From an uncultured Pelagibacteraceae bacterium (GTDB lineage: Bacteria > Pseudomonadota > Alphaproteobacteria > Pelagibacterales > Pelagibacteraceae), in contig CACETY010000005.1 in NCBI GenBank assembly GCA_902562645.1, positions 1 through 64,000 of the forward strand: a DNA stretch of 64,000 bases, in the 5' to 3' direction. Of this stretch, positions 1 through 64,000 are shown piece by piece. A program made the position numbers and the translations under genes. Under the pieces are notes generated by a model. The model had not been told where the DNA came from. It worked only from the letters and a program-made list of their open reading frames with translations, and searched no databases. The first letter of the stretch is position 1; each line of letters starts with the position of its first letter.

Positions 1-1
1 T

Positions 2-1762
2 TTAGGCTCAAAAACTTTACCAGATAGGTTAGAATTGTTAGATAGATGTGATTATATTTTTTTTAATAGTCAGTGGACTAAAAATAAATTTTTTACCAAT
101 ATTGATGAAAATAAATATATTTCAAATTTCGGTATTTGTTACCAATCTACAAAAAAAAATAAGGTTAATATAAATAGAAAAAAAAATATTATTTCATTTG
201 TTGGTAAGCTTAACACCGCAAAAGGTTATGACATATTTGGTAACGCAGTTTTAAAAATTCTTAATGAATACCCAAATTGGAAATCTATTGTAATAGGTGA
301 TGAACCCAGAGAGAAACATGTGTTTAGACACAAGAATCTTAAAGTTTTCAACTTTAAAGAAAATTCATATGTGTTAAATATTCTAAGGTATACCAGTATA
401 TTCATAGCCTGTTCTAGATGGGAAGAACCTTTTGGAAGATCTAGCCTAGAGGCCTCAAGCATGGCCTGCGTAACCATAATTACTGACAGAGGTGGACTAC
501 CGGAAACCACTAAACATCCAATTTTATTAAAAAAACTAGATTCAAATTCCTTGTATATAGAAATTAAAAAACTTATAAATTCACCAAAACAAAGATCAAA
601 ATTTCAAAAATTAAATTATAGATCATTTTATCTTACTCATGAATATGTTTCAAATATTATAGATAAAGCTAGATTTAAGATTTCAGCTGATAGCAAAACC
701 AATAGATTTAACATTAATAAAAATAGTAAATTAAAAATTATTCACATAACTAATTTTAATCAAAGATATTACGGAAGACTACAATACAATACGGGTATTA
801 GACTTAATAATGGATTTATAAGGCTTGGACATAATGTAATAAGCTTATCTGATAGAGATTTAATAAATATATCAAAATCTTTTAAAGATCCCACTGGCTC
901 CAAATACCTAAATAATTTGATTTCAGAAACAATTAATAATTTCAAGCCTGATTTAGTAATTCTTGGTCATGCTGATAGAGTCGAAAATGAAATGCTAATA
1001 GATTCAAAAGAAAAATTTAAAAATCTAAGAGTTTCTCAGTGGTTTTTAGATCCTTTATCAAATCAAGGTCCTGACTATACAAAGAATAAATCTAGGATAC
1101 TTAATAAAATAGATGCAATGGATAGTACATTCACAACAACTAGTCCAAGCGCTTTAAATTTCAAAATTAAAAATTCTCACTTTATGCCAAACCCATGTGA
1201 TAAATCGCTAGATAATCTCAAAAATTATAACCTTACACCTCATAATGATATTTTCTACGCAATTAGTCATGGCGTTCATAGGGGAGTGTTAAGAACAGGA
1301 AAAAAAGATGAAAGAGAGGTTTTTATAAGTAAATTAAAAAATAAATGTAAAGACATAAAAATTGATACATATGGTATGTTTGGAAAACAACCAATATGGG
1401 GAGATAATTTTCTAAATGAACTTGCAAAATCAAAAATGGGTCTCAATCTAAGTAGAGGCAAACCAATCAAATATTACAGTAGTGATAGACTAGCTCAACT
1501 GTTGGGAAACGGATTACTTACATTTATTGATAAAAAAACTTGTTACAATGACTTCTTTAAAAAAGATGAAATGATATTTTATAATGATTTAGATGATCTT
1601 TCTGAAAAAATTTATAAATATAAAAAAGATGATAAATTAAGACGTAAAATCGCAAAGAATGGTAGTTTAAAATATCATAAATATTTTAATTCAAACAAGG
1701 TTGCAAAATTTATTATCGATAAAACATTAGGGATTAAGTCTAAATTTTACTGGGAAAATTAG
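2..1762 (+). CDS. Two-domain glycosyltransferase (GT1/GT4-like C-terminal domain followed by CgeB-like glycosyltransferase domain), 5' end truncated by window
   Basis: Frame is open from base 2 (LGSKTLPDRLELLDRCDYIFFNSQWTK...). First half has GKLNTAKGYDIF, EEPFGRSSLEASSMACVTIITDRGGLPE typical of GT4; second half resembles CgeB-like GT (SKMGLNLSRG...SDRLAQLLGNGLLTFID). Confidence 0.75.
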   Translation, partial: LGSKTLPDRLELLDRCDYIFFNSQWTKNKFFTNIDENKYISNFGICYQSTKKNKVNINRKKNIISFVGKLNTAKGYDIFGNAVLKILNEYPNWKSIVIGDEPREKHVFRHKNLKVFNFKENSYVLNILRYTSIFIACSRWEEPFGRSSLEASSMACVTIITDRGGLPETTKHPILLKKLDSNSLYIEIKKLINSPKQRSKFQKLNYRSFYLTHEYVSNIIDKARFKISADSKTNRFNINKNSKLKIIHITNFNQRYYGRLQYNTGIRLNNGFIRLGHNVISLSDRDLINISKSFKDPTGSKYLNNLISETINNFKPDLVILGHADRVENEMLIDSKEKFKNLRVSQWFLDPLSNQGPDYTKNKSRILNKIDAMDSTFTTTSPSALNFKIKNSHFMPNPCDKSLDNLKNYNLTPHNDIFYAISHGVHRGVLRTGKKDEREVFISKLKNKCKDIKIDTYGMFGKQPIWGDNFLNELAKSKMGLNLSRGKPIKYYSSDRLAQLLGNGLLTFIDKKTCYNDFFKKDEMIFYNDLDDLSEKIYKYKKDDKLRRKIAKNGSLKYHKYFNSNKVAKFIIDKTLGIKSKFYWEN

Positions 1763-1764
1763 TT

Positions 1765-2757
1765 ATGAAAGTATGTTTTATTGATAAAACAGAATTTCAG
1801 TATAATTATCAAGATATTAATAAACCTTTTATACGTGGCGCAGAAAATATCTTAATTAATTTATCATCTGGTATTAGTGAGCTAGGTCATGAAGTTGTAG
1901 TTTTTAACAATTGTTCAAATGAATATAAATCTAAAAATTATTCATGGTTAAATATTAAAAGAATTGATTATAATAATATTTACTTCGATATCGCAATATC
2001 AAATAATGATACAAGATTACTTGATAAAATAAATTCAACAAAAAAATACGTAATATCTCACAGTCTACAAAATATCGAAAAGTTTATTAGAAAAAAACAA
2101 TTTATTTCCTATTTAAAAAATAAACCCACTTACTTATTACTCGGAAAATATCATGAATCAAAAATGTCAAAATTGTTTTCTATTTATGGAACTAAAACAA
2201 TAGAATATGGTTTAGATAATGTATTTCTTAATAAAACTCTTGAAAATAATATTGAAAATAATTTAGCAATGTTTACCTCACGAACAGATAGAAATTTAGA
2301 TTTATTAATAGATGTTTGGAAATCAAGCATCATTACAAAAAATAAAAAATTAAAACTTTACGTAACTCCAGTTAATAATAATCTAGAAAAATTTGGAATT
2401 TTTAATAGAAATTTTGTTGATAAAAATGAATTTATTAATCAATTAGTAAAATCAAGAGTTATTCTATTGCCTGGACATAAAGCAGAATTATATTGTCTTG
2501 CTGCATCAGAGGCACAAGAATTATGTATACCTATAGTTACAATGGGCATTGGATCTTTATCTGAAAGAGTTGAGCACAATACAACTGGTTTAATTGCAAA
2601 AAATAAAAAACAATTTAGTGAATATATAATTGAAATTTTTTCAAATAATGAATTGTGGCTAACTTTTAGAAATAATTTGTTATCTAAAAGAGGTCAAAAA
2701 TCATGGTTTAATGCAACAAAAAATTTTTTAAAAATTATTAAGATTAATGAGCGATAA
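1765..2757 (+). CDS. Glycosyltransferase (GT4-like)
   Basis: 330 aa; RGAENILINLSSGISELGHEVVVFN N-terminus and LYCLAASEAQELCIPIVTMGIGSLSERVEHNTTGLIA C-terminal motif. Confidence 0.7.
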   Translation: MKVCFIDKTEFQYNYQDINKPFIRGAENILINLSSGISELGHEVVVFNNCSNEYKSKNYSWLNIKRIDYNNIYFDIAISNNDTRLLDKINSTKKYVISHSLQNIEKFIRKKQFISYLKNKPTYLLLGKYHESKMSKLFSIYGTKTIEYGLDNVFLNKTLENNIENNLAMFTSRTDRNLDLLIDVWKSSIITKNKKLKLYVTPVNNNLEKFGIFNRNFVDKNEFINQLVKSRVILLPGHKAELYCLAASEAQELCIPIVTMGIGSLSERVEHNTTGLIAKNKKQFSEYIIEIFSNNELWLTFRNNLLSKRGQKSWFNATKNFLKIIKINER

Positions 2758-3772
2758 AATTTTAATATTAAAAAATGATAGAGCTGGTGATTTATTTACT
2801 TCCTTAACTTTAATTTCTTCACTAATTCATAGATACAAAGATATGAAAATATATCTGTCAGAATTAAATTCAGGTTTTTCTTTTTTTTTTAAAAATAAAA
2901 AAATTAATAAAGTGAATTTTAACTTAACTTTAATTGATAAATTTTCGATTTTTTATGATATTTTAATTAATGATTATAAAAAAATTTATATTTTAACCCC
3001 AAAAAATTTTTATTTTATCTTACCTTTTATTTTTAGAAATATTAAATTTTATGCAATAGTTTATGATGGATTTGAGAGGTCTCGACCGTCTAATTATCTT
3101 AGAAACTATTTATTTAAATATAAAGTAATTTATAGAAATAAAATCAACAAAAAAAGTTATCGTCAATTACAAAATGACTTATTAGATGATGATATTGTCT
3201 TAGATATCCAACATAGTGCTTTGTTTGTACCTAAAATTACAAAAAGCTTAAAAAATATATTGCCCAATAAATATATTTTGTTTCAATTTAGATATCTTTT
3301 TTTTGAACAGCTAGGGTGGGGTGTTAATGAATTTGATTATCTTATTTCTCAATTAAGTAAAAAATACAAGTATATTCTATTTTCCTCAGATATTGAAAAC
3401 AATAATAATACTAATAAATATAATGAATATTTTTTAAAACATTACTCTGTAATTGATTTAACAACTCAAACAAAAAATCAAAGCTTAAAGAATCCAAATA
3501 TATACTATCTAAAAAATATTAATTCTGAAAATCTATTTTATGTTTTGAATGAGTCTACAATGAATCTTGGAAAAGAAGGTTTATATAGTCATATTTCTTT
3601 TTTTCTTAAAAAAAAATGTCACAATTTATTCAATTTTAAAATACTTAAGAAAGAAGATATTTTTCATGAAAAGATCAGTTATTCCGAATGGTGTAGAGAC
3701 ATGCATTTTGGTTTTTCTTTTTTAAACAGTGATATAAAAAAAGCGACAAGAAAAATTATTAGAAATATTTAA
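2747..3772 (+). CDS. Glycosyltransferase family 9 / heptosyltransferase-like
   Basis: ILILKNDRAGDLFTSLTLISSL N-terminus typical of GT9; adjacent to other GTs. Confidence 0.6.
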   Translation: MSDKILILKNDRAGDLFTSLTLISSLIHRYKDMKIYLSELNSGFSFFFKNKKINKVNFNLTLIDKFSIFYDILINDYKKIYILTPKNFYFILPFIFRNIKFYAIVYDGFERSRPSNYLRNYLFKYKVIYRNKINKKSYRQLQNDLLDDDIVLDIQHSALFVPKITKSLKNILPNKYILFQFRYLFFEQLGWGVNEFDYLISQLSKKYKYILFSSDIENNNNTNKYNEYFLKHYSVIDLTTQTKNQSLKNPNIYYLKNINSENLFYVLNESTMNLGKEGLYSHISFFLKKKCHNLFNFKILKKEDIFHEKISYSEWCRDMHFGFSFLNSDIKKATRKIIRNI

Positions 3773-4686
3773 ATTTTTATTTTATTTAAGGCATTATTTT
3801 TAAATAAGTTTGCTTCTTGTATGTATCTTCTAACCATCTGTGTAGTTTTATGTCCAGTCATAGCCATAATATTACGCTCTTCTGCACCTGCTTCTGCTGC
3901 TGATGTTGCAAATCCAGATCTTAAACTATGTCCCCCATATAAATTTGGATCTAATCCTGCTAATGATGCATATTTTTTTATTGTTAGAGAAACTGACTTA
4001 TCTGAAATATTATAAATTTTACCCTCTGCAATGTTACTATATCTTATCCAATCTTTTATTTTTATAACTGGACAATATTCTTTATTACTGAAATAGGGTA
4101 TTGCTTTTACACTTCCTATACCCGCTTGATCCGTTTTTGATTTTTTAATGAATATTTTTAAACCTTCATCTACGAACTCTAAATCATCATAATCTAAATT
4201 AACTAGTTCCGATCTTCTAAACCCTCCAGAAAATCCTAGTAAAATTAATGATTTGTTCCTAATTCTTTTTTTTTCATTTTTTTCTTTCTCATCTATTACT
4301 TTAATAATTAATTTTAAATTATTGATTAATATAGGTTTTTTTGGCTTTTGATACGCTCCATTTACTCTTTTAATTCCTAATAAATTTTCTATTATAATTG
4401 GGTGATTTGTATCTAAATAATGACCTTTCATTTTATGTATTACTTTAATAGAAGCTATACGTCTCTTTAAAGTGCTAAATTTACTAGTTTTTGATAAATG
4501 TGTTAAATAAAGTGATAAAATTTTTGGCTCAGTTGGTAAATAGTTTAAACCATTCTTAACGCAAAATAGTGAGAAGTCCTTAAAGTCTGATTCGTAAGCT
4601 CTGACTGTATTATTTGCCTTTGAGTTTTTAAGATTTTTAACTGTTTCTAATTCTAATGTTTTTATGTCTGTAACAATATCATTCAT
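3769..4686 (-). CDS. Tyrosine recombinase / site-specific integrase
   Basis: Complete catalytic set: R in GGFRRSELVNL, K in KKSKTDQ, HSLR, TGHK, and Y in MVRRYI. Confidence 0.92.
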   Translation of the reverse strand: MNDIVTDIKTLELETVKNLKNSKANNTVRAYESDFKDFSLFCVKNGLNYLPTEPKILSLYLTHLSKTSKFSTLKRRIASIKVIHKMKGHYLDTNHPIIIENLLGIKRVNGAYQKPKKPILINNLKLIIKVIDEKEKNEKKRIRNKSLILLGFSGGFRRSELVNLDYDDLEFVDEGLKIFIKKSKTDQAGIGSVKAIPYFSNKEYCPVIKIKDWIRYSNIAEGKIYNISDKSVSLTIKKYASLAGLDPNLYGGHSLRSGFATSAAEAGAEERNIMAMTGHKTTQMVRRYIQEANLFKNNALNKIKI

Positions 4687-4692
4687 AATATA

Positions 4693-4717
4693 TTCCGATA
4701 ACCTTTAATTATCGGAA
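4693..4717. repeat. Inverted repeat TTCCGATAA-CCTTTAA-TTATCGGAA upstream of the integrase start (dif-like layout)
   Basis: 9-bp perfect arms with 7-bp spacer; inner arm ends ...ATAA / TTAT... Confidence 0.75.
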
Positions 4718-4768
4718 ATATAATATAACACATTTTATAAGTCAAACATTTAATGTAAAAGAATCTTA

Positions 4769-4933
4769 ATGCCTAAATATGTCTTAATTGGATTAATTGT
4801 TGTTATTGGAACATTCCTTATCATGAATTATTGGCCAAAATTAAAAGAACAAACAAAAAATCGAATATTAATGGTTATTTTCGGCATTTTTTTTATAAGC
4901 ATATTTGTTTTGCTATTTTTATTAATGTTTTGA
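4769..4933 (+). CDS. Small hypothetical membrane protein (54 aa)
   Basis: Read manually: MPKYVLIGLIVVIGTFLIMNYWPKLKEQTKNRILMVIFGIFFISIFVLLFLLMF; two predicted TM segments; not in ORF track because short. Confidence 0.5.
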   Translation: MPKYVLIGLIVVIGTFLIMNYWPKLKEQTKNRILMVIFGIFFISIFVLLFLLMF

Positions 4934-4939
4934 GGTTAT

Positions 4940-5413
4940 TTGGTAGATATAATAAGTATTTTAGTTGCTGGAATATTTTCGTGCATAATTCTTGATATTC
5001 TGGGTTATTTACTAAAATTGATGGGTATTCCGGAGCCTTCTTGGGGGATTGTAGGTAGATGGACCTATTATATGCTTAAAAATGCTACTTTTTATAACCC
5101 GAATATCGCACAAATGCCCAATTTTAGGTATGAGGTCTTACTTGGTTGGATTTTTCACTATTATGTATCGATTTGTTGGGCTGTAATCTATTATTTTTGT
5201 TTTTTAATGGTAGGTCTTAAAATGACATATTTTTCAGGCTTTATATTTGGAGCTCTTACAACACTAGCTCCATTACTGATATTTCTACCATTTACAGGAC
5301 AGGGCGTGTTTGCAAATAAGACTAGAATACCCATTAAAACATCAATTATGTTTCTAATCAGACACTCAATTTACGGAATTGCAATGTATGAGGGTTTTAG
5401 ATGGTTTACTTAA
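4940..5413 (+). CDS. DUF2938-like integral membrane protein
   Basis: 157 aa multi-TM; GWIFHYYVSICWAVIYY, PLLIFLPFTGQGVFANKTR. Confidence 0.6.
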   Translation: MVDIISILVAGIFSCIILDILGYLLKLMGIPEPSWGIVGRWTYYMLKNATFYNPNIAQMPNFRYEVLLGWIFHYYVSICWAVIYYFCFLMVGLKMTYFSGFIFGALTTLAPLLIFLPFTGQGVFANKTRIPIKTSIMFLIRHSIYGIAMYEGFRWFT

Positions 5414-5430
5414 AGCTTTAGATTAAGTTA

Positions 5431-5705
5431 TCCCCGATATTCTACCCTGTTAAAAACTAAGTAAATTCAACGATAAAGTGATACATACAACCTACTCTAT
5501 CTGATATTATCAAAAATGAATTAAGAGGCAACTCTTAACTGACCAGCTGGGGAAAAACCGAGAGGTTCAAGCCCAGAGGGCAGAAAGCTCTGCAGAGTAG
5601 CGCTAAAATTGCAGGGTGGACGGCATGGCGGTAGCGCATACAACGACGTGCCAAAAACTACTGTTCTTTGTACCTGAAAAGGTGCAAGGAAACAGGGTTT
5701 TTTTT
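5431..5705 (+). ncRNA. Candidate structured non-coding RNA or cis-regulatory leader upstream of ogt-like gene
   Basis: Locally GC-rich in an AT-rich genome; stacked hairpins TTAAGAG-GCAA-CTCTTAA, AACC-GAGA-GGTT, GCAGA-AAGC-TCTGC, possible pseudoknot GCGCTA/TAGCGC with GGCATG/CGTGCC, and terminator hairpin plus T8. No family recognised; 5' end uncertain. Confidence 0.55.
5661..5705 (+). terminator. Rho-independent terminator
   Basis: CTGTTCTTTGTACCT-GAAA-AGGTGCAAGG(A)AACAG stem of about 15 bp followed by GG and T8. Confidence 0.82.
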
Positions 5706-5711
5706 CTTTTT

Positions 5712-5987
5712 ATGGTTCTAAAAGGCACTAGATTTCAGTTAAGAGTTTGGAAGTATTTAAGAACTATTCCTAAAGGTCAATTAAGGACCTATTCTCAGGT
5801 AGCTAAGGCTATAAATAAACCAAAATCAGTGAGAGCTGTGGCAAATGCAGTAGGAAAGAACCCATATGCCCCAAAAATACCTTGTCACCGGGTAATCAGA
5901 TCGGACGGTTCATTGGGCGGCTATTCAGGTAAAGGTGGGATAAATACTAAGAGAAAATTACTCAAATCTGAAGGTATTTTGCTCTAA
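5712..5987 (+). CDS. ogt: Methylated-DNA--[protein]-cysteine S-methyltransferase / MGMT-like protein
   Basis: Contains the PCHRVI active-site motif and IPKGQLRTYSQVAKAI; start set at internal ATG 5712 because the ORF upstream overlaps the terminator. Confidence 0.85.
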   Translation: MVLKGTRFQLRVWKYLRTIPKGQLRTYSQVAKAINKPKSVRAVANAVGKNPYAPKIPCHRVIRSDGSLGGYSGKGGINTKRKLLKSEGILL

Positions 5988-6062
5988 AAATGTTGAAAAA
6001 TATAGTCTTTTGTTTGTTTTACTATATTTAGTAATTTTTTTTTAATATCACCTATAAGTTGC

Positions 6063-6110
6063 ACCACGAAATCGAAAATACTTAAATTAGAGGGTATTTT
6101 GGCCTTTTAA
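6063..6110 (+). pseudogene. Relic of an ogt-like 3' end
   Basis: TTKSKILKLEGILAF* matches the ogt C-terminus NTKRKLLKSEGILL*. Confidence 0.55.
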
Positions 6111-6500
6111 ATGCTATATTCTATTTTTGCAAAGCTAATTAAAAATACCCGTTGTTTTATAAAAAATATTGATTTTAATATTTAAAATTATAGCAAAGAA
6201 ATATTCTTTACATGTTAGATATTAATAAAATATAATATTTACTTACTTTTTAACCTTCTGAATAATTAAATTTATGGTTTTATAATTTTAGTAAATAAAT
6301 AAGATAAATTCCCTACCCTGTTTACTTGAAACTTAAGAAACATAAAAAAACTAATATATTTAATTATTATTAATAAATTCAATTAATGTGTTATTTATTT
6401 TTAAGATAAAATTTTAAAAATATATATAAATTAAAATATACAACAATTACAATAGTTTATAATAATTTATTAAAGTATTTATTTAATATATTAGTAAGTT

Positions 6501-7361
6501 TTACTTACCTATATAAAGCTTGGATAAATAATACTCTCTTCTTGATATATATAAACCACAAAGAACAATTATAAAAAGGCCCAAATAAGTCCAATTATCC
6601 GGCAATTCTTTAAATATATAATAACTAAGCAAAATGTTGGTAATGATTTCAGTATAACCAAGAGGAGCCAATTTAGAAGCATCTGCTAATTTTAAAGATA
6701 AAATTATAAAAAGATGTGCAATTGCAGCTATAAAGCCAATTAAAGCCATCATAATCCACTGGCTATTAGATGGTTGTATCCAGACACCTGGCATAAAGAA
6801 AGTCATTACTATAGTCCCTACTGTTCCAGCAAATAATAAAGTCAAAAGAGAATTGTCAGAAGAACTTAATTTTCTAGTAATAATCAAATAAAAACCATAA
6901 CAAATACCATTACCTAAAGCAGCTAAAGTTGCTAAATTAATGTCTATAAATCCAGGTCTGATTACGATTAAGGTACCTATAAAACCCATTGATACTGCAG
7001 TCCATCTTCTTAAACCCACCTTTTCATTAAGAAAAAAAGGTGACATTGCAGTTACACATATAGGAGCAACAAATGCTAGTGTAAGTGCTTTTGGTAATGA
7101 AATTTCAGAAATTGCATAAAAGAATAAATAAGTGGAAAAGACAAAAATCAACCCTCTTATCAATTGAAGTAAAGGTTTTTTACTCCAAACTAAAGAATTT
7201 CTATCAAAAATAAGCATTATTAAAAGAGCAAAAACAACTGTAAAAAAATATCTTGCCCAAGTAATTTGCAAAACATCCATAGAAGAGCTTAAATATTTAG
7301 CAAAAGCATCCATAAAAGGAACAATCATCCAAGCAGATGCATTGAGTATCACAGCCTTCAT
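6501..7361 (-). CDS. EamA/DMT family transporter
   Basis: 286 aa, about 10 TM; PKALTLAFVAPICVTAMSPFFLNEKVGLRRW. Confidence 0.85.
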   Translation of the reverse strand: MKAVILNASAWMIVPFMDAFAKYLSSSMDVLQITWARYFFTVVFALLIMLIFDRNSLVWSKKPLLQLIRGLIFVFSTYLFFYAISEISLPKALTLAFVAPICVTAMSPFFLNEKVGLRRWTAVSMGFIGTLIVIRPGFIDINLATLAALGNGICYGFYLIITRKLSSSDNSLLTLLFAGTVGTIVMTFFMPGVWIQPSNSQWIMMALIGFIAAIAHLFIILSLKLADASKLAPLGYTEIITNILLSYYIFKELPDNWTYLGLFIIVLCGLYISRREYYLSKLYIGK

Positions 7362-7377
7362 GAACGAAGCATAGCTC

Positions 7378-8277
7378 TTAATTAAAGTATTTTAAAGCAA
7401 AGAATACAGTTATTGGGACTGTTATTAAAGACATCAAAGTTGAAACAACAATTGTACTAGAAATATTATCTACAATTTCTTTTGGAGAATACAAAGAGGC
7501 AACTAAATAACAAAGAATGGCACTAGGCATCGATGATTGTATTAATAAAACTCCTGCTGCGAAGCCAGATAAATTAAAAAAAGATATCAGAGCAAAACCA
7601 ATTAAAGGACCTATAATAACTCTTCCAGTGGATGTAATTAAAGCGTCCTTAAATGAAAAAACTTTCATTTGTGTTAGAGAGACACCTAGAGACATTAAAA
7701 TCATTACAATCATTCCGTAAGCTAAAAGCATAACAGTATTCAAAACAAATATGGGTAAAGGTATTTCAAAATATAGAAATAGAATTGTTGCAACTATTGC
7801 ATAAAATGACGGACTTTTAACTATTACATTTAAATCAAATTCTCTTTTTGCAAGAAATATATTTAAAGTGAAATGCAATAAAACAACTAAAGATGATATA
7901 GCTGCAGCTATTCCCATACCAAGTTTTCCGTAAGCAAATAAACAAATTGGGATACCCATATTGCCAGTATTAGGTAAAAAGAATGTTGGTAATTCTCTTA
8001 GATAATCTTTTTTCATTAATAATAGGAAAATTAATCCAACAATCAAAAAAGAAGTCAAAAGTATAAGAGCGTATAAAAAATACTCAGAGAACATTGCAAA
8101 AGTTACACCGCTAGCTGATATAGAAAATATTACTATTGAGGGTGTGCCAAAATTAGCTGAATAAGTTGTTATAAAAGATGTATCAAAATTTGGATTCTTT
8201 TTGCCGAGAAAGTAACCAATAGCTACAATAAAAAAAACTGGAAATAGAACTTCAAAAAGTTTGATATAAAGTTCCAT
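7378..8277 (-). CDS. AEC family transporter (auxin efflux carrier-like)
   Basis: 299 aa; FFLPNTGNMGIPICLFAYG and LLIQSSMPSAILCYLVA motifs. Confidence 0.85.
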   Translation of the reverse strand: MELYIKLFEVLFPVFFIVAIGYFLGKKNPNFDTSFITTYSANFGTPSIVIFSISASGVTFAMFSEYFLYALILLTSFLIVGLIFLLLMKKDYLRELPTFFLPNTGNMGIPICLFAYGKLGMGIAAAISSLVVLLHFTLNIFLAKREFDLNVIVKSPSFYAIVATILFLYFEIPLPIFVLNTVMLLAYGMIVMILMSLGVSLTQMKVFSFKDALITSTGRVIIGPLIGFALISFFNLSGFAAGVLLIQSSMPSAILCYLVASLYSPKEIVDNISSTIVVSTLMSLITVPITVFFALKYFN

Positions 8278-9575
8278 TAAAATAATCTTATTAATACTGG
8301 ATTTTTAATTATATTTTGATTTAATTTAAATGATTTAATACATTTTTGAGAACTTAATTCATTTGCATCATGAGTAATAATTACAATTGATGCAGTTCTC
8401 TTTTTACTATCTGGAATCTGTATAATTCTTTGAATTGATATCTTATGATTTGCAAAAATTTTTGTAATAGATGACAAAACTCCTGGTTTATCTTTAACTT
8501 CCAGTCTCACATAAAGTGAATTAGATGAAATATCTTTATTAAAAATTTTTGGTTTTTGTCTTTTTGTTCTAGTAATTCCAAAAGGAAATTTTATATTTCC
8601 TCTTAAAATAGACAACAGGTCTGACATTATCGCAGATGATGTTGGTCCAGGCCCCGCCCCTTCTCCTTGTAAAACACTTTCTCCTATTGGCGATCCATTT
8701 AAAATTACAGCATTCATCACACCACTAACATTCCCGATATATGAGTCTTTGTTAACCAAGCAGGGATGAACTCTTTCGAAAATACTATTTTTAATAATCT
8801 CTGTAATACCAAGTAATTTAATTCTAAAATTTAACTGATTGGCTATTTCAATATCTTTAAATTCTATATTTTCAATACCTTCCATCAAACATTTTGATTT
8901 TGAAATTTTTTTATTAAATGATAAAGATGAAAGGATTCTTATTTTTGCCAAAGCATCATATCCGTTTAAGTCTAATTTAGGATTTCCAGGTTCAGCATAA
9001 CCAAGGTTTTGAGCTTTTTTTAAAACACTAACAAAACTATCTTTAGTTTTTTCCATCTCGGACAAAATATAATTACATGTGCCATTAAGAATTCCATAAA
9101 CTTTTGCTATTTTATTAGTTGCAAGACCTTCTTTTATAGTTCTAATTATTGGTATACCTCCAGCCACAGATGCTTCGAATTCTAAATTTACTTTATTTTT
9201 TTCAGCTAATTCACCTAGCTTATCTCCATGTTTAGATATGAGTGCTTTATTTGGTGTAATAACATGAATTTTATTTTTTAACGCGGTTTCAATAACTTTC
9301 TTTGATATTCCATCTGATAAACCTATTGCTTCGATTATTATATGAAGATTTTTTATTTTTAAAATATCTAAAGGGTTTGAATAAAATATTTTTTTGTTTA
9401 TTTTAAATTTTCTTTTTTTGTTTTTATTTTTAGCTGAAATACCAACAACTTTTATTTTCTTTCCAGTTTTAATTTCAATATCTTTTTTTTTAATATTTAG
9501 CTCATTGTATACATATGATCCTATTTGACCAAGACCGATTACAGCAATATTTATATTTTTACTCATTTTTTTCAT
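8277..9575 (-). CDS. hom: Homoserine dehydrogenase
   Basis: GLGQIGSYVY NAD-binding site; VTPNKALIS; EASVAGGIPIIRTIKEGL; GILNGTCNYIL; C-terminal ACT domain. Likely start is the internal MSKN. Confidence 0.95.
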   Translation of the reverse strand: MKKMSKNINIAVIGLGQIGSYVYNELNIKKKDIEIKTGKKIKVVGISAKNKNKKRKFKINKKIFYSNPLDILKIKNLHIIIEAIGLSDGISKKVIETALKNKIHVITPNKALISKHGDKLGELAEKNKVNLEFEASVAGGIPIIRTIKEGLATNKIAKVYGILNGTCNYILSEMEKTKDSFVSVLKKAQNLGYAEPGNPKLDLNGYDALAKIRILSSLSFNKKISKSKCLMEGIENIEFKDIEIANQLNFRIKLLGITEIIKNSIFERVHPCLVNKDSYIGNVSGVMNAVILNGSPIGESVLQGEGAGPGPTSSAIMSDLLSILRGNIKFPFGITRTKRQKPKIFNKDISSNSLYVRLEVKDKPGVLSSITKIFANHKISIQRIIQIPDSKKRTASIVIITHDANELSSQKCIKSFKLNQNIIKNPVLIRLF

Positions 9576-9781
9576 TTATCTAATTTAGGAAAATCACTTA
9601 GTTCTCCATATTTGATAACAATACTTTTAAACTCATCAAAAGAGGTTTCGTTTTCAAAATTTAGTTTTGTAATATCTGAATTTGCATTTTCCTCTTCAAC
9701 CTTCCACATTGAAACAGGATGATTTAGAGAACAATGTGATAAAATAATTAGAAATAATATCATTAGTATTTTTTTATACAT
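9572..9781 (-). CDS. Small putative lipoprotein
   Basis: 69 aa; signal peptide with lipobox-like ILSHC. Confidence 0.5.
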   Translation of the reverse strand: MYKKILMILFLIILSHCSLNHPVSMWKVEEENANSDITKLNFENETSFDEFKSIVIKYGELSDFPKLDK

Positions 9782-10799
9782 TTAGGCCTTCACCTTCATT
9801 AAATTTAAAATAATAATTCATATTTTGCACAGCTTGTCCTCCACCACCTTTAATCAAATTATCAATTGCAGACAATATTAATATTTTATCTTTATATTTG
9901 CTATTACATACGGAAATTAAACAATTATTAGTATTAATTACATCGTTGGTGCTTAAAAATGTATTTATTTTAGAAATTTTCACAAACTTATGACTCTTGT
10001 AATGATTGGTTAAAACATTTTGAATTTTTCTTAGGGTAGCGCCCTTTTTTATATCAACATATATAGTACTTAAAATTCCTCTAAACATTGGTGTTAAGTG
10101 TGGAGTAAAATGAAATTTATTTTTTTTTCCAGTTTTTAAATCTAATTCTTGTTGAATTTCAGAATTATGTCTGTGATTTGCTAGGCCATAAGCACTAAGG
10201 GACTCGTATAGATTTTTATTTTTATATTTTTTATGCACCGCTCTGCCAGCTCCTGAATAACCAGATTTAGAATCTATGATTATTGTTTTGTTATTAATCA
10301 GGTTTTTTTTGATTAGTGGTATCAATGGTATTAATACCGTAGTTGGATAACATCCAGGACAAGATATAATTTTAAATTTTTTTATATATTTTCCACTTAT
10401 TTCAGGAATAGAATAAATACTGTCTTTAATTAGATTTGAGGCGTTATGTCTAATTTTATACCATTTTTCATATTCATTTTTAGTATTTAGCCTAAAATCT
10501 GCAGCAAGATCTATTAGGAGATTATTTTTATTTAGATATTTTGATATAGATTGAGCTTCACCATTTGGAAGTGCTGTAAATATAATATCTACATCTGATA
10601 AGTATTTTTTGTTAAACTTAGAAATCTTTGGTAGTTTAAACTTCTTTAAATCCTTATCATAGAAATCAATTTTTCTTCCAACAGATGAACTGCCACATAA
10701 ATATTTTATATTTATATGTTTATGTTTACAAAGGAGCTTTGTTAACTGCAATCCTATATATCCGGTTGCTCCACAAATAATAACATTTTTCTTAAGCAT
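9774..10799 (-). CDS. argC: N-acetyl-gamma-glutamyl-phosphate reductase
   Basis: GATGYIGLQL; SCPGCYPTTVLIPL; HRHNSEIQQEL. Confidence 0.95.
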   Translation of the reverse strand: MLKKNVIICGATGYIGLQLTKLLCKHKHINIKYLCGSSSVGRKIDFYDKDLKKFKLPKISKFNKKYLSDVDIIFTALPNGEAQSISKYLNKNNLLIDLAADFRLNTKNEYEKWYKIRHNASNLIKDSIYSIPEISGKYIKKFKIISCPGCYPTTVLIPLIPLIKKNLINNKTIIIDSKSGYSGAGRAVHKKYKNKNLYESLSAYGLANHRHNSEIQQELDLKTGKKNKFHFTPHLTPMFRGILSTIYVDIKKGATLRKIQNVLTNHYKSHKFVKISKINTFLSTNDVINTNNCLISVCNSKYKDKILILSAIDNLIKGGGGQAVQNMNYYFKFNEGEGLNV

Positions 10800-10832
10800 A
10801 AATTAATATAACAGTTGAAAATTAAAAAGAAA

Positions 10833-11264
10833 TTATCTTTTAGAGAATTGAAAGCTTCTTCTTGCTTTTGCTCTACCTGGTTTTTTTCTCTCGACAGATC
10901 TAGAGTCTCTGGTTGTAAGTTTTTCCTTACGTAGAGTTGATTTTAGTGTTTCATCAAATTTTAATAAAGCTCTTGAAATTCCGTGTACTAATGCGCCTGC
11001 TTGACCAGTTTGACCCCCTCCAACAACTTTAGATCTAACATCGTAATCAGTAGATTGATTTATTATTTCAAATGGTCTTAAAATTTGCATTTTGTGGTTT
11101 GCTCTAGGAAAATAATCATCAAGTGATTTTCCATTAACATAAAATTTCCCCGTGCCTTTTTTTAACCAAACCTTAGCAACAGATTTTTTTCTTCTCCCTG
11201 TGGCATACTTACTATCTTTAAAATCTAATTTTATCTTCGGTGATGATGCTTGATTGTTTTCCAT
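10833..11264 (-). CDS. rpsI: 30S ribosomal protein S9
   Basis: ATGRRKKSVAKVWL; C-terminus KKPGRAKARRSFQFSKR. Confidence 0.98.
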   Translation of the reverse strand: MENNQASSPKIKLDFKDSKYATGRRKKSVAKVWLKKGTGKFYVNGKSLDDYFPRANHKMQILRPFEIINQSTDYDVRSKVVGGGQTGQAGALVHGISRALLKFDETLKSTLRKEKLTTRDSRSVERKKPGRAKARRSFQFSKR

Positions 11265-11265
11265 A

Positions 11266-11724
11266 TTAATTTCTAACTATATTTTTCTCATTAAGTTTGC
11301 TGATTTCAATTACTTTTGGATTTTGTGCACTATGTGGATGATCGGCTCCAGAGTAAATCTTAAGCTTTGACAATTGTTTTTTAGCCAAAGCACCAGATGG
11401 CAACATTCTCTTTACTGCAAGTTTTAATACTTCTTCTGGTTTTTTCTCTAACAATTTTTCAGGAGTTGTTTCCTTAATTCCGCCAGGATATCCTGTGTGT
11501 CTATAATACTTTTTATTCTGAAATTTACTGCCGGTAAATTTTATTTGATCTACGTTTTTAACGACGACAAAATCACCATGATCCATGTGTGGTGTAAAAG
11601 TAGTTTTATTCTTACCTCTTATGATTTTTGATATAACCGTTGCAATTCTACCTACAACTGCTCCAGTTGCATCAATTTCAAACCATTCGCTATTTATCTC
11701 GCCTTTTTTAACAAATTTTGTCAT
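11266..11724 (-). CDS. rplM: 50S ribosomal protein L13
   Basis: WFEIDATGAVVGRIA; HMDHGDFVVVKN; YRHTGYPGGIKE. Confidence 0.98.
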   Translation of the reverse strand: MTKFVKKGEINSEWFEIDATGAVVGRIATVISKIIRGKNKTTFTPHMDHGDFVVVKNVDQIKFTGSKFQNKKYYRHTGYPGGIKETTPEKLLEKKPEEVLKLAVKRMLPSGALAKKQLSKLKIYSGADHPHSAQNPKVIEISKLNEKNIVRN

Positions 11725-11870
11725 GGATGCGGGATTAATACTTATTATTACCTATATTGTCAATTTATTATATTTATATATGACTGAATGGTTGATTGAA
11801 TTATGACCATTTATTAGTAATAATATACCTCAAAAAACGAATTCATAAAATTATAAATTAAAGGAGCCTA

Positions 11871-13202
11871 ATGAGTGATAAAAAAAAAGAATTAAAACCA
11901 AATACATATAAATTTGATACTCTGAGTTTGCATGCAGGTTATCAACCACACAAAAATGCAGGTTCAAGACAAGTTCCAATTTATCAAACAACCTCTTACT
12001 TATTTGATGATGTAGATCATGCTGCAGCTCTTTTTAATTTAGAAAGAGGTGGACACATTTACAGTAGAATTTCAAATCCTACAGTAGGAGTATTAGAGGA
12101 AAGAGTTGCATCTTTAGAAGGTGGAACAGCAGCCCTTGCTACTTCCTCTGGAATGAGTGCAATATTTTTGACCGTAATGACTTTGTGTGAAGCTGGCGAT
12201 CATTTAGTAGTATCATCTCAACTTTATGGAGGAACGGTAAATCTATTTAGACTTACATTGCCAAAATTCGGAATTAAATGCACTTTTGTTAAACCTAGAG
12301 ACACAGAAGGTTTTAAAAAAGCAATACAAAAGAATACTAAAGGAATTTTTGGAGAATTAGTTGGAAATCCAGGTAATGAGATAATGAATATGCCTGAGAT
12401 TGCTAAAATTGCACATGATGCTGGAATTCCATTAATGGTGGATGCTACTTATCAAACTCCATATTTATGTAAACCTTTCGAACATGGAGCTGACATAGTA
12501 GTACACTCTCTAACGAAATGGATGGCAGGACATGGATCTTCAATGGCAGGTATATTAGTTGAAGGTGGAAAATTTGATTGGATGCAAAATGATAAATTTC
12601 CAACAATGACTAAACCATATGAAGGATATCATGGTTTATCTTTTGCAGAGGAATTTGGTCCAACAGCTTTTACTATGAAAGCTAGAGCTGAGGGTATGAG
12701 AGACTTTGGTCCTTGTTTGAGTCCTCAAAACGCATGGAATGTTTTACAAGGTATAGAAACTTTATCTGTAAGAATGAAAAAACATTGTTCAAATGCTGAA
12801 GAAATGGTTAAGTATTTATCTAATCACGAGAGTGTTGCTTGGGTATCTCATCCAAGCGTCCCAGATCATCCAGATCATCAACTAGCAAAAAAACTTTTAC
12901 CTAATGGAAGAGGTTCAATGATTGCATTTGGTATTAAAGGTGGAAAAGATGCTGGTGTTGCATTTATTAATAACGTAAAATTAGCATCACATTTGGCAAA
13001 TGTAGGTGATACGAGGACTTTAGTTATTCATCCCGCATCTGGAACCCATTCGCAAATGGATGAGGCAACTTTGAAGTTTGCTGGATTATCACATGATATG
13101 ATTAGGTTATCTGTTGGTATTGAAGACATCGATGATATAAAAAATGATTTTGAGATTGGTTTTAGGGCTGCAAGAAAACCAAGACTTGTCTCAAATCAAT
13201 GA
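11871..13202 (+). CDS. PLP-dependent Cys/Met metabolism enzyme (O-acetylhomoserine sulfhydrylase-like)
   Basis: HSLTKWMAGHG lysine motif; SRISNPTVGVLEERVASLEGG; SVGIEDIDDIKNDF. Confidence 0.88.
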   Translation: MSDKKKELKPNTYKFDTLSLHAGYQPHKNAGSRQVPIYQTTSYLFDDVDHAAALFNLERGGHIYSRISNPTVGVLEERVASLEGGTAALATSSGMSAIFLTVMTLCEAGDHLVVSSQLYGGTVNLFRLTLPKFGIKCTFVKPRDTEGFKKAIQKNTKGIFGELVGNPGNEIMNMPEIAKIAHDAGIPLMVDATYQTPYLCKPFEHGADIVVHSLTKWMAGHGSSMAGILVEGGKFDWMQNDKFPTMTKPYEGYHGLSFAEEFGPTAFTMKARAEGMRDFGPCLSPQNAWNVLQGIETLSVRMKKHCSNAEEMVKYLSNHESVAWVSHPSVPDHPDHQLAKKLLPNGRGSMIAFGIKGGKDAGVAFINNVKLASHLANVGDTRTLVIHPASGTHSQMDEATLKFAGLSHDMIRLSVGIEDIDDIKNDFEIGFRAARKPRLVSNQ

Positions 13203-14017
13203 AGTTTAAAGTAAATAACAATGAGGTATTTGCCTCAACCGGTGGAAGACCTTTTGATAAAAAAAAACCATTAATTATTTTTGTTCATGGTAGCGGTCTA
13301 ACACATATGACATGGGTACTTCAAACAAGGTACTTTGCTTTTCATGGTTACAACGCTTTAGCTGTTGATCTACCAGGACATGGTTTATCAAGTGGTGAAA
13401 GTCTTAAATCGATCGAAGAAATGGCAGATTGGGTAAATAATGTTATAGATGCTGTCGGTCATAAAGAGGCTTCATTGGTAGGACATTCGCAAGGTTGTTT
13501 AGTTACAGTAGAATGTACATCTCGATACCCAGAAAAAATTAAGACTTTAAGTCTAATGGGTGGAGCCGGTGCTATTCCAATGAATCCAGAACTACTCTCC
13601 TTAGCTGAAAATAATGATCCAAAGGCTGTAGACTTAATGATGGATTGGGCACATGGTCCTGCTGGCCATTTTGGTGGCCACCCTGTGCCCGGATTATACC
13701 ACATCAATACAGGGACCATGTTAGCAAAATCAAGAACAATACAGAATACTTTGGGTGTAGACTTTAGAGCATGTGATAATTATAAAAATGGATTTGATGC
13801 TGCAAAAAAAATAAAATGTCCTACACTCTCTATTTTAGCAACCGATGACAAGATGTGTCCTGTTAAAGAGGGAAAAAAACTTGCGTCTTTAATTGATGGT
13901 AGTCAAGTTGATATTATTGATAATTGTGGACATATGATGTTGTTAGAGGAAGCTGATAGAGTTTTGACAGTTCTCAAAAAATTTATAACAACTAATTATC
14001 CTCCATTATCAAGTTAA
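13199..14017 (+). CDS. Alpha/beta hydrolase
   Basis: FVHGSGLTHMTW; GHSQG nucleophile elbow; DNCGHMMLLEEAD. Confidence 0.9.
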   Translation: MKFKVNNNEVFASTGGRPFDKKKPLIIFVHGSGLTHMTWVLQTRYFAFHGYNALAVDLPGHGLSSGESLKSIEEMADWVNNVIDAVGHKEASLVGHSQGCLVTVECTSRYPEKIKTLSLMGGAGAIPMNPELLSLAENNDPKAVDLMMDWAHGPAGHFGGHPVPGLYHINTGTMLAKSRTIQNTLGVDFRACDNYKNGFDAAKKIKCPTLSILATDDKMCPVKEGKKLASLIDGSQVDIIDNCGHMMLLEEADRVLTVLKKFITTNYPPLSS

Positions 14018-14078
14018 ATTAAAGCTTGATTGTATTTTTTCATTTTAGTTTAATACAATTTTAAACAGAAGGGGAAAT

Positions 14079-15404
14079 ATGAGTAAAAATAAAAATCCAG
14101 AAACAATTGCTCTACATGGCGGAGATTACAGAAGTGATCCAGCTACTACAGCAGTAGCAGTACCGTTATATAGAACAACATCTTATCAATTTAATGATAC
14201 AGATCACGCAGCAAATTTATTTGCACTAAAAGAATTTGGAAACATATACACAAGGATTATGAATCCAACTAATGATGTACTTGAAAAAAGAGTTGCAGCG
14301 CTTGAAGGTGGTCTTGCAGCAGTAACCGTTGGCTCAGGTCAAGCAGCATCAACATTTGCAATAATGAACGTTTGTCAATCAGGTGATAACTTTATTAGCT
14401 CAACTGATTTATATGGAGGTACTGTTAATTTATTTACACACACTCTTAAAAAATTGGGTATTGAATGTAGATATGCAGATCCTTCAGACCCTAGTAATTT
14501 TGAAAAATTAATTGATGAAAAAACGAGATGTTTCTATGCAGAAACTTTACCTAATCCATATTTAAGGGTATTTCCAATTAAAGAAGTTTCTGACATAGGT
14601 AGAAAACATAATATTCCATTAATAATGGATAATACTGCTGCACCTGTAATTTGTAAGCCGTTAGAACATGGGGCTGCTGTTGTAGTTCACTCACTAACTA
14701 AATTTATCGGAGGGCATGGAACAGTTATTGGTGGAGCGCTTGTAGATGGAGGTAATTTCGACTGGACAAAAGATCCGAAAAGACAACCATTGTTTAATGA
14801 GCCTGATGCTAGTTATGGTGGGGCAAAATGGGGTGAAGTAGTACCACAGTTAACAGGTGCAAATGTTTCATTTGCCGTAAGAGCTAGAGTATGTCTGCTT
14901 CGAGATTTAGGAGCTCCTTTAGCACCAGATAATGCATGGGGAATAATTCAAGGTCTAGAAACTGTGCCATTAAGAATGAAACAACATTGTTCTAATGCAG
15001 AGAAAGCTGTTGCATTTTTACAAAAACATAAGAATGTAGAAAGAGTTATCTACCCCACTCTTCACAAAGGTGAAATTGGTGAAAGATCAAAAAAATATAT
15101 GAAGGGTGGTAATGGAGCACTTGTGGGTATCGAGGTCAAAGGTGGAGTTGAAGCAGGTAAAAAATTTATTGAGGCATTAAAAATGTTTTACCATGTAGCA
15201 AATATTGGAGATGCAAGAAGTTTAGCAATTCATCCAGCAACGACTACGCACAGTCAATTAACTGAAGAAGAGCTGCTAGCCGCTGGTGTTACACCAGGAT
15301 ATGTCAGACTTTCTATAGGTATAGAACATCCAGATGACATCATAGCTGATCTCGATCAAGCTTTAGGTGCTTCTGGAAAGCCTAACTTGAAAGCTGTAAG
15401 TTAG
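14079..15404 (+). CDS. PLP-dependent Cys/Met metabolism enzyme, paralog of 11871..13202
   Basis: HSLTKFIGGHGTVIGG; TRIMNPTNDVLEKRVAALEGG; SIGIEHPDDIIADL. Confidence 0.88.
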   Translation: MSKNKNPETIALHGGDYRSDPATTAVAVPLYRTTSYQFNDTDHAANLFALKEFGNIYTRIMNPTNDVLEKRVAALEGGLAAVTVGSGQAASTFAIMNVCQSGDNFISSTDLYGGTVNLFTHTLKKLGIECRYADPSDPSNFEKLIDEKTRCFYAETLPNPYLRVFPIKEVSDIGRKHNIPLIMDNTAAPVICKPLEHGAAVVVHSLTKFIGGHGTVIGGALVDGGNFDWTKDPKRQPLFNEPDASYGGAKWGEVVPQLTGANVSFAVRARVCLLRDLGAPLAPDNAWGIIQGLETVPLRMKQHCSNAEKAVAFLQKHKNVERVIYPTLHKGEIGERSKKYMKGGNGALVGIEVKGGVEAGKKFIEALKMFYHVANIGDARSLAIHPATTTHSQLTEEELLAAGVTPGYVRLSIGIEHPDDIIADLDQALGASGKPNLKAVS

Positions 15405-16413
15405 ATTTTGTATTTATAAATAAAAAATAAATACAAGATGCAACTAAAAAAATAGAACTAATTTGGTGCATAGATGCAATTAATATCTGTGCACCATATA
15501 ATAAAGTAAATATTCCCAAAATAATCTGTAAAATTATAAAAAAACCTAAAACATTTATTGATTTATATAAGTCAGTTTTTTTATTTTTATAAATGTTAAA
15601 TAATAAATATAGATAAAAAAATCCTATAAAATAGGCTAATTTTCTGTGAATAAATTGTACTAAAGAAGGATCACTAAAAGCAGATAATTTAAATAAATTA
15701 GAAACACTATTGTCATTTGGAAAAATTGAATTACCCATTAACGGCCATGAATTATAAATTTTACCAGCATCCATTCCTGAAACAAACGCTCCAATTGAAA
15801 TCTGTACAAAAATCAAAAACAGAAAACTTAAAGGATATATTATATTGATAGTGTTTTGAATGTTGTTTTTAATTTTAATTTTTAAATAATTCCAAAAAAT
15901 TAATGATAAGATAATAAAAGCTACTAATAAATGAACTGATAATCTAAAATGACTTACATCTACCCTATCAACTAGTCCACTGCTTACCATATACCATCCT
16001 ATAAATCCTTGAAAGCATATTAGGGCAAAGATTAAATAAAGATTTATCAATTTTTTAAATTTAATTTTAATTGTGAAATATAATAATGGTATTAGAAAAG
16101 CTATACCAATTAACCTTCCCATGAACCTATGGGCCCATTCCCACCAAAAGATTACTTTAAATTCTTGCATACTCATATCATAATTTTGTAGTTTAAATTC
16201 AGGTATCTCTTTGTATAAATCAAAATACATAATCCATTCAGAATCATTAAGTGGTGGTAAAAAACCAGAGAATAATTGCCATTGGGTGATTGATAATCCA
16301 GAATCGGTTAATCTCGTTAAACCTCCAACAACAATCATTCCAGAAATGATCCAAAACATACTTATAAGCCATATTGATATTTGATTATTAACCTTAAGAT
16401 TTTCACTATACAT
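15382..16413 (-). CDS. ctaA: Heme A synthase (COX15/CtaA)
   Basis: GGLTRLTDSGLSITQWQLFSGFLPP; EWAHRFMGRLIG; FIHRKLAY. Confidence 0.93.
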   Translation of the reverse strand: MYSENLKVNNQISIWLISMFWIISGMIVVGGLTRLTDSGLSITQWQLFSGFLPPLNDSEWIMYFDLYKEIPEFKLQNYDMSMQEFKVIFWWEWAHRFMGRLIGIAFLIPLLYFTIKIKFKKLINLYLIFALICFQGFIGWYMVSSGLVDRVDVSHFRLSVHLLVAFIILSLIFWNYLKIKIKNNIQNTINIIYPLSFLFLIFVQISIGAFVSGMDAGKIYNSWPLMGNSIFPNDNSVSNLFKLSAFSDPSLVQFIHRKLAYFIGFFYLYLLFNIYKNKKTDLYKSINVLGFFIILQIILGIFTLLYGAQILIASMHQISSIFLVASCIYFLFINTKSNLQLSS

Positions 16414-16456
16414 AGAAGGATAAATATAATAATTTTTTAATTATCCAAATATATAA

Positions 16457-16750
16457 ATGTCGCCATTAAAAAAAGAAAAACTCAGCAAAATAAGAAAAGA
16501 ATTGGATAAATTAGATGATTATTTAATAAAAATAATTAAGAAAAGAACTAACCTTGTGAAAAAAGTTCTAGAACTTAAAGAAAGAAAAAATCAAATAGTT
16601 GATCAAAAAAGAATTAATTTTATTTTAAAAAACATAAAAAAGAAATCACTTAAAAATAATATTGATCCAAAAATCACCAACAAAATTTGGAAAAATATGA
16701 TATATGCATATATAGATTTTGAACGGAGGAATTTTAAAAAAAAGAAATAA
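16457..16750 (+). CDS. Chorismate mutase
   Basis: 97 aa; RKELDKLDDYLIKIIKKRTNLVKKV typical AroQ helix. Confidence 0.75.
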   Translation: MSPLKKEKLSKIRKELDKLDDYLIKIIKKRTNLVKKVLELKERKNQIVDQKRINFILKNIKKKSLKNNIDPKITNKIWKNMIYAYIDFERRNFKKKK

Positions 16751-16751
16751 A

Positions 16752-16943
16752 TTATTTACTGTGAGGAGGAAGTTTTTTTTCTATAAAAATTTCATGTTTT
16801 CTTGTAGCTGGATTATACTTTTTAGCCTTTAACTTAACTTTAGCCTTTTCACCACCTGCAGGTTTTTTAACATAATAAAAAAAAGGACTATCAGGTTTAG
16901 CTTCTGGTACAAGTCTAACTTTTACATGTGTTTTCTTAGCCAT
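16752..16943 (-). CDS. rpmG: 50S ribosomal protein L33
   Basis: VRLVPEAKPDSPFFYYVKKP; KAKKYNPATRKHEIFIEKKL. Confidence 0.85.
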   Translation of the reverse strand: MAKKTHVKVRLVPEAKPDSPFFYYVKKPAGGEKAKVKLKAKKYNPATRKHEIFIEKKLPPHSK

Positions 16944-17316
16944 TATTTTTTTTTATAGTAGTTAAAATATTTTTAATATTGTTAATTTTTGACTTAATAA
17001 ATTTTCTTTGTCTTATAGTGGTATTATACAATTCGTCAATATCTGAATCATCAGAATTTAAAGCTTTTTTCACTCCATTTAATGTCATGCCTTTATCTTT
17101 TAGTAAGAATTTTATTTTTTTAAGAATATTTATTGTTTCATCATCATAATATCTCCTATTACCATTAAAGATCATTGGTTTTATCTGCTTAAATTCTTTC
17201 TCCCAAAATCTAATGGTATGAGTTGATAAAGATCCATTTCTTTTATTTATCAAATTAAGTATTTTAGCTACTTCACCAATAGTTTTATATTTACTATTAG
17301 CTTTAAAGTAAGTCAT
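16936..17316 (-). CDS. MerR family transcriptional regulator
   Basis: KTIGEVAKILNL...THTIRFWEKEFKQIKP...NRRYYDDETINIL. Confidence 0.9.
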   Translation of the reverse strand: MTYFKANSKYKTIGEVAKILNLINKRNGSLSTHTIRFWEKEFKQIKPMIFNGNRRYYDDETINILKKIKFLLKDKGMTLNGVKKALNSDDSDIDELYNTTIRQRKFIKSKINNIKNILTTIKKNNG

Positions 17317-17605
17317 TTTTATTTATTATTTTTTTGAATTCTTTCGATGCTTTAAATAAAATTACATTTCTTTCTGAAATGATTTTTTCTTGTTTTGTTT
17401 TTGGATTTCTTCCAATTCTCTGTTTCTTAGTTCTTAACTCAAAAGTTCCGAATTTTGCAATCTTTACTCTTTTATGTTTGATAATATTCTGCAAAATAAT
17501 TTCAAAGATATCAGAGAATAAAGTTTCACTTATAACTTTAGAAAATCCAATTTGCATATAGATTGAATTAATTATATCTTTTTTTGTTAAATTTGTTCTT
17601 TTCAT
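17303..17605 (-). CDS. ihfA: Integration host factor alpha / HU-family DNA-binding protein
   Basis: LTKKDIINSIY; FGTFELRTKKQRIGRNPKTKQE. Confidence 0.9.
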   Translation of the reverse strand: MKRTNLTKKDIINSIYMQIGFSKVISETLFSDIFEIILQNIIKHKRVKIAKFGTFELRTKKQRIGRNPKTKQEKIISERNVILFKASKEFKKIINKNDLL

Positions 17606-18613
17606 TTAATTAATATTAAGTTTGATTTGCTCTATTAAATTTCCTCTTATAGTTTGTTCACAGACTTTTAAAGAATTGGCAAATCCTATAGCATCAGTTG
17701 AGCCATGGCTTTTAATAACGGGCTTATTTAAACCTAGCAAGATTGCTCCGTTGTAAAGTCTTGGATCAAGTTTGTTTTTAAATTCTTTTAAATTTTTATA
17801 ATTGATTGTAGATGAAATTTTACCAATTATATTTGATGATAAAGCATTTTTTAATTCGCTTATTATAAAATTAGATGTACCTTCGGCAGTTTTTAGAGCT
17901 ATATTGCCTGTAAAACCATCTGCAACAATTACATTTACTTCACCGTCCATAATATTATTACCTTCTATGTATCCAACAAAATCAAACAAATTATTTTTAT
18001 TGTCTGTTAGTACTTGATATGTGTCTTTTATCACCGCATTTCCTTTTAATTCTTCAGACCCTATATTTAATAAGGCAACTTTCGGTTTCTCTGTATTAAA
18101 TAAAACTTTATGTAATGCTCCTCCCATTATTGAAAAATCAATTAAATTTTTTGAGCTGCATTCTATATTTGCACCTAAATCTAAAACTACGCTCATTCCT
18201 TTTTTGCTTGGCCATAAAGCAGATAAGGCTGGTTTATCGATATTTTCTATCATTTTTAAATTTAATTTTGAAATTAGGAAAAGCGCACCTGTATTACCAG
18301 CAGATACTATAGCATGAGCTTCGTTTTTTTTTAAGGAGTCAATGGCAAGCCACAAACTTGTATCCTTACCTTTTTTTGCAGCACTAAGAGCTGTGTCCTT
18401 TCCCTCAACAAGTTTATCTGTGTGAATAACATCATATCTGTCTGTTGAAATTTTATTTCTTTTAATAATTGGATTTATTAAATTTTCGTTACCAAAAATT
18501 TTATAAAATATATTTTGTGATTTATTTGAATGAATATTTATACCATCTATTACTTTATTGGGAGATTCGTCACCACCCATTGCGTCAACTGCAATAATTA
18601 ATGGGTTGTTCAT
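17606..18613 (-). CDS. plsX: Phosphate acyltransferase PlsX
   Basis: AVDAMGGDESPNKVIDG; SAGNTGALF; VVLDLGANIEC; DGFTGNIALK. Confidence 0.95.
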   Translation of the reverse strand: MNNPLIIAVDAMGGDESPNKVIDGINIHSNKSQNIFYKIFGNENLINPIIKRNKISTDRYDVIHTDKLVEGKDTALSAAKKGKDTSLWLAIDSLKKNEAHAIVSAGNTGALFLISKLNLKMIENIDKPALSALWPSKKGMSVVLDLGANIECSSKNLIDFSIMGGALHKVLFNTEKPKVALLNIGSEELKGNAVIKDTYQVLTDNKNNLFDFVGYIEGNNIMDGEVNVIVADGFTGNIALKTAEGTSNFIISELKNALSSNIIGKISSTINYKNLKEFKNKLDPRLYNGAILLGLNKPVIKSHGSTDAIGFANSLKVCEQTIRGNLIEQIKLNIN

Positions 18614-18618
18614 AATAT

Positions 18619-18798
18619 CTAATCTTTTTTGTCTAAAACTTGTCTACCTTTGTATAAACCTGTTTTCAAATCTAAATGATGAGATAACCTGTATTCACCA
18701 GATTTTTTATCCTCAATTATATTTTTTGAAGATAATTTCATATGAGATCGTCTTTTGCCTGCTCTAGATCTTGATGTTTTTCGTTTTGGTACAGCCAT
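18619..18798 (-). CDS. rpmF: 50S ribosomal protein L32
   Basis: Read manually: [59 protein letters not shown]; missing from ORF track. Confidence 0.95.
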
Positions 18799-18800
18799 AA

Positions 18801-19274
18801 TTAAAATTTAAATTCTAATATATCTTTTGTAAAGATTTTTAAAGGGTTTTTTGCAAGAAATTCTTCAAATTTATCAAAATATTTAACAAATAAATCATTA
18901 TGTGCATCTATATTTATATAATCAGCAATTAAAGATATTTTTTTAGAATTTTTCAGAGTTTCCCAAATATCTACAATTTCTATAATTGAAAAAAGGAGAT
19001 TTACGTAATCTTTCATTTTTTTATTTACAGAAACATCTCCGTAACCAATTTCTCTTATTGATAGTTCTATTTGTTTGATTACAAAATCAAAAATATTTTG
19101 TGCTTCTTTTTTAGAAACTTCTTCTTTGTAAACTTTTAGAAAGAAGGCAAAGTGGAACAAAAGTATTATTAGTCTATCAGAAAATGTATCCTTATTTTTT
19201 AAAGTTTTATAAAGATTTTTATTTCTAGTTAATCTAACTAAATTATTGTAAATATTTATATAATTTTTATGCAT
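18801..19274 (-). CDS. Ubiquinol-cytochrome c chaperone (CBP3-like)
   Basis: [31 protein letters not shown]. Confidence 0.7.
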
Positions 19275-19739
19275 ATGAGAAATCTATTTTTTTTTATTTT
19301 ATTTTTTTTTACACTTAATTGTTCAATAAATAAAGTTTCAAATCTTCATGGATTTAGGTTTGTAGACACTAAACTTGATAAAATAGAACTAAATAAAAGT
19401 AACAAAAATGATGTAAGAAAAATAATAGGTCCACCATCATCTAAGAGTACTTTTAATAATTCTTGGCTATATTTTGAGAGAAAAAAAACTAATCAATCAC
19501 TATTTAAATTAGGTAAAAAAACAATTTCAAGAAATAATATATTAATTATTGAATTTAATAAGATGGGTTTAGTTAAAGATAAAACATTATTAAATTTAAA
19601 CGATATGAATGATATTGAAATAGCGGAGAAAAAAACAGAGAAGGATTTTACACAGGATAATTTTATTTATAATCTATTGTCAACATTGAGAAACAAAATT
19701 AATGCACCAACTAGAAGAAAAAATAATGGCGGTCCCTAG
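19269..19739 (+). CDS. bamE: Outer membrane protein assembly factor BamE-like (SmpA/OmlA)
   Basis: Lipobox LNCS; NKSNKNDVRKIIGPPSSKSTFNNSWLYFERK. Confidence 0.8.
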   Translation: MHMRNLFFFILFFFTLNCSINKVSNLHGFRFVDTKLDKIELNKSNKNDVRKIIGPPSSKSTFNNSWLYFERKKTNQSLFKLGKKTISRNNILIIEFNKMGLVKDKTLLNLNDMNDIEIAEKKTEKDFTQDNFIYNLLSTLRNKINAPTRRKNNGGP

Positions 19740-19801
19740 GGGAATCGAACCCCTCTTTCATGGATGAAAACCATGTGTCCTAACCGATAGACGAAGGGAC
19801 C
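19727..19801 (-). tRNA. tRNA-Glu (TTC), CCA encoded
   Basis: GGTCCCTTCGTCTATCGGTTAGGACACATGGTTTTCATCCATGAAAGAGGGGTTCGATTCCCCTAGGGACCGCCA. Confidence 0.96.
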
Positions 19802-19836
19802 AGTGATGGATCTTTTATTGTAATTCTTTAAATTAA

Positions 19837-20781
19837 TCAAGTAAGTGAAACCTTTTTTTTTACAACTTTTAAATCAGATTTATTGCAAGTAAAAATTGTC
19901 TCAGTTATATATTTATTGTCTTCCTTAATTACACCATTCATTAATTCTCCAGAAGTAATGCCTGTTGCACAAAAAAAACTTTCTCCTCTCACTATTTCAT
20001 TAATCTCATATTTTTTATTTAAATCTTTTATTCCCATATCTTTTGCTCTTTTTTTGTCAGTCTCAGTTTTAAATAAAAATCTACCTTGAAAATTACAATT
20101 TAGTGAGTCTAAAGCTGTAGCTACTATTACGCCTTCAGGACCTCCACCAATACCCATGAAGATATCAACATTATATTTTTTATTCGATACTAGTAATGCG
20201 CCAGATACATCTCCATCAGTAATGAGTTTGATATTAACATTTAACCTTTTTAATTCACTTATAATTTTACTATGTCTTGGTCTATTAAGAATACATACTG
20301 TGATTTCTGATTTTTTTTTATTTGTTATATCTGAATAAATATTAATATTTTTTTCAACAGTAAAATCAATATCCAAGCTACCTTTAGGTACATGACTACC
20401 AGTAGCAATTTTTTCCATATAAGTTTCAGGTGCATTAAATAATTTCCCTTTTTCTGCTACAGCTAGAACCGACATTGAACCAGGTAGATTGTTTGCAACA
20501 AAATTAGTACCTTCTACTGGATCTACTGCAATATCTATTTCTGGTCCATTTCCTCTTCCTAGTTCTTCACCAATATAAAGCATAGGTGCTTCATCAAGTT
20601 CACCTTCACCTATCACAACTTTACCTTTAATATTTAATTTATTAAGTTGCTCTCTCATTACATCTGTTGCAGCTTTATCTGCTAATATCTTTTCATTCTT
20701 TCCAATATACGGAAAACAAGCAATTGCAGAATTTGAGGTTATTTTTATAAGATTACTTAATAATTCCTTAGTTAACTTCAT
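19837..20781 (-). CDS. glpX: Fructose-1,6-bisphosphatase class II
   Basis: GEGELDEAPMLYIGEELG; DPVEGTNFVANN; GIGGGPEGVIVATAL. Confidence 0.95.
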   Translation of the reverse strand: MKLTKELLSNLIKITSNSAIACFPYIGKNEKILADKAATDVMREQLNKLNIKGKVVIGEGELDEAPMLYIGEELGRGNGPEIDIAVDPVEGTNFVANNLPGSMSVLAVAEKGKLFNAPETYMEKIATGSHVPKGSLDIDFTVEKNINIYSDITNKKKSEITVCILNRPRHSKIISELKRLNVNIKLITDGDVSGALLVSNKKYNVDIFMGIGGGPEGVIVATALDSLNCNFQGRFLFKTETDKKRAKDMGIKDLNKKYEINEIVRGESFFCATGITSGELMNGVIKEDNKYITETIFTCNKSDLKVVKKKVSLT

Positions 20782-20784
20782 TAA

Positions 20785-21786
20785 TTATGTTTTATATTCA
20801 CTCTCACTTCTTTTATCATCAACTTTTAACTTATATTCAAACTCTCTTAATCTTTTGTAAACACTTGCTAGTTCAATAATTGTTGGCCATGCTTTTAAGA
20901 TATACTGCATAGATCCTTCTACACGACCAAATGCTCTTATGATCTGTTGCATTACTCCAAGTGTAACAGCACCTGCAACTATAGCAGGTGCAAGAAAGAC
21001 ATATGCAGATAACACATTAGCCTGTAAGTATGCTATTCTTCCTATATTAAAATATAAATATCTAATATAACTTAAAAAATGAATGCTTCTAACACCATCA
21101 AATAATTCCTCTATTGTCTTTGGTCTTACAGTGCCATCATCCTCAGCTATTACTAAGATTTTTCTATAAGCAGCCTCTTTTTTTTGAAGATCATATTCAA
21201 CACCGACTAATCTTAATATTAATCCTAAAATAATTAAAAAAATTGTACCACCAATAGACCACAGAAGAGCTCCTACAATTAAACCATACTCCCAATCTCC
21301 AAAAAAGAATATTGGTATACCAATACTTAAACCAAATAAAATTGGCATGAATTCAACTAATATCATTATTGCTTCTATTAAACTTGTCCCTAAAGACTCC
21401 ATTATTCTTGAAAATTTAATGGTATCCTCTTGAACTCTTTGTGAAGCCCCTTCAATTTTTCGAGCTTTTTCATAAACGCTATGATAATATTCAACCATAG
21501 CAGTTCTCCATCTGAACAAATAATGTGAAGTAAAATAACTTACAATAACAGCAACTCCCACATACATAGCTGCAAGTACAATAAATGAAAACAAACTAGC
21601 CCAATATTCTTCAATTGTAATAGCATTAGGCGCACCTAGTGCCTTTTGGATCATGTCATAAAATTCTCCAAACCACTCATTTATTTTAACATCAATTTTT
21701 ACTTGTACCCACAAAGAGGACAGAATTACAAATGAACCTACCCAAGACCATAAATACCATTTTTTTATTGTAAAAAATCTGAACAT
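20785..21786 (-). CDS. SbmA/BacA-like inner-membrane peptide transporter
   Basis: WVQVKIDVKINEWFGEFYDMIQKAL; FRWRTAMVEYY; EGASQRVQEDTIKF. Confidence 0.8.
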   Translation of the reverse strand: MFRFFTIKKWYLWSWVGSFVILSSLWVQVKIDVKINEWFGEFYDMIQKALGAPNAITIEEYWASLFSFIVLAAMYVGVAVIVSYFTSHYLFRWRTAMVEYYHSVYEKARKIEGASQRVQEDTIKFSRIMESLGTSLIEAIMILVEFMPILFGLSIGIPIFFFGDWEYGLIVGALLWSIGGTIFLIILGLILRLVGVEYDLQKKEAAYRKILVIAEDDGTVRPKTIEELFDGVRSIHFLSYIRYLYFNIGRIAYLQANVLSAYVFLAPAIVAGAVTLGVMQQIIRAFGRVEGSMQYILKAWPTIIELASVYKRLREFEYKLKVDDKRSESEYKT

Positions 21787-22067
21787 TATTTTATAAAATT
21801 ATCTGCGTAGGATTTTTTAGTTAATTTTCTTTTTTGTGGTTCAATAACTTCAAAATCAATATTATTTCTTTTAGCATACTCAATAGCTAAATCTTTAGAT
21901 TTAAATTCTAAATTAAGCTCTGAATACGTATCTGAAGAACTTTCCCAACCCATAAGCGGGTTTTTACCAGGATCTTTGGTTATAAATTCTATAATCCATT
22001 TATCAAACTTTTTCATACCTGACTGCATAGCAGTTTTAGATGGTTTGTAGATTTTTGCTTTTTTCAT
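21786..22067 (-). CDS. NADH dehydrogenase (ETC complex I) accessory subunit, NDUFS4-like
   Basis: [14 protein letters not shown]...[33 protein letters not shown]. Confidence 0.88.
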
Positions 22068-22073
22068 AAACAG

Positions 22074-22150
<77 letters not shown>

Positions 22151-22245
22151 ATTGCTGTACTAATACAGCAGAAAAAACAAAATTCAAAGGTTATATTAGT
22201 TACAAATTTATAATAAATTTGATATTTAATGCTATAAGAGATCAT

Positions 22246-22755
22246 ATGATCATAGAATGTCCCAATTGTAATAAAAAATTTAACCTTGATGGAAAATTAA
22301 TACCTGAAAATGGTAGAACACTTAAGTGTGGTAATTGTGACCATATCTGGCACTATAAAATTAATTTAAACAAAAATTCTGATGTACAAAAAATATCTGA
22401 AGACAATAACTCTGAAATAGATATTAATACTACTAAAAAAGATAATAAAATTAAGGAAAAATTTAATGATGAGGATATTTCAGATATAAATAAAAACGTT
22501 AAATCAGAAATAAAAGTTGATGATTCAGAAACTGAAAAAAATAATGAAAGAGTTAATTATGAGAAAGGTGTCAAACTTAAGGTGATATTTATATATTTTG
22601 TAATTTTTGTAATATCTTTATTAGGTCTAATTTTTTTATTAGATACGTTTAAATATAATTTATCTAATGTATTTCCTGGCATAGTACCATTATTTGATAG
22701 TCTTTACGAAACTATGCTGGATTTAAAACTTTTTATTAAAGATCTCGTTAACTAA
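22246..22755 (+). CDS. Zinc-ribbon (MJ0042-type) single-TM protein
   Basis: MIIECPNCNKKFNLDGKLIPENGRTLKCGNCDHIWHY then TM segment; start moved downstream of ORF-track start, which lies in tRNA-Pro. Confidence 0.75.
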   Translation: MIIECPNCNKKFNLDGKLIPENGRTLKCGNCDHIWHYKINLNKNSDVQKISEDNNSEIDINTTKKDNKIKEKFNDEDISDINKNVKSEIKVDDSETEKNNERVNYEKGVKLKVIFIYFVIFVISLLGLIFLLDTFKYNLSNVFPGIVPLFDSLYETMLDLKLFIKDLVN

Positions 22756-22757
22756 AT

Positions 22758-23930
22758 ATGTTTCAAAAAATTACAAAAGGTTTTGTATCATTTTTTAAAC
22801 TTGAAGCCGCAAGTGGAATAGTTCTTCTTTTTGCAGCTATAATTGCTTTGATTATTAGTAATTCTGAATTGTCAACGTTATATTTTTCAACATTAGAAAA
22901 GTATTTATTTATTGGAATAAATAATTTCGGTATTAAGCTTTCAGTTTTGCATTGGATAAATGATGCATTAATGGCAATATTTTTCTTTTTTGTAACACTT
23001 GAAATTAAAAGAGAATTTTTACAGGGTGAATTGTCAAATATTAAACAAGCCCTTCTTCCAATAATTGCAGCGGTAGGAGGAATGTTAATTCCTGCACTAA
23101 TATATGTTTTTATAAATCTAGGAGATGGAGAAACGTTAAAAGGTTGGGCGATACCTTCAGCTACAGATATTGCTTTCTCTTTAGGTGTATTATCATTATT
23201 AGGAAGTAGAGTACCTATTTCTTTGAAAGTATTTTTAACGGCCTTAGCAATTATCGATGATCTTGGAGCAATAGTTATAATAGCTTTATTTTACTCTGGT
23301 GATTTAAGCATAAAATATTTATCTTTGATGCTTTTAGCGTTTATTGCTCTATTAGTTATAAATAAATTTAATGTAAAAAAATTTCTACCCTATTTAATAG
23401 TTGGAATCTTTTTATGGGATTTTACTCATAATTCAGGAATACACGCAACTATCGCTGGAGTTTTATTAGCGATGACAATTCCTCATAGAAAAAAAGACAA
23501 AGATTTTTCACTTTTAATTAAAGTTGAGCATGCAATAAGTCCTTATGTTGCATTTGGAATAATGCCTATTTTTGCTTTTGCAAATGCAGGTGTTTCATTA
23601 GAGGGTTTGTCCTTTTCATCTTTACTAGATAAAGTCCCTTTAGGAATAGTTCTTGGATTGTTTGTTGGAAAACAATTGGGTGTATTTGTATTTTCATATG
23701 TGTCGATTAAATTAAAAATTGCGCAAATGCCAAGTAATACAAGTTGGTATAATTTTTATGGAGTCGGAGTTTTAACAGGAATTGGTTTTACTATGAGTTT
23801 ATTTGTTGGAAATTTGGCATTTGCAGACAATTTGCAATATATGGATGGTGTAAAGATTGGGGTTTTGACTGGGTCATTATTATCCACTTTATTTGGATAC
23901 TTTTTAATACTACTTACACCAAATAGATAA
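22758..23930 (+). CDS. nhaA: Na+/H+ antiporter NhaA
   Basis: FFVTLEIKREFLQGEL; ATDIAFSLGVL; AIIDDLGAIVIIALFY. Confidence 0.97.
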   Translation: MFQKITKGFVSFFKLEAASGIVLLFAAIIALIISNSELSTLYFSTLEKYLFIGINNFGIKLSVLHWINDALMAIFFFFVTLEIKREFLQGELSNIKQALLPIIAAVGGMLIPALIYVFINLGDGETLKGWAIPSATDIAFSLGVLSLLGSRVPISLKVFLTALAIIDDLGAIVIIALFYSGDLSIKYLSLMLLAFIALLVINKFNVKKFLPYLIVGIFLWDFTHNSGIHATIAGVLLAMTIPHRKKDKDFSLLIKVEHAISPYVAFGIMPIFAFANAGVSLEGLSFSSLLDKVPLGIVLGLFVGKQLGVFVFSYVSIKLKIAQMPSNTSWYNFYGVGVLTGIGFTMSLFVGNLAFADNLQYMDGVKIGVLTGSLLSTLFGYFLILLTPNR

Positions 23931-23938
23931 TTAAAATA

Positions 23939-24487
23939 ATGAAAAACCTATTAATAATTGGGCTTACTATAATTATGTTTTTTTTTAAAAGTTCATCACA
24001 TTCTGAATATGAAAAAATCTTTTATGATTTTAAAATCAACAGTATCACTGGCAATGTAATAGATTTCAAAGATTTTAGAGGAAAACCTGTTCTAATTATA
24101 AATACAGCAAGTTATTGTGGATTTACAAAACAATATGCAGATATGCAGGAATTATGGGATAAATATCGAGATAAAGGTTTAATTGTACTTGGAATACCGT
24201 CTAATTCATTTAATCAGGAAAAGAAAAATAATAATGATGTTAAAAAGTTTTGTGAGGTTAATTTTAATATTGACTTTCCACTGACAGAAATAACTGATGT
24301 AAAAGGTGATAATGCGCATGAAATTTACAAATGGGCTAAAGAAAACTATGGGAAATCTGCTGTTCCAAAATGGAATTTTTACAAAATATTGGTGAATAAA
24401 GAAGGTAAAATTGAAGATACATATGCATCTTTAACAAAACCAACATCAAATAAAATTATAAAAAAAATAGAAAGCTTATTAAATTAG
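23939..24487 (+). CDS. Glutathione peroxidase family protein
   Basis: KPVLIINTASYCGFTKQYADMQELWDKY; WNFYKILVNKEGKI. Confidence 0.93.
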   Translation: MKNLLIIGLTIIMFFFKSSSHSEYEKIFYDFKINSITGNVIDFKDFRGKPVLIINTASYCGFTKQYADMQELWDKYRDKGLIVLGIPSNSFNQEKKNNNDVKKFCEVNFNIDFPLTEITDVKGDNAHEIYKWAKENYGKSAVPKWNFYKILVNKEGKIEDTYASLTKPTSNKIIKKIESLLN

Positions 24488-25252
24488 TATTGTCATGCCA
24501 TCATGTGCAGGAGTTACATTTTTAGGTAAAAATTTTTTTATTTCATTATAGTCAATTTCGTTACTCAAATTTGTTAAAATTGTTTTCTTAGGCTTAATTT
24601 TATCAATTAATTTCAATACATCCTCTAAATTAAAATGGGTTGGATGAAAATTATATCTTAAACAATCAACAATAAGATATTTTAAATTTTTAAGATATTT
24701 TAGATCTTTGATATCAATTCTATTGACATCAGGTGCATAAGCACATTTATCATTAATAATATAACAAATACTTTTTATCGATCCATGATGAACCTTTAAA
24801 GATTTAATATCAATTTTTGTTTTAAAATCTTTAAGTAAATGCTTTTTTTTTAATGTTTTGGCATCAAGTATAGATGGATAATTTTTGTTTTCTTTAAAAC
24901 AATAACCAAAAGTATTTTTAAGATTTTTCTTTGTAATTTCATCTGCGTAAATTGATATTTTTTTTCTATTTTTTAAAGAAAAAACCCTCAATTCATTAAT
25001 TCCATGTGTTTGATCAGCATGCGAATGAGTATAAAAGACTGTATCAATATTTTTAACTTTATTTTTTAATAATTGAGATTTTAAATCTGGAGATGTATCA
25101 ATTAAAATGTTTAAGTTTTTTGAACTTATTAGAGCTGAACACCTCGTTCGTATATTTTTTTTATTCTTAGGATCACATCTTCCATAGTATCCATCAATAC
25201 GAGGTATACCTAAAGAGCTACCACAGCCCAATATGGTAAATTTTACGCTCAT
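24479..25252 (-). CDS. MBL-fold metallo-hydrolase (PhnP-like)
   Basis: LGCGSSLGIPRI; YTHSHADQTHGINELR; APDVNRID. Confidence 0.88.
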   Translation of the reverse strand: MSVKFTILGCGSSLGIPRIDGYYGRCDPKNKKNIRTRCSALISSKNLNILIDTSPDLKSQLLKNKVKNIDTVFYTHSHADQTHGINELRVFSLKNRKKISIYADEITKKNLKNTFGYCFKENKNYPSILDAKTLKKKHLLKDFKTKIDIKSLKVHHGSIKSICYIINDKCAYAPDVNRIDIKDLKYLKNLKYLIVDCLRYNFHPTHFNLEDVLKLIDKIKPKKTILTNLSNEIDYNEIKKFLPKNVTPAHDGMTILI

Positions 25253-26019
25253 TTATTAAAGAATAATCTGTTAAAATTATCTGTAGTTATTTTATCCAAT
25301 TCCTCAGTATCAACATTTTTTAATTCTGATAATTTCTTTAAAGTGTAGCGCACAAAAGATGGCTCATTTTTCTTACCTCTCATTGGTTCAGGTGCTAAAA
25401 AAGGACTATCTGTTTCAATAAGCAATCTTTCTAATGGTAATTTTTTGAAAGTATTTTGAAGATCAGTACTATTCTTAAATGTAATAATTCCACTAGCGGA
25501 AAAGTAAGAATTAAGATCCATTAATTTCAAAGCAAAAGTTAGGGATCCTGTAAAACAATGCATAAGTATCTTTAAATTCTTGTTAGAATTTTTTAATATT
25601 TCATATGTTTCTGCTTCAGCATTTCTAGAATGTACAATTAAAGGTATGTCTAATTCTAATGCTGCATCTATATGATTTTTAAAACTTTTTATTTGTTTAT
25701 CTTTGTGACTGTTATTATAATAAAAATCTAAACCTGTCTCTCCTACTCCAATTATTTTACTGCTAGTATTAATTTTTTTAATTATTTCATCTTTTGATAC
25801 TTGATCATTGTTAGTTTCGTGAGGATGTATACCAAAAGTTCCAAATATTATTTCATCTTTGTCAATAATCTCTAAAATTTTAGGAAACCCATTTAATGTT
25901 GTTGATATTGTTAATACCTTTTTAACACCCTCCTGTTTACATTTTGCTAAAATACCTTCAATATTTTGAACTAAAGTTTCATGATCTAAGTGACAATGTG
26001 AATCAATCATTTTTTTCAA
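25249..26019 (-). CDS. tatD: TatD family hydrolase
   Basis: MIDSHCHLDHETL; GVGETGLDFYY; ETDSPFLAPEPMRGKKNEPSFV. Confidence 0.95.
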   Translation of the reverse strand: MKKMIDSHCHLDHETLVQNIEGILAKCKQEGVKKVLTISTTLNGFPKILEIIDKDEIIFGTFGIHPHETNNDQVSKDEIIKKINTSSKIIGVGETGLDFYYNNSHKDKQIKSFKNHIDAALELDIPLIVHSRNAEAETYEILKNSNKNLKILMHCFTGSLTFALKLMDLNSYFSASGIITFKNSTDLQNTFKKLPLERLLIETDSPFLAPEPMRGKKNEPSFVRYTLKKLSELKNVDTEELDKITTDNFNRLFFNK

Positions 26020-27541
26020 TCTTTCTAAATAATATATCTAATTTTTTTAATTTAAGACCTTTCATTAAATAATTATTATTCCTAATTGTCTCAAAATAAA
26101 CTTTATCTTCCGTTATACCAAATGCTTCCAATACCTTAAGAGATGAACTTGGTATTATTGGATATAGTAGTATACTGACTTTTCTTATTAGCTCCAATGC
26201 AACATAAATAATAGTATTCATTCTCAATTTATCATTCTTCTTTTTCCAGGGTTCCTGGTCATTAAAATACTTATTTGCAGCAAATAACTGTTCAACAATA
26301 AAATTTATATATGAATTTACATTCTGATTATCAGAATATTTTAATAAACTTTCATAATTTTTAGAGTATTGATCCAAGATCAATTTATCATCATCTGAAA
26401 AGGTATCATTGTCAGGAACCTCAAAGTTAGAATTTTTATCACAAAACGCCAGTACCCTTTGGCATAAATTTCCATAATTGTTGGCCAAATCACTATTTAT
26501 ACAAGACTCTAATTTTTCTTGTGAAATATTTCCATCATTACCGAAAGAAACTTCTTTAATTAAATAATATCTTAAAGGATCTAAACCGTAGGTGTCTATA
26601 ATTTCAAGTGGGTCTAAAATGTTACCTTTTGATTTTGACATTTTTTCATCACCTGAGAGAATCCACCCATGACCAAATACTCTTTTTGGTGGATTTATAT
26701 CAGCAGCTAATAGAAAAGCTGGCCAATAAATAGCGTGAAATCTTAATATATCTTTTCCAATAAGATGAAGGTCCGCGGGCCAAAAAGATTTATATAAATT
26801 ATCACTTTCATTAGGGTAATTTAAAGCACTTAAATAATTTGTTAAAGCATCTAACCAAACATATATAACGTGGTCTTTATTAGAAGGAACTTTTATTCCC
26901 CAATTGAATGATTTTCTACTGACAGATAAATCTTTTAATCCTGATTTAACAAAACTAACAACTTCATTTTTTCTTGTTTCAGGTAGTATAAAATCTGGAT
27001 TTTTATCATAAAACTCAATCAATTTATCTTGCCATTTAGATAATCTAAAAAAATAAGACTCTTCTTCTACCCACTCTACTTTAGATCCTGAAGAAATTGC
27101 TTTTTTTGTACCATCTAAATCCTCAATTTCACTTTCTGTGTAGAACGCTTCATCTGATACAGAATACCAACCTGAATACTTTGATAAGTAAATTTCACCT
27201 TTTTTTTCTAGAACATTCCAAAGATTTTCAACAGATTTAGCATGTCTTGGCTCAGTAGTTCTTATGAAATCATTATTTGATAAGTTTAATGTGTCAGATA
27301 AATCTCTAAAAGTTTTACTGATTTCATCACAAAACAATAATGGATCCATTTTTTTTTCTTCTGCTGCACGTTGAATTTTCTGTCCATGTTCATCAGTGCC
27401 AGTTAAAAAATATACGTTAAATCCCTGTATTCTTTTTAATCTTGCAAAAAAATCAGCAATAATACTTGAATATGCATGACCCATATGAGGTTTTGCAGAT
27501 GGATAATATATTGGTGTTGTAATGTAGTAATTTTTATTCAC
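26003..27541 (-). CDS. metG: Methionyl-tRNA synthetase
   Basis: TTPIYYPSAKPHMGHAYSSI; TGTDEHGQKIQRAA; KMSKSKGN. Confidence 0.97.
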   Translation of the reverse strand: MNKNYYITTPIYYPSAKPHMGHAYSSIIADFFARLKRIQGFNVYFLTGTDEHGQKIQRAAEEKKMDPLLFCDEISKTFRDLSDTLNLSNNDFIRTTEPRHAKSVENLWNVLEKKGEIYLSKYSGWYSVSDEAFYTESEIEDLDGTKKAISSGSKVEWVEEESYFFRLSKWQDKLIEFYDKNPDFILPETRKNEVVSFVKSGLKDLSVSRKSFNWGIKVPSNKDHVIYVWLDALTNYLSALNYPNESDNLYKSFWPADLHLIGKDILRFHAIYWPAFLLAADINPPKRVFGHGWILSGDEKMSKSKGNILDPLEIIDTYGLDPLRYYLIKEVSFGNDGNISQEKLESCINSDLANNYGNLCQRVLAFCDKNSNFEVPDNDTFSDDDKLILDQYSKNYESLLKYSDNQNVNSYINFIVEQLFAANKYFNDQEPWKKKNDKLRMNTIIYVALELIRKVSILLYPIIPSSSLKVLEAFGITEDKVYFETIRNNNYLMKGLKLKKLDILFRKIEKND

Positions 27542-28454
27542 TTAATAATTTGTCATTAAATTCTAGAAAAAATGATTCAAAATCTAAATTATATTTTTTA
27601 ACAAAAGAAAGTTTTAGATAAAAATACTTTTTAATTTTGAATGAAATATTCTTTGAATTATTTATATTTTTGTAGAAAAAAAGTTCAATAAATAAATTCA
27701 AATATTCTTTAATAAATTCATCTGATGAATAAAGTTTATTTCTAATAATATAGGCTAATAAATCTTCAATATTGCACTCTTTTATAGATAAATCATTATT
27801 TTCTAGAAAATTTACCAATGATATTAAAAATGATGGTGAATTATAATTGTTTATAAAGTCTAGGTTTATATCAATATACTTGTCGCTATTAAAATAATTA
27901 TTCACAATTTCAATTGCTTCTGAATTCATTAAATTTAATTTAAACTCTAAACATCTTGATTTAATTGTGTCTAAAATTTTATATTCAGAATTATTGATTA
28001 AAATAAAATATGTTTTGTCATTAGGTTCCTCAATAGATTTCAGTAGAGCATTTGCAGAATTAATACCTAATAAGTTTATGTCCTCAATTATTATAAATTT
28101 CCTTTTGTTATTAAAAGAAGTTTGATTGGTAAACTGGATCATCTCTCTAATTTGATCAATATCGATTATTTTTTTATCCTTTTTTTTCTGAATTTTGAAA
28201 ATATTAGGATGAGAATTATTGGAAATAAGTAAAGATAAGTTGTTATTAGTTTTATATTCATTATTCTTTAAATCATAAAATTGTTCAATGTTTTTAGAGT
28301 AAAGGTAATTTAAAAGATGATTTACTAAAATTTTTTTACCTATGCCTTTAGGACCATTTAATAGAATCTTATTTGGAAATTTTTCTATTTGGTCTAAATA
28401 AATTAAATTACTAAACAAAGTTTTATGACCGATAAGTCTACTTTTTTCACTCAT
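27534..28454 (-). CDS. holB: DNA polymerase III subunit delta'
   Basis: LNGPKGIGKKILVNHLL; NALLKSIEEPNDKTYFILI. Confidence 0.87.
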   Translation of the reverse strand: MSEKSRLIGHKTLFSNLIYLDQIEKFPNKILLNGPKGIGKKILVNHLLNYLYSKNIEQFYDLKNNEYKTNNNLSLLISNNSHPNIFKIQKKKDKKIIDIDQIREMIQFTNQTSFNNKRKFIIIEDINLLGINSANALLKSIEEPNDKTYFILINNSEYKILDTIKSRCLEFKLNLMNSEAIEIVNNYFNSDKYIDINLDFINNYNSPSFLISLVNFLENNDLSIKECNIEDLLAYIIRNKLYSSDEFIKEYLNLFIELFFYKNINNSKNISFKIKKYFYLKLSFVKKYNLDFESFFLEFNDKLLSE

Positions 28455-29075
28455 TTATTTTAAGATTTTATTTATTTTGTTAATTAATTTATTTTCGATA
28501 ATTTTTAAACTATCCTTGTTGCTATCTAATATTAAGTATTTAGATCTATTTGTAAGCGCAATTTTTAAAAATCCCTTTTGAACTTTATTATAAAAGTTAT
28601 GATTAAAATTATCGTATTTATTTATATTTTTTCTCAATTTAAGCCTCTTTAGCATATTTTTTTTATTTACAATACTTAAGAAAGTAAAATTTGGTTTTAA
28701 ATTACCTAATAAAAAATTATTCATTCTTAAAATTAAATTTTTATCCAATCCCATCCCATAATGTTGATATGCTAATGTCGAGTCTATAAACCTATCGATC
28801 AATATAACTTTTTTTTTATAATTTTTTTTTATAATTTTATCAAAATTTTCTGATCTAGATGCCATAAATAGAAATAAGTCAGTTTTATTATTTAATTTTG
28901 ATTTTTTATTTAACATTAATTGTCTTAATTTTTCAGAAAGATTAGTACCACCAGGTTCTCTAAAACTAATGTATTTAATTTTTTTTTTTTTTAAATATTT
29001 AATAGTTTTTTTTAGACTAGTAGATTTTCCAGAAGTCTCTATGCCTTCGAAGACTATTATAGGGTTTTTAGACAT
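28455..29075 (-). CDS. tmk: Thymidylate kinase
   Basis: VFEGIETSGKSTSLKKT; FREPGGTNLSEKLR; IDRFIDSTLAYQHYGMGL. Confidence 0.95.
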   Translation of the reverse strand: MSKNPIIVFEGIETSGKSTSLKKTIKYLKKKKIKYISFREPGGTNLSEKLRQLMLNKKSKLNNKTDLFLFMASRSENFDKIIKKNYKKKVILIDRFIDSTLAYQHYGMGLDKNLILRMNNFLLGNLKPNFTFLSIVNKKNMLKRLKLRKNINKYDNFNHNFYNKVQKGFLKIALTNRSKYLILDSNKDSLKIIENKLINKINKILK

Positions 29076-30222
29076 CGCCCCAGATTAGGAAATTTATTGA
29101 GGAAATAAATCTAGAAAATATATTTTGTCTTTTTACATTTTCAAAAGCTAATAAATTATATTCTCCTATTTGTTCATCTTTAAAGGTAATTTTAACTTTA
29201 CCAATTATGTCATTTTTTAATATTGGAGCTTTTAAAGGTCCTTGATAATCAATTGAAACTTTTAGGTATTTTTTTTTTGCTTTTGGAATTGTTTTATAAA
29301 CATCTTCACTTATATAGGATTTTACTGTTTTTTGAGTCCCTTGCCAAACGTTTAACTCATCAAATATTTCATCTTTCTTAGCAATTTTAATTGTGTCGAA
29401 GTTAGTTAATCCATATGTTAGCAGTTTAAGTGACTCTTTTGATCTTGAATTTTTTGAGACAAAACCACTTCCAACTGCAATTATTCTCCTTTCATTTCTT
29501 TTTATGGTTGAAGCAAGCGAATATTTTTCATATGCAAGATATCCTGTCTTTATTCCATCAACTCCAATATTTTTATAAAGCAGAGGATTACGATTACCTT
29601 GTTTAATAGGATCTCCGCCAGTTCTATTCCATGTAAATTCAGTTTCTTTGTAATATTCGTAATATTTAGGATAATTTTTTATCAAATAATTGGACATGAT
29701 TAATATATCTCTAACAGTTGATAAATTGTCTGGAGAATTTATTCCAGAAGAATTAGAAAAGTTGGTATTTTCCATACCAATTTCTCTTGCTTTTTCAGTC
29801 ATCATAATTGCAAACTCTTCTTCTGTTCCAGCAATGCCTTCAGCAAGTGCAATGCAAGCATCATTGCCTGATGAAACAATGATACCTCTTAATAAATTCT
29901 CAACGCTTATTTCATCTCCAACCATAATAAACATTGAAGAGTAACCTGCTTGAGACAATCTCCATGCATTTTCGGAGACTAAAAATTTATCGTCTAATGA
30001 CAGTTCACCGCTTTTAAGTAAATCAAAAGCTATGATTGAAGTCATAATTTTTGTCATTGAAGCTGGAAATATTTGTCTATCGGCATCTTTTTCAAACAAT
30101 ATCTTGCCTGACAAATGATCTTGCACAATAGCAGTCCTTGCATTTACATCAAAGTTAGCAAAAACTGGCTTTATCAGGAATGCAAAAATTATTAAAATTA
30201 ACGATAAATTTTTAATTCTCAT
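29068..30222 (-). CDS. dacA: D-alanyl-D-alanine carboxypeptidase
   Basis: FPASMTKIMTSIIAFDLL (SxxK); SSGNDACIALAEG (SxN); DGIKTGYL (KTG). Confidence 0.93.
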   Translation of the reverse strand: MRIKNLSLILIIFAFLIKPVFANFDVNARTAIVQDHLSGKILFEKDADRQIFPASMTKIMTSIIAFDLLKSGELSLDDKFLVSENAWRLSQAGYSSMFIMVGDEISVENLLRGIIVSSGNDACIALAEGIAGTEEEFAIMMTEKAREIGMENTNFSNSSGINSPDNLSTVRDILIMSNYLIKNYPKYYEYYKETEFTWNRTGGDPIKQGNRNPLLYKNIGVDGIKTGYLAYEKYSLASTIKRNERRIIAVGSGFVSKNSRSKESLKLLTYGLTNFDTIKIAKKDEIFDELNVWQGTQKTVKSYISEDVYKTIPKAKKKYLKVSIDYQGPLKAPILKNDIIGKVKITFKDEQIGEYNLLAFENVKRQNIFSRFISSINFLIWGDV

Positions 30223-31043
30223 AATTTAATTATTTCAATACTATCAAAACCAACATTTTCGATATTATGAAATCCTTTCTTTAATTTTTCAAAATCTTTA
30301 TAAGGCCCTTTATAAACTCTAAAATTATTTTGTGACATTTTTTTGATTAAAATATTTTCAATTTTATACTCTTCAAACAACCTATTTTTTAACATAATAG
30401 CAGAATCTTCAAAATAAAAATCTGCAAATTTAATAATGTAATTAAAATTTGTTACAAAATTTTCAGTTTTAGATTCCTTTTTTTTAGTTTCAAGACTTAT
30501 ACTCTGAACCATTATATCTTCAACTGGAGCTTTATTAGCGACTTCTTTTTCTTCATCAAATGTTTTTACGTCATTTGCAACATATAATTTATTAGAATTT
30601 ATAGTTTCAATGAATACATAAGGTTCACTTGGATTTATTGATAATTCACTTACAATTCTATTTGTAATTACTGAATTGTAATAGATAGGTAAAACAGTTT
30701 TGTTTTTGACAACAGTTAATAAGGATTTTCCATTAATTATATTTGTTATTCTAACTGGTGTTCCATTAGGTAAATTAGGGCTTAATATATTAATAGATGT
30801 ATCATCTAATTTATATCCTAATGAATTATTTGTACCATCACTGTATATTAAAGCAAATCCTTTGTTAGAATAAACAATATTAACTAATTTTTTTTTTTCA
30901 ATTTTTTGTATTTCTTTAATTTCTTTTTTTTTAACTATGGATTTTGTTTCTTCGGGTTTGTTCTTAATATTAATATTTGAAGAATGATGTTCACAAGCAA
31001 ATAGAGACAAAAATATAAGATATAAAATATATTTAGATTGCAT
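30219..31043 (-). CDS. RlpA-like/SPOR-domain lipoprotein
   Basis: Lipobox LFAC; C-terminal SPOR-like YIIKFADFYFEDSAIMLKNRL...FRVYKGPYKDFEKLKKG; position between mltB and dacA. Confidence 0.65.
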   Translation of the reverse strand: MQSKYILYLIFLSLFACEHHSSNINIKNKPEETKSIVKKKEIKEIQKIEKKKLVNIVYSNKGFALIYSDGTNNSLGYKLDDTSINILSPNLPNGTPVRITNIINGKSLLTVVKNKTVLPIYYNSVITNRIVSELSINPSEPYVFIETINSNKLYVANDVKTFDEEKEVANKAPVEDIMVQSISLETKKKESKTENFVTNFNYIIKFADFYFEDSAIMLKNRLFEEYKIENILIKKMSQNNFRVYKGPYKDFEKLKKGFHNIENVGFDSIEIIKL

Positions 31044-32031
31044 TTTTAAACTTACTTTTCAATGTACAAACAGCTAATGCAAATCTTAAAGATCTATTCC
31101 ATTTTAAAATTAATTCGTAATTATCAAAAACTACATATGCTGGAGTTAGTTTTTTTGCATCAGGAATAATATCATAATCAGGGGTTACAAGTGCAGCTTC
31201 TAAACCATCAAGATGATTTAGAATTTCACTATTCTTTATATATTTTTTTAAATAAGATATTTTATTTTTATGTTTAATTTGTTTTGCTGATGTATTTAAA
31301 TATTTATGAGGTGTTTCATTAATAAGTTCAACTTTATAAAAACATGGAGTATTATTATTCCATCCTATTTTATTTAAATAATTTGCTGCAGATGCAAATG
31401 AGTCCTCAATACTTTTTAAATTAATAGTTTCATCTCTATTATAATCAATTGCATAATTCTTAATAGTAGATGGCATAAATTGGAAATTACCAAAAGCTCC
31501 TGCCCATGATCCTAAATAATTATTTGGATTTATAATTCCATTATCGAACAAGATTAGAAGAGTTATGAGTTCAGAAGTAAAAAACTCACTTCTTCTTTTA
31601 TCATAACTTAGCGTTGCCAAGGATGAAACTATATCCATTTTCCCTAAATAATTGCCAAAATTAGTTTCGATACCCATGAGCGACAGAAGCAAGTCTCTAT
31701 CAACAGAAAATTCATTAGTAATTTTATCAATTACTTTTTTATTTATGTTATAGATTTTTATTCCAGAGTTTACTTTTTTGATATTAGCTCTTTTAGAAAC
31801 GTATGTTTTAGTATCCTCATAAAATTCTGGTTGGTATCTATCATATTTAATAACATTTTTTAAAAAAGAAGATTTGCCAACAGTATTTTCAATTGTATTC
31901 AAACTTACTCCTCTTTCTAGTGCAATTAATTTAAACTTCTCTTTCCACTTTTCAAATTCAAGGTCATTAGCGTGAGCATTAAAATTTATAATAACAAAAA
32001 GAAAAAAAACATAAGTTTTAATTTTTTTCAT
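31033..32031 (-). CDS. Lytic murein transglycosylase (MltB family)
   Basis: LLSLMGIETNFGNYLGKMDIVSSLATLSYD; GSWAGAFGNFQFMPSTI. Confidence 0.92.
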   Translation of the reverse strand: MKKIKTYVFFLFVIINFNAHANDLEFEKWKEKFKLIALERGVSLNTIENTVGKSSFLKNVIKYDRYQPEFYEDTKTYVSKRANIKKVNSGIKIYNINKKVIDKITNEFSVDRDLLLSLMGIETNFGNYLGKMDIVSSLATLSYDKRRSEFFTSELITLLILFDNGIINPNNYLGSWAGAFGNFQFMPSTIKNYAIDYNRDETINLKSIEDSFASAANYLNKIGWNNNTPCFYKVELINETPHKYLNTSAKQIKHKNKISYLKKYIKNSEILNHLDGLEAALVTPDYDIIPDAKKLTPAYVVFDNYELILKWNRSLRFALAVCTLKSKFKNAI

Positions 32032-32899
32032 AAATATCTTTCAAATATATAAATACAGCAATCCATATTAAAATAAAACTAACTAACTGGTTTATATTAA
32101 ATTGCTCATTATAAATGAAAAAACCAAGTAAAAATTGCAAAGTAGGAGTAATATAAAAAATCATTCCTGCTGGTCCTAGTCCTGCTAATTCTACTCCCCT
32201 CACATATAAAAAAAGGGGAATCACAGTCATTGGTCCTGCTAACATTAATAATGGCATTAAAGATGGATTTGATAAACTGAAATCGTTAAAATTGTTTATA
32301 CTTATAAAATAAAATGCAACTAATGCAAAAGGAAGTATATACAAACTTTCAATGAAAAGACCTATATCAGTATCAACATTAATTTTTTTTCTTAATAGAT
32401 TATAAAAGCTCCAACTCAAAGCTACAATTAAACCTACCCATGGAATTGAACTAAAATCCAATAATAATAAATAGCTAACTGAAATAATTACTAAAAAAAT
32501 TGAAATTTTCCCTTTTTTAGTAATCGACTCTTTTAAAAAAAAATAACCTAAGAAGACACTTATGATTGGCATTATAAAATATCCAAAACTAGCATCTATT
32601 ATTTTATCTACACTAACTGCATAAATCCATACACCCCAATTAATAAAAATTAAAAAACCAGAAATAAAGAGGGTAAATAATATTTTTTTATCCTTAAGAG
32701 TTTTTCTAAAAATATTCCATTTAGAAAATAAAAAAGTAGTAATTATTAATACAAAAGCTGTCCAAACACTTCTATGAATTAATACTTCTAAGTGTCCTGC
32801 AAAAGAAATATATTTGAAGTAAATAACACCAAAAAAACCCCACCAAAATGAACCAAAGGATGTCAACAAAACTCCTTTATTAAAATTTTTTTTGTTCAT
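32018..32899 (-). CDS. rarD: EamA family transporter RarD-like
   Basis: WWGFFGVIYFKYI; EVLIHRSVWTA; INWGVWIYAV. Confidence 0.88.
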   Translation of the reverse strand: MNKKNFNKGVLLTSFGSFWWGFFGVIYFKYISFAGHLEVLIHRSVWTAFVLIITTFLFSKWNIFRKTLKDKKILFTLFISGFLIFINWGVWIYAVSVDKIIDASFGYFIMPIISVFLGYFFLKESITKKGKISIFLVIISVSYLLLLDFSSIPWVGLIVALSWSFYNLLRKKINVDTDIGLFIESLYILPFALVAFYFISINNFNDFSLSNPSLMPLLMLAGPMTVIPLFLYVRGVELAGLGPAGMIFYITPTLQFLLGFFIYNEQFNINQLVSFILIWIAVFIYLKDIYEKN

Positions 32900-32983
32900 T
32901 TTTTATTATTTGAATAATTAAAGTAACTACTTAAGTCATTTTATTCTTGAAATATATATTAATAATAATAAAACCTTGCACAA

Positions 32984-33073
32984 GGAGAGATGGCTGAGCG
33001 GTTGAAAGCATCGGTCTTGAAAACCGACAAAGGGGCAACTCTTTCCTGGGTTCGAATCCCAGTCTCTCCGCCA
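32984..33073 (+). tRNA. tRNA-Ser (TGA), CCA encoded
   Basis: GGAGAGATGGCTGAGCGGTTGAAAGCATCGGTCTTGAAAACCGACAAAGGGGCAACTCTTTCCTGGGTTCGAATCCCAGTCTCTCCGCCA, long variable arm. Confidence 0.98.
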
Positions 33074-33074
33074 T

Positions 33075-33320
33075 TCATTTAAAATCAATTAACAATCTTG
33101 ATAATTTATCATTCTCAAAACTCATTTCATTTTTTGAAATTTTAGAAATATCTTCGTCACTCATGTTAACCAATGTATCTAAATCTTTTAGATCATCTAT
33201 TGATAATGAATCAATAATGGATTTAACAAAACCACTGACAAATATGTCCATTTCTTTTGTACCACGATATTGAGATCTATAAATAATTTTATTAATTAAA
33301 TTTTGTTTATTTGAATTCAT
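33075..33320 (-). CDS. sdhE: Succinate dehydrogenase assembly factor 2 (SdhE/DUF339)
   Basis: RSQYRGTKEMDIFVSGFV. Confidence 0.85.
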   Translation of the reverse strand: MNSNKQNLINKIIYRSQYRGTKEMDIFVSGFVKSIIDSLSIDDLKDLDTLVNMSDEDISKISKNEMSFENDKLSRLLIDFK

Positions 33321-33348
33321 TACTTATAACCATATATATATATATTTA

Positions 33349-35391
33349 ATGAGTAATTTTGAATATTTATTGTCACCTATAGATAATATTAAAGGTGTGG
33401 GCAAAAAAACATTAAGTTCATTCAACAAAAAAAAAATTTTTACAATTTTTGACCTTCTGTGGCATTTACCTATATCAAAAATAGAAACTGCCGAGGATAC
33501 AGAGATTCAAGATTTACAATTGGGAAAAAATTATAATATTAAAGTTACACCGATTAAATATAATTTTCCAAGAATTAGAAATTTACCTAATAAAGTAATA
33601 TGTGAAAAAAATGGTGTAAAATTGGATTGTATTTTTTTTAATAGTTATGAGGGATATATCAAAAAATTATTACCCTTAAATGAAGAAGTAATAATACATG
33701 GAAAGGCAAATAGCTTTAGAAATAAATTTCAATTTGTTAATCCAACAACAAAAAATTCAAGTAATTTAAATATTATAAATGATGAAATTAAATATAGTCT
33801 TTCTGATGGTTTAACATTAAATAAGTATAATCAAGTAATAAATAATGTTTTGCAAAACTTGCCTGAATTAGAGGAGTGGTTGCCACAATCAATATCAAGT
33901 TTATTTAATCATGTTACGTGGAAGGAATGTATTATTAATATTCATAAAGAAGAAATAACAAAAATTCAAAGTACAAAATATTTTAAAAGACTAGTTTTTG
34001 ATGAAATTTTTGCAAATTTTCTACTCTCTTCAAATATAAGAAGTAAAATTAAAAAAATAAAAAAAAAGAATAAAATTCTTAATTATCAGCATCAAAGTAA
34101 AATAATTGATAGCTTGAAATTTAAACTTACAATTGACCAAATATCTTCATTAAAAAACATAAATAAAGATATGGGATCAAAACAAAAAATGTTTAGATTG
34201 CTACAAGGAGATGTTGGATCAGGAAAAACAATAGTATCAGTAATCGCTGCATTAAATGTTATAAAAGCAGGTTATCAAGTTGCAATAATGGCTCCAACTG
34301 AAATATTAGCTATTCAGCATTATAAATTTATATTAGAAAATTTTAATAAATATTGTAATCCCGAAATATTAACTGGGAAAACAGAATACAAAAAAAGAAA
34401 AAAAATTTTAAACGATCTCTTAAATAATAAAATTGATATTTTGATAGGCACTCATTCTCTTTATCAAGAAAAAATTACTTATTTTAATTTGGGATTAATA
34501 ATAATTGATGAGCAACATAAATTTGGTGTGAATCAAAGAAAAAAACTATCAGATAAAGGTGGCAAAGATTGTGATGTACTTGTGATGTCAGCAACCCCTA
34601 TTCCAAGAACAATGATGATGACAATTTATGGAGATATGGACATTTCTTTAATTAAATCAAAACCCAAAAATAGATTACCGATAAAAACATATAGTAAAAA
34701 TGAGACAAAAATTAATGAAGTTATTAATTTTATTAAACGTGAAATTGGAAAAAAAAATCAAGTTTTTTGGGTTTGTCCACTTATAAAAGAGTCCAAAAAA
34801 ATAGAACATCAGTCAGCTACAGAAAAATATAAATATTTAAATAAAATTTTTAAAGATAAGGTGGATATTGTTCATGGATTAATGAGTAAGGAAGAAAAAG
34901 ATAAAGTTTTAAATAAATTTAATGATAGAAAGATAGATATATTAGTTTCAACGACTGTAATAGAAGTTGGAATTGATTTTCCAAATGCAAACGTAATCGT
35001 GATTGAAAATTCGAATAAATATGGATTATCTCAGCTTCACCAACTGAGGGGACGCGTTGGTAGAGGTAATAAAGCGTCATCGTGTATACTAATGTTTAAA
35101 ACAGGGCTAAGTGAGAACGCCCGTAAGAGAATAACTATTCTCAAAAATACTAATGATGGTTTTAAAATTGCTGAGGAAGATTTAAAAATAAGAGGATACG
35201 GTGATATTTTAGGATTTAAGCAAAGTGGCTTAAAAAAGTTTAACCTTGCAGACCCTATTCAACATGAAGATCTTTTTAACATTGCGGAAAAAGAAGTGAA
35301 AAAAATTGAAAAAAATAACTTTGAAACTAATAGTTTTAACAAGCTTATAAAACTTTATGATAAAGTTGCTGTAATTAATGAGACTATTTAG
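33349..35391 (+). CDS. recG: ATP-dependent DNA helicase RecG
   Basis: LLQGDVGSGKTIVSVIAAL; DEQHKFGVNQR; MSATPIPRTMMMT; QLRGRVGRG. Confidence 0.96.
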   Translation: MSNFEYLLSPIDNIKGVGKKTLSSFNKKKIFTIFDLLWHLPISKIETAEDTEIQDLQLGKNYNIKVTPIKYNFPRIRNLPNKVICEKNGVKLDCIFFNSYEGYIKKLLPLNEEVIIHGKANSFRNKFQFVNPTTKNSSNLNIINDEIKYSLSDGLTLNKYNQVINNVLQNLPELEEWLPQSISSLFNHVTWKECIINIHKEEITKIQSTKYFKRLVFDEIFANFLLSSNIRSKIKKIKKKNKILNYQHQSKIIDSLKFKLTIDQISSLKNINKDMGSKQKMFRLLQGDVGSGKTIVSVIAALNVIKAGYQVAIMAPTEILAIQHYKFILENFNKYCNPEILTGKTEYKKRKKILNDLLNNKIDILIGTHSLYQEKITYFNLGLIIIDEQHKFGVNQRKKLSDKGGKDCDVLVMSATPIPRTMMMTIYGDMDISLIKSKPKNRLPIKTYSKNETKINEVINFIKREIGKKNQVFWVCPLIKESKKIEHQSATEKYKYLNKIFKDKVDIVHGLMSKEEKDKVLNKFNDRKIDILVSTTVIEVGIDFPNANVIVIENSNKYGLSQLHQLRGRVGRGNKASSCILMFKTGLSENARKRITILKNTNDGFKIAEEDLKIRGYGDILGFKQSGLKKFNLADPIQHEDLFNIAEKEVKKIEKNNFETNSFNKLIKLYDKVAVINETI

Positions 35392-36007
35392 ATTTAGTCT
35401 CAGAAGTACCAGCTGAAACTATAAATTTTGAAGCTTCCTCAAATGTCATATCAAGATATACAACCTCACTTTTAGGAAACATTAGCAAGAAACCACTGGT
35501 CGGATTTGGTGTAGTAGGAACAAAAACATTGACTAATTCTGTATTAGTTTTTTTTGAAATCTCACCCTTATTCTCTTTTGTTGCAAAACCAACTGCCCAT
35601 GAGCCCTTTCTTGGATACTGAATTAGAACTACACTTTTTTTTGAACCTTTTTTTGGTGCAAATGTTTCTGTCATTTGTCCAATAGCAGAATATATGGTCC
35701 TTAAAATTGGAATTTTTTTTAATAAATCATTAAATAACTGTAAAAATTTTTTTCCAATAAATGAAAGTGATAATCCACCTACAAGAGTAATAAAGATTAC
35801 CGAAAGTAATATTTCTAAACCCGGTATCGCAAATGGTAGGTAGCTATTTGGATTTATTCCTTGTGGAATTAATTTCGATGAAATTGATATAAAAAAAGTT
35901 GTAAGATATAATGTGATACCAATAGGGACTAAAACAACAATTCCTGTTATAAAGTAGTTTCTTAGTCTTGATATAAATGAAATTCTTTTTCTTCTAATTT
36001 TTGACAT
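35384..36007 (-). CDS. DUF502 family membrane protein
   Basis: LRNYFITGIVVLVPIGITLYLT; IPILRTIYSAIGQMTETF; NVFVPTTPNPTSGFLLMFP. Confidence 0.9.
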   Translation of the reverse strand: MSKIRRKRISFISRLRNYFITGIVVLVPIGITLYLTTFFISISSKLIPQGINPNSYLPFAIPGLEILLSVIFITLVGGLSLSFIGKKFLQLFNDLLKKIPILRTIYSAIGQMTETFAPKKGSKKSVVLIQYPRKGSWAVGFATKENKGEISKKTNTELVNVFVPTTPNPTSGFLLMFPKSEVVYLDMTFEEASKFIVSAGTSETKSK

Positions 36008-36053
36008 AACTTCAATTGATTATAAATTACATGTAATATAAATATTAAGAAAA

Positions 36054-36875
36054 GTGAATAGAAGAAATTTTATATATTTAATGGGTTGTGGCTGCCTTTC
36101 TGCTGGTTTACATGCCTGCACTACGACTCCAATCACAGATAGAAGACAATTAAAATTAATCCCAGAATCAAAGTTAAATGCACAAGCTGCTGAATTGTAT
36201 GAAAAAGTAAAACAAAAAGCTAAATTAAGTGACGATAAAGAAAGTTTAGATAAAATTATTGCAATTGGATCAAAAATAGAAACATCGATATCTGAATATT
36301 TTTATAAAAATAATATGGATGATCCCACAATAAACTTTAATTGGGAATATATTTTAATAGATAATAAAAAAGTTAAAAATGCATGGTGTATGCCTGGAGG
36401 AAAAATTGCTGTTTATACTGGTATGTTAGATATTACAAAAAATGATGACGGTTTAGCTGCTGTAATGGGTCATGAAATTGCTCATGCGGTTGCAAAACAT
36501 TCAGTTGAAAGAGCTAGTAGAACTGTGCTTTTAAACACTACTACAGGAATAATAGATATTGCAACTGGTGGAAAATTATCTCAGATCAATAGAACAACTG
36601 GTATGAATACAGTTGGATTGTTATCTCAAATTGGAATAATGAACCCTTTTACAAGAAAACAAGAAAGTGAAGCTGATTACTTAGGATTAATTTTTTCTTC
36701 TTTATCTGGTTACGATATTAGAGAAACTACCAAAATATGGGAAAGAATGAAGAAAGCAAATAAAGGTAAAGAGCCACTTGAATTTATGAGCACACATCCT
36801 TCAAATGATAGAAGAATTGACCAGATCAGTAATTGGATTAACGAGATTATTCTAAAGTACCCACCAATAGGCTGA
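36054..36875 (+). CDS. M48 family metalloprotease (lipoprotein)
   Basis: VMGHEIAHAVAKHS zinc site; ESEADYLGLIFSSLSGYD; STHPSNDRRI. Confidence 0.92.
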   Translation: MNRRNFIYLMGCGCLSAGLHACTTTPITDRRQLKLIPESKLNAQAAELYEKVKQKAKLSDDKESLDKIIAIGSKIETSISEYFYKNNMDDPTINFNWEYILIDNKKVKNAWCMPGGKIAVYTGMLDITKNDDGLAAVMGHEIAHAVAKHSVERASRTVLLNTTTGIIDIATGGKLSQINRTTGMNTVGLLSQIGIMNPFTRKQESEADYLGLIFSSLSGYDIRETTKIWERMKKANKGKEPLEFMSTHPSNDRRIDQISNWINEIILKYPPIG

Positions 36876-36880
36876 AGAGT

Positions 36881-36956
<76 letters not shown>

Positions 36957-37006
36957 AACACGAAAATTCTTATATTGATTTTTTTATATTTGGCAATGGT
37001 AAAAAT

Positions 37007-38125
37007 TTACAAAATATTAATATACTTGTCATGAAATTCATCAAAAGTTCCCATTTTAATATTTTTTCGAATTTCATACATAAGTTCTTGATAAAAGTTT
37101 ATGTTATTTAACGTTAAAATCATTGAGGCCAACATCTCATTAGTATTATGAAGGTGATTCAAATAATTTTTAGAGTATTTATTAAGGTCAAATTTAGTTA
37201 CACTACTATCTAGAGGTGTATTATCTAATTTATTTTCAGAATTTCTTATTTGAATTCTGCCATTCCAAGTAAAAGCTAGTCCAGTTCTTCCAGATCTTGT
37301 AGGTAGGACACAATCGAACATATCTATACCTCTTTTAACTGCCCCTAATATATCAGATGGAGTTCCTACACCCATTAAATATCTCGGTTTATCCACTGGT
37401 AAATAGTCTTTAATACCATCTAAAACATCAAACATTTCCCTTTGAGTTTCTCCAACAGCTAAACCTCCAATTGCGTATCCATCAAATTTTATGTTAATTA
37501 ATTTTCTTAAAGATTCAATTCTAAGATCATTAAATAAACCACCTTGAACAATACCAAACAAAGCTTTATGAGGGTTATTTCCGAATTCATTCTTAGATCT
37601 TATTGCCCACTCTGTAGATAAATTCATTGATTTTTCAATTTTATTATAATCATTAGTATTTTTTGGACACTCATCCATCACCATAACAATATCTGAGTTG
37701 AGTTTTTTTTGAATTTTAATACTTTCTTCTGGACTTAAAATAAAAGTTCTTCCATCTATGTGTGATTGGAAAATTGCACCTTTGTCTCTATCAATTTTAT
37801 TAAATTTAGATAGAGACATCACCTGATAGCCGCCAGAGTCAGTCAATATAGGAAGTTTGCAATTCATAAATTTATGCAATCCACCAACAGCTTCAATCCT
37901 TTCTGTGCCAGGTCTTATCATTAAGTGATAAGTATTAGAGAGAATTATCTCACTTCCTGTTTCAATAATGTCATCAATAAAAACTCCTTTAACCGTTGCT
38001 TGAGTGCCTACAGGCATAAATGCAGGAGTATTAATATCCCCACGATGAGTTTCAATTAATCCAACACGATAATTTTTACTTTGATGTTTTACGCTAAAAG
38101 AAAAATTCTTTTTTATGTCTTCCAT
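37007..38125 (-). CDS. tgt: Queuine tRNA-ribosyltransferase
   Basis: SNTYHLMIRPG; LTDSGGYQVMSL; GGLAVGE; FDCVLPTRSGRTG. Confidence 0.97.
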   Translation of the reverse strand: MEDIKKNFSFSVKHQSKNYRVGLIETHRGDINTPAFMPVGTQATVKGVFIDDIIETGSEIILSNTYHLMIRPGTERIEAVGGLHKFMNCKLPILTDSGGYQVMSLSKFNKIDRDKGAIFQSHIDGRTFILSPEESIKIQKKLNSDIVMVMDECPKNTNDYNKIEKSMNLSTEWAIRSKNEFGNNPHKALFGIVQGGLFNDLRIESLRKLINIKFDGYAIGGLAVGETQREMFDVLDGIKDYLPVDKPRYLMGVGTPSDILGAVKRGIDMFDCVLPTRSGRTGLAFTWNGRIQIRNSENKLDNTPLDSSVTKFDLNKYSKNYLNHLHNTNEMLASMILTLNNINFYQELMYEIRKNIKMGTFDEFHDKYINIL

Positions 38126-38135
38126 CCATTAAATT

Positions 38136-38690
38136 CTACTCAGATTTAAAGCTAATTATTTTGTCTGGATTAGAAACAGATCCATTGGGTCCATCTCCTT
38201 TTGTTATCATATCAACAAATTCCATACCCTCGATTACTTTTCCAAATACTGTATATTGTCTATCGAGATGAGGTGTAGGACCAAAACAAATAAAGAACTG
38301 ACTGTTTGCACTATTTGGATCTGAAGATCTTGCCATTGACAATGTTCCCCTCTCGTGTGGAAGATCGTTAAATTCCTCTTTAAGATCTGGCATGTCTGAA
38401 CCACCCATGCCTGCTCTACTTAAGTTAAAACTATCTGAGGATGAGTTTCCAAATTTAACATCTCCTGTTTGAGCCATGAAGCCATCGATTACTCTATGAA
38501 AAACAACTCCATCATATTTTCCACCGTTAGCAAGTGTGGTTATTCTTTTAACATGGTTTGGTGCTACATTTGGAAATAATTCAATTTTTACATCTCCATC
38601 TTTTAATTTAAGTATCATTATATTCTCCTTTGCGTTTAAAACTGTTGTTAATAATATTGATATAAATAGAATAATAATTTTTTTAAGCAT
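38136..38690 (-). CDS. Peptidyl-prolyl cis-trans isomerase (cyclophilin)
   Basis: GVVFHRVIDGFMAQTGD; GTLSMARSSDPNSANSQFFICF. Confidence 0.95.
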   Translation of the reverse strand: MLKKIIILFISILLTTVLNAKENIMILKLKDGDVKIELFPNVAPNHVKRITTLANGGKYDGVVFHRVIDGFMAQTGDVKFGNSSSDSFNLSRAGMGGSDMPDLKEEFNDLPHERGTLSMARSSDPNSANSQFFICFGPTPHLDRQYTVFGKVIEGMEFVDMITKGDGPNGSVSNPDKIISFKSE

Positions 38691-39177
38691 AAACTTCTTT
38701 CAGTGACTTGATAGTGCTTTTAGTTGTAAATTTTTTTAAATCACCTTTGTGTAAAGCAATTTCTTTAACAAATCTCGATGAAATAATCTGATTTTCAACA
38801 TCAGACATAAGAAACACTGTTTCTACTTTATTATTTAATTTTCTATTCATTCCAGCTAGTTGAAACTCATATTCAAAATCAGAAACAGCCCTCAAACCTC
38901 TAAGAATTAAGTTTGACTTATATTTTTTACATAGTTTTGTTGTTAGTGAATTAAATTTAATCACCTTGATTTTATTTTTTGGAAGTTTTAGGTCTACATA
39001 TAAAGCTTTTGAAACAATTTTTAATCTTTCATCTATTGGAAATAAAAAATTTTTCTCATTACCGTCAGATATACCAACAATGATTTTATCTACGATATTT
39101 AGAGCTTTTTTTATAACATCTATATGACCGTTTGTTATTGGATCAAATGTTCCAGGATATATAGCTATATTTTTCAT
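38683..39177 (-). CDS. coaD: Pantetheine-phosphate adenylyltransferase
   Basis: AIYPGTFDPITNGHIDVI; LRGLRAVSDFEYEFQLAGMNRKL; ISSRFVKEIA. Confidence 0.96.
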   Translation of the reverse strand: MKNIAIYPGTFDPITNGHIDVIKKALNIVDKIIVGISDGNEKNFLFPIDERLKIVSKALYVDLKLPKNKIKVIKFNSLTTKLCKKYKSNLILRGLRAVSDFEYEFQLAGMNRKLNNKVETVFLMSDVENQIISSRFVKEIALHKGDLKKFTTKSTIKSLKEVYA

Positions 39178-41759
39178 TAAACTAAATTATCATCTAATTT
39201 AATTGAGGAAACCACCTTTTCGTCACCAGTTAATTTAATAATTCTTACTCCTTGTGTGTTTCTTCCAGCAATTCTTATTTCCTTCACAGCAGTTCTTATC
39301 ACTCTGCCTTTATTGGTAGAAATTAATATTTGATCACCTTCAAAAACAGGGAAAGATGATGAGACATTACCGTTTCTTGGAGAATTAACTATACCAATTA
39401 TTCCCTTTCCTCCTCGATTTGTGACTCTAAAATCATAATGAGATGTTCTTTTACCATAACCATTTTCTGTAATTGATAAGATAAATTTTTCTTTAGCTAT
39501 CACTTCAGATTTTTCGTCTTTAGTTTTACTTTTACTTTTTTTAATTTCATCTTTATCAATTATAGATAACGAGACAATTGTATCTTTTTCTGAAAGATTA
39601 ATACCTCTAATACCTTTAGAAGATCTGCCCTTAAAGACTCTAAGTTTTTTAGACTCAAATCTAATACATTTACCAAATTTTGTATTTAGCATGATATCTT
39701 GATCATCCGTACATATTTTTACCCCAATAATTTTATCATCAGAGTCTAATTTCATTGCAATTTTTCCAGAAGCATTAATAGACGAAAAATCCTCTAAATT
39801 ATTCTTTCTTATTTTCCCTTTGCTAGTTGCAAATATGATATGCATATTTTTTTTATTAACATCTTCATCTGGAAAAGGCATAATCGAACTAATTGATTGA
39901 TGGTTTTTTAGGGGTAAAATATTGAAGAGAGATTTACCTTTAGATGATGCTGAGCCCTCAGGTATTTTCCAGGCTTTAACTTTATAAGCTAAACCTTCTG
40001 TAGAAAAAAATAATAACGATGTATGTGTATCCACAGATAATGTTTGAACAACTGAGTCTTCTTCTCTGGTTTTTATTCCTTTTTTTCCTTTTCCACCTCT
40101 TTTTTGCTGTTTAACTCCACTTAGGGCACCTCTTTTTATATATCCTTGAAGTGTTATTGTAATTATTACTGACTCTTTTTGTATTGTCTCTTCTATGTCA
40201 TAATTTAATACAGCATCTATAATTTTTGTTCTTCTAGGAACCGAAAATTTATCTTTAATTGTCTGAAGATCATTGCTTATTACTCTTAACAACTCATTTT
40301 TAGAATTTATAATTTTCTTATATTTAGAAATCTCAACAGCTAATTTTTTAATTTCTATCTCAATTTCATTAATACCTATAGCCGTTAATTTTTGAAGTCT
40401 AAGTTCTAATATGGAAGTTACCTGATCATTAGATAATACATACTTTCCTTTGTAATTTTTGCTATCTACTAATTTAATAAGTTTTGATGCATGGATTATT
40501 TTCCAAGTTGTTTTTAAAAGTGAATTTTTTGCCTCTTCAGGATTTTTAGAAGATCTAATTATTTTAATAACTTTATCAATGTTTTCAACGCTAACAGATA
40601 GTCCTAATAGAATATGAACTCTCTCCTCTGCCTTTTTAAGATCAAATTTAGTTCTTTTTATAACTACATCTTCTCTAAACTTTAAAAAGTTTTCTAAAAA
40701 ATCTTTTAAATTACAAGTCTTTGGTTTCTGATCAACGATTGCTAAAGAATTAAAACCGAATGATGACTCTACTGATGTATACTTGTATAATTGTCTTTTA
40801 ACAGTTTCAGGTTCAACATTTCTTCTAAGATCAATGGATACTCTAATACCTTCGCTGTTTGATTCATCTCTTATATCACTTATACCTTCAATTTTTTTAT
40901 CTCTTACCAGTTCTGCAATTCTCTCATTTAGGTTAGATTTGTTAATTTGGTAAGGTATAGATGAAACTACAAGTCTATCTTTACCATTTTTCAGATTTTC
41001 AACTGAAATTTCTCCACGAATTTTAAAAGATCCTCTTCCAGTTTTGTATCCTTGCTTAATTATATCCTTACCAATTATTAATCCTCCAGTTGGGAAATCT
41101 GGACCTGGTATATGTTTCATTAATTCATTTATTTTAATATCTTTATTTTTAATCAAGGCTAAAGTTCCATCTATAACCTCACCTAAATTATGAGGAGGTA
41201 TACTTGTCGCCATTCCAACTGCAATACCACCAGCACCATTAACTAAAAGATTTGGATATTGAGCAGGTAATACAACAGGTTCTTGCTCTGTTTCATCATA
41301 ATTGCTTTTAAAGGATACGGTATTTTTTTCTATATCATTAATTAGAAACTGTGAAACTTTTGCAAGTTTGGTTTCTGTATATCTCATTGCTGCAGGAGGA
41401 TCTCCGTCTATAGATCCAAAATTTCCTTGCCCATCTACTAAAGGCAAGCTCATTGAAAACTCTTGAACCATTCTGACAAGAGCATCATAAACAGCTTGAT
41501 CACCATGAGGATGGTATTTACCAATTACATCTCCAACAATTCTTGCAGACTTTCTAAATTGTTTTGACCAATCAAAACCACCTTTGTGCATTGCATAAAT
41601 AATTCTTCTGTGAACAGGTTTTAATCCATCTCTTATATCAGGTAGTGCCCTACTTACTATAACACTCATAGCGTAAGATAAATATGATGAACTCATCTCA
41701 TCATACATTGAGATTGGTTTTATATTATTATTTATCTTTGGAATTTCGTTTTTTTCCAT
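39177..41759 (-). CDS. gyrA: DNA gyrase subunit A
   Basis: [58 protein letters not shown]. Confidence 0.98.
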
Positions 41760-41764
41760 ATTAA

Positions 41765-42214
41765 TTAAAATGGAATATCGTCGTCTAAGCCACTTTGATC
41801 TGGTGCAGGACTATCATCAAAATTTTGTTTATTATCTTGTGATGCTATATTATTTTGATTACCTCCTCCTAGCATTGTTAATGATGAATTATAACCTTGG
41901 ATTAAAATTTCAGTTGAGTATTTATCTTGACCACTTTGCTCATCTTTCCATTTTCTTGTTGAAAGTTGCCCTTCAACGTACACTTGTGCACCTTTTTTTA
42001 AATACTGCTGAACAACATTTACCAAACCTTCATTAAAAACAACTATTCTGTGCCATTCAGTTTTTTCTTTTTTTTCTCCAGTATTTTTGTCTTTCCAGGA
42101 TTGACTTGTAGCAAGACTTAGTCTCGCAACACTTTTTCCGTTCACCATTTGCTTGACTTCAGGGTCTGCGCCCAAACGACCAATTAATAATACTTTATTT
42201 AAACTTCCAGCCAT
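41765..42214 (-). CDS. ssb: Single-stranded DNA-binding protein
   Basis: [17 protein letters not shown]-terminal acidic tail DDDIPF. Confidence 0.97.
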
Positions 42215-42295
42215 AATATTTTAATATTTAAGAATGTTTATTATACCACTTATTAAACTGAATATTAATTTTATTAATCTAAAGCAACAAAAATT

Positions 42296-45172
42296 ATGCT
42301 CAAAAAGATAGTTATTAAGGGTGCAAAAGAGCACAATTTAAAGAATATAACGCTTGAGATTCCAAAAGAAAAATTTGTCGTGATTACAGGTTTATCAGGA
42401 TCTGGAAAATCATCATTAGCTTTCGATACTGTATATGCTGAGGGACAAAGACGCTATGTAGAAAGCTTATCGGCGTATGCGAGACAGTTTCTTGACAAAA
42501 TGAAAAAACCAAATGTAGATTTAATAGAGGGTTTAAGCCCAGCAATTTCTATTGAGCAAAAAAATACATCTAAAAATCCAAGATCTACAGTCGCAACAGT
42601 TACTGAAATTTATGATTATATGAGAGTTCTTTATGCAAGAGCTGGTATACCCTACTCACCATTTACAGGTTTACCAATTGCTTCTCAAACAATTAGTCAA
42701 ATAGTAGATAAAATCAAAACTCTTCCAAAAAAATCTACTATTTACTTATATGCACCTGTTGTTAGAGGAAGAAAAGGAGAATATCGAAAAGATATACTTG
42801 GTTATAAAAAAAGAGGATTTAGAAAAATTAAAGTAGATAACAAATTATATGATATTGATGAGGTTCCAGAATTAAATAAAAAACTTAAACATGATATCTC
42901 TGTCTTAGTCGATAGAATAGTTCTTAATGCATCATTAGGTAATAGATTAGCAGAGAGTGTAGAAACAGCTGTAAATTTAGCTAATGGTCTTATGTTTGTA
43001 GAGTATGAAGATGAAACCCTTCCAAAAAAATTTAGAAAAATTGAAAATTTAATTTTTTCTACAAAATTTGCATGTCCAGAGAGTGGTTTTACTATCGAAG
43101 AAATAGAACCTAGATTATTTTCTTTCAACAGTCCTTATGGTGCATGCGAAGAATGCGAAGGTATAGGAGTAAAATTAAATGTAGATCCTAAATTAGTAGT
43201 GCCAGATGAAAAAAAAACTATAGCAGATGGCGCAATTGAACCTTGGTCAAAATCGTCTTCTTTATACTACGCTCAAACTTTAGCATCTATAGCAAAACAT
43301 TATGGATTTTCGTTAAATGATAGATGGTCAAAATTACCAAAAAAAATTAAAGATGTAATTCTTTTTGGATCAGACGATGAGGAAATAAAATTTTCTTATG
43401 ATGATGGATATGAAAAGTATTCACATAAAAAAACATTTGAGGGTGTAGTAAATAATCTTGAAAGAAGGTTTTTAGAAACTGATAGTGATTGGAAAAGAGA
43501 AGAAATTTCACAATATCAATCTGATACAAAATGTGAAAGATGTAATGGACACAGATTAAAAGATGAAGCTTTATGTGTAAAAATTAATGAACTTAATATT
43601 AGTGAAGTTACAGAAAAATCAATTTACGATGCAAAAGAGTGGTTTAAATCACTAGAAACCAAACTAGATAAAAGGCAATTAAAAATAGCACAACACATAC
43701 TTAAAGAAATTAACGAAAGATTAAACTTTTTGTTAAATGTTGGGCTTGATTACCTAACATTATCAAGAGAATCTGGAACATTGTCAGGAGGTGAAGCTCA
43801 AAGAATTAGATTAGCATCTCAAATAGGATCTGGATTAACTGGTGTGTTATATGTTCTTGATGAACCGTCCATAGGTTTACACCAAAAAGATAATGTAAAG
43901 TTAATTAATGCATTAAAAAGATTAAGAGATCTGGGGAATACAGTAATTGTGGTTGAACATGATACAGAGACGATGGAAAATGCTGACCATATAATTGACC
44001 TTGGACCTGAAGCTGGAAATAAGGGTGGAGAAGTAATTGCACAAGGTTCATACAAAGATATTCTTGATAATGATAAAAGTATTACAGGTAGATACTTATC
44101 AAATAAGAGCTACATACCTATCCCACGTAATAGAAGATTAGCAAAAAATGGTAGATTTTTAGAAATTAATGGTGCAAGTGGTAATAATTTAAATAACGTG
44201 AATCTTAAAATTCCATTAGGAAGTTTCACATGTGTTACTGGTGTATCTGGTAGTGGTAAATCTACTTTAATACTTCAAACACTTTACAATGCTTTAAACC
44301 TTACTTTAAATAATAATAAATCAAGAAAAATACCTAAACCATTTAGAGGTTTTAAAGGAATTGAATTAGTAGACAAAATTATTGATATTGATCAATCACC
44401 AATTGGAAGAACTCCAAGATCAAATCCTGCAACTTACACCGGTGCTTTTGGTCCGATTAGGGATTGGTTTACTAATTTGCCAGAGGCAAAAAGTAGAGGT
44501 TATAAGCCTGGAAGATTTTCTTTTAATGTTAAAGGTGGACGTTGTGAAGCTTGTGAAGGTGACGGGGTAATAACTTACGAAATGCATTTTTTACCAGATG
44601 TTTATATAACTTGTGACGAATGCAAAGGAACTAGATACAATAGAGAAACACTAGAAATTAAATTTAAAGATAAGAGTATTGCAGATGTTTTGAATATGAC
44701 AGTGGATGAAGGTTGTGAATATTTTGAAAATATTTCTAATATAAAGACAAAATTACTTACACTTAAGAAAGTTGGTTTAGGGTATATAAAAATTGGTCAA
44801 CAAGCTACTACGCTATCAGGTGGTGAAGCTCAAAGGATAAAGTTAGCAAAAGAGTTATCTAAAAGATCAACTGGAAGAACAATATATATATTAGATGAAC
44901 CGACAACAGGACTGCATCAACATGATATTAAAAAATTATTAGAAATTTTACATACGTTTGTTGCAACAGGAAATACTGTAGTTGTAATAGAACATAATTT
45001 AGATGTTATAAAAACTGCTGATTATATAGTCGATATGGGTCCAGATGGTGGTGTAAAAGGAGGAAATATCATAGCTGAAGGTAAACCTGAGGAAATAATT
45101 AATGTTAAAGATAGTTATACAGGTAAATTTTTAAAACCAATGTTGGACAATAAGTTCAAAAAAACTGCTTAA
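42296..45172 (+). CDS. uvrA: Excinuclease ABC subunit A
   Basis: [49 protein letters not shown] twice; zinc-finger CxxC. Confidence 0.98.
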
Positions 45173-45206
45173 ATTTCAATTAAAAATGTTATAAATTATA
45201 GATATT

Positions 45207-45809
45207 ATGACTTCGATTCTTCAATCATTATCAAAAACAGTTCATATCTCTTTGGCATTATCAATTTTACTATTTTTAGGTTTATACTTTGGAAATGGTG
45301 GCTTTGATATCGACATAGTTTTTTGGAGTTGGTTATTTAGATATATACATGTCATTGTTGCAATTATGTGGATCGGTTTACTCTGGTATTTTAATTTTGT
45401 TCAAATACCAAATATGGCAAAAATACCTGATGAGCAAAAACCAGCAATTGGAAAAGTTATAGCTCCTGCAGCTCTATTTTGGTTTAGATGGGCAGCTTTA
45501 GTTACAGTCATATCAGGACTTATCTTAGCTTATTTAAACGGTTATGTTCATCAAGCTATGACCTTAGGAATTGGATCAGGTGGAGGAAAAGCAACTGCCA
45601 TAGGAATAGGTATGTGGTTAGGAATTATAATGGCATTTAATGTATGGTTTGTAATATGGCCAAATCAGAAAAAAGCTTTAGGAATTGTTGAGGTTGAAGC
45701 TGATGTTAAAGCTAAATCTGCAAAAACTGCGATGCTATTTTCTAGAACAAATACACTTCTATCTTTGCCAATGCTTCTGACGATGGTAATAGCTCAAAAC
45801 CTATATTAA
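45207..45809 (+). CDS. Urate hydroxylase PuuD-like membrane protein
   Basis: WLFRYIHVIVAIMWIGLLWYFNFVQIPNM; GIGMWLGIIMAFNVWFVIWPNQKKALG. Confidence 0.75.
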   Translation: MTSILQSLSKTVHISLALSILLFLGLYFGNGGFDIDIVFWSWLFRYIHVIVAIMWIGLLWYFNFVQIPNMAKIPDEQKPAIGKVIAPAALFWFRWAALVTVISGLILAYLNGYVHQAMTLGIGSGGGKATAIGIGMWLGIIMAFNVWFVIWPNQKKALGIVEVEADVKAKSAKTAMLFSRTNTLLSLPMLLTMVIAQNLY

Positions 45810-46699
45810 TCTTTTTCTTCTTTAACTATTGTTCTTTGGCTGACATTCAGTGCTACTAAAATAGGATTTGCGATATATATTGAGGAGTAAGTTCCAAAAA
45901 TAACTCCTAATATCATTGCTAAAGAAAAACCTTTTAATATTTCACCGCCAAATAAGTAAATTGATAAAAGAGCTAATAACGTAGTTACAGATGTAATTAT
46001 CGTTCTAGACAAAGTTTCATTAATTGAAATATTAGTTAAGTCAAAAATTTTTATATCAGAATACTTTCTTAAATTTTCTCTCACTCTATCGAATATAACA
46101 ACGGTATCGTTCATAGAGTAACCAACAATAGTTAAAACAGCTGCAACGATAGAAAGGTTTATTTCAAGTGAGAAAATAGAAAATATACCTAATGTAATAA
46201 TAACATCATGAAATATAGCTAAAATAGCTCCTAAGCTAAACTGCCATTCAAATCTTATCCAAATATATAATAGCATCGCCGCTAGCGATAAACTTATAGC
46301 AATAATTCCTGATTTTAAGAGTTCTGAGCTTACTTTAGGACCAACATTTTCTACTCTTCTAAAATCGACATCACCAATAGAACTAGATAATTTATTTTGA
46401 ATATTTTTAATAAATTCAGGATCATTTGAATTTTGCTTTTCAAATTTAACAATAAAGTCTGTTTCATTGCCAAATTTTTTGACTGATACATCCCCTAAAT
46501 TCATTTGATTAAAGCTATCTCTAATAAGACTAATATTATTGGTTTTATCTGTAGTTCTTAATTCAATTAAAGTACCACCTTTGAAATCAACACCATAATT
46601 TAAACCTTTAAAAATTAAAAATGCTAATGAAATTACTATAAGGACAAGTGATAATATATTAAATTTTCTATAAAACTTATTAAAAGAAATGTCTCTCAT
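45806..46699 (-). CDS. secF: Protein translocase subunit SecF
   Basis: GVDFKGGTLIEL; VGYSMNDTVVIFDRVRENL. Confidence 0.96.
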   Translation of the reverse strand: MRDISFNKFYRKFNILSLVLIVISLAFLIFKGLNYGVDFKGGTLIELRTTDKTNNISLIRDSFNQMNLGDVSVKKFGNETDFIVKFEKQNSNDPEFIKNIQNKLSSSIGDVDFRRVENVGPKVSSELLKSGIIAISLSLAAMLLYIWIRFEWQFSLGAILAIFHDVIITLGIFSIFSLEINLSIVAAVLTIVGYSMNDTVVIFDRVRENLRKYSDIKIFDLTNISINETLSRTIITSVTTLLALLSIYLFGGEILKGFSLAMILGVIFGTYSSIYIANPILVALNVSQRTIVKEEKD

Positions 46700-46700
46700 T

Positions 46701-48254
46701 TTAAAGTAGTTGCTCCTTATCTTTATTCTTGACTACATACAAAGAAGTTAACAATCTTGCTATGAAATAAACTGAAAACAAAGTAGTTAAAATACCAACA
46801 CCTAAAGTTACAGAAAAACCTTTTACAGGTCCTGATCCCATAAAAAATAAAATGAACGCTGCAATTAGTGTTGTAATATTTGCATCTAAAATAGTTGTTC
46901 TTGATTTTGTATATCCTGCATCAAAGGCAATTATTGGATTTTTTTCATTTTTGGTCTCTTCTTTGATACGTTCAAAAATCAAAACATTTGCGTCAACAGC
47001 CATACCAACAGTTAATATGATGCCTGCAATACCTGGTAATGTTAATGTTGCTTCAAATAAAGTTAGAATACCAATTAATAAGAAAAGATTTGAAACAAGT
47101 GCTAAATTAGCGATTAATCCAAATGCTCTATACTTATAAATCATAAATAAAATAACTAACAAGAAACCAATAAATAAAGATAAAATACCAGCATCTATTG
47201 AGTCTTGACCCAAGTCTGGTCCAACAGTTCTCTCTTCAATAATATTTAAAGGTGCTGGCAAGGCTCCAGATCTGAGCAATAAAGCAAGATCTGTTGCAGA
47301 TTGAAAAGTAAAGTCACCTGAGATTTGTCCAGATCCACCAATTATGGGTTCTCTAACCGTAGGAGCACTAATTATTTTACCATCTAAAACTATTGCCAAT
47401 TGTTTGCCAACGCCAGTGCTCGTTGCTTTGCCAAATTTTTTGGCACCTACTCTATCTAAACTAAATGAAACTACTGTTTCATTTGTTTGAGAGTTCATAG
47501 ATGGCTTTGCATCAACTAAATTATCACCGCTTAAAATTATTCTTTTACTTACAATTGCATCTCTGGAACCATCCTCAAAAGATAGTTTTTCTGTTCCAAA
47601 CGACTCTTCATTATTTTGTGAAATAAATTGAAATGTAAGATTTGCTGTTTTTCCAAGTAAAGATTTAATTCTATTTGGATCATCTAAACCAGGTAATTCA
47701 ACTAATATTCTATCATTTCCTCTTTTTAGGATATTAGGCTCATTTGTTCCAACTTCATCAACTCTTCTTCTTACAATTTCAATAGCCTGATCTAGTGAAG
47801 AATTTTTTAATAAGACTAAACCATATCTAGAGTAATTTAATGAAAAAAGATTTCCATCTTCTCTAACATCGAACTCATGTGATTTGTAAGTTGGATAATA
47901 AGTATTAACATCACTTTCATTGTCATTTAAAATATTTTTTACATTTTCAAAATCTTTATCTGTTGTCTCAAATAAAATTGTGTCACCTTTAAGTGAAAAA
48001 TTTTTTAGAGTTATTTCTTTTTCTTTAAAATATCTTTTTAATTCAATTATTTTTGCCTGTAGTTTTTGAGTAATTACTGGTCGATTATCTATTTCAAGAA
48101 GTAAATAAGATCCACCTTGCAAATCTAAACCTAAATTTATATTTTTGGAAAAAAATTTATCATCAAATTTAACAAAATTTGAAAAAGCGAAATAAGAAAA
48201 AATAACTGTAAAAACAATTACTGAAATTATTCGTAATTTTGAAAAGTATAACAC
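46701..48254 (-). CDS. secD: Protein translocase subunit SecD
   Basis: NLGLDLQGGSYLLLEID; AVDANVLIFERIKEE. Confidence 0.97.
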   Translation of the reverse strand: MLYFSKLRIISVIVFTVIFSYFAFSNFVKFDDKFFSKNINLGLDLQGGSYLLLEIDNRPVITQKLQAKIIELKRYFKEKEITLKNFSLKGDTILFETTDKDFENVKNILNDNESDVNTYYPTYKSHEFDVREDGNLFSLNYSRYGLVLLKNSSLDQAIEIVRRRVDEVGTNEPNILKRGNDRILVELPGLDDPNRIKSLLGKTANLTFQFISQNNEESFGTEKLSFEDGSRDAIVSKRIILSGDNLVDAKPSMNSQTNETVVSFSLDRVGAKKFGKATSTGVGKQLAIVLDGKIISAPTVREPIIGGSGQISGDFTFQSATDLALLLRSGALPAPLNIIEERTVGPDLGQDSIDAGILSLFIGFLLVILFMIYKYRAFGLIANLALVSNLFLLIGILTLFEATLTLPGIAGIILTVGMAVDANVLIFERIKEETKNEKNPIIAFDAGYTKSRTTILDANITTLIAAFILFFMGSGPVKGFSVTLGVGILTTLFSVYFIARLLTSLYVVKNKDKEQLL

Positions 48255-48266
48255 TTTTTTACAATG

Positions 48267-48551
48267 TTATTTTTTTGGTTCTGTAGAGCTTACTAAACCT
48301 TGAATTCCAGTTGCTCTGACAACTTCGACATTCACATTATCAGAAATTTGAACCTCAACTTTTTCGTTATCAATTATTCTTTCAACAGTGCCAACTATTC
48401 CTCCAGAGGTGATGACTTTATCTCCTCTTTTAAGGGCTTCAACCATAGCTTTGTGATCTTTTACTTTTTTCTGTTGAGGTCTAATAAGAAAAAAATAGAA
48501 AATAACAAAAATTAAAACTAAGGGTATAAATTGTCCAATTCCAGCATCCAT
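48267..48551 (-). CDS. yajC: Preprotein translocase subunit YajC
   Basis: FLIRPQQKKVKDHKAMVEALKRGDKVITSGGIVG. Confidence 0.95.
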   Translation of the reverse strand: MDAGIGQFIPLVLIFVIFYFFLIRPQQKKVKDHKAMVEALKRGDKVITSGGIVGTVERIIDNEKVEVQISDNVNVEVVRATGIQGLVSSTEPKK

Positions 48552-48606
48552 AACGTATCCTATTAAGTTAAGGCTATTTATCCTATCTATTATTCAAACT
48601 CAACTC

Positions 48607-49866
48607 TTAATTGATAGAAATTTTATCTATATTTGGCATATATGGCTTAAGAACTTCAGGTATCAAAATAGATCCATCTTCTGTTTGATAATTTTCCATA
48701 ATAGCAATCATAGTTCTGCCAACTGCTAATCCACTGCCATTAAGTGTGCCAACAAATTCTTTTGAATTGTTTTGTCCTTTATATCTAGCTTTCATTCTCC
48801 TTGCCTGGAAAGAACCACAAGATGAACAGCTTGAAATCTCTCTATACTTATTTTCAGATGGTAGCCACACTTCAATGTCATACGTTTTTTCTGCACTAAA
48901 ACCCATATCACCAGTACATAAAATAATTTTTCTGTAAGGTAGTTTTAACTCATCCAATATCATTGTAGCAGAGTTTGACATCCTTTCTAATTCTTCTGAA
49001 CATTTATCATTTTCAACAATACTTACTAATTCCACCTTATAAAATTGATGTTGTCTAATCATGCCTTTGGTATCTTTACCATAACTACCCGCTTCTTTTC
49101 TAAAACAAGGTGTGGATGCGACTACTCTAATTGGTAATTCATTTTTTTCTAAAATTTGATTTTTTACAATATTTGTCAAAATTACTTCAGCGGTTGGTAT
49201 TAAAAACTTTCTTCCATCACCTTCGTCTAATTTAATTTCAAACTGATCATTTTCAAATTTTGGTAACTGTCCAGTGCCAAACATTGTTTCAGCGCTTGCA
49301 ATTAATGGAGGTGATATTTCTGTATAACCATTTTTTTGAGTATGTGTATCAATCATAAAATTTGATATTGCTCTTTCTAATTGAGCTAATTCTTTTTTAA
49401 CAAATACAAATCTAGAACCAGTTGTTTTTGTTGCTAAGTCAAAATCAAGCATATTTAATTTATCTCCTAGTTCATAATGAGATTTAGGCTTAAAATTAAA
49501 TTCTTTTATTTCACCTTTTTTCTCAATTTCTTTATTAGAATTTTCATCTTGTCCTACTGGAACATCACTCAATGGTATATTAGGTATAGAAGATAAAATA
49601 TCTGTAATCTCACTCTGCAATTTTATTTGATTTTTGTTAATTTCTTCAATTTTTAAAGAAAGCTCTTTTGATTTTTCAAATAAACTCTGGTCTTTGGATT
49701 TTGAAATAGACTTTTTTTCCATTTCAAATTTTTCTTTTTCTTGAATAAGTTTTCTATTCTCCTCATCTAAACTTATTATATTGTCAAGGCTTATATCAAT
49801 ATTTCTATTTTTAAGTTTATCCTTAAAATTTTCAAAGTCTTTTCTAATATCTTTAATATTGTGCAT
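48607..49866 (-). CDS. serS: Seryl-tRNA synthetase
   Basis: CFRKEAGSYGKDTKGMIRQHQFYKVELV; NGSGLAVGRTMIAIMEN; start set at MHNIKDIRK rather than ORF-track start. Confidence 0.96.
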   Translation of the reverse strand: MHNIKDIRKDFENFKDKLKNRNIDISLDNIISLDEENRKLIQEKEKFEMEKKSISKSKDQSLFEKSKELSLKIEEINKNQIKLQSEITDILSSIPNIPLSDVPVGQDENSNKEIEKKGEIKEFNFKPKSHYELGDKLNMLDFDLATKTTGSRFVFVKKELAQLERAISNFMIDTHTQKNGYTEISPPLIASAETMFGTGQLPKFENDQFEIKLDEGDGRKFLIPTAEVILTNIVKNQILEKNELPIRVVASTPCFRKEAGSYGKDTKGMIRQHQFYKVELVSIVENDKCSEELERMSNSATMILDELKLPYRKIILCTGDMGFSAEKTYDIEVWLPSENKYREISSCSSCGSFQARRMKARYKGQNNSKEFVGTLNGSGLAVGRTMIAIMENYQTEDGSILIPEVLKPYMPNIDKISIN

Positions 49867-50623
49867 TTCGTTCTGCTGCTTTCTTTTCAATTATTCCTAC
49901 TGATATTATTGATAATTCATATAAAATTAATAAGGGTATACCTAATCCAATTTGTGTGATTGGATCTGGTGGCGTTAAAATAGCTGCTGCTGCGAATATG
50001 ATTACAACAACATATTTTCTTCTCTCTTTTAAAAATATTGAATTCACAACTCCAATTCTAGCTAATAAGCTTAATACTACTGGTAATTGAAAACTTAATC
50101 CAAATGCAAAAATAAGCTTCATTACTAATGATAAATACTCGTTTACTTTAGCTTCTAATTGAATTGGTAAATTTGTGGCTGCCCCTAAACTCTCGAAGGA
50201 TAAAAAAAACTTTATAGCCAAAGGCATTATTAGATAATAAACCAACATCCCACCAAGTAAAAATAGAATTGGAGTTATTACTAAATAAGGCATTATCGCT
50301 TTCTTTTCATGATTATAAAGTCCGGGTGCTATAAATTTCCAAACTTGTATTAGAATAAATGGACTTGTGACAAAAAAAGCAGCAAAAAATGAAACCTTTA
50401 AGTATGTTAGAAATGTTTCTTGAAGAGCGGTAAATATTAATCTTCTATTCGTGTCGTCATCTTTTACTGCATTTGCATACGGTTCTACTAAAAATCCATA
50501 AATGTACTCAGAAAAATAATAACAAATTACAAATAGAATAGCTAAAAATATAAATGAGTTTATTAATCTTTTTCTTAACTCTGTTAAATGACTTATCAAA
50601 CTTCCCTCTTTATCTTTGCTCAT
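49853..50623 (-). CDS. tatC: Twin-arginine translocase subunit TatC
   Basis: LISHLTELRKRLI; FAFGLSFQLPVVL; TPPDPITQIGLGIPLLILYELS. Confidence 0.96.
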   Translation of the reverse strand: MSKDKEGSLISHLTELRKRLINSFIFLAILFVICYYFSEYIYGFLVEPYANAVKDDDTNRRLIFTALQETFLTYLKVSFFAAFFVTSPFILIQVWKFIAPGLYNHEKKAIMPYLVITPILFLLGGMLVYYLIMPLAIKFFLSFESLGAATNLPIQLEAKVNEYLSLVMKLIFAFGLSFQLPVVLSLLARIGVVNSIFLKERRKYVVVIIFAAAAILTPPDPITQIGLGIPLLILYELSIISVGIIEKKAAERNAQY

Positions 50624-50849
50624 CTTTTTTTTTCTCTTGATTTTCTGATTTAGGTTTATCGTCTATATCAGTATTTAAAGTTTCATTTGTTAAATCACTA
50701 ACTTGTCCTTGAACATCACGAACATATCTTTTGGCAGAACCAATCCATGAACCAATTTTTTTTAACATATAAGGAAAATCTTTAGGACCTACTACAATAA
50801 TTGCTATTGAAACTATGATTAATATTTCTAGCCAGCCAATTGACGGCAT
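50610..50849 (-). CDS. tatB: Twin-arginine translocase subunit TatB
   Basis: IGWLEILIIVSIAIIVVGPKDFPYMLKKIG. Confidence 0.9.
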   Translation of the reverse strand: MPSIGWLEILIIVSIAIIVVGPKDFPYMLKKIGSWIGSAKRYVRDVQGQVSDLTNETLNTDIDDKPKSENQEKKKDEQR

Positions 50850-50852
50850 TTG

Positions 50853-51050
50853 TTATTCTTTTTTATTTGAGTCTTGATTTTCTGAAATATTTTTAGTTTG
50901 GTCTTCATCAGCAACATCTGTAGCCATACCTTTTTTAAAACTTTTAATCCCTTTAGCAACATCACCCATTAAACTAGAGATTTTTCCTCTACCAAAAAGT
51001 AAAACTACTAAAATTACTACAATTGCTATTTGCCAAAAACCTATACTCAT
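50853..51050 (-). CDS. tatA: Twin-arginine translocase subunit TatA
   Basis: [40 protein letters not shown]. Confidence 0.95.
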
Positions 51051-51093
51051 AAATTATTTATAACCTTATTATTGATTTATTAAAAGTGATTTT

Positions 51094-51783
51094 TTAGGTT
51101 TCGTCAGATTTGAGGGTACTGCTTAACATTTCATCAATATCAGAATAAATATTTTCCCTCTTATCGACTTGTTTTTCTTTAAAAAATTTGCCTGTTCCAA
51201 ATATTGATGCATCTACACTTGATGTATCAATCAATCCTGCTGAACCTAATTCATTCACGGTTGGTAAATCTGACAATTTTTGCAGATTAAAATGACTTAA
51301 AAATTCATCTGTGGTTCCATATTGTATTGGTTTACCGGGAACATTTTTTCTACCTTCATGTTTCACCCAATTTAACTCCATTAAAATTTCTAAAGTATTA
51401 GTTCCAAAAGCTACACCTCTTATCTCTTCAATTTCAGACCTTGTAACAGGTTGATGATAGACAATAATAGCAAGAGTTTCGATTGCAGCTTTAGATAATT
51501 TTTTTTCCACAGTTTTTTGTTCTGACATTAAAGAAGATAAATTAACTGCAGTTCTAAATGACCATTTATTAGATATACAAATCAAATTAATTCCTCTATT
51601 TGAGTAGAAATCTCTTAACTTTTCCAGTGATTGCTGAATATCTGTTTGTTTAGATAATTTAGATTCTATTGTTTCAACTGAAAGAGGTTCCGCAGCAGCA
51701 AATACAATAGCCTCAATTTCTCTTTCTAAATCGGTGAGTTTGGTTGGAAAACTTACAATATTATTTTTTTTAATTTTGTTCAT
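51094..51783 (-). CDS. scpB: Segregation and condensation protein B
   Basis: EIEAIVFAAAEPLSVE; ALETLAIIVYHQPVTRSEIEEIRGV-like; GKPIQYGTTDEFL. Confidence 0.95.
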   Translation of the reverse strand: MNKIKKNNIVSFPTKLTDLEREIEAIVFAAAEPLSVETIESKLSKQTDIQQSLEKLRDFYSNRGINLICISNKWSFRTAVNLSSLMSEQKTVEKKLSKAAIETLAIIVYHQPVTRSEIEEIRGVAFGTNTLEILMELNWVKHEGRKNVPGKPIQYGTTDEFLSHFNLQKLSDLPTVNELGSAGLIDTSSVDASIFGTGKFFKEKQVDKRENIYSDIDEMLSSTLKSDET

Positions 51784-52517
51784 TAATTTTCCTTAACATA
51801 GATATCATCAAATAATTCTTTTTGTTTTAAAGATATATTTCCTTCTTTTACTAATTCTAAAGAGCCAGCAAAAATTCCTGCTTTACCTGTTCTTTTTAAA
51901 TTAGGAGATTTATTAAACCCTGAAGGAACTAACTCAGACAAATTTTTCCAATCATTAAGCGTGCCAAAGAACTCTTTTATTCTTTTAATGGCATCCTCAG
52001 TCGTAAAAACAGGAAGCTTGGGTATATTCATGGTATGAAAATCTTTGGTCATTACTATTCCTGAATATGATTTTAATAATTCAAATAATGTTAAAGAAAC
52101 TTTTTTATCATAAATCGACTTAACACCACTTTTAGAACCACGCATAAAAACATCTCTACCTAATCTTTTTCTGTCTAACATTTGAGACGATAATAATCTA
52201 ATTAACTCCAATTTTTTTAATTGTAATTTAAGTGTCTCAGCAACTTCAAAAGCCTTAAACTCATCCTCATCGGTTTCAGGCAGTAATAATTTTGATTTTA
52301 AATAAGTGAGCCAGGTAGCCATTAACAAATATTCAGAAGCTATTTCTAAATTTAAATTTTCTTTTTCTGTTAGATATTGATGAAACTGATCAGCAAGTTT
52401 AGTTATGGAAATTTGTTCTAAATCTACTTTTTGTGATTTAGCAAGATCTAATAAAATCTCTAGAGAACCACTGAAATTATTTAAATTAACATTAAAGTCT
52501 AAAGAATCACCGGGCAT
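51783..52517 (-). CDS. scpA: Segregation and condensation protein A
   Basis: NNFSGSLEILLDLAKSQKVDLEQISITKLADQ; ASEYLLMATWLTYLKSKLLLP. Confidence 0.95.
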   Translation of the reverse strand: MPGDSLDFNVNLNNFSGSLEILLDLAKSQKVDLEQISITKLADQFHQYLTEKENLNLEIASEYLLMATWLTYLKSKLLLPETDEDEFKAFEVAETLKLQLKKLELIRLLSSQMLDRKRLGRDVFMRGSKSGVKSIYDKKVSLTLFELLKSYSGIVMTKDFHTMNIPKLPVFTTEDAIKRIKEFFGTLNDWKNLSELVPSGFNKSPNLKRTGKAGIFAGSLELVKEGNISLKQKELFDDIYVKEN

Positions 52518-52528
52518 CGTAAATCACT

Positions 52529-53482
52529 CTAACCTATAATTTTTATTAATTGTGATGTTTTTTTCGTTACAAATTTGTCTAATTTTGGTGAATTTTGTGC
52601 AACTGTAACCATTTCACTTAAATTTCCATTGCAATGTAAGGCTAAATTGCATCCAGCTAAAAAAGATTTTTTTACTCTAACATCTAGTTTATCTTTTAAA
52701 GCTTTCATTGAGAGATCGTCTGTTAAAATTAGATTTTTAAATTTTATTTTATTTCTTATTAAACTAATAATTTTTTTTGAATGAGTAGCATTATTTTGTG
52801 GATCAATTTTTTGAAATAGTAAATGGCCTGTCATTGCGATCAATGCTTTCTTATTTTTAAAAGTATAAAAATCATTTTTAACTAAATAATCCTCATTTTT
52901 GTTTATTTTAGGAAGATTTTTATGACTGTCGACTTTCGCTAAACCATGTCCTGGTATGTGTTTTATCACTGTTGCAACATTATTTTTATGAAAATGATTG
53001 ATACAAATATCTCCCATTGTTGAAACTATTTTTTTGTTACTTGAAAATGATCTGTCATCAACAATCTTATGAAAATTTTTTCTTTTAAGGTCCAGAACTG
53101 GAACTGTATTAATATTTATACCTAATAATTTTAATAGATATGTAATTTGTTTAACATAAACATTATAATAAATATTAAATTTTTTTTTATCCTTCTTAAA
53201 TAGATTGCCAAAATATTCAGCTGAAAAAATAGAATTATCAATAAATTTCCTTAACCTACTAACTCTACCACCTTCTTCATCTATCATAATAGGATAATTT
53301 TTATTTTTAAAAATTTTTTTAATAGAATTTGTTAATTCTTTAGTTTGATTTATAGAATTTATATTTCTAGAAAATAAAATAATTCCCCATGGTTTATATT
53401 TTTTTAAAAAACTAATTTCATTTTTGGTAAGATATTTACCTTTTATTCCACATATAAAAGATCTATGGGATTTATTTGTCAT
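52529..53482 (-). CDS. nagZ: Beta-N-acetylhexosaminidase
   Basis: PIMIDEEGGRVSRLR; VIKHIPGHGLAKVDSHKNLP; LTDDLSMKAL. Confidence 0.93.
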   Translation of the reverse strand: MTNKSHRSFICGIKGKYLTKNEISFLKKYKPWGIILFSRNINSINQTKELTNSIKKIFKNKNYPIMIDEEGGRVSRLRKFIDNSIFSAEYFGNLFKKDKKKFNIYYNVYVKQITYLLKLLGININTVPVLDLKRKNFHKIVDDRSFSSNKKIVSTMGDICINHFHKNNVATVIKHIPGHGLAKVDSHKNLPKINKNEDYLVKNDFYTFKNKKALIAMTGHLLFQKIDPQNNATHSKKIISLIRNKIKFKNLILTDDLSMKALKDKLDVRVKKSFLAGCNLALHCNGNLSEMVTVAQNSPKLDKFVTKKTSQLIKIIG

Positions 53483-53735
53483 TATATAGAAGTTCCCAAA
53501 AAGAATATTTATTTTTTTTCTTATTATTTTTAAATTCTATATATTCAATAATGTTTTCTGTATCATTTTCTAATAATATAAGATCTTTTTCGATATTATT
53601 AATTTTTTCATCAATTGAAGAAAGTGATCTATAAGATTTCTTAATATTTTCATCAGAGAAATAGTATCTGGCAGTAAAAAAAATAAAGAAGAAAATTATA
53701 ATAAGAAAAAAAAGATACTTTAGTTCTTTAATCAT
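53472..53735 (-). CDS. Hypothetical single-TM protein with coiled-coil-like segment
   Basis: 87 aa; KYLFFLIIIFFFIFFTARYYF TM followed by SSIDEKINNIEKDLILLENDTENIIEYIEF. Confidence 0.55.
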   Translation of the reverse strand: MIKELKYLFFLIIIFFFIFFTARYYFSDENIKKSYRSLSSIDEKINNIEKDLILLENDTENIIEYIEFKNNKKKNKYSFWELLYNDK

Positions 53736-55465
53736 TACATTTTTTCAGGTGTATCTACACCCAAAATATTCATACCTGTTTTTAAAGTATTGGCTATAGA
53801 TTTAAGGAAAACTAGTTTTTCCATTTTAATTGTATTGTCTTCCTCGATAAATCTTTTAGAAACATCTTCCTTGCCCATATTCCAATAAGAGTGAAATTCA
53901 GAAGCTAATTCATAAAGATAAACTGAAATTCTATGCGGTTCTAATTTTTCTGAAGAAACTTCAACACATTTAGGCCATTCACTAATTTTTTTGAATAATT
54001 TTATTTCTTCATTAGCAAAATTAAAATCTGAATTCTTAATCTCAAGATTGCTATTGATATCATTTTGGGTATTTCTAAAAACTGACGAGATTCTAGCATA
54101 TGCATACTGAACATAGTAAATAGGGTTTTCTTTCGATTTTTCTTTTACTTTGTCAAAATCAAAATCAATTTCCGCATCACTACTTCTGCTTAACATAATA
54201 AACCTTGTTGCATCCTTACCCACTTCATTAATAAGATCCTCAATAGTAATATAATCACCTTTTCTTTTAGACATTTTAAAAGGTTTTTTGTCTTTAATCA
54301 GTTTTACTAACTGACTTACTTTGCAAATTAACTTATTTTTTTCTCCTGAAAGAGCTTCAACGACAGAAGTAATTCTTTTAATATAACCAGCGTGATCGGC
54401 TCCTAATATATTAACAAGCACATCAAAATTTCTTTTTAGTTTAGTATTATGATATGCAACATCACTTGCAAAATATGTCCAAGACTTATCTTCTTTTTGT
54501 AAGGCCCTGTCTTTATCATCTCCAAATTCAGTAGATTTAAACAGTAATTGCTCTCTTTCTATCCAGTTCTTTTTGCTTTCTCCCTTCGGTGCTTTAATTT
54601 TTCCCTCATAAATATATTTTTTATCTTTCAAATTTTTAATTACTTCGTCAACTTCTTTATTTTTTATAACCTCTGTTTCGCTAGCAAAATTATCATGTTT
54701 TATTCCAAGATTTTCTAAATTTGTTTTTATTAATTTTAAAGACTCTTCAATCGAAAGTTTCTTTAATTTTTCATAAATTTTATCGTAGTCATTAAAATCT
54801 ATATCTTTATTCTTTGAAATTATTTTTTTTGCTATATCGATAAGATATGCACCTGGATATAAATCTTTGTTATCTATCGGAAATGTTTCGTTATTAGTAA
54901 TTTCTTTTATTCTAAAATAAACTGATTTGGTAAAATGAGAAATTTGATTTCCATAGTCATTTACATAGTATTCCTTTGTAACTTTGTGACCATTGAATGA
55001 TAGTAGATTTGAAATAACGTCACCAAGAATTGCACCTCTTGAATGACCTACATGGAGTGGTCCTGTTGGGTTTGCTGAAACAAACTCAACTAAAAAACTA
55101 TTTTTTTTAACATTTAAATTACTTCCATAAGAAGGTTTATTAAGCACATCTAATATAAAAGCATTCCAAAATTCTTTTTTAAATTTTAAATTAATAAAAC
55201 CTGGTTTTTCAACATTAATATAATCAATATTTTTATCATTTTTTTTTAATAATCCTGAAATGATTTCTGCAAGTTGAATTGGTGGTTTTTTATTAATTTT
55301 TGATAAAACCATCGCAACATTAGTAGATACGTCACCATTAAATTTTGCAGGAGGAATATCCACATTTATACCAGATAAATTTTCAGGCAATTCCAACAAA
55401 TTATCTTGATTTGCTTTCTTAATAGTATTTTTAATTTTTATTAAATAGTCTTCAAAAATATTCAT
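53735..55465 (-). CDS. argS: Arginyl-tRNA synthetase
   Basis: EFVSANPTGPLHVGHSRGAILGD; KMSKRKGDYITIEDLI. Confidence 0.97.
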   Translation of the reverse strand: MNIFEDYLIKIKNTIKKANQDNLLELPENLSGINVDIPPAKFNGDVSTNVAMVLSKINKKPPIQLAEIISGLLKKNDKNIDYINVEKPGFINLKFKKEFWNAFILDVLNKPSYGSNLNVKKNSFLVEFVSANPTGPLHVGHSRGAILGDVISNLLSFNGHKVTKEYYVNDYGNQISHFTKSVYFRIKEITNNETFPIDNKDLYPGAYLIDIAKKIISKNKDIDFNDYDKIYEKLKKLSIEESLKLIKTNLENLGIKHDNFASETEVIKNKEVDEVIKNLKDKKYIYEGKIKAPKGESKKNWIEREQLLFKSTEFGDDKDRALQKEDKSWTYFASDVAYHNTKLKRNFDVLVNILGADHAGYIKRITSVVEALSGEKNKLICKVSQLVKLIKDKKPFKMSKRKGDYITIEDLINEVGKDATRFIMLSRSSDAEIDFDFDKVKEKSKENPIYYVQYAYARISSVFRNTQNDINSNLEIKNSDFNFANEEIKLFKKISEWPKCVEVSSEKLEPHRISVYLYELASEFHSYWNMGKEDVSKRFIEEDNTIKMEKLVFLKSIANTLKTGMNILGVDTPEKM

Positions 55466-56580
55466 TTTGACATTTTGTAAAGTTGTATTGCAAATCTGTC
55501 AGTCATGCCTGAGATGTAGTCTGAAATAGATCTATATTTATCATTATTTATATATTTATTTTTTATAAATTTTTTTGGGTTTCTTTCTATCAATTTAAAT
55601 AAATATTTAACTATTTTTTTACCATTATTATTTTTAATTTGAACGTTTTTATTATTATACATATTTATTCTTAAAAAATTTTTAATTTCTTTTTCAATAG
55701 ATGCAAATTTAGTTGAAAAATTGACAATTTTTTTCTTATTTAAATAGACATGATTAATATTATTAATTTTGTATTTTTTTATATTTTTTAAAGTATTTTT
55801 GATAACATCTTGAACCATCAAATTAATTGAATCTCTTATTATTTGGTAAACAATAATATCTCTGTTAGAATTTTTAACCTTTGTCTTATAAGATTTATAG
55901 ATTTCTTTAAAAAAATTAATTTCACATAATTGATTTAACGAAAATAGTTTTGCTTTAATTCCATCTTGAATATCATGATTATTATAGGCTATGTCATCAG
56001 ATATGGCTGCAATTTGAGCTTCTAAAGATGAATTATTTTTGAAATCAATTTTATTTTTAAAATTTTTAAAACCAATTATTGTATCTAAGTGATCTGTATT
56101 ATTAATAGGTCCATTATGTTTTAAAAGACCATCTAATGTTTCTATAGTTAAATTTAGACCCTTGAATTTCAAGTATTTATTTTCAATAAACATTACTATT
56201 CTTAAAGTTTGAAGATTGTGATCAAAACCACCATGATTAATCATTGACTCGTTTAAAGCGTCCTCACCAGCGTGTCCAAAAGGAGTATGTCCCATATCAT
56301 GAGCTAAACTAAGTGTTTCTACCAAATCATCATTTAAATTGAGATATCTTGATATTGATCGAGCAATTTGAGCAACTTCCATTGAATGAGTTATTCTTGT
56401 TCTATAATGATCTCCATCTGTGTTCACAAATACCTGAGTCTTGTGTTTTAACCTTCTAAATGAAGCTGAGTGAATAATTCTATCTCTATCTCTTTGAAAT
56501 GGAGTTCTGAACCTATTATTTGGCTCTTTTATCAAGCGACCACGTGATCTAAAAGAACCTAATTTTGAGTAATTATTCAT
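55462..56580 (-). CDS. dgt: Deoxyguanosinetriphosphate triphosphohydrolase-like protein
   Basis: FRTPFQRDRDRIIHSASFRRLKHKTQVF; THSMEVAQIARSI; LAHDMGHTPFGHAGE. Confidence 0.95.
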   Translation of the reverse strand: MNNYSKLGSFRSRGRLIKEPNNRFRTPFQRDRDRIIHSASFRRLKHKTQVFVNTDGDHYRTRITHSMEVAQIARSISRYLNLNDDLVETLSLAHDMGHTPFGHAGEDALNESMINHGGFDHNLQTLRIVMFIENKYLKFKGLNLTIETLDGLLKHNGPINNTDHLDTIIGFKNFKNKIDFKNNSSLEAQIAAISDDIAYNNHDIQDGIKAKLFSLNQLCEINFFKEIYKSYKTKVKNSNRDIIVYQIIRDSINLMVQDVIKNTLKNIKKYKINNINHVYLNKKKIVNFSTKFASIEKEIKNFLRINMYNNKNVQIKNNNGKKIVKYLFKLIERNPKKFIKNKYINNDKYRSISDYISGMTDRFAIQLYKMSK

Positions 56581-56630
56581 TCTTTAAAATTGGTAAATAT
56601 TAATTATATTAGTAATAACAGTGATAAATT

Positions 56631-56948
56631 ATGATTAAAGAAATTAAATTTACAGATAATGCGTTAAAACAAATAAATAACCTGCTCGCATCTAAAGAGG
56701 AAGGTTCTTTTTTTAGAATCGCTATAAAAGGTGGTGGTTGCTCTGGATTTCAGTATGATTTTTCATTTGATAAAAGTCCTCAAGATGATGACTTAAGATA
56801 CGAAAAGATTTTAATCGATAAAACTTCAGCAGATCTATTGAAAGGATCAGAAATAGATTTTGTAAAAGAATTAATTGGAGACCAATTCAAAATTAGTAAC
56901 CCACAAAGTAAGTCGTCTTGTGGTTGTGGTGTTTCATTCTCTCTTTAA
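56631..56948 (+). CDS. erpA: Iron-sulfur cluster insertion protein (ErpA/HesB family)
   Basis: FRIAIKGGGCSGFQYDF; C-terminal SSCGCGVSF. Confidence 0.92.
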   Translation: MIKEIKFTDNALKQINNLLASKEEGSFFRIAIKGGGCSGFQYDFSFDKSPQDDDLRYEKILIDKTSADLLKGSEIDFVKELIGDQFKISNPQSKSSCGCGVSFSL

Positions 56949-57724
56949 TGATTATTAGCTCTTGGAATGTAAATTCTATTAGGGCAAGAATATTAAACGT
57001 TCAAGAATACCTAAAAAAATTTGATCCTGACGTGGTATTAGTCCAGGAAATTAAAACTCAAGATGAAACTTATCCTTATGATGACGTTAAAAAAATTAAA
57101 TATGAAAGTTACGTATTTGGGCAAAAAAGTTATAACGGTGTTGCAATACTTTCAAAAAAAAAATTAGATAATATTCAAAAAGATATCTTTAAAGATAAAA
57201 ACAAACAATCAAGAATAATTACAGCCGATTTAAAATATAAATCAAAAGTAATTAAACTAATAAATATCTATACTCCAAATGGAAATCCAGTAGATACTGA
57301 GAAATATGATTATAAATTATATTGGTTAGATAGTTTAATAAAAAAATTGAAATCTCTTTTAAAAACAAATGAAAATATAATCATTGCAGGTGATTTTAAT
57401 ATTATTCCTTCTGCTGAAGATGTTCATGATCCTAAAGGGTATGAAAACGATGCATTGTATAGAATAGAAATTAGAAAGAAGTTAAGAGAAATGTATAATT
57501 TAGGATTTCATGATGCATTTCGATATATCTATCCTGATAAAGAAGAGTATACTTTTTGGGATTACACAAGTGGAGCTTGGCAAAAAAATAATGGTATGAG
57601 GATTGATCACTTCTTAGTAACCAATTCATTATTAAAAAATATTAAGGATATTAAAATTAATAAATATCCAAGAGGTAGAGAGAAACCCTCAGATCACACC
57701 CCTATTGAATTAGAATTAACTTAA
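56948..57724 (+). CDS. xthA: Exodeoxyribonuclease III
   Basis: SSWNVNSIRARI; LVQEIKTQD; IAGDFNIIPSAEDVHDP; RIDHFLVT; start overlaps erpA stop (TAATG). Confidence 0.95.
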   Translation: MIISSWNVNSIRARILNVQEYLKKFDPDVVLVQEIKTQDETYPYDDVKKIKYESYVFGQKSYNGVAILSKKKLDNIQKDIFKDKNKQSRIITADLKYKSKVIKLINIYTPNGNPVDTEKYDYKLYWLDSLIKKLKSLLKTNENIIIAGDFNIIPSAEDVHDPKGYENDALYRIEIRKKLREMYNLGFHDAFRYIYPDKEEYTFWDYTSGAWQKNNGMRIDHFLVTNSLLKNIKDIKINKYPRGREKPSDHTPIELELT

Positions 57725-58714
57725 AGATTTAATTTTATTAACCAAGTCTTCATTTATATGTCTTGGTCCTTTATCTAATCTATTTTTATGTCTTCTTTCA
57801 CCAGGAAGTCTAACATCCCCCATTGATTTCATTTTTTCAAAAAACTTTGAGGAGTGTGTGTCCCAATCAGAATTTGATAATTTTTCTGGGGATATTGCTA
57901 AAATGAACTCTCCACCACTTGGTGGACCGCCATCATTATTATCCTTCTCAGCCGTCTCATAACTAAAATTATCTCCAACAAGGGCTCCAGCAAGCAATTC
58001 GACCATCATCGCAATCCCTGAGCCTTTATAGCCGCCAAAAGGCAATAAAACACCCCCATCTGCTATTTCAGCTGGATCTGTTGTGTCCTTTCCTTCTTTT
58101 GTTAATCCTGTGCCTAATGGAACTTTGTGACCTTCCCTTTTTGCAACTTGAACCTCACCCATTGCCATAGATGCTGTTGCCATATCATAAACTACTGGAG
58201 GTTTATTTTTTCTAGGCCAAGCAAATGAAATTGGATTTGTTCCAAATAAAGGTTTGATAGATCCCGCAGGTGCAACAGCTGGTTTATAAGATGTGCAAGC
58301 AAAAGCAACTAGGCCTTCTTCTGCTATTGCCTCTGTTTCAGGCCACATCGCTGCCATATGATGCGAATTTGTTATAGATAAAACCGCTACTCCATTTTCT
58401 TTTGCAGCTTTAATTAACTCCGGCAAGCTTTTATTTAAAACCATTGGTGCCAAACAATTGTTACCATCTACTTTAACAACGCTTGGTGTAATTTTAGAAA
58501 CTTTAGGTCTATTTTTTCCATTAATTTTTCCACTTTTTAATCCAGCAACATAAGCAGGTAATCTGAATAAGCCATGAGAAAGTGAACCATCTCTTTCTGC
58601 TTTCATTATCAAATCAGATAAAATATTTGATGTTTCCTCATCACATCCATTAGCTAATAAAGTTTTATTTGCTAAATTATAAATATCTTCAAGACTTAAA
58701 GAAACCGTTGCCAT
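57716..58714 (-). CDS. Ldh family oxidoreductase (malate/lactate/ureidoglycolate dehydrogenase-like)
   Basis: AERDGSLSHGLFRLPAY; ITNSHHMAAMW; LFGTNPISFAWPR; PFGGYKGSGIAMMVELLAG. Confidence 0.88.
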   Translation of the reverse strand: MATVSLSLEDIYNLANKTLLANGCDEETSNILSDLIMKAERDGSLSHGLFRLPAYVAGLKSGKINGKNRPKVSKITPSVVKVDGNNCLAPMVLNKSLPELIKAAKENGVAVLSITNSHHMAAMWPETEAIAEEGLVAFACTSYKPAVAPAGSIKPLFGTNPISFAWPRKNKPPVVYDMATASMAMGEVQVAKREGHKVPLGTGLTKEGKDTTDPAEIADGGVLLPFGGYKGSGIAMMVELLAGALVGDNFSYETAEKDNNDGGPPSGGEFILAISPEKLSNSDWDTHSSKFFEKMKSMGDVRLPGERRHKNRLDKGPRHINEDLVNKIKSLS

Positions 58715-58757
58715 AAATATTATTAGATCTTATTTATGGCAGAAGTTCAATTCTAAA

Positions 58758-59807
58758 TTAACAACCTTTGAAAGATTTTGACATATTCTTAATCAAGTCA
58801 AAATATAATGCTTTTCCAGGGGTAAGTGTTGCACCTAATGGATCTAAAACACCAGTTTTAATATCCATATCTTTAGCAACAGCATTAATTATATCAGGAT
58901 TAAATTGTGGTTCTGAAAATATACATGCAACTTTATCATGTTCTATTACCTCTCTAATTTCTGCTAATTGTTCTGCACCAGGCATTACATCAGTATTAAC
59001 TGTAAAAGCACCTAGAACGTTAACATTAAATCTTTTTTCGAAGTATTGATAAGCGTCATGGAAAACTATCGAAGATGTACTTTGATTTAAATCAGTCATA
59101 ACCTCAATAGTAAGTTTGTCGATATCTTTAAGAGCTTTTTCTAAATTACTTTTATAAGTTGAAGCATTTTTTGCATCATTTTCAATTAAATGCTCAACCA
59201 TTTCATTTAAGATTACTTTAGCATTAATAGGATCTAACCAAATGTGTGGATCATGTTCACCATGGTGATGTCCTTCGTGATCGTCATGATCGTCGTGATC
59301 GTCTTTTTTCTTGTGGTCGTGGTCATCATGGTCATCTTCTTTATGACCATCTTCTTTTTTAGCATGATCATCGTGGTCATCATGATCATCTTTTTTCTTG
59401 TGGCCATGATCGTCATGTCCATTATCGTCATGGTCGTCAAAAATATTTCTCTCTCTGAATTTTAATTTGTTTAATCCTTTAATTTCTAATAACTCGATTT
59501 TTTCTGCTTTTTTAGCAATTGAATCTAAAGGCTTTTCTAGAAAATTTTCTATATCCTCACCTACCCAAAAAACAATATCTGCATTTTGTAACATTTTTGC
59601 ATGTGAGGGCTTTAAAGCAAAACCGTGTGGCGATGCATAACCATCAACTATGAGATCTGGCTTAGCTACTCCATCCATTAAATAACTAGCTAATGAGTGA
59701 ATAGGTTTTATTGATGCTACAACTTTAATATCAGCATTTGCTGATGTAAAAAAAGTTAAAAATGATAAGAATGATAAGATTATTGTGGATTTTGTTATTT
59801 TTTTCAT
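58758..59807 (-). CDS. znuA: Zinc ABC transporter substrate-binding protein ZnuA
   Basis: VASIKPIHSLASYLMDGV; long His/Asp-rich loop; HHHGEHDPHIWLDPINAK; VFHDAYQYFEKRF. Confidence 0.95.
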   Translation of the reverse strand: MKKITKSTIILSFLSFLTFFTSANADIKVVASIKPIHSLASYLMDGVAKPDLIVDGYASPHGFALKPSHAKMLQNADIVFWVGEDIENFLEKPLDSIAKKAEKIELLEIKGLNKLKFRERNIFDDHDDNGHDDHGHKKKDDHDDHDDHAKKEDGHKEDDHDDHDHKKKDDHDDHDDHEGHHHGEHDPHIWLDPINAKVILNEMVEHLIENDAKNASTYKSNLEKALKDIDKLTIEVMTDLNQSTSSIVFHDAYQYFEKRFNVNVLGAFTVNTDVMPGAEQLAEIREVIEHDKVACIFSEPQFNPDIINAVAKDMDIKTGVLDPLGATLTPGKALYFDLIKNMSKSFKGC

Positions 59808-59826
59808 AATATTGTTTTTTAATTTT

Positions 59827-59841
59827 TGTTATAATATAACA
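59827..59841. promoter_or_regulatory. Zur-box-like palindrome 1
   Basis: TGTTATA-A-TATAACA, perfect 7-1-7 palindrome in znuA/znuC divergent promoter region. Confidence 0.85.
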
Positions 59842-59844
59842 CTA

Positions 59845-59859
59845 TGTAATAATATAACA
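59845..59859. promoter_or_regulatory. Zur-box-like palindrome 2
   Basis: TGTAATA-A-TATAACA, one arm position mismatched, 18 bp downstream of box 1 (start to start). Confidence 0.7.
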
Positions 59860-59879
59860 TCTTGAAGTCAAGTGGATAT

Positions 59880-60626
59880 ATGAGTTTAGAAAAAAATATA
59901 TTAGTAAAGTTAAATAATGTTGGGATCCAACAAAATGACAAGTGGCTCGTAAAAGGAGTTTCGCTAGAGGTTGAAAAAGGAAAAATAGTAACTTTAATTG
60001 GACCAAATGGTTCTGGGAAAAGTACAACAGCTAAAATTGCTTTAGGTATATACAAAAACATAGAGGGAAATGTTGAAAAATTAACAAACAATATAGGATA
60101 TGTCCCTCAAAAAATATCAATAGATTGGACTCTCCCCTTAAGAGTCAAAGATTTAATGGTTTTGACAGATAATATTAAAGATGAATTGATAGATGAGGCT
60201 TTGACATTAACCGGTGTTATACATCTTAAAGAAAAAAATTTAGGAAATTTATCAGGGGGTGAATTTCAAAGAGTTTTGCTTGCAAGAGCTATTTCAAAAA
60301 AACCAGAATTATTAGTTCTTGATGAACCTGTTCAAGGAGTTGATTTCACAGGTGAAATTGCTCTCTATGAATTAATTAAAAAAATTTCTGAAAAACTTAA
60401 TTGTGGAATATTATTAATTTCTCATGATCTACACACAGTAATGAGTGCTACTGATCATGTTGTTTGTTTAAATGGACACGTATGTTGTTCAGGTTCTCCA
60501 AAAGACGTAGCACGAAATAATGAGTACAAAGCATTATTTGGGGAACAAGCTTCTCAAACACTATCTGTTTATGAGCACAAACATGACCATGAACATTCAA
60601 TTGATGGAAAGATAAAGAAAAATTAA
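59880..60626 (+). CDS. znuC: Zinc ABC transporter ATP-binding protein ZnuC
   Basis: LIGPNGSGKSTTAKIAL Walker A; NLSGGEFQRVLLARAI signature; LVLDEPVQGVD; ATG at 59880 preferred over TTG 59862. Confidence 0.95.
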   Translation: MSLEKNILVKLNNVGIQQNDKWLVKGVSLEVEKGKIVTLIGPNGSGKSTTAKIALGIYKNIEGNVEKLTNNIGYVPQKISIDWTLPLRVKDLMVLTDNIKDELIDEALTLTGVIHLKEKNLGNLSGGEFQRVLLARAISKKPELLVLDEPVQGVDFTGEIALYELIKKISEKLNCGILLISHDLHTVMSATDHVVCLNGHVCCSGSPKDVARNNEYKALFGEQASQTLSVYEHKHDHEHSIDGKIKKN

Positions 60627-61430
60627 ATGTTTGATGATTTTTTTATAAGAGCTTTAGTTGCAGGAATTGGAATTGCTTTGGTAACAGGTCCTCTTGGATG
60701 TTTTGTTGTTTGGAGAAGATTATCATATTTTGGGGATACTCTCGCCCACTCTGCTTTACTAGGTGTAACAATTGCATACACTCTAGATTTTAATATTGCT
60801 ATTGCAATTTTTATTACTTCATCAATTATTGCATTAATTTTAGTAAAACTTGAAAGAAAAACTAATTTACCTGGTGATGCTTTGCTAGGGCTACTAGCTC
60901 ACTCATCACTTGCCGTTGGTTTAGTTGTTATCGGCTTTTTAACATTTATTAGATTTGATATCATGGGATTGTTATTTGGAGATATATTAGCTGTAACAAC
61001 AGATGATTTGCTTATAATTTGGATTGGTGGAGCTATAATATTATTGGTTTTAAAATTAATTTGGAAACCTTTATTTGCTTCAACAGTAAACTACGAATTA
61101 GCTGAAGCGGAAGGTCTAAAACCTGACAGGGCTAAAGCAATATTTACAATATTAATAGCTGCAATTATTGCAATTTCTATCAAAATGGTTGGATTATTAC
61201 TTATTACAGGATTATTAATTATCCCAACCGCAATGGCTAGAAACATATCTGATAACCCTCAGAAGATGGTTATATTTTCAATAATTGGAGGGTTGTTGTC
61301 AGTATTTTTAGGATTATTTTCTTCGTTAGAATTCAATACACCATCAGGGCCCTCAATCGTGGCAGCTGCTTTGATTTTATTTATTATTTCATTATTCAAA
61401 ATTAAACAAACGATACAATTGAAAAACTAA
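60627..61430 (+). CDS. znuB: Zinc ABC transporter permease ZnuB
   Basis: GPLGCFVVWRRLSYFGDTLAHSALLGV; VGLLLITGLLIIPTAMAR. Confidence 0.95.
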   Translation: MFDDFFIRALVAGIGIALVTGPLGCFVVWRRLSYFGDTLAHSALLGVTIAYTLDFNIAIAIFITSSIIALILVKLERKTNLPGDALLGLLAHSSLAVGLVVIGFLTFIRFDIMGLLFGDILAVTTDDLLIIWIGGAIILLVLKLIWKPLFASTVNYELAEAEGLKPDRAKAIFTILIAAIIAISIKMVGLLLITGLLIIPTAMARNISDNPQKMVIFSIIGGLLSVFLGLFSSLEFNTPSGPSIVAAALILFIISLFKIKQTIQLKN

Positions 61431-61453
61431 TGATCAATTGATAAAAATAGAAA

Positions 61454-61852
61454 ATGCAAAATCAACAAGTATTAACAAAAAATCAAAAAATAGTTTTAGA
61501 TATAATTGAAAAATCTTCTCAACCATTAAAAGCATATTCAATTTTATTTGATGTTAAAAAAAGAGGAATTAATGCTCCTTTACAAGTCTATAGAGCTTTG
61601 GACAAATTGGTAGAGATTGGAAAAATACATAAAATAGAAAGTAGGAATTCCTTTATAGCTTGCAAGAATTCAAAATGTCAAATTACCAAAGCAACAGTTT
61701 TTTCAATTTGTGAAAACTGTGAAGATGTAAAAGAGATTCATGATCATAAATTATCTGAGCATTTGAAACATTATAAAGATAATAAAGGCATGAAATATAG
61801 CAAATATAATTTAGAATTTTTTGGTTTATGCAAGAGGTGCATTAAAAATTAG
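61454..61852 (+). CDS. zur: Fur family transcriptional regulator, probable Zur
   Basis: APLQVYRALDKLVEIGKIHKIESRNSFIAC; CENCEDVKEIHD; C-terminal CKRC; adjacent to znuCB. Confidence 0.9.
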   Translation: MQNQQVLTKNQKIVLDIIEKSSQPLKAYSILFDVKKRGINAPLQVYRALDKLVEIGKIHKIESRNSFIACKNSKCQITKATVFSICENCEDVKEIHDHKLSEHLKHYKDNKGMKYSKYNLEFFGLCKRCIKN

Positions 61853-61921
61853 ATTTTTTGGGGTCAAGATAGATTAGATTGTCTTGAAGATGCATTAAAT
61901 AAATTAGTAAAAATTACTTAA
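61853..61921 (+). pseudogene. 3' relic resembling 2-hydroxychromene-2-carboxylate isomerase (DsbA family), in frame behind zur stop
   Basis: IFWGQDRLDCLEDALNKLVKIT* directly follows zur TAG; FWGQDRL(D)xxEDAL is typical of that family's C-terminus. Confidence 0.55.
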
Positions 61922-61964
61922 TTTCATAAATCCTTAACAAAACTGACATAAACAAAATCAAGGA

Positions 61965-62192
61965 GTGATTATGTTTATAAAAAAATATCTAAAATGGATA
62001 AGTACATTTTTAGTCTTAACTGGAATTTTACTTACTAATCTTAATATCTACCCTATAAATATTTATTTTCATGGACTGGGTGTTGTGGGGTGGACTATAG
62101 CTGGATTTATTTCAAAAGATAAGGCTATATTAACAAATTTTGGATTACAAATACCTCTTTTTGTAATTGGAATTTATAAAGTGATATTCTAA
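61965..62192 (+). CDS. Hypothetical small membrane protein
   Basis: 75 aa, about 3 TM; abuts arsC-like gene. Confidence 0.6.
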   Translation: MIMFIKKYLKWISTFLVLTGILLTNLNIYPINIYFHGLGVVGWTIAGFISKDKAILTNFGLQIPLFVIGIYKVIF

Positions 62193-62626
62193 TGAAAAGA
62201 GTTTTATTTGTCTGCACAGGTAATTCAGCTAGAAGCATTATAGCTGAGAGCATAATTAATAACTTATATTATGATAAATTTATTGGTTATAGCGCAGGTA
62301 GTAATCCTTCAGGAGAAATTAATCCAATTATAGAAAAATTTTTAAAAGAGAAGAAATTTGATTTATCAAATTACAGTTCAAAAAATTTTGATACTTTTAT
62401 TAACTCAGATATTAAATTAGATTATGTAATTACAGTGTGTAACAATGCTAACAATGAAGTGTGTCCTATTTGGCCTGATAAAAATCAAATTATTCATTGG
62501 GATATTGAAGATCCAGTAAAAAAATTTAATTTAGATACTGATACAACAAATCAAAAAAAAGTATTTAATGATACATATCAAACAATATTTAAGAAAATAG
62601 AAAATTGGATTAACAGTGAAATATAG
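62192..62626 (+). CDS. arsC: Arsenate reductase ArsC / low-molecular-weight phosphatase family
   Basis: VLFVCTGNSARSIIAESIIN (CTGNSARS P-loop); VITVCNNANNEVCPIWPDKNQIIHWDIEDP. Confidence 0.88.
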   Translation: MKRVLFVCTGNSARSIIAESIINNLYYDKFIGYSAGSNPSGEINPIIEKFLKEKKFDLSNYSSKNFDTFINSDIKLDYVITVCNNANNEVCPIWPDKNQIIHWDIEDPVKKFNLDTDTTNQKKVFNDTYQTIFKKIENWINSEI

Positions 62627-63293
62627 TAAGTTTTTTCTTGGAGAGTTTATTGGTAGTTGTTTCCTTGTAATGATTATTGTTGGCTCAGGAATAATGGCTG
62701 AAAATCTTACAGATGATACGGGTATTATGCTTTTAGCCAATACGATAGCAACTGGCGCAGGACTTTTTGTGCTAATAACTGTTTTTAGTGATGTTTCAGG
62801 AGCACATTTTAATCCATTTGTAAGTCTAGCAATGTTTCTTACAAAAAAATTAAAAGGAAATTTATTACCTTCATATATATCTGCACAAATTTTAGGTTGT
62901 TTGTTAGGTGTAGCACTCGCCAATTTCTTTTTTGAACATCAAATTTTTGAATTATCAACAAAATCAAGGGACGGAGTACATATATTTACATCTGAAATTG
63001 TAGCAACATTTGGATTAATTCTCATAATTTTTGGATCTTTAAAGAAAGGAAGTGTGGTAGTTGCCTCATGTGTAGCCTTTTATATCACTGCTGGTTATTG
63101 GTTTACTTCGTCGACTTCATTTGCAAATCCTGCTGTAGCAATAGCGAGAACATTTACAGAAAGTTTTACTGGAATTAATTATATGTATACTCCAGTTTAT
63201 ATATTGGCAGAAATTATCGGTGCACTTTTTGCTGTATTTGTGGCTAAAAAAATACTTTTCAATAACAGGACAAGAGATAAAACTATCTCGTAG
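62616..63293 (+). CDS. MIP family aquaporin/aquaglyceroporin
   Basis: SGAHFNPFVSLAMFL (NPF in place of NPA) and SFANPAVAIARTF (NPA). Confidence 0.88.
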   Translation: MKYSKFFLGEFIGSCFLVMIIVGSGIMAENLTDDTGIMLLANTIATGAGLFVLITVFSDVSGAHFNPFVSLAMFLTKKLKGNLLPSYISAQILGCLLGVALANFFFEHQIFELSTKSRDGVHIFTSEIVATFGLILIIFGSLKKGSVVVASCVAFYITAGYWFTSSTSFANPAVAIARTFTESFTGINYMYTPVYILAEIIGALFAVFVAKKILFNNRTRDKTIS

Positions 63294-63403
63294 AAAAATT
63301 GAACCTATAAGATTTAAGGTCAATTTTCTAAATCAGTTTTTAAAAAATTTATTGAAAATCAAAAATTAAAATAATAATGAAGAATATCTATAAGTTAAAA
63401 CTA

Positions 63404-64000
63404 TTACAGGCTAGAAGGATTAATACTTTCAAACTCCAGCATGTTTTTAAAGGTACACATTTCAGGTTTTGTGAAAGTAATTTTAGGAAATTTTTTATTA
63501 AAATCAGAGGATAATTGTTTATTAAATTTAGTTAAATTTTTTATTTCAGTTTCATTAAGTTGTCTCAAAATATAAGCTAATGTAATATGGAAAGTATATC
63601 TTTGATGATTTTCAAATTTAATTTTCAATAAATCACTTAGTTCATCTCTACAATTTCTTAAAATTTTTTCGTCCTCCTTGGAAAAGGGTTCTAAAACAAT
63701 GCTGTAGCCACCAAAAAATGTTTTTATTTTTAAATTGATTTCTTTTGGAAAATTATAGTTTTCAATTCTTTTATTTAATTGAATAGCTATATCTTTGTAA
63801 TCCATATCAAGATCTATATCTGTTGGCCAATAATAAGTATTTTTTGTATTTAAATTACAACAGTCAAATAATGTCATATGAAAACTAGATGGAGGTAAAT
63901 AGGAATAAGTTTTTTCAGGATTAAAATTTTCTAAATTTTTTTGAAAACCAATAATTTGATCAGATAAATATGTATTAAGAGGAATATTACAAATTATTGT
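63404..64000 (-). CDS. 2H phosphoesterase-like protein (5' end truncated by window)
   Basis: Open beyond ORF-track ATG to window end (...YSYLPPSSFHMTLFDCCN...); two HxT motifs: FHMTLF and FHITLAY. Confidence 0.6.
   Translation of the reverse strand, partial: TIICNIPLNTYLSDQIIGFQKNLENFNPEKTYSYLPPSSFHMTLFDCCNLNTKNTYYWPTDIDLDMDYKDIAIQLNKRIENYNFPKEINLKIKTFFGGYSIVLEPFSKEDEKILRNCRDELSDLLKIKFENHQRYTFHITLAYILRQLNETEIKNLTKFNKQLSSDFNKKFPKITFTKPEMCTFKNMLEFESINPSSL

Follow-up and report, generated by a model that had tools for sequence, protein, structure and literature searches.

The gene for a single tyrosine recombinase and the inverted repeat immediately upstream of it are very likely (probability roughly 0.9) the dif/Xer module for chromosome dimer resolution in the SAR11 family Pelagibacteraceae. 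By analogy, the pair is best read as a single-recombinase dif/Xer system akin to XerS/difSL, XerH/difH, and Legionella XerL. A preliminary description of this DNA had proposed that the repeat could be the enzyme's own crossover site; this is supported by conserved pairing, single copy number, and terminus position, from which we infer strand exchange. SAR11, the most abundant ocean bacteria, would then have kept chromosome dimer resolution, run by a divergent single recombinase, contrary to published absence. A proteobacterial survey described Pelagibacter ubique as having no dif/Xer, ascribed this to genome streamlining, and reported no sign of loxP/Cre-like systems among proteobacteria that lack dif (Carnoy and Roten 2009, PMC2731167). 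The 'absence' of dif/Xer from Legionellales was overturned in 2022 by the discovery of XerL (PMC9765430). Searches of a collection of open-licence papers turned up no earlier description of a dif in SAR11.

The window analyzed here is a 64,000-nucleotide stretch (positions 1 to 64,000 of contig CACETY010000005.1) from an uncultured Pelagibacteraceae assembly of 1.22 Mb in 38 contigs; the closest recombinase to the one it encodes (97% identical) comes from uncultured Pelagibacteraceae single-cell genomes (SAR11). The proposed dif site, of arm class A, occupies 4693..4717 on the minus strand and reads TTCCGATAA-TTAAAGG-TTATCGGAA on the recombinase strand (TTCCGATAA-CCTTTAA-TTATCGGAA on the forward strand). 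The dif-like layout first described is thereby confirmed, with perfect 9-bp arms, a 7-bp centre, and a position 7-31 bp upstream of the recombinase ATG at 4686. A scan of the whole window allowing up to 3 mismatches returned this repeat as the sole match (0.05 expected), and the 1.2-Mb assembly held one additional match, bearing 3 mismatches. Perfect 9-bp inverted repeats with 4-10-bp spacers are not rare in such AT-rich DNA; with 8 of them in the window, the window by itself is no proof of function, and conservation decides. An IMES-2 RNA motif (Rfam RF02035, 162 bits) also lies in this region, at 5514-5654 on the plus strand, ~0.8 kb from the site.

Conservation is extensive. An equivalent site stands 6-17 bp upstream of the orthologous tyrosine recombinase in 154 of 156 loci, the remaining 2 being truncated, and the tie between repeat and neighbouring gene that had been proposed is thus borne out. 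Upstream of the gene, each of the 30 orthologous loci compared first has a symmetric site, and the DNA beyond it varies among genomes; single-linkage clustering merged all flanks into one group and so does not discriminate among them. The search for further copies in this and sister genomes, recommended at the outset, found the core 17-mer GATAATTAAWKGTTATC in 104 of 147 family genomes, spanning 13 of 14 genera, always as a single copy; a reversed control pattern had no occurrence across the same 147 genomes. Two genomes lacking the exact 17-mer (G122 and G115) carry identical arms around the centres TTTATTG and TTTATGG. Over all loci the arms measure 9-14 bp and the centre 7 bp, which fits the ~28-35 bp of a single-recombinase dif, and host centres are almost invariant (TTAATGG, TTAATTG). 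The arms fall into two classes: class A, TTTCCGATAA...TTATCGGAAA, at 102 loci, and class B, TACTAAYGATAA...TTATCAATAGTA, at 52 loci, 3 of them assigned by hand. The recombinase was found in all 11 single-contig family genomes searched; it was missing from 6 of 22 genomes with at least 90% completeness, all 6 being fragmented assemblies. In these six (G112, G119, G128, G148, G170, and G183, at least 93% complete), no PF00589 protein turned up, the recombinase included, which may reflect an assembly gap at the terminus or genuine loss.

Arm class follows the enzyme more closely than it follows taxonomy. On the recombinase tree, parts of which are weakly supported and in which long branches meet, class B forms a single clade (SH-aLRT 100) bar one long-branch sequence. 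Arm class changes twice on this tree, against 25.9 changes in shuffles, and genus changes 11 times; site and enzyme therefore appear to travel together, and the sequences suggest that the module has probably been transferred between genera. Such tracking of arm class with the recombinase tree would follow from recognition of the arms by the protein.

The recombinase itself (3769..4686, minus strand; 305 aa) combines a SAM-like N-terminal domain with a Phage_integrase catalytic domain (Pfam). R157, K184, H253, R256, H279, and Y288, labeled as the catalytic set by motif position, are unchanged across 31 sequences. Family genomes normally have a single PF00589 match, this recombinase, and no XerC/XerD pair; most sister-family genomes have two strong matches, XerC- and XerD-like. 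None of the NCBIfam cut-offs for XerC, XerD, XerS, or XerA is reached, the scores falling far below (73 bits for XerD and 63 for XerC, against cut-offs of 330 and 335). In a profile search of solved structures, XerD matched over the catalytic domain (E 1.7e-11) and Cre over the full length. An AlphaFold model (pLDDT 81.8, pTM 0.67) likewise has Cre of phage P1 as its best fold match (TM 0.72, E 8e-11) and XerH as its next; the nearest solved relatives include Cre. Identity to Cre is 17%, and solved structures include many redundant Cre entries; the likeness is resemblance and no proof of descent. Beyond the family, relatives at E <1e-20 are sporadic (34-36% identity, in 3 of the 114 other genomes of the class that were sampled), and no comparable site precedes them in the 2 of 3 that could be read. 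All 12 genomes tested, G000 included, encode an FtsK with a gamma domain.

Two side observations concern other tyrosine recombinase genes. Three complete SAR11 genomes carry extra tyrosine recombinases (G117:C1:676679, G109:C1:1204798, and G163:C1:11153), possibly of prophage or island origin. Sister-family genomes have a palindrome, GATAATCAYCCATTATC or GATAATGGGTGATTATC, ~25 bp past the part of a Xer gene that encodes the catalytic domain (G069:C15:17079, G085:C2:91144, G068:C1:73440, and G077:C9:43351); it may be a dif or a terminator.

Gene and site lie at the replication terminus. In each of the 11 single-contig genomes searched, recombinase and parB are separated by 0.46-0.50 of the chromosome; these genomes are partly syntenic and so do not provide 11 independent tests. 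In the fully read G126 (1,308,759 bases), the site at 998,842 falls between the cumulative GC-skew maximum (995,998) and the TA-skew minimum (1,002,174), and gene orientation flips at the site. In five further genomes the local cumulative skew maximum lies, relative to the site, at -1827 (G012), +559 (G103), +1046 (G105), +3640 (G117), and -1501 bp (G135), placing the site less than 4 kb from the local GC-skew shift in all 6 genomes examined closely. Sampled skew in G109 and G140 is consistent with a terminus position, and the window's own genome is a fragmented assembly with weak local skew. The KOPS-like motif GGGNAGGG shows weak polarity, with 13 co-oriented copies versus 2 in a genome of 29% GC. 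The preliminary description had advised comparing the repeat with the true chromosomal dif, advice that misses that the repeat itself very probably is that dif.

The mechanism we infer comprises recombinase binding, strand exchange, dependence on FtsK, and autorepression. With two dif sites paired at the terminus, their inverted arms would be bound by four copies of the one tyrosine recombinase, and strand exchange across the 7-bp centre would turn a chromosome dimer into two monomers. FtsK probably positions or activates this reaction, and bound recombinase probably represses its own gene as the site overlaps the promoter.

Dif-like sites also occur in phages. The cultured pelagiphages HTVC106P, HTVC035P, Greip, and HTVC024P have class A or B sites between genes, with no integrase annotated in the listed stretches, and three of these four carry neighbouring A and B sites. 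The best site of each scores 0.83-0.96, against at most 0.80 in control pieces of host genome; the second sites of HTVC024P and HTVC106P score nearer background, and in HTVC010P itself the top score, 0.79, is at background level (control pieces 0.75-0.80). Scans of IMG/VR for the exact cores returned 64 and 50 contigs. A related terL is encoded on 66 IMG/VR contigs, with the site upstream of terL in 65, and both arm classes were scored on 26 of the 66 at a threshold that admits weak sites. Since viral contigs were chosen for carrying the site, its presence is expected; that choice does not account for its constant location next to terL or for the second class. None of these contigs carries the recombinase gene. 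Dif-like sites beside terL in pelagiphages lacking an annotated integrase are thus recorded at L350, L351, L354, L355, and the 66 IMG/VR loci.

Slightly favoured is the view that HTVC010P-related pelagiphages, described as exclusively lytic because they have no lysogeny genes, use the host's single Xer recombinase at these terL-side sites, either integrating at the SAR11 dif or circularising or monomerising their genomes; phage P1 circularises or monomerises its own genome with Cre/lox. None of 171 host loci contains a phage terL, hence there is no integrated example. Among viral sites with complete arms, the centre is identical to a host centre in 14 of 72; this speaks against simple integration in most cases and would be compatible with self-recombination. 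Gene content has led to Greip and HTVC010P being called exclusively lytic, and infection dynamics in the majority of isolates suggested lysogeny or chronic infection (PMC8163748). A Bacteroidetes origin of class A arms, hinted at by dif-using microviruses (PMC3091885), was considered and dropped, as the site-bearing viral contigs have pelagiphage-type terL. At its end, one viral contig (L380:8001-8066) carries the final 22 codons of the SAR11 recombinase at 86% identity; the 3' end of that gene may serve as an attachment site, or the contig may be an assembly chimera.

The overlap with the promoter invites a different account, in which the repeat is an autoregulatory operator only, with the recombinase or another dimeric regulator controlling the promoter and no recombination taking place there. 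The recombinase promoter lies at 4717..4745 on the minus strand, with a -35 box TTGACT (4745-4740), a 17-bp spacer, and a -10 box TATATT (4722-4717) that overlaps the outer arm of the site. A TTGA[CT]-N16-18-TATAAT-like promoter occurs in 150 of 154 loci (3.9% of random window pieces), with a 17-bp spacer in 145, and in 119 the -10 box ends 4 bp short of the GATAA core. Bound recombinase should hinder transcription from a -10 box so placed, and the sequence suggests that autoregulation through the site is likely, alongside the crossover role; the two roles are compatible. A purely regulatory site would suit the conserved overlap in nearly all loci and the invariable position just upstream of the gene, but it leaves without reason the placement at the terminus, the conserved 7-bp host centre, and the identical arms beside phage terL on contigs that carry no recombinase gene. 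Such a restricted function is quite improbable. The operator proposed in the preliminary description is accordingly plausible, given a promoter that overlaps the site in 150 of 154 loci, and is not favoured as the sole role.

Less probable still is that recombinase and site form a mobile or invertible element, such as an attP/attB or integron-like unit or a phase-variable promoter. Flanks do vary between genomes, glycosyltransferase genes lie on the left side of the window, and recombinase types are scattered over genera. Against this, the core is single-copy everywhere, with no second core flanking, orthologues extend throughout the family, most genomes have no PF00589 partner, and the position is locked to the terminus. 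Neither several or flanking att copies nor a sporadic distribution, the marks of mobile elements and integron integrases, was found. The suggestion that the crossover site would make this a mobile or invertible unit is consequently not supported, given a single-copy core and a gene held opposite the origin in every single-contig genome searched. The least credible account is a hairpin or terminator formed by RNA of the 5' leader. It would suit a repeat lying near where transcription is expected to start, and arms of class A are able to pair, but neither class varies in sequence, a conserved mismatch (left TACTAAY, right TACTATT) unfavourable to pairing is retained by most class B arms, there is no T-run, and the terminus position and phage copies go unexplained. 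Terminator, hairpin, and invertible-switch readings were all rejected for the reasons given above.

The reading as a dif/Xer module places the SAR11 pair among several known systems. With XerCD/dif it shares a terminus dif with inner ATAA/TTAT and the presence of FtsK gamma; XerCD uses two recombinases, whereas SAR11 has one, far below the cut-offs for either. Cre/loxP resembles it as one recombinase acting on an inverted-repeat site, the layout of loxP being 13-8-13, but Cre is a plasmid or phage gene and the SAR11 recombinase a chromosomal gene at the terminus. XerH/difH of Helicobacter and Campylobacter is similar in having one chromosomal recombinase with dif near the gene at the terminus (PMC2731167, PMC5357621); XerH differs in length (354-362 aa, versus ~305-318 aa for the SAR11 enzyme) and in its dif, and the two are 16-18% identical in structural alignment. 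XerS/difSL of streptococci and lactococci pairs a 356-aa enzyme with a 31-bp site whose centre is 11 bp (PMC5357621), in contrast to the 7-bp SAR11 centre, and the XerS model score of the SAR11 recombinase is far below cut-off. Close linkage of site and gene, 6-17 bp in 154 loci, is as in XerS and XerH modules.

XerL/dif of Legionellales likewise involves a divergent single recombinase missed by homology searches, and has long uninterrupted arms, a terminus position, and exploitation by a mobile element (PMC9765430). In L. pneumophila, xerL lies more than 400 kb from dif, whereas the SAR11 gene and site are adjacent; SAR11 is likened to XerL here by description. The two arm specificities, swapped among genera, would constitute a natural data set on protein-DNA recognition, and the SAR11 module would join XerS, XerH, and XerL as another single-recombinase system, at work in some of Earth's most abundant cells.
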